A DNA stretch of 23,006 nucleotides, from assembly GCA_027604685.1 (NCBI GenBank), contig JADHYX010000260.1, positions 1 to 23,006 of the forward strand. Reading direction: 5' to 3'. A program made the translations under genes and the position numbers. Under the pieces are notes generated by a model. The model saw only the letters and a list, made by a program, of their open reading frames with translations, did no database searches and was not told the DNA's origin. The DNA is from Lobulomyces angularis (lineage: Eukaryota; Chytridiomycota; Chytridiomycetes; Lobulomycetales; Lobulomycetaceae). Of the stretch, positions 1 through 23,006 are shown in pieces; the first letter of the stretch is position 1; every line of letters begins with the position of its first letter.

Positions 1-915
1 TAAGTTCATTTAAATGAGCAGTAGACTCTGATTGTTTTCTTAGTGGAGGTTGTGTGGATGGTCTTGCACTATCAGCCTTGTTTTCAGCGACAACAACCTT
101 CTTTCTTTTTTTTCTCCCAGGTTGGTGGCTCTATCACTAAGTCTCTTATTCTGTGGGATATTTATGGGTCTTTGTATGACAACTGGGTTTTCGTTCAATA
201 TGGCATCTTGAAGATTTGTAAATCCTCTAGATTCATATTATATATTAGGCACGGTATCTCTTTTTTTCTTTAATTTTTGGTTTTTTGCATCGTTTTTAAA
301 TCAAATTCAATTTCATTTCCTAGGGTTAATATTTTATGTGCTGATTGAAAATTATTTGTTAATTCTTCAGCATTCTCTGCAACTCTAGTTAAATCAGAGA
401 CTGCTTCATTAAAACTAAGAATTTTAATATTAAAAATTTTATTTTCAGAAAAAATAGCTAATAACTGTGGCAATTCCATTTTTGTAAACGTTCTTGGAAT
501 AAATAATCATTTCCACAGAGAGAGTACCCAAATAAATTTTTTATTGTGATGGTCCAATTTTTCTGAAAAAATAAACTTAAACTCACTGCAATTATATTAC
601 CTAGAAAACTTTCTTTGTTAATAAAAAAAAAGTCTGCAGCTATTGGTCGTATCAAACATTTTGTATTTTCATAAACTAATAAATAAGAATCATTGCTGAT
701 TACGATTCTTTGATCATCCTTTTGCCTTTATGCCCAATCCAAACGTCGGCTTCAACGTTTGCTCTTAGGAAAGGCTTCTTTATTTTGCAATTGTCAACAT
801 TTTTAAATTTTGTTAACAGGAATTGATAAAAGAGTGGTAATACGCTCCTAGTACATCAATATATACAGTTTTACCTCGCATCAAATTAATTAAGGGTTCT
901 TTTTCTACTTTTTGT
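1..915 (-). pseudogene. Frameshifted, unrecognised protein gene, incomplete at window edge
   Basis: Product not recognised. Reading the minus strand leftward from about 915, protein-like sequence continues across several frames. A segment with MRGKTVYIDVLGAYY (ATG at 881) breaks near 811-819. The next, containing RANVEADVWIG, breaks at 719-726. The next, containing RIVISNDSYLLVYEN and CLIRPIAADFF, breaks at 479-483. Then comes MELPQLLAIFSEN and a probable helical stretch, broken at 281-286. A basic KKKRD segment meets an in-frame TAA at 238-240 and a last break at 106-113, followed by a lysine- and serine-rich tail running off the edge. Each of the five breaks is repaired by adding one base, and four lie in A-runs (minus-strand sense). 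I saw no GT-AG introns that restore the frame. It may be a decaying gene, sequence error, or an actively frameshifted gene. Its true start is unclear; the frame could extend upstream of 881. Confidence 0.4.
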
Positions 916-1812
916 AGAAATTCGTTTTTTTTTATAAGATAATTTAATAAAGAAAAAAAATGAAAATAAAATTAAAAAAAAATGATTGAAAAAAAATAAA
1001 ATATTAAATAAGGACATTACGTTTAATTTGTTTCAAAATAAATGTAAAAATATCAACTACAGTACTATTAAATATATTAATATGAAATTTAATTAGGCTA
1101 TTAATGAAAATAAAAGTATATTTTACTTTTTAATATTAGCATATATACCCTAATTAGATTAGTAAATATAAAGTTATTTTATAAGTACTCGGATTGCTCA
1201 TCTATAATGGTTTATTAGGATTTAATACTGGATTCGCGAATATATAATATTTGTTACTATACTTTTTATTTGTTAACTTTTAGAAAAAATTTTGTGAGTA
1301 AAAATTCAAAAAAATTACAAAAAATCAGCCACCAAAATTTTTCACAATAGTCTTTGAATTTTGTTGTTATTGAGAATATATTAAAAAAAATTCTGAGGCA
1401 TTTTCATTAAATACAGCTTGTTTAATTGTTACTTACCCTTTCTATATCTTTAAGATACAGAACATCATGTTTCATAGTTTGAACAATAAAAAACCAAAAT
1501 TTTAGCATACACAGATGCAAAGTATTTATCTGGTTACTTTTTCGAAGAATTATTTATAAAAAATAATATAGTTGCACCATATTGTAATTCCGAATACACT
1601 AAAGTACTTATTAAGCTTATTGGACTTTAAAGTTCATACCATTATTTTTTTTTTTATTCTCTTTGGGAATTATTTTACAATTAAGGAAAAAATCACCAAT
1701 CAAATTAAATGTTAAATTTTGGGAAAAAATGAGATAATTGGATAAATTAAATTTTGTTACAATGGAATTAAAAAATTTTTATTTTTGTTAAACTTTTTAG
1801 CAAAGTAACAAT
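916..1812. other. AT-rich gene-free spacer
   Basis: About 900 bases of very AT-rich sequence with many A and T homopolymers. I see no open frame with protein-like composition, no tRNA and no repeat array. The right end should include the 5' region of the receptor gene at 1813. The left end may hold the upstream region of the broken minus-strand gene. Confidence 0.5.
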
Positions 1813-4800
1813 ATGAAAACTTTTTTATGTATATCAATAATTTATTGTTTACTGTGCAATGTAAGAGGGAAAAATTTTACAATCGCAGCAATTTTTAAAA
1901 ATTCCACAGGTAAATTAAATCTCAACTAAAAGTAATTTCTCTTTTTATATTAAGTTTTTCACAATTACATGTGGTGGACTTTAAAAGTTGCAGTGGATGA
2001 CTTAAATGCTAAAAACCTGATATCTGGGGTTCATTTTAACCTTTTAACTAAGCCAAACGAAGGGAAAATTAATGTTGCAGTTCAAAACGTAGTAGAGACC
2101 ATGACTCAAAAAAGCCTTGCCGATTCCCCTGTAGTTGGTTTTGTTGGTAGGTGTTTTTAATATTTTGTTTTAATTTCAAGTTAGGTGATTCAACTTCGGC
2201 ATTTTCAATTGCAATGTCCTTAACTTCAAATGCTTTTAAGGTTCTGCAGTGTTCAGGAACTGCAACTAGTCCAGAACTTTCTGTAAAAAGCACCCATCCC
2301 ACATTTTTTAGAACTGTTTCTCCAGGTAGTATTATGTGTGTAATACTGAAGTTAATTAAGATTCTATGTTAAAGACACATATCAAGCTCCTGCAATCGCT
2401 CATTATATAAAAAGTGTTGGTTGGAAAAAAGTTGCAGTATTTGCATCCAATAATGCATACGGCCTTTATTTAGGTCAAGAATTTCAATCTGTTTCCAGCA
2501 CACTAGGAATTAAAATTAAACTTTTTTATTCTTACGATCCTACAAAGTATTAAATTATATCTCATTTGATTAATTTTTGCAGTGCAAACTTTACTGATGC
2601 AGCACAGAAGATCTATGAATCAGGATCTAGGATAATTGTTATGTTCAGCAACTATCCTGATGCAACTTAGTAACTTATTACAATTCTGATGCAATTAAAT
2701 TTTATTAGCTTTTTACGAGAAACTGCAAAATTAGGGATGGTATCCTCCTCTTATGTTTATATTGGAAGTGATGGATTATACACAGATCCTCCAAAAAATA
2801 CTGTGACAAATACCACAGACTTATTAAATTTGGAGCGTATCATACTTATTTCTCCTCTTGGGATCTCAGCTTCAACAGTTTTTTACAGTCTTCAGGAGAA
2901 ATTTTTAAAACAATTTCCGTTATCAGGAGTTACAACAATTTCCAGCACTTTGTCTCTATTTTATGATTGCGTTTTAAGTATAGGAGAAGCGGTAAAAGAT
3001 TATTCAAATACAAATAGTATTGAGGACTTTAGTAGTGTCAACATGACGTCTCCTAAAATTTCGTTGGCAAATGTGAAAAAAGTAAATTTTCTAGGTGCAA
3101 CAGGAAATGTTAGCTTTGACAAAAATGGTGACCCAACTGCAGCTTTGTACAAAATTGCACAGTTTACCAGTAGCCAGAGTACCTCTCTACATGTCATTTG
3201 TATTATTGACGGAAAAACTGGTGCTAGAATGGAAAATGTGTCACAACCCAATTTTTTTGAAGATAGTACTAAAATCCCATCAGACAGCCCAGGTTTACAA
3301 AAAAAAGGAAATTTTTTTTAAATCCAACACTGTTTTTTATTACAAATACAAAATATTAATAATTAAAAAAATTTCTAGATATATTCGAGATCAACTTATC
3401 TTCCACCGGAAACTTAATTATTTTTATTTATTTCTGCCTTAGTCTTGCTATAAACTTGGTTTCTATCATTTACTTAATTATTAAAAAAAATGCCAAAGCC
3501 GTTAAAGCAACTTCGCTATTCTTTTTGTTCTGGATTTCGGTTGCTTACACAGTTTAATTGTTTTTTATTTACTTTCTTTTTTTCAGATTGGTCTAACCAT
3601 GATTTGGATTTCGATAGTATTTTTTATCAACACATACACAGACATTTCCTGTTTACTTCAGCAATGGGTTTTCTGGTAAAGTTTAAAATTAAATTTATTT
3701 CCACCAATATCCAATTTTTATTGTTAAAAAAGGATTGCCTTTGGTGTGGTTTTCAGCTCTTTACTCGTAAAAGTTTTTAGAGTTTACAAAATTTTTAGTA
3801 GTTTAAGGGTATTAACTCTTCAGACTAAACAATTATTTGGGTTTTCAAGCTTAATAGTACTTGGAGAAATTATTATCTTGGCTACTTTTACGATATTGGA
3901 TCCACCAAGGGCGGTTTTTGTGGAGCTGCCAAACATGACTTACTACACTTGCTATTCTCATAATCAAGTCCACTTTACTACAGTAATGATTGTGTACAAT
4001 GGTCTGCTACTTTTACTTGTCACTTTATTTGCTTATAAAACCAGAAATGTGTATGAAAATGTTCGTGAAACTTTTTGGATTTTTCAATTATCAAGTAACA
4101 TCACACTTTGTTGCAGTATTACAACTTTGCTGTTGTTTCTTTTGAATAACAATAATCCTGCTCTAATTTTTTACATTAGAATGACATCGATGGCATTTTT
4201 GGCAACAATAACTTATGGTACTAAAGCAAAAAAAAATTTTAATGAATTAATTTTTCTACTAAAAACCAACAATGAAAATTATCTTACATTAGTTTTTATT
4301 TATTACTCTTATATTAACGTTATAAAAAAAAACAGTTTGTTTAATAGGACGGATTGTATACTCCGTTTTATACATCCCTGATAAAGTCAATGAGGAAAAT
4401 TTGACAGGCTCAGCACTGATGGAGATTTTAGACATTGATTCAAGCCACCGTTCTGATTATGGTAGCTTAACGCAAGGAGCAAAAATGCCTTCGACTGCGT
4501 CACTGTTGATAAGCTTAAAAGATTCTAAGTCATTATTCGGGAAGTGGGAAAAATGTTATTTAACAATTTATAGCAAGCACTTGGTAATACTAATTTATGA
4601 GGTTAGTAATAATTTTTTTTTAAGGTTATTGGTAAATTTCATAGTAACCACTTAGTAAATACTGGTATAAGTATATTGTGCACAAAAGATATGAAAATTA
4701 AAGACATCGAGAAAATTACTTTCCAAATTATAAATTCTGACAGAGTTTTTACCATAGAATGTGAAGAAAACGCTAAAGATAAGATAATTGGAATAATTGG

Positions 4801-4876
4801 CGAAATGATAAGTAATCAGAAAAAAAGTGGAAATGTGTTAGAATCTAAAGAATTAAATTCTAATTATAGTGTATAG
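1813..4876 (+). CDS. Class C GPCR (GABA-B-like) with C-terminal PH-like domain
   Basis: Predicted plasma-membrane receptor of 835 aa. Exons: 1813-1909, 1955-2146, 2185-2325, 2375-2546, 2583-2669, 2709-3292, 3379-3551, 3587-3675, 3733-4217, 4348-4583, 4625-4876; all joins keep phase. The start is followed by a signal peptide (MKTFLCISIIYCLLC). Residues about 24-415 form a Venus-flytrap (ANF receptor) domain, with VVGFVGDSTSAFS, TSPELS, FFRTVSPDTYQAPA and VAVFASNNAYG. The chain enters TM1 directly, without the cysteine-rich domain of metabotropic glutamate receptors, as in GABA-B receptors. Seven hydrophobic segments span about 430-690. TM3 runs into SLLVKVFRVYKIF, the second extracellular loop has a Cys in MTYYTCYSH, and TYKTRN-like AYKTRNV follows TM5. 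Residues about 715-820 look like a PH domain (FGKWEKCYLTIYS, FTIECEEN), though the usual C-terminal Trp is not evident. Ligand unknown. The last donor is uncertain: 4584 (41-nt intron, chosen) or 4602 (23 nt, adding VILIYE). Confidence 0.85.
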
Positions 4877-4945
4877 GCGATACTTGTATTTTAAAAATTA
4901 ATTTATATTTTAAATGCAAATATCCCAAATGTAAAGTAACGTAAT
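4877..4945. other. Short convergent 3' spacer
   Basis: Only 69 bases separate the stop codons of the receptor (+) and the ABCC transporter (-). The two 3' UTRs must therefore be very short or overlap. I see no clear AATAAA signal on either strand. Confidence 0.5.
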
Positions 4946-9983
<5,038 letters not shown>

Positions 9984-10612
9984 GAAAAATGAAAACTAAA
10001 TTAGCTGACTAACTATTTAAATTTTTGAAATGAAGAATGGAAATATTTTAACATTTTATAACAAAATTTTTGTGTCTTAAAAATGATTTAAAATCATCAA
10101 AAAAAAAAAAAAATAAAAACCGTATAACTTAACAACAAAAATTGATCTTCCGGAAATAATAAAGAGCAAATGAATCTCTCAAATCCAATGTTATGATCAT
10201 GTTGAAAGAGGTTCAAATTTTTTTCATTAAAAAATTCACCATCAAAAGCAATCACTTTCTTCTTGAATATTAAACCAATACCAATGGAGTGAAGGTTTAT
10301 TAAAAAGTTCTTAAAACCTGCCTTAATTATTAAAAAAGTCAAAATTTTAAAAACTGTATTGTTCAAACTAAAATAACTCAGATTTTAAAAAAATAAATCA
10401 GCTGATCAAAACTAACTAATTAATTAAGACATTTTTAATCCAGTGGTGTGTTTTTTGGACTTGAACATATATATCACTAGGTTTTTTATTATCATTGAAC
10501 TGCTAAGTTCTGAAGCTTTAAACATTGCAGAATTTGCCACTTTGCTTCTCACGCTTCTCCTTACATTATATAAATAAGTTCATAACGACTCTAGCCCCTA
10601 AATCAAAGAGTA
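9984..10612. promoter_or_regulatory. Divergent spacer between ABCC and ABCF genes
   Basis: About 630 bases lie between the ABCC start (reading left) and the ABCF start (reading right), so promoter elements of both genes should be here. It is AT-rich with an A-run at about 10100-10113. The middle holds a doubtful minus-strand gene, listed separately. I see no tRNA, snoRNA boxes or clear operator. Confidence 0.4.
10097..10525 (-). CDS. Possible small spliced gene, function unknown
   Basis: Weakly supported hypothetical gene. An ATG at 10525 opens 31 codons containing MFKASELSSSM and MFKSKKHTTGLK. A GT at 10430 and AG at 10368 would splice in phase to 10367, giving a further 89 or so codons. 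These include GFKNFLINLHSIGIGL, KKVIAFDGEFFNEKN and NIGFERFICSLLFPEDQF before a poly-Phe end at 10097. A second possible intron of 33 nt would also keep frame. The middle is less repetitive than the surrounding spacer, which is the main reason to list it. I recognise no domain. It reads in the same direction as the ABCC gene downstream and lies within that gene's presumed promoter region. It could be chance or a relic. Confidence 0.3.
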
Positions 10613-13826
<3,214 letters not shown>

Positions 13827-14055
13827 GTAATAAATTTATTCACCTCTTTTTTTTAACCTTTTCATTTAGTTATATTTCAAAGAAATTAATATTTTTAATT
13901 TTTTTTACTAGTTTCAATAAGATTAGAATAAATATATAATTTTTAATACATTTTCATTAGGTTAGAATTTTAAAATTAAGAAAAAAAATTAATCATTACA
14001 ATAAATTTAAAATTACAGTTAAGGATAATTCGTTAAAAACTCTACCCTTGTCAGA
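13827..14055. other. Convergent 3' spacer
   Basis: This 229-base AT-rich stretch separates the stop codons of ABCF (+) and Nup205 (-). An AATAAA at 13927-13932, about 100 bases after the ABCF stop, could be its polyadenylation signal; another at 13829-13834 is probably too close to the stop. I see no matching signal for the minus-strand gene. Confidence 0.3.
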
Positions 14056-17000
14056 TCAGTATAATAATTCCTTCATAGCAGAAAAAGTCATTTCGAAAAA
14101 AGCTTCCCTAGTTTGTGGGTTATCGAAAATATCACTGGACTAAAAGATATGGATGTAGATTAGCAACGAATTTTCAAAAAAGCTATATATTTACAAATTG
14201 TAGTGTTTCCAGCTTTAAAAGAATTCCGTTAATCGACTTTGTTATATCAAGCTTAAACTTTTCGAGTTCCTGACTTTGCATATCAGTAGTAGTATTTTCT
14301 TTATTCGAATTGAAATAATAATGTAAGTGTCTCAACAATAATATGAGAACATTCTCTATTATGTCTGAAAAAATTAAAGTAGTTGGCATTTATAAAAATA
14401 AATTAGTGGCTTACAAACAGTTGATACAATTTCTTTTTTCTTACTCCTTATTTCAATTTGTAACTGGGTTTGTGCAAAGAGTCGTTTCTGCTGTTCATTC
14501 AGTTCATTACTAAAATTTTCACTAGAACGTAATCCAATCTGTTCAAAATTTAATAAGTTTTGAGTTATTTTACTATTGTTTACATCAGTAATATCATTCA
14601 CGTTTAAGTTGAACACCTCTTTTTTTCTGGATATTAAATCCTGCCTTTCCTCCAACTGCATAAACACAGTTTTTGTAACATTCTGTAAGTAAATAATTAA
14701 AGTTGAAACACTTGGTGAGGTCGACACATATAAAGCAGAATCGTATTCACCTCTATTATCTTTCAATACATTTAATGTGAAAACGGGGAAAAAAGGAGTT
14801 CCTTTTCAATTTGTAAGTAAATTTTCAGTTACAGTGTACAGCACATTACCTTCAGTAAGTCCTCTAAAATATGTTAATATATTTTTACAAATTTGGGTTG
14901 CCAGATCTAAAGCTTTCTTTTTAAAAATTGGGAAATTCTGAGCATTATCTGTAATATTTAGAAATTAAAAACTTATCACATGTAAATATATACCTCTAGA
15001 AGGTTTTAAATCTAATTTTTCGTCAAAAATTGAAATCCTTTTTAGTTTACTAATCCATTTTTCATTTGTGCAATATTTGTTGAAGAGCTCACTTAAAATT
15101 TGGTGAAAAATATTCCAAATTGATTCCTAATACATTGTTTAAAGAAAATACAATATTCAGTAGGGAAGTTAATTAAAAATATACCTCCACTAAATAAATC
15201 GATTTTGGCAAATAAGAAAAGAGGTAAGTAAAAAATTTCAATTCTTCCAAAGAATTTAAACTTATTGTTGAAATCCTATTCTTCAAAATAAGATTAATGG
15301 TTTCCTTGTGAGCAAGTATAAAATCGCAAATTTTTTTATTGATTGAAGTTTCGAAATTGACTGAAGGATAGTGAGATATAATACTACAAATAAGCTGAAG
15401 CGAAAGTAATATAATTTGAAAGTACAGTTCAGTTGACGGAGGGGTCAGTGAATAGATATCTATAAAAAATTTAATTATACAAAAAAAAAAAAAAAAAAAA
15501 AAAACCTCTTGAGGTATGTTCAAAATCCGGCCGAATATCAAAAAATTTACAATCCCTAAAAAATTCTATAATTTTGCAATCTAATAGTTTATCTGCACCA
15601 ACTTTGCTTAAACTCAGTTTTAGAAAAAATAAAGCCTTTGATTCGAAGACATAAAAGCTGTTCATATCGTTTACTTCGTCTAAATAATTACAGTTGGAAC
15701 GTATCATTTTAATATCTTACCAACGTTATCTCGCAGTACTTTTTGCAAGTTTACATCATCTAATTTTATCGTTTTCACGAAGTGGTCTAAATGATTTTTT
15801 TCTGATAAAAATATTAATAAACTATTTTTTCCAGTGGAACTTTTCTCAAAGTAAATGGAAAAAACGGCACTTAATAAAGAAAAAGCTACAGTTTTCCAAA
15901 CTTCTGGTCCGTCAGTAGCGTCCCTGCAGACGAGTTCAAAAAATCTGTATCCATAAATATTTGATTTAGAGACTACTAATAAAAGGAATTCTCACCTATC
16001 ACCAAACTTTTCAAAGACCGCAATATTTGAATTATTCTGTATACTATGATTTCCATTTGTGGAAGATGTAAGGTGAAGGTAGGAAATAATACTTGTGTAA
16101 TAATTTCCTCTGGTCTTACTGGTACTGCCTGTTCTAATGACACCTTCCAAAAAATGCTCTAAAACTAAAAGTTGGCCTTCAAGTGGTAACCTTAATAAAC
16201 CAGAAAAGTTTTCATTTGTTGAAGGAGCTTGTAAGATGTTTTGGATGAATTTGTCAGAGTTTAATTTTGAGATTAAGGTTAAGCTAGTACTGCTTAAAAT
16301 TTCAATAAATTCTGTTCTAGTGTTTGCATTATTTATTCGTGGTAAAATATTACTCAATATTTTATACATTAGTTCTTCTCTGCAAATAAAAAAATGCGAT
16401 TAGTAATGTTTAATATCCGATTATTGTATTAGAAGTAGAAATATATACAAACCTAGATTGCAATGGAAAGTAGTGATATCCTTCATTCAAAGCCACTAAT
16501 ACAATTTCATTCCATCCTATTAAACATTCTTTTTGAGCAAAATAATACTCTTTTGAGCTGTTCAGTCGTAAAATGTTATACAACAAATCTTTTAATTCAT
16601 TTTGAAATTCAACTTTTAGATGCACTGAAGATATAATGCCGTCAGCTTCTAATTGATATTCAATAGCACTTAAATACTTAAAAATTAATCGTATGTCAAA
16701 AACTTCACAACCCCGATCGTTCTTAACAACAAAGTGTTCAAATTGAATGTTTCTAAAAAATTTTAAACTTCCTAAATCTAAAGGGGAATCGGAAGATACA
16801 TCTTCTTTTAAATTCAGGCTATTGAAAATTTCTAAAATTTTAGTTAAAGGTTGATCGGAACCTTTTCTTTCATTACTTTCAAAATTTTCAAATAAAAAAG
16901 TATTGTTATTTAAAAACAGACAGTTAAACAGTTTTTCAATTTCCGAAGTTTTTCTCGATAAGATATTTGTATGCAGATCAATAGCTGCCAATTTCATTAA

Positions 17001-20000
17001 CCAAGCTTTTCGATGCAGGGCACTAATTTCATTTCGTTTCACTAAACTCAGGTTTTCATTCTCTTGTTCCAGAACCATCACCTCAATACCTTCTTGTTTA
17101 ATGTCATCAGAAATATGTGCTAGTTGCTTTAAAATAAAATCACCAGTTGATCTGAGATATCTCAACGTAGGTTCATATGTACTTTGAATAAATAAAGAAA
17201 TTAAAATTTTTAAAATAATGTCTATTATTTACGAAAGATTTAAGCAAAGCTTATAAAGTAGATGACAGCAACGTTCACTCAAGGTAGGATGTAACTTGTT
17301 AAAATTTAATGAATTATTACTTTTAGAATTTTCAGTATCAGCACTAACTAAATTAATGATATAATGCAGTAAATAAGCTTTATTCTTTTTTGAGTTTGGG
17401 TCATAAAAGTTGGTATTTTGCAAAAATTTAGTACAATCGAATCCAAGAAGAAAGTGAGCGAAAGTGGCGATTCCACTATTATTTGAAATTAGTAAATTTT
17501 CTAATAGTAAGTCCAAAATGGAAATCCTAACAGAATTTCCAATTCCTGATATTTCCAAATCGATTCCACCATGGTACTTCAAATTGGACAGTAAATCCGA
17601 ATCTGCAACTTCCATACTCTCTTTTACTTCTCCATTCATAAGTCTATTCACAAACCCGTTAATTACAACTTCATTTCCTTGAAATAACTTAACGATTCTG
17701 CTTTGTTTGCATTGCATAGAGTCAGTGTCAGATTTGAGAAAAACGTTAGAACAAGAAATAATTTTGAGAATCTTGGTAGCAAGAAGTACAATTTGGTCGT
17801 CAGAAGTGCAATTTAATAACTGTGCTAAAATAATTACAATGTCTTTGTGATAAGCAAGTAGCTGGTCCAAGCCAACCATTGAATTCGAAAAAATTGTAGA
17901 CTTTCCTCCTCCGAACGTTGTTATTTCAATCATCTTCGGAACTATTTTATCTAGAAACGTATCTTGGTACTTCAATATTCTAAATATAAGGGCTAGACAT
18001 TCCAAAATGGAATTTCCAAAGTAAAAATGTGATGATCCTTTTTGCAAATCAATTTGTTTTACCAATTTCAAAATATCAAATAAAATTTTGGTAAAGGTTG
18101 ACCCAGTTAAAACATTGCAAACGATTTTAAATCCTAAATATGTAAATATCATTATAATATGTTAATTAGTACCTGGAAATTTTGATAGACTATGAAATAA
18201 GTTTTCCTCCGTTTCACTAAAACTATGTAGTTGAGGAGATGAAGTTGAAATAAATTTCGCTCTTTCAAATTCAATTTTTAATACGGAATCAAAAAAATAT
18301 TCTACACAACTGTTAAAAATTTCCAAGCAAATGGAAGTCATTCTAAATTTTTCTTCTTCTTTTGCGTAAGATCTTTGGAATATTTTAAGAAACCCAAATT
18401 CAATAACAAAATCAATGAATGGATAAATCCCAGGAGTTCTTCTTGCTTCGCCCAAGTTCTCTACCGCAGAAGTTATATGTCGGAAATTGGAAGTGGAAAA
18501 TAGTGAATTGAGTAAACCCAAAAATGCAAGGGTTTCAGGAAATACTTGGCTAACAGTTTCAGTCTCTTCCAAATCAAAAACGATTCCATCCTATTAAGAG
18601 TTGTTAGGTCATGATTATTTTCGTTTTTTAATATTTATGTTATCTTCAAAATTACTAGCAAATTTTAGCGAAGTTTTTACCTTAGAAAAAATTCCATCCT
18701 TTTCACTCAAAACTTGAGATTCTTCTAACAAAAGCCAAACATTGGCAATGATATCACTATGACCTGGCAAATAATCAATACCAGGACATTGAGTGCAAAA
18801 GCCAGTGATGGCTTCAAATAAAGCTGCTTTGAGATTAGTAGGTATCCTACAGACGAGAAGCCGAAATAGTTCTTGAATTGCGACGGTGCTTTGATTTTCA
18901 AAAAGATAAAACCTTGCAACAGGGGAGTATGAAACAGTAGTCTTTAATAAATTTAAGAAACCAATCATGACTTCAATATCTTGTGGATTAATATCTAAAT
19001 TTGGATTTTCGTAGATAGTAGAAGAAAAGTGCTGGAGCGCTGCAAACATTTGCTGCCAAGAAATCGCTGAAATTGACAAAGTTTGTTGGGAATTAAATAA
19101 CTCGAATGCATGATGGGAGCTTTTGGGGCCAGTAGCCAAAGAAGCCATCATCCGAAAATATGTACTTTTCAATTCCAGGGATTTAACATCTGATGCCCAC
19201 TTTAAAAATTTCAGCAACTCATTACTTGTCCAAAATTGTAAAGCTAGTAAAATTACAGTTTTGTATTAATATAAACACATTCTTATAATCCTACCAGCAT
19301 CGGGCCTATCATGATATAGTACTGATATTAAGGTAAGCAAAGTTTGAAATGTTTTCGTCGGTGGTACAATTTTGTTATTCAAATATTGCCTTTGCCTTTC
19401 GTAATATCCCTTTTTTACTACATCTTCATCACTCTTTTTTGTATTTCTAACAGATCTACCAAAGTTCTGAATAAAATGTGAAATCAACAGCTCCAAAGTA
19501 GAGTAAATTTCGCATCTAAAGTCCACCCGTACGTCCTTCCATATGTTTATTAAGTCACTGGTATTCTATAAAAATAATTTTTTTTAGTTGAGGCAAGTTA
19601 ATAAAAAATGAATCTGACAAAAGAGTATTCATTAATTTACAAACTTACGTTTGAAGAAACCATCAAAACAAAATAGTTAAATATATTATGATCAAATATT
19701 AACTTCTCAAGTTGCTTTTCCAAATAATCCGAATCAGAATTGAAAGAAAATGGGTCCATATACTCAAATCTTTGTCTATGTTTGAAGAAGATAATAAACT
19801 GAAATTGCAATACTGCCTTAAGATTTGTATCAGAAAAATTTTCGCTGTTAGTGAATAGTTCATTGTTCAGCATTTTTAAACTATCTTTTGTTAATTTGAA
19901 AAGGTGCATTTGAGTTTGTTGAATATTTTGATTTAAAACATCGATTGAAATGAATTTTAACAATGTCAACAACAAATAGGGTGAAATTATATCTGATGAG

Positions 20001-20771
20001 TCAATTCCTAAAAAAAATTCAAAAAATTTTGAATCAATTGTTACTTTGAAATACATATATATATCCCACCTTTAAAAAAATTTAATATTTTAAAAAATTC
20101 GAACTCCTCATCAAACGCAACTTCCTTCGAGACAGCTTTTTCAAAAACAACTTGATCAATGGAAACTAAATCAAATAAACAAATGCTAAATTCGAGCTTT
20201 TGTTCTAATAAGGTGGACTTAAAAAAAACTAAACGCTGGTCTTCTTCGTTGAAATTCTCGGCAAGAAAGTTTAACCTTGAATTAACAAAGTCTAAACCGT
20301 CTAAAATCAGTGTAACAAATTTATATTTTTGTAATAATAAGTCGGCAAAATTAAAAAAAAGAAATTCGTTTGTCAAGATTAAATTAATTGATTGCAATAA
20401 TTTTAGTACGTGTATGTTATGTAGTTGAATAGGGTTTTCATCCTTTTTACAGTGTGATAAAAGAAGTTTGAGCTATAAAATTCAAGTGAAAATTTAGAAT
20501 TAAAAAGGTTGAATTTTTAGTAATATACATTTTTAACTTCCAAATTAAGCAACTGTGAATAAAAAACTATATCTTCGTCACCTGTCGATGCGACCGTTTT
20601 GTTTTTGCTAAAATTACTTAACATTCTTGGAAGTGTTTTAACTCTCCTGGCAAGATCAAAGGTAGAAAGATTAGTAATCAGTGCAACTTCCAGCAGTTGT
20701 AAAGTCAAATTTATGAATTCAAATTCATCAAAATCTGTTTCAAAATCTCCCAGATCACCTTCTACTGACAT
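14056..20771 (-). CDS. Nup205/Nup192 inner-ring nucleoporin
   Basis: Large alpha-solenoid scaffold of the nuclear pore inner ring, 1938 aa (human NUP205 is about 2010, yeast Nup192 about 1680). Exons (5'->3'): 20771-20529, 20472-20070, 20007-19649, 19565-19295, 19243-18681, 18590-18173, 18133-17233, 17181-16453, 16379-15996, 15944-15721, 15679-15506, 15459-15185, 15126-14994, 14948-14850, 14801-14415, 14364-14195, 14139-14056. I assigned it from recalled NUP205 sequence: RPDAALQFW, LKSTYFRMMASLATGP, SWQQMF, GIYPFIDFV, YEPTLRYLRSTGDF, KAWLMKLAAIDLHTN, ELVCRDATDGPEVW, CKFFDIRPD, and near the end YIIENVLILLLRHLHYY. No FG repeats, as expected for a scaffold. The C-terminal exon 14139-14056 rests on splice sites; reading through the last intron instead would end the protein three codons later with VNI. 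The eEF1B-gamma gene lies upstream on the same strand, 415 bases away. Confidence 0.93.
15460..15505 (-). other. Nup205 intron with a 24-T run at its 5' splice site
   Basis: Intron between exons 11 and 12. On the minus strand the donor G is followed directly by 24 T (A-run at 15481-15504), leaving GTTTTT instead of a GTAAGT-like site. The acceptor is TATAG. The join gives a continuous Nup205-like sequence (EHTSRD, IYSLTPPSTE), so the intron itself is well supported. Confidence 0.8.
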
Positions 20772-21186
20772 ATTGCTATTTTAAATAAATCTATGGTTAG
20801 AATCGTTAACTTATTCGTAAAGTCTAGTAAAAATAGTGCGATGGGCAGTTCAGCAATGAAGTTAAGTGTAAAATTATTCCCAAGAAAATGAAAATAATTT
20901 TGAAATTTGTGAATTTTGCAGAAAAAAAATTGTAAAAAATAATTTTGATAGTTCTTTGATACTTGAACATGGAAATTACTTTGGTATTATTCAAGAAGAA
21001 AAAATCCTTAAGCTTTAACACAGCGGAAACATTAAGAAAACCCACTGCAGATACAGTTATTTTATTATCAAATATTATTTTTTTTTTCCTCAATCACCAT
21101 AATAAATAACTGACTTTAATTTCCTTGCAGTAATAATGAAAATAAAATAAAAATAATAAATTTAACAAATAATAGCTCAAATTCAA
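20772..21186. other. Spacer between eEF1B-gamma and Nup205
   Basis: This 415-base AT-rich stretch should contain the eEF1B-gamma 3' end and the Nup205 promoter, both minus strand. An open frame on the minus strand at 20824-21093 is rich in Phe, Lys and Ile, lacks an ATG at its listed start, and is not in continuity with Nup205. I treat it as chance. No RNA gene seen. Confidence 0.4.
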
Positions 21187-22897
21187 CTATTTAAAGACTT
21201 TGCCATCTGCAAATTTCTTTCCATCAATAACCTCATCCCAAGCCATATAACAGTTGAAATCTTCTTGAACTTTCTTATCAGAGGTGTCAACTTTGGTAAA
21301 GTTAAAGCTTTCGAAATCTGGAGAGTCAGAAACTTCGGCAGGAATACCATCCCCTCTGAAAACAAAGTAACCAGCGATTTCATTGGCATTGTCTTTTCCC
21401 AAAACACATAATGAGCCGAAAGCACTATCAATAGGTTAAAACAAAAAGGTTATCAGTAAACTTACTATTTACGAGCACCTTCGATACGTCTGTAAAACCC
21501 ACCAATTAAGTTGGAGGACATGAAAGTTTTTTCTAATTCTCTATTGTACTTGTAGGTCAACTTGTAAACCGAAAAACCTTTAGGATCATAACTAAAAAAT
21601 AAATATTAAGCAATAGTAATACGCAACATTACTTTGCCCAAAACCAATCAACAGCAGTAGGACGAGTGTCATTGTTTGAATACATCCTTTTCCAAGCATC
21701 CAAAACAAAGGTGGATGGCGGTAAAAGGTCTAATGGATTTTTTCCTTTTGGTTTCTCATCTGCATAAGATTCTTCTTCCTCTTCATCAGCTTCTTTCTTA
21801 GGTTTCTCTTTCTTTGCAGAAGGAGCTTTTTCTTTCTTTTCAGCTTTTGCGGTTTTTGGGGATGCAGGTGTAGAAGCAGGTTTTTCTTCTAGATAATAAT
21901 AAATAGAAACTTAGAACACTTAAAATTTTTTTTTTTTTTACCAGCCGGTTTTGCGACTTTCATAGCAGTAGCAAGAGCAACTTCACCATACACAGTTTTA
22001 AAGTGTGGTTGATTAACACAAGTTAAAAACCATCTAGTAACGTTTTTAAAAGATGCACGGAATTCAGGAGAAAAAACGGTTTTGTAGAATCCAACCAAAG
22101 CGGAAACTAAAGAAATATCGGCTAAAGTAACAGTTTCACCAACAAAAAATGTATGGTGCAACAAATGAGCATCTAAAACTGAGAGAACTTTTTTTGCGTC
22201 GGCTTTTGCCTTTTCAGTAGATTTATGATCGAAGGGGTAATAGCCAAATATTGGATATAACCAGGCAGCAGCAATAGGAGAAAATTCATTGTCTGCCAAA
22301 GCAATCCATTGATGAATCAAAGCAGCTTCCTTCTTATTTTTACCAAGAAGTTGAGTAGAATCCTTGTGAGTAGCAGCTAATTGAAAGATCAAATGGTTAG
22401 CTCAGAAAAAAAAATTTATTCATAAAATAAGTGGGGAAATAATTGACTCAGTATTAAATTTTTATTTCAGCATTGTGTTCTAAGACAGGGATAACTGTTA
22501 AAAATTCGTTTCATCACGGCAACATAAAGCACTCAGAAAAATGCACAAAAATAATTACCATAGTACGTTATAGCACTGCTTTCAAAGAGAGTAAAACCAT
22601 CAGCACCTTCAAAAGCTGGTACTTTTCCGAGTGGAAATTTTTTCAAAAACTCAGGAGTTTTGTTGGAAACACCCATTTCAACTAAAAAAAAAGTTTAACC
22701 CAAATTGTGAAAGTAAAATCTCTAACCAGGAACTACATCGATTTCTTCGCCATTGTATTTAGCAGCAATTAGAGCTTTTGCAACTCTAAAAAATTTAAAA
22801 AGATTAAAAATTATACTTCATAAAAAACCAAAGAAAATATTGTTTAAGGTTACCTAGGGTTGTTAGGATAAGAGTGAATTTTACCGAGAGAAACCAT
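21187..22897 (-). CDS. Translation elongation factor eEF1B gamma subunit
   Basis: Gamma subunit of the eEF1B complex, the nucleotide exchange factor for eEF1A; it scaffolds the catalytic alpha subunit in the cytosol. Protein 426 aa (human 437). Exons (5'->3'): 22897-22854, 22785-22727, 22681-22559, 22376-21942, 21888-21633, 21591-21466, 21424-21187. Residues about 1-205 form a GST-like fold: [36 protein letters not shown] in the thioredoxin-like part, then helices with [12 protein letters not shown] lysine/alanine/glutamate-rich linker lies at about 220-265. The conserved EF1G domain follows: [52 protein letters not shown] and [14 protein letters not shown], ending in VFK. The GST-like half is catalytically inactive or of unclear activity in the family. 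The third intron, 182 nt against about 40-70 for its neighbours, hosts a C/D snoRNA, so splicing of this highly expressed gene would also supply the snoRNA. Confidence 0.97.
22442..22523 (-). ncRNA. snR38: Intronic C/D box snoRNA, snR38-like
   Basis: Predicted guide for 2'-O-methylation of large-subunit rRNA, inside the third eEF1B-gamma intron (22377-22558). On the minus strand the order is C box GTGATGA (22517-22511), guide CAGTTATCCCTGT (22497-22485), D' box CTTA (22484-22481), C' box ATGCTGA (22473-22467) and D box CTGA (22451-22448). The flanks GTTGCC and GTCAAT can form an imperfect terminal stem. The 13-nt guide is exactly complementary to ACAGGGATAACTG, a universal eukaryotic 25S/28S segment beside the peptidyl transferase centre. 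The D'-plus-five rule selects the middle G of GGG, which I map to yeast G2815, the known snR38 target. Yeast snR38 lies in an intron of TEF4, also an eEF1B-gamma gene. Total about 82 nt. Least certain are the degenerate D' box and the exact ends. Confidence 0.9.
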
Positions 22898-22936
22898 TGG
22901 ATAATAATACTATAATAAAATTTTTAATTTAAGATC

Positions 22937-22954
22937 AAAAAAAAAAAAAAAAAA
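22937..22954 (-). promoter_or_regulatory. Poly(dA:dT) tract upstream of eEF1B-gamma
   Basis: An 18-base A-run on the plus strand (T-run in the direction of transcription), beginning 40 bases upstream of the eEF1B-gamma ATG. Such tracts keep promoters of strongly expressed fungal genes free of nucleosomes, so a promoter role is plausible. Homopolymers are common throughout this window, so it may be background. Confidence 0.3.
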
Positions 22955-23006
22955 TAGGGTTTTGACAAACAAGCCACACCTAAATCAAAAAAACACTGAA
23001 TTGAAT

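Follow-up and report, generated by a model that had tools for sequence, protein, structure and literature searches.

Introduction

Box C/D snoRNAs of the snR38 family are listed for plant, human, and yeast (PMC3511168), and the rRNA methylations paired with them in PMC8817022 include Gm2815 in yeast (snR38), Gm4362 in human (snR38A-C), Gm2805 in Arabidopsis (AtsnoR38Y), and Gm3148 in Dictyostelium (CD6). In yeast, snR38 sits in the intron of the eEF1Bγ gene TEF4 (PMC3454408, PMC2705663). Two other fungal members are intronic, as is the snoRNA described here: Neurospora crassa CD23, which guides 26S Gm2773 from its D' side (PMC2780460), and Fusarium graminearum SnR38, the level of which falls in the absence of the debranching enzyme Dbr1 (PMC9606315); the passages on these two snoRNAs do not name the host genes. 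In Plasmodium, the snoRNA PFS7, listed as a homolog of snR38 / yeast Gm2815, lies in an intron of an Enp1 homolog, and the Arabidopsis counterpart carries the mark (C), taken to mean clustered, in the same source (PMC2656528). Among introns that carry other snoRNAs, those of RPL7 (snR39-snR59) and NOG2 (snR191) are kept in place in 82% and 72% of fungal species, respectively, according to PMC8476143.

Here, we analyzed a window of 23,006 nucleotides from Lobulomyces angularis (the whole stretch of DNA under study; contig JADHYX010000260.1), in which an snR38-like snoRNA had been predicted within an intron of an eEF1Bγ gene, and compared this locus with the systems above.

Results

The minus strand of the window contains an eEF1Bγ coding region (21187..22897, ATG to TAG) of 426 amino acids with seven exons and six introns, as defined by the gene model, protein match, and Pfam domains. 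The encoded protein contains an EF1G domain (PF00647, 149.6 bits) together with GST_N and GST_C, and its best protein match is elongation factor 1-gamma of the chytrid Clydaea vesicula (Lobulomycetales; P0001), in which 348/348 residues of the entry are identical. The original prediction had named an eEF1Bγ host, as in yeast TEF4, and a fungal lineage, and both were confirmed by these matches. The P0001 entry is without the first 36 residues and without a 42-residue stretch, both of which are encoded by the window DNA (78 residues more in the gene model).

The six introns measure 68, 45, 182, 53, 41, and 41 nt, and the snoRNA lies in the longest of them, the other five being 41–68 nt. The original prediction called it the longest intron of the window; the lengths compared here are those of the six introns of the eEF1Bγ gene. 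This host intron, the third (22377..22558, minus strand, GT..AG), is in phase 1 and splits codon 76 (G/CT), as supported by the gene model, the public protein, and homologs. A CTAAC motif (22396..22400, minus strand), which probably serves as the branch site, ends 19 nt before the 3' end of the intron. Another possible 3' end, at 22401, was ruled out by P0001 and the homologs, which set the boundary at 22377. The AG that ends at 22401 lies 24 nt from the 22377 site and in the same frame, such that its use would lengthen the protein by eight residues; alternative splicing at this AG, beside the snoRNA, is possible.

Two further loci were recognized elsewhere in the window. On the plus strand, ORFs at 2674-4381 match ANF_receptor (PF01094, 2674-3321) and then 7tm_3 (PF00003, 3728-4381), and they probably mark a chytrid gene for a class C G-protein-coupled receptor. 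On the minus strand, ORFs at 16410-19265 match Nup192 (PF11894, nuclear pore scaffold) in two scanned segments.

When the whole window was searched with cmscan against all 4227 families, the host intron gave a match to RF00213 (snR38/snoR38, box C/D snoRNA; 22441..22524, minus strand) with 41.9 bits and an E-value of 5.9e-4, and the alignment covers the full model (1-91 of 91). This score is 3 bits short of the Rfam gathering cut-off of 45 bits, which is a curator's threshold and no biological feature, and the snoRNA is still assigned to RF00213. Its membership in the snR38 family is near certain from the sequence. Besides the window locus, no RF00213 match with E up to 0.001 was reported across the 20,758,374-base assembly (533 contigs), for which 62 of 8510 candidates were scored.

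The predicted C-guide-D'-C'-D layout is present on the minus strand, and all boxes were located using the sequence and the RF00213 alignment. The C box GUGAUGA (22511..22517) fits RUGAUGA and is followed by the 13-nt guide ACAGUUAUCCCUG (22486..22498), antisense to ACAGGGATAACTG of the LSU rRNA, by the D' box CUUA (22481..22484), the C' box UGCUGAA (22466..22472), and the D box CUGA (22448..22451). Two details of the original prediction required correction. The D' box does not directly adjoin the guide but is separated from it by one U (22485), and its letters, CUUA, are off the consensus CUGA with which they align in RF00213. Degenerate internal boxes (D', C') are frequent in C/D snoRNAs. The GC content of the window is 30%, and the C and D boxes are intact in such AT-rich DNA. 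The terminal stem consists of a C-G pair beside the boxes, a C·U mismatch, and then four pairs including one G·U. This expected stem is absent from the minimum-energy fold, where the C-box letters pair with the 3' end instead; the fold, which says little for C/D snoRNAs, has a z-score of 0.50, with 142 of 200 shuffles at least as stable.

The guide pairs over 13/13 nt with an rRNA stretch on contig C297 of the same assembly (target motif ACAGGGAUAACUG of the LSU rRNA, in the context TTACCACAGGGATAACTGGC), and the duplex with this rRNA has an energy of -22.4 kcal/mol. The claimed exact match of the guide to LSU rRNA holds against the assembly's own rRNA sequence. The C297 stretch that contains the 13-mer matches the eukaryotic large-subunit rRNA model with 476.5 bits, over positions 2389-3399 of 3401. 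This region (C297:19986-22998; L003 1006-1797) is a partial large-subunit rRNA stretch that gives way to AT-rich DNA at its upstream end, and it may represent an rDNA fragment or a pseudogene copy, with the main rDNA perhaps unassembled. With CUUA taken as the D' box, the D'+5 rule points to the second G in CAGGGAU, the fifth letter of ACAGGGATAACTG. By alignment with the yeast 25S and E. coli sequences, we take this base to be yeast 25S G2815 and E. coli 2446, five nt before A2451. The G2815 equivalent named in the original prediction is the base that the D'+5 rule selects, with the numbering following PMC8817022 and this alignment. The window snoRNA is likely to be active in the predicted methylation of this base.

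The chance expectation of such a match was assessed at several levels. Within the 20.76-Mb assembly, the exact 13-mer turned up at two places, opposite the snoRNA guide and in the large-subunit rRNA stretch on C297. A first-order Markov model of the window's sequence predicts ~1e-6 occurrences of the sense guide per intron of host-intron length. A loose scan for C...D with a 4-bp stem returned one candidate in the window, whereas 50 simulated windows held 0.16 candidates on average and at most 2. Taken by themselves, the boxes therefore count for little, and the significance lies with the guide. An 18-base snR38 pattern searched in public contigs gave no match in viral_contigs and two in genome_contigs, both in bacterial bins according to the record titles. 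When the 8 kb surrounding each of these two matches (L004, L005) was searched with Rfam, nothing reached gathering scores, and both are taken as chance.

The cmscan search of the window also returned a match to SNORD65 (12293-12361, plus strand, E 1.1), which was rejected as a false positive that overlaps a reading frame with an 11-residue motif. We take this motif to be that of an ABC ATPase (ABC ATPase / ABC-F), and the ORFs downstream of the SNORD65-like stretch match PF00005. An overlap of this type is the kind of false positive to be expected in snoRNA scans.

To compare the intron positions, we used the primers for deletion of the yeast TEF4 intron, TEF4E1r and TEF4E2d (Table 3 of PMC2705663). 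The complement of TEF4E1r ends in codons for AIQFY, the last codon being Y68, and TEF4E2d starts GTGGCTAAT / GTGGCTAATCAAGTT. The S. cerevisiae TEF4 protein (P0121) reads AIQFYLANQV, with Leu69 after AIQFY. Since no Leu codon has G in first place, we read the initial G of TEF4E2d as the final base of the intron, with exon 2 opening with TG. The yeast snR38 intron is best read as phase 1 in codon 69, right after AIQFY, on the basis of the primers and P0121 and not of yeast genomic sequence. In the window gene, the phase 1 intron in codon 76 directly follows AITYY. Relative to the upstream exon, the yeast (primer-based) and chytrid introns therefore occupy an identical site, the codon after AIx[FY]Y, in the same phase. 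Downstream of the intron, TEF4 has four residues more than the chytrid protein before the conserved LLG, and this longer loop leaves the upstream exon as the sole anchor for equating the two sites. The two systems share the snoRNA family, the D' guide, the target base (25S G2815), the eEF1Bγ host, the intron codon, and its phase. They differ in that the chytrid gene has six introns with snR38 in the third, in the D' box CUUA of the chytrid snoRNA, and in intron size (182 nt; ~327 nt in yeast TEF4, worked out from the primer coordinates 106 and 677 of PMC3454408 and P0121).

Unspliced reading frames of homologs retain a trace of this intron. Two protein searches (a chytrid set and a yeast set) were limited to the best 120 matches each, giving 240 listed proteins, and an ORF was considered N-terminally truncated if homology begins after query residue 40. 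Thirty-four of the 240 listed eEF1Bγ ORFs are truncated, among which 17 start after the junction, 15 either start at the split codon or extend to it with differing residues, and two (P0042, P0069) read through the junction. Alignments were made for 23 of the 34; the 11 left out comprise nine that start after the junction and the two read-through cases. In the yeast set, all 11 truncated ORFs that reach the split codon have V (9) or M (2) at this position (assigned by eye, counting back from the DEK region), and the same codon in 102 untruncated yeast-set proteins, located by a motif pattern, encodes L in 86, F in 9, I in 4, V in 2, C in 1, and M in none. Because an unspliced AG/TN phase 1 junction puts an intronic G before two exon bases, V or M at the split codon is the trace expected of the intron; the M in two ORFs is read as from a GTG start. 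In the chytrid set, four truncated ORFs have V at the split codon, but V is also the usual residue there (71 of 98 matched untruncated proteins, with 6 unmatched), and only the upstream break counts in this set.

The truncated ORFs are not all independent, since P0193 and P0203 are near-identical. For P0198, and likewise for P0065 and P0095 of the chytrid set, the BLAST alignment continues past the split codon by a few residues on the upstream side. P0219 is a predicted gene of Saccharomycodes ludwigii. The read-through in P0042 and P0069 indicates either that the intron is not present everywhere or that these are spliced sequences. Taken as sequences, the truncated ORFs point to an intron at this codon, not to a snoRNA within it. 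When the listed proteins were searched for snR38 peptides read through in unspliced ORFs, the motif matched three times, each time outside any intron-derived part.

In yeast, the eEF1B exchange-factor gene hosts snR18 and RPL7 hosts snR39/59. Neither the assembly locus with the eEF1B exchange-factor domain (L006) nor that with the RPL7 N-terminal domain (L008) matched an Rfam family at E up to 1, and a simple scan of the two loci yielded no C/D candidate, in both cases at a sensitivity too low to indicate absence. The NOG2 domain (PF08153) was not found in the assembly, again at a sensitivity too low to indicate absence. Genome-wide searches of the assembly with RF01159 and RF00069 gave no match, and neither did those of the control genomes, which leaves this negative result without weight. 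RF01159 is the plant U18 family, and yeast U18 is RF00093 (table in PMC3511168).

Discussion

Our comparison suggests that the third intron of the window eEF1Bγ gene very likely encodes a chytrid ortholog of snR38 and shares intron, snoRNA, and host with yeast by common descent. This is the best explanation, since convergence would have had to arrive at both an identical host gene and an identical intron position. We infer the following course of expression, processing, methylation, and descent. The eEF1Bγ pre-mRNA would be transcribed at a high rate, as is usual for the gene of a translation factor, its host intron would be spliced and debranched, and exonucleases would trim the intron to the protein-bound C/D core of about 80 nt. 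The resulting snoRNP would pair its D' guide with 25S rRNA and direct fibrillarin to 2'-O methylation of the G2815 equivalent, five nt before the A2451 equivalent of the peptidyl-transferase center. Intron, snoRNA, and host would have been inherited jointly from the common ancestor of chytrids and ascomycetes.

The original prediction regarded the pairing of guide, target, and host as ancient, and the shared position (from the upstream exon) and phase of the yeast and chytrid introns support this. The pairing appears to be old within Fungi but is not universal, given the different host in Plasmodium (PMC2656528). Like the window snoRNA, PFS7 is intronic and antisense to the same LSU site, whereas its host is an Enp1 homolog and, in our reading of the sequence printed in that paper, its rRNA match stands before the D box and not before D'.

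Convergence, in which snR38 moved independently into an eEF1Bγ intron in the chytrid and yeast lineages, would be in line with the mobility of snoRNAs within genomes (PMC3511168, PMC8476143) and with the other host of the same-site snoRNA in Plasmodium (PMC2656528). However, it requires the same host among thousands of genes in addition to the same intron, and with six introns and ~1278 coding positions, a given site would be hit with a probability of ~0.5%, before the choice of snoRNA; we therefore regard convergence as unlikely. The off-consensus D' box, the score below the cut-off, and the imperfect terminal stem could instead mark a decayed or silent snR38 copy, with the working copy elsewhere or missing from the assembly. 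This is distinctly improbable for a locus with a letter-perfect 13-nt guide and with C and D boxes that are intact in AT-rich DNA, and a second RF00213 match was not reported in the assembly (62 of 8510 candidates scored).

A main role in cis, with the intronic element chiefly regulating splicing or stability of the eEF1Bγ mRNA, has parallels in other systems where intronic snoRNAs affect host splicing (PMC10324135, PMC11028025), and the in-frame AG ending at 22401, with its 8 additional residues, would fit such a role. Regulation in cis has no need for a perfect rRNA guide and box layout, and the Clydaea annotation uses the downstream AG, which makes this explanation very improbable. Even though the scan that found the snoRNA also yielded the weak SNORD65 artefact (E 1.1), a chance resemblance to snR38 is scarcely credible at an E-value of 5.9e-4 and for a family that appears in just the host and intron where it would be expected.

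Common descent of the snR38 intron also bears on why the intron has been kept. The snoRNA probably locks the eEF1Bγ intron, such that the snR38 intron was kept continuously since the chytrid-Dikarya ancestor and would be a third ancient lock beside RPL7 and NOG2. The RPL7 and NOG2 introns are likewise snoRNA-bearing and conserved in position, with other snoRNAs and hosts (PMC8476143).

As judged from the top-ranked papers and passages, we found no report of snR38 in a chytrid eEF1Bγ gene in the literature. The fungal snoRNA study by Canzler and colleagues (2018) may already contain this snoRNA, and we claim no priority for it. Alignments from that study were used in PMC8476143, the main text of which has no occurrence of the terms snR38, TEF4, or EF1. 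With this locus, an arrangement known from yeast is extended to the opposite side of the fungal tree, with two comparable conserved snoRNA-bearing introns already on record.

SnoRNAs often change hosts, and an intron, its snoRNA, and its host held together across one of the deepest fungal splits make a case for functional RNAs preserving introns. The snR38/eEF1Bγ intron provides a clean marker for intron homology that is easily testable in any fungal genome. It also yields a prediction of one specific rRNA methylation in a chytrid lineage whose rRNA modifications have, to our knowledge, not been mapped. If the snoRNA does lock this intron, a translation factor and a guide for methylation of the peptidyl-transferase center would have been carried on one transcript throughout crown-fungal history.
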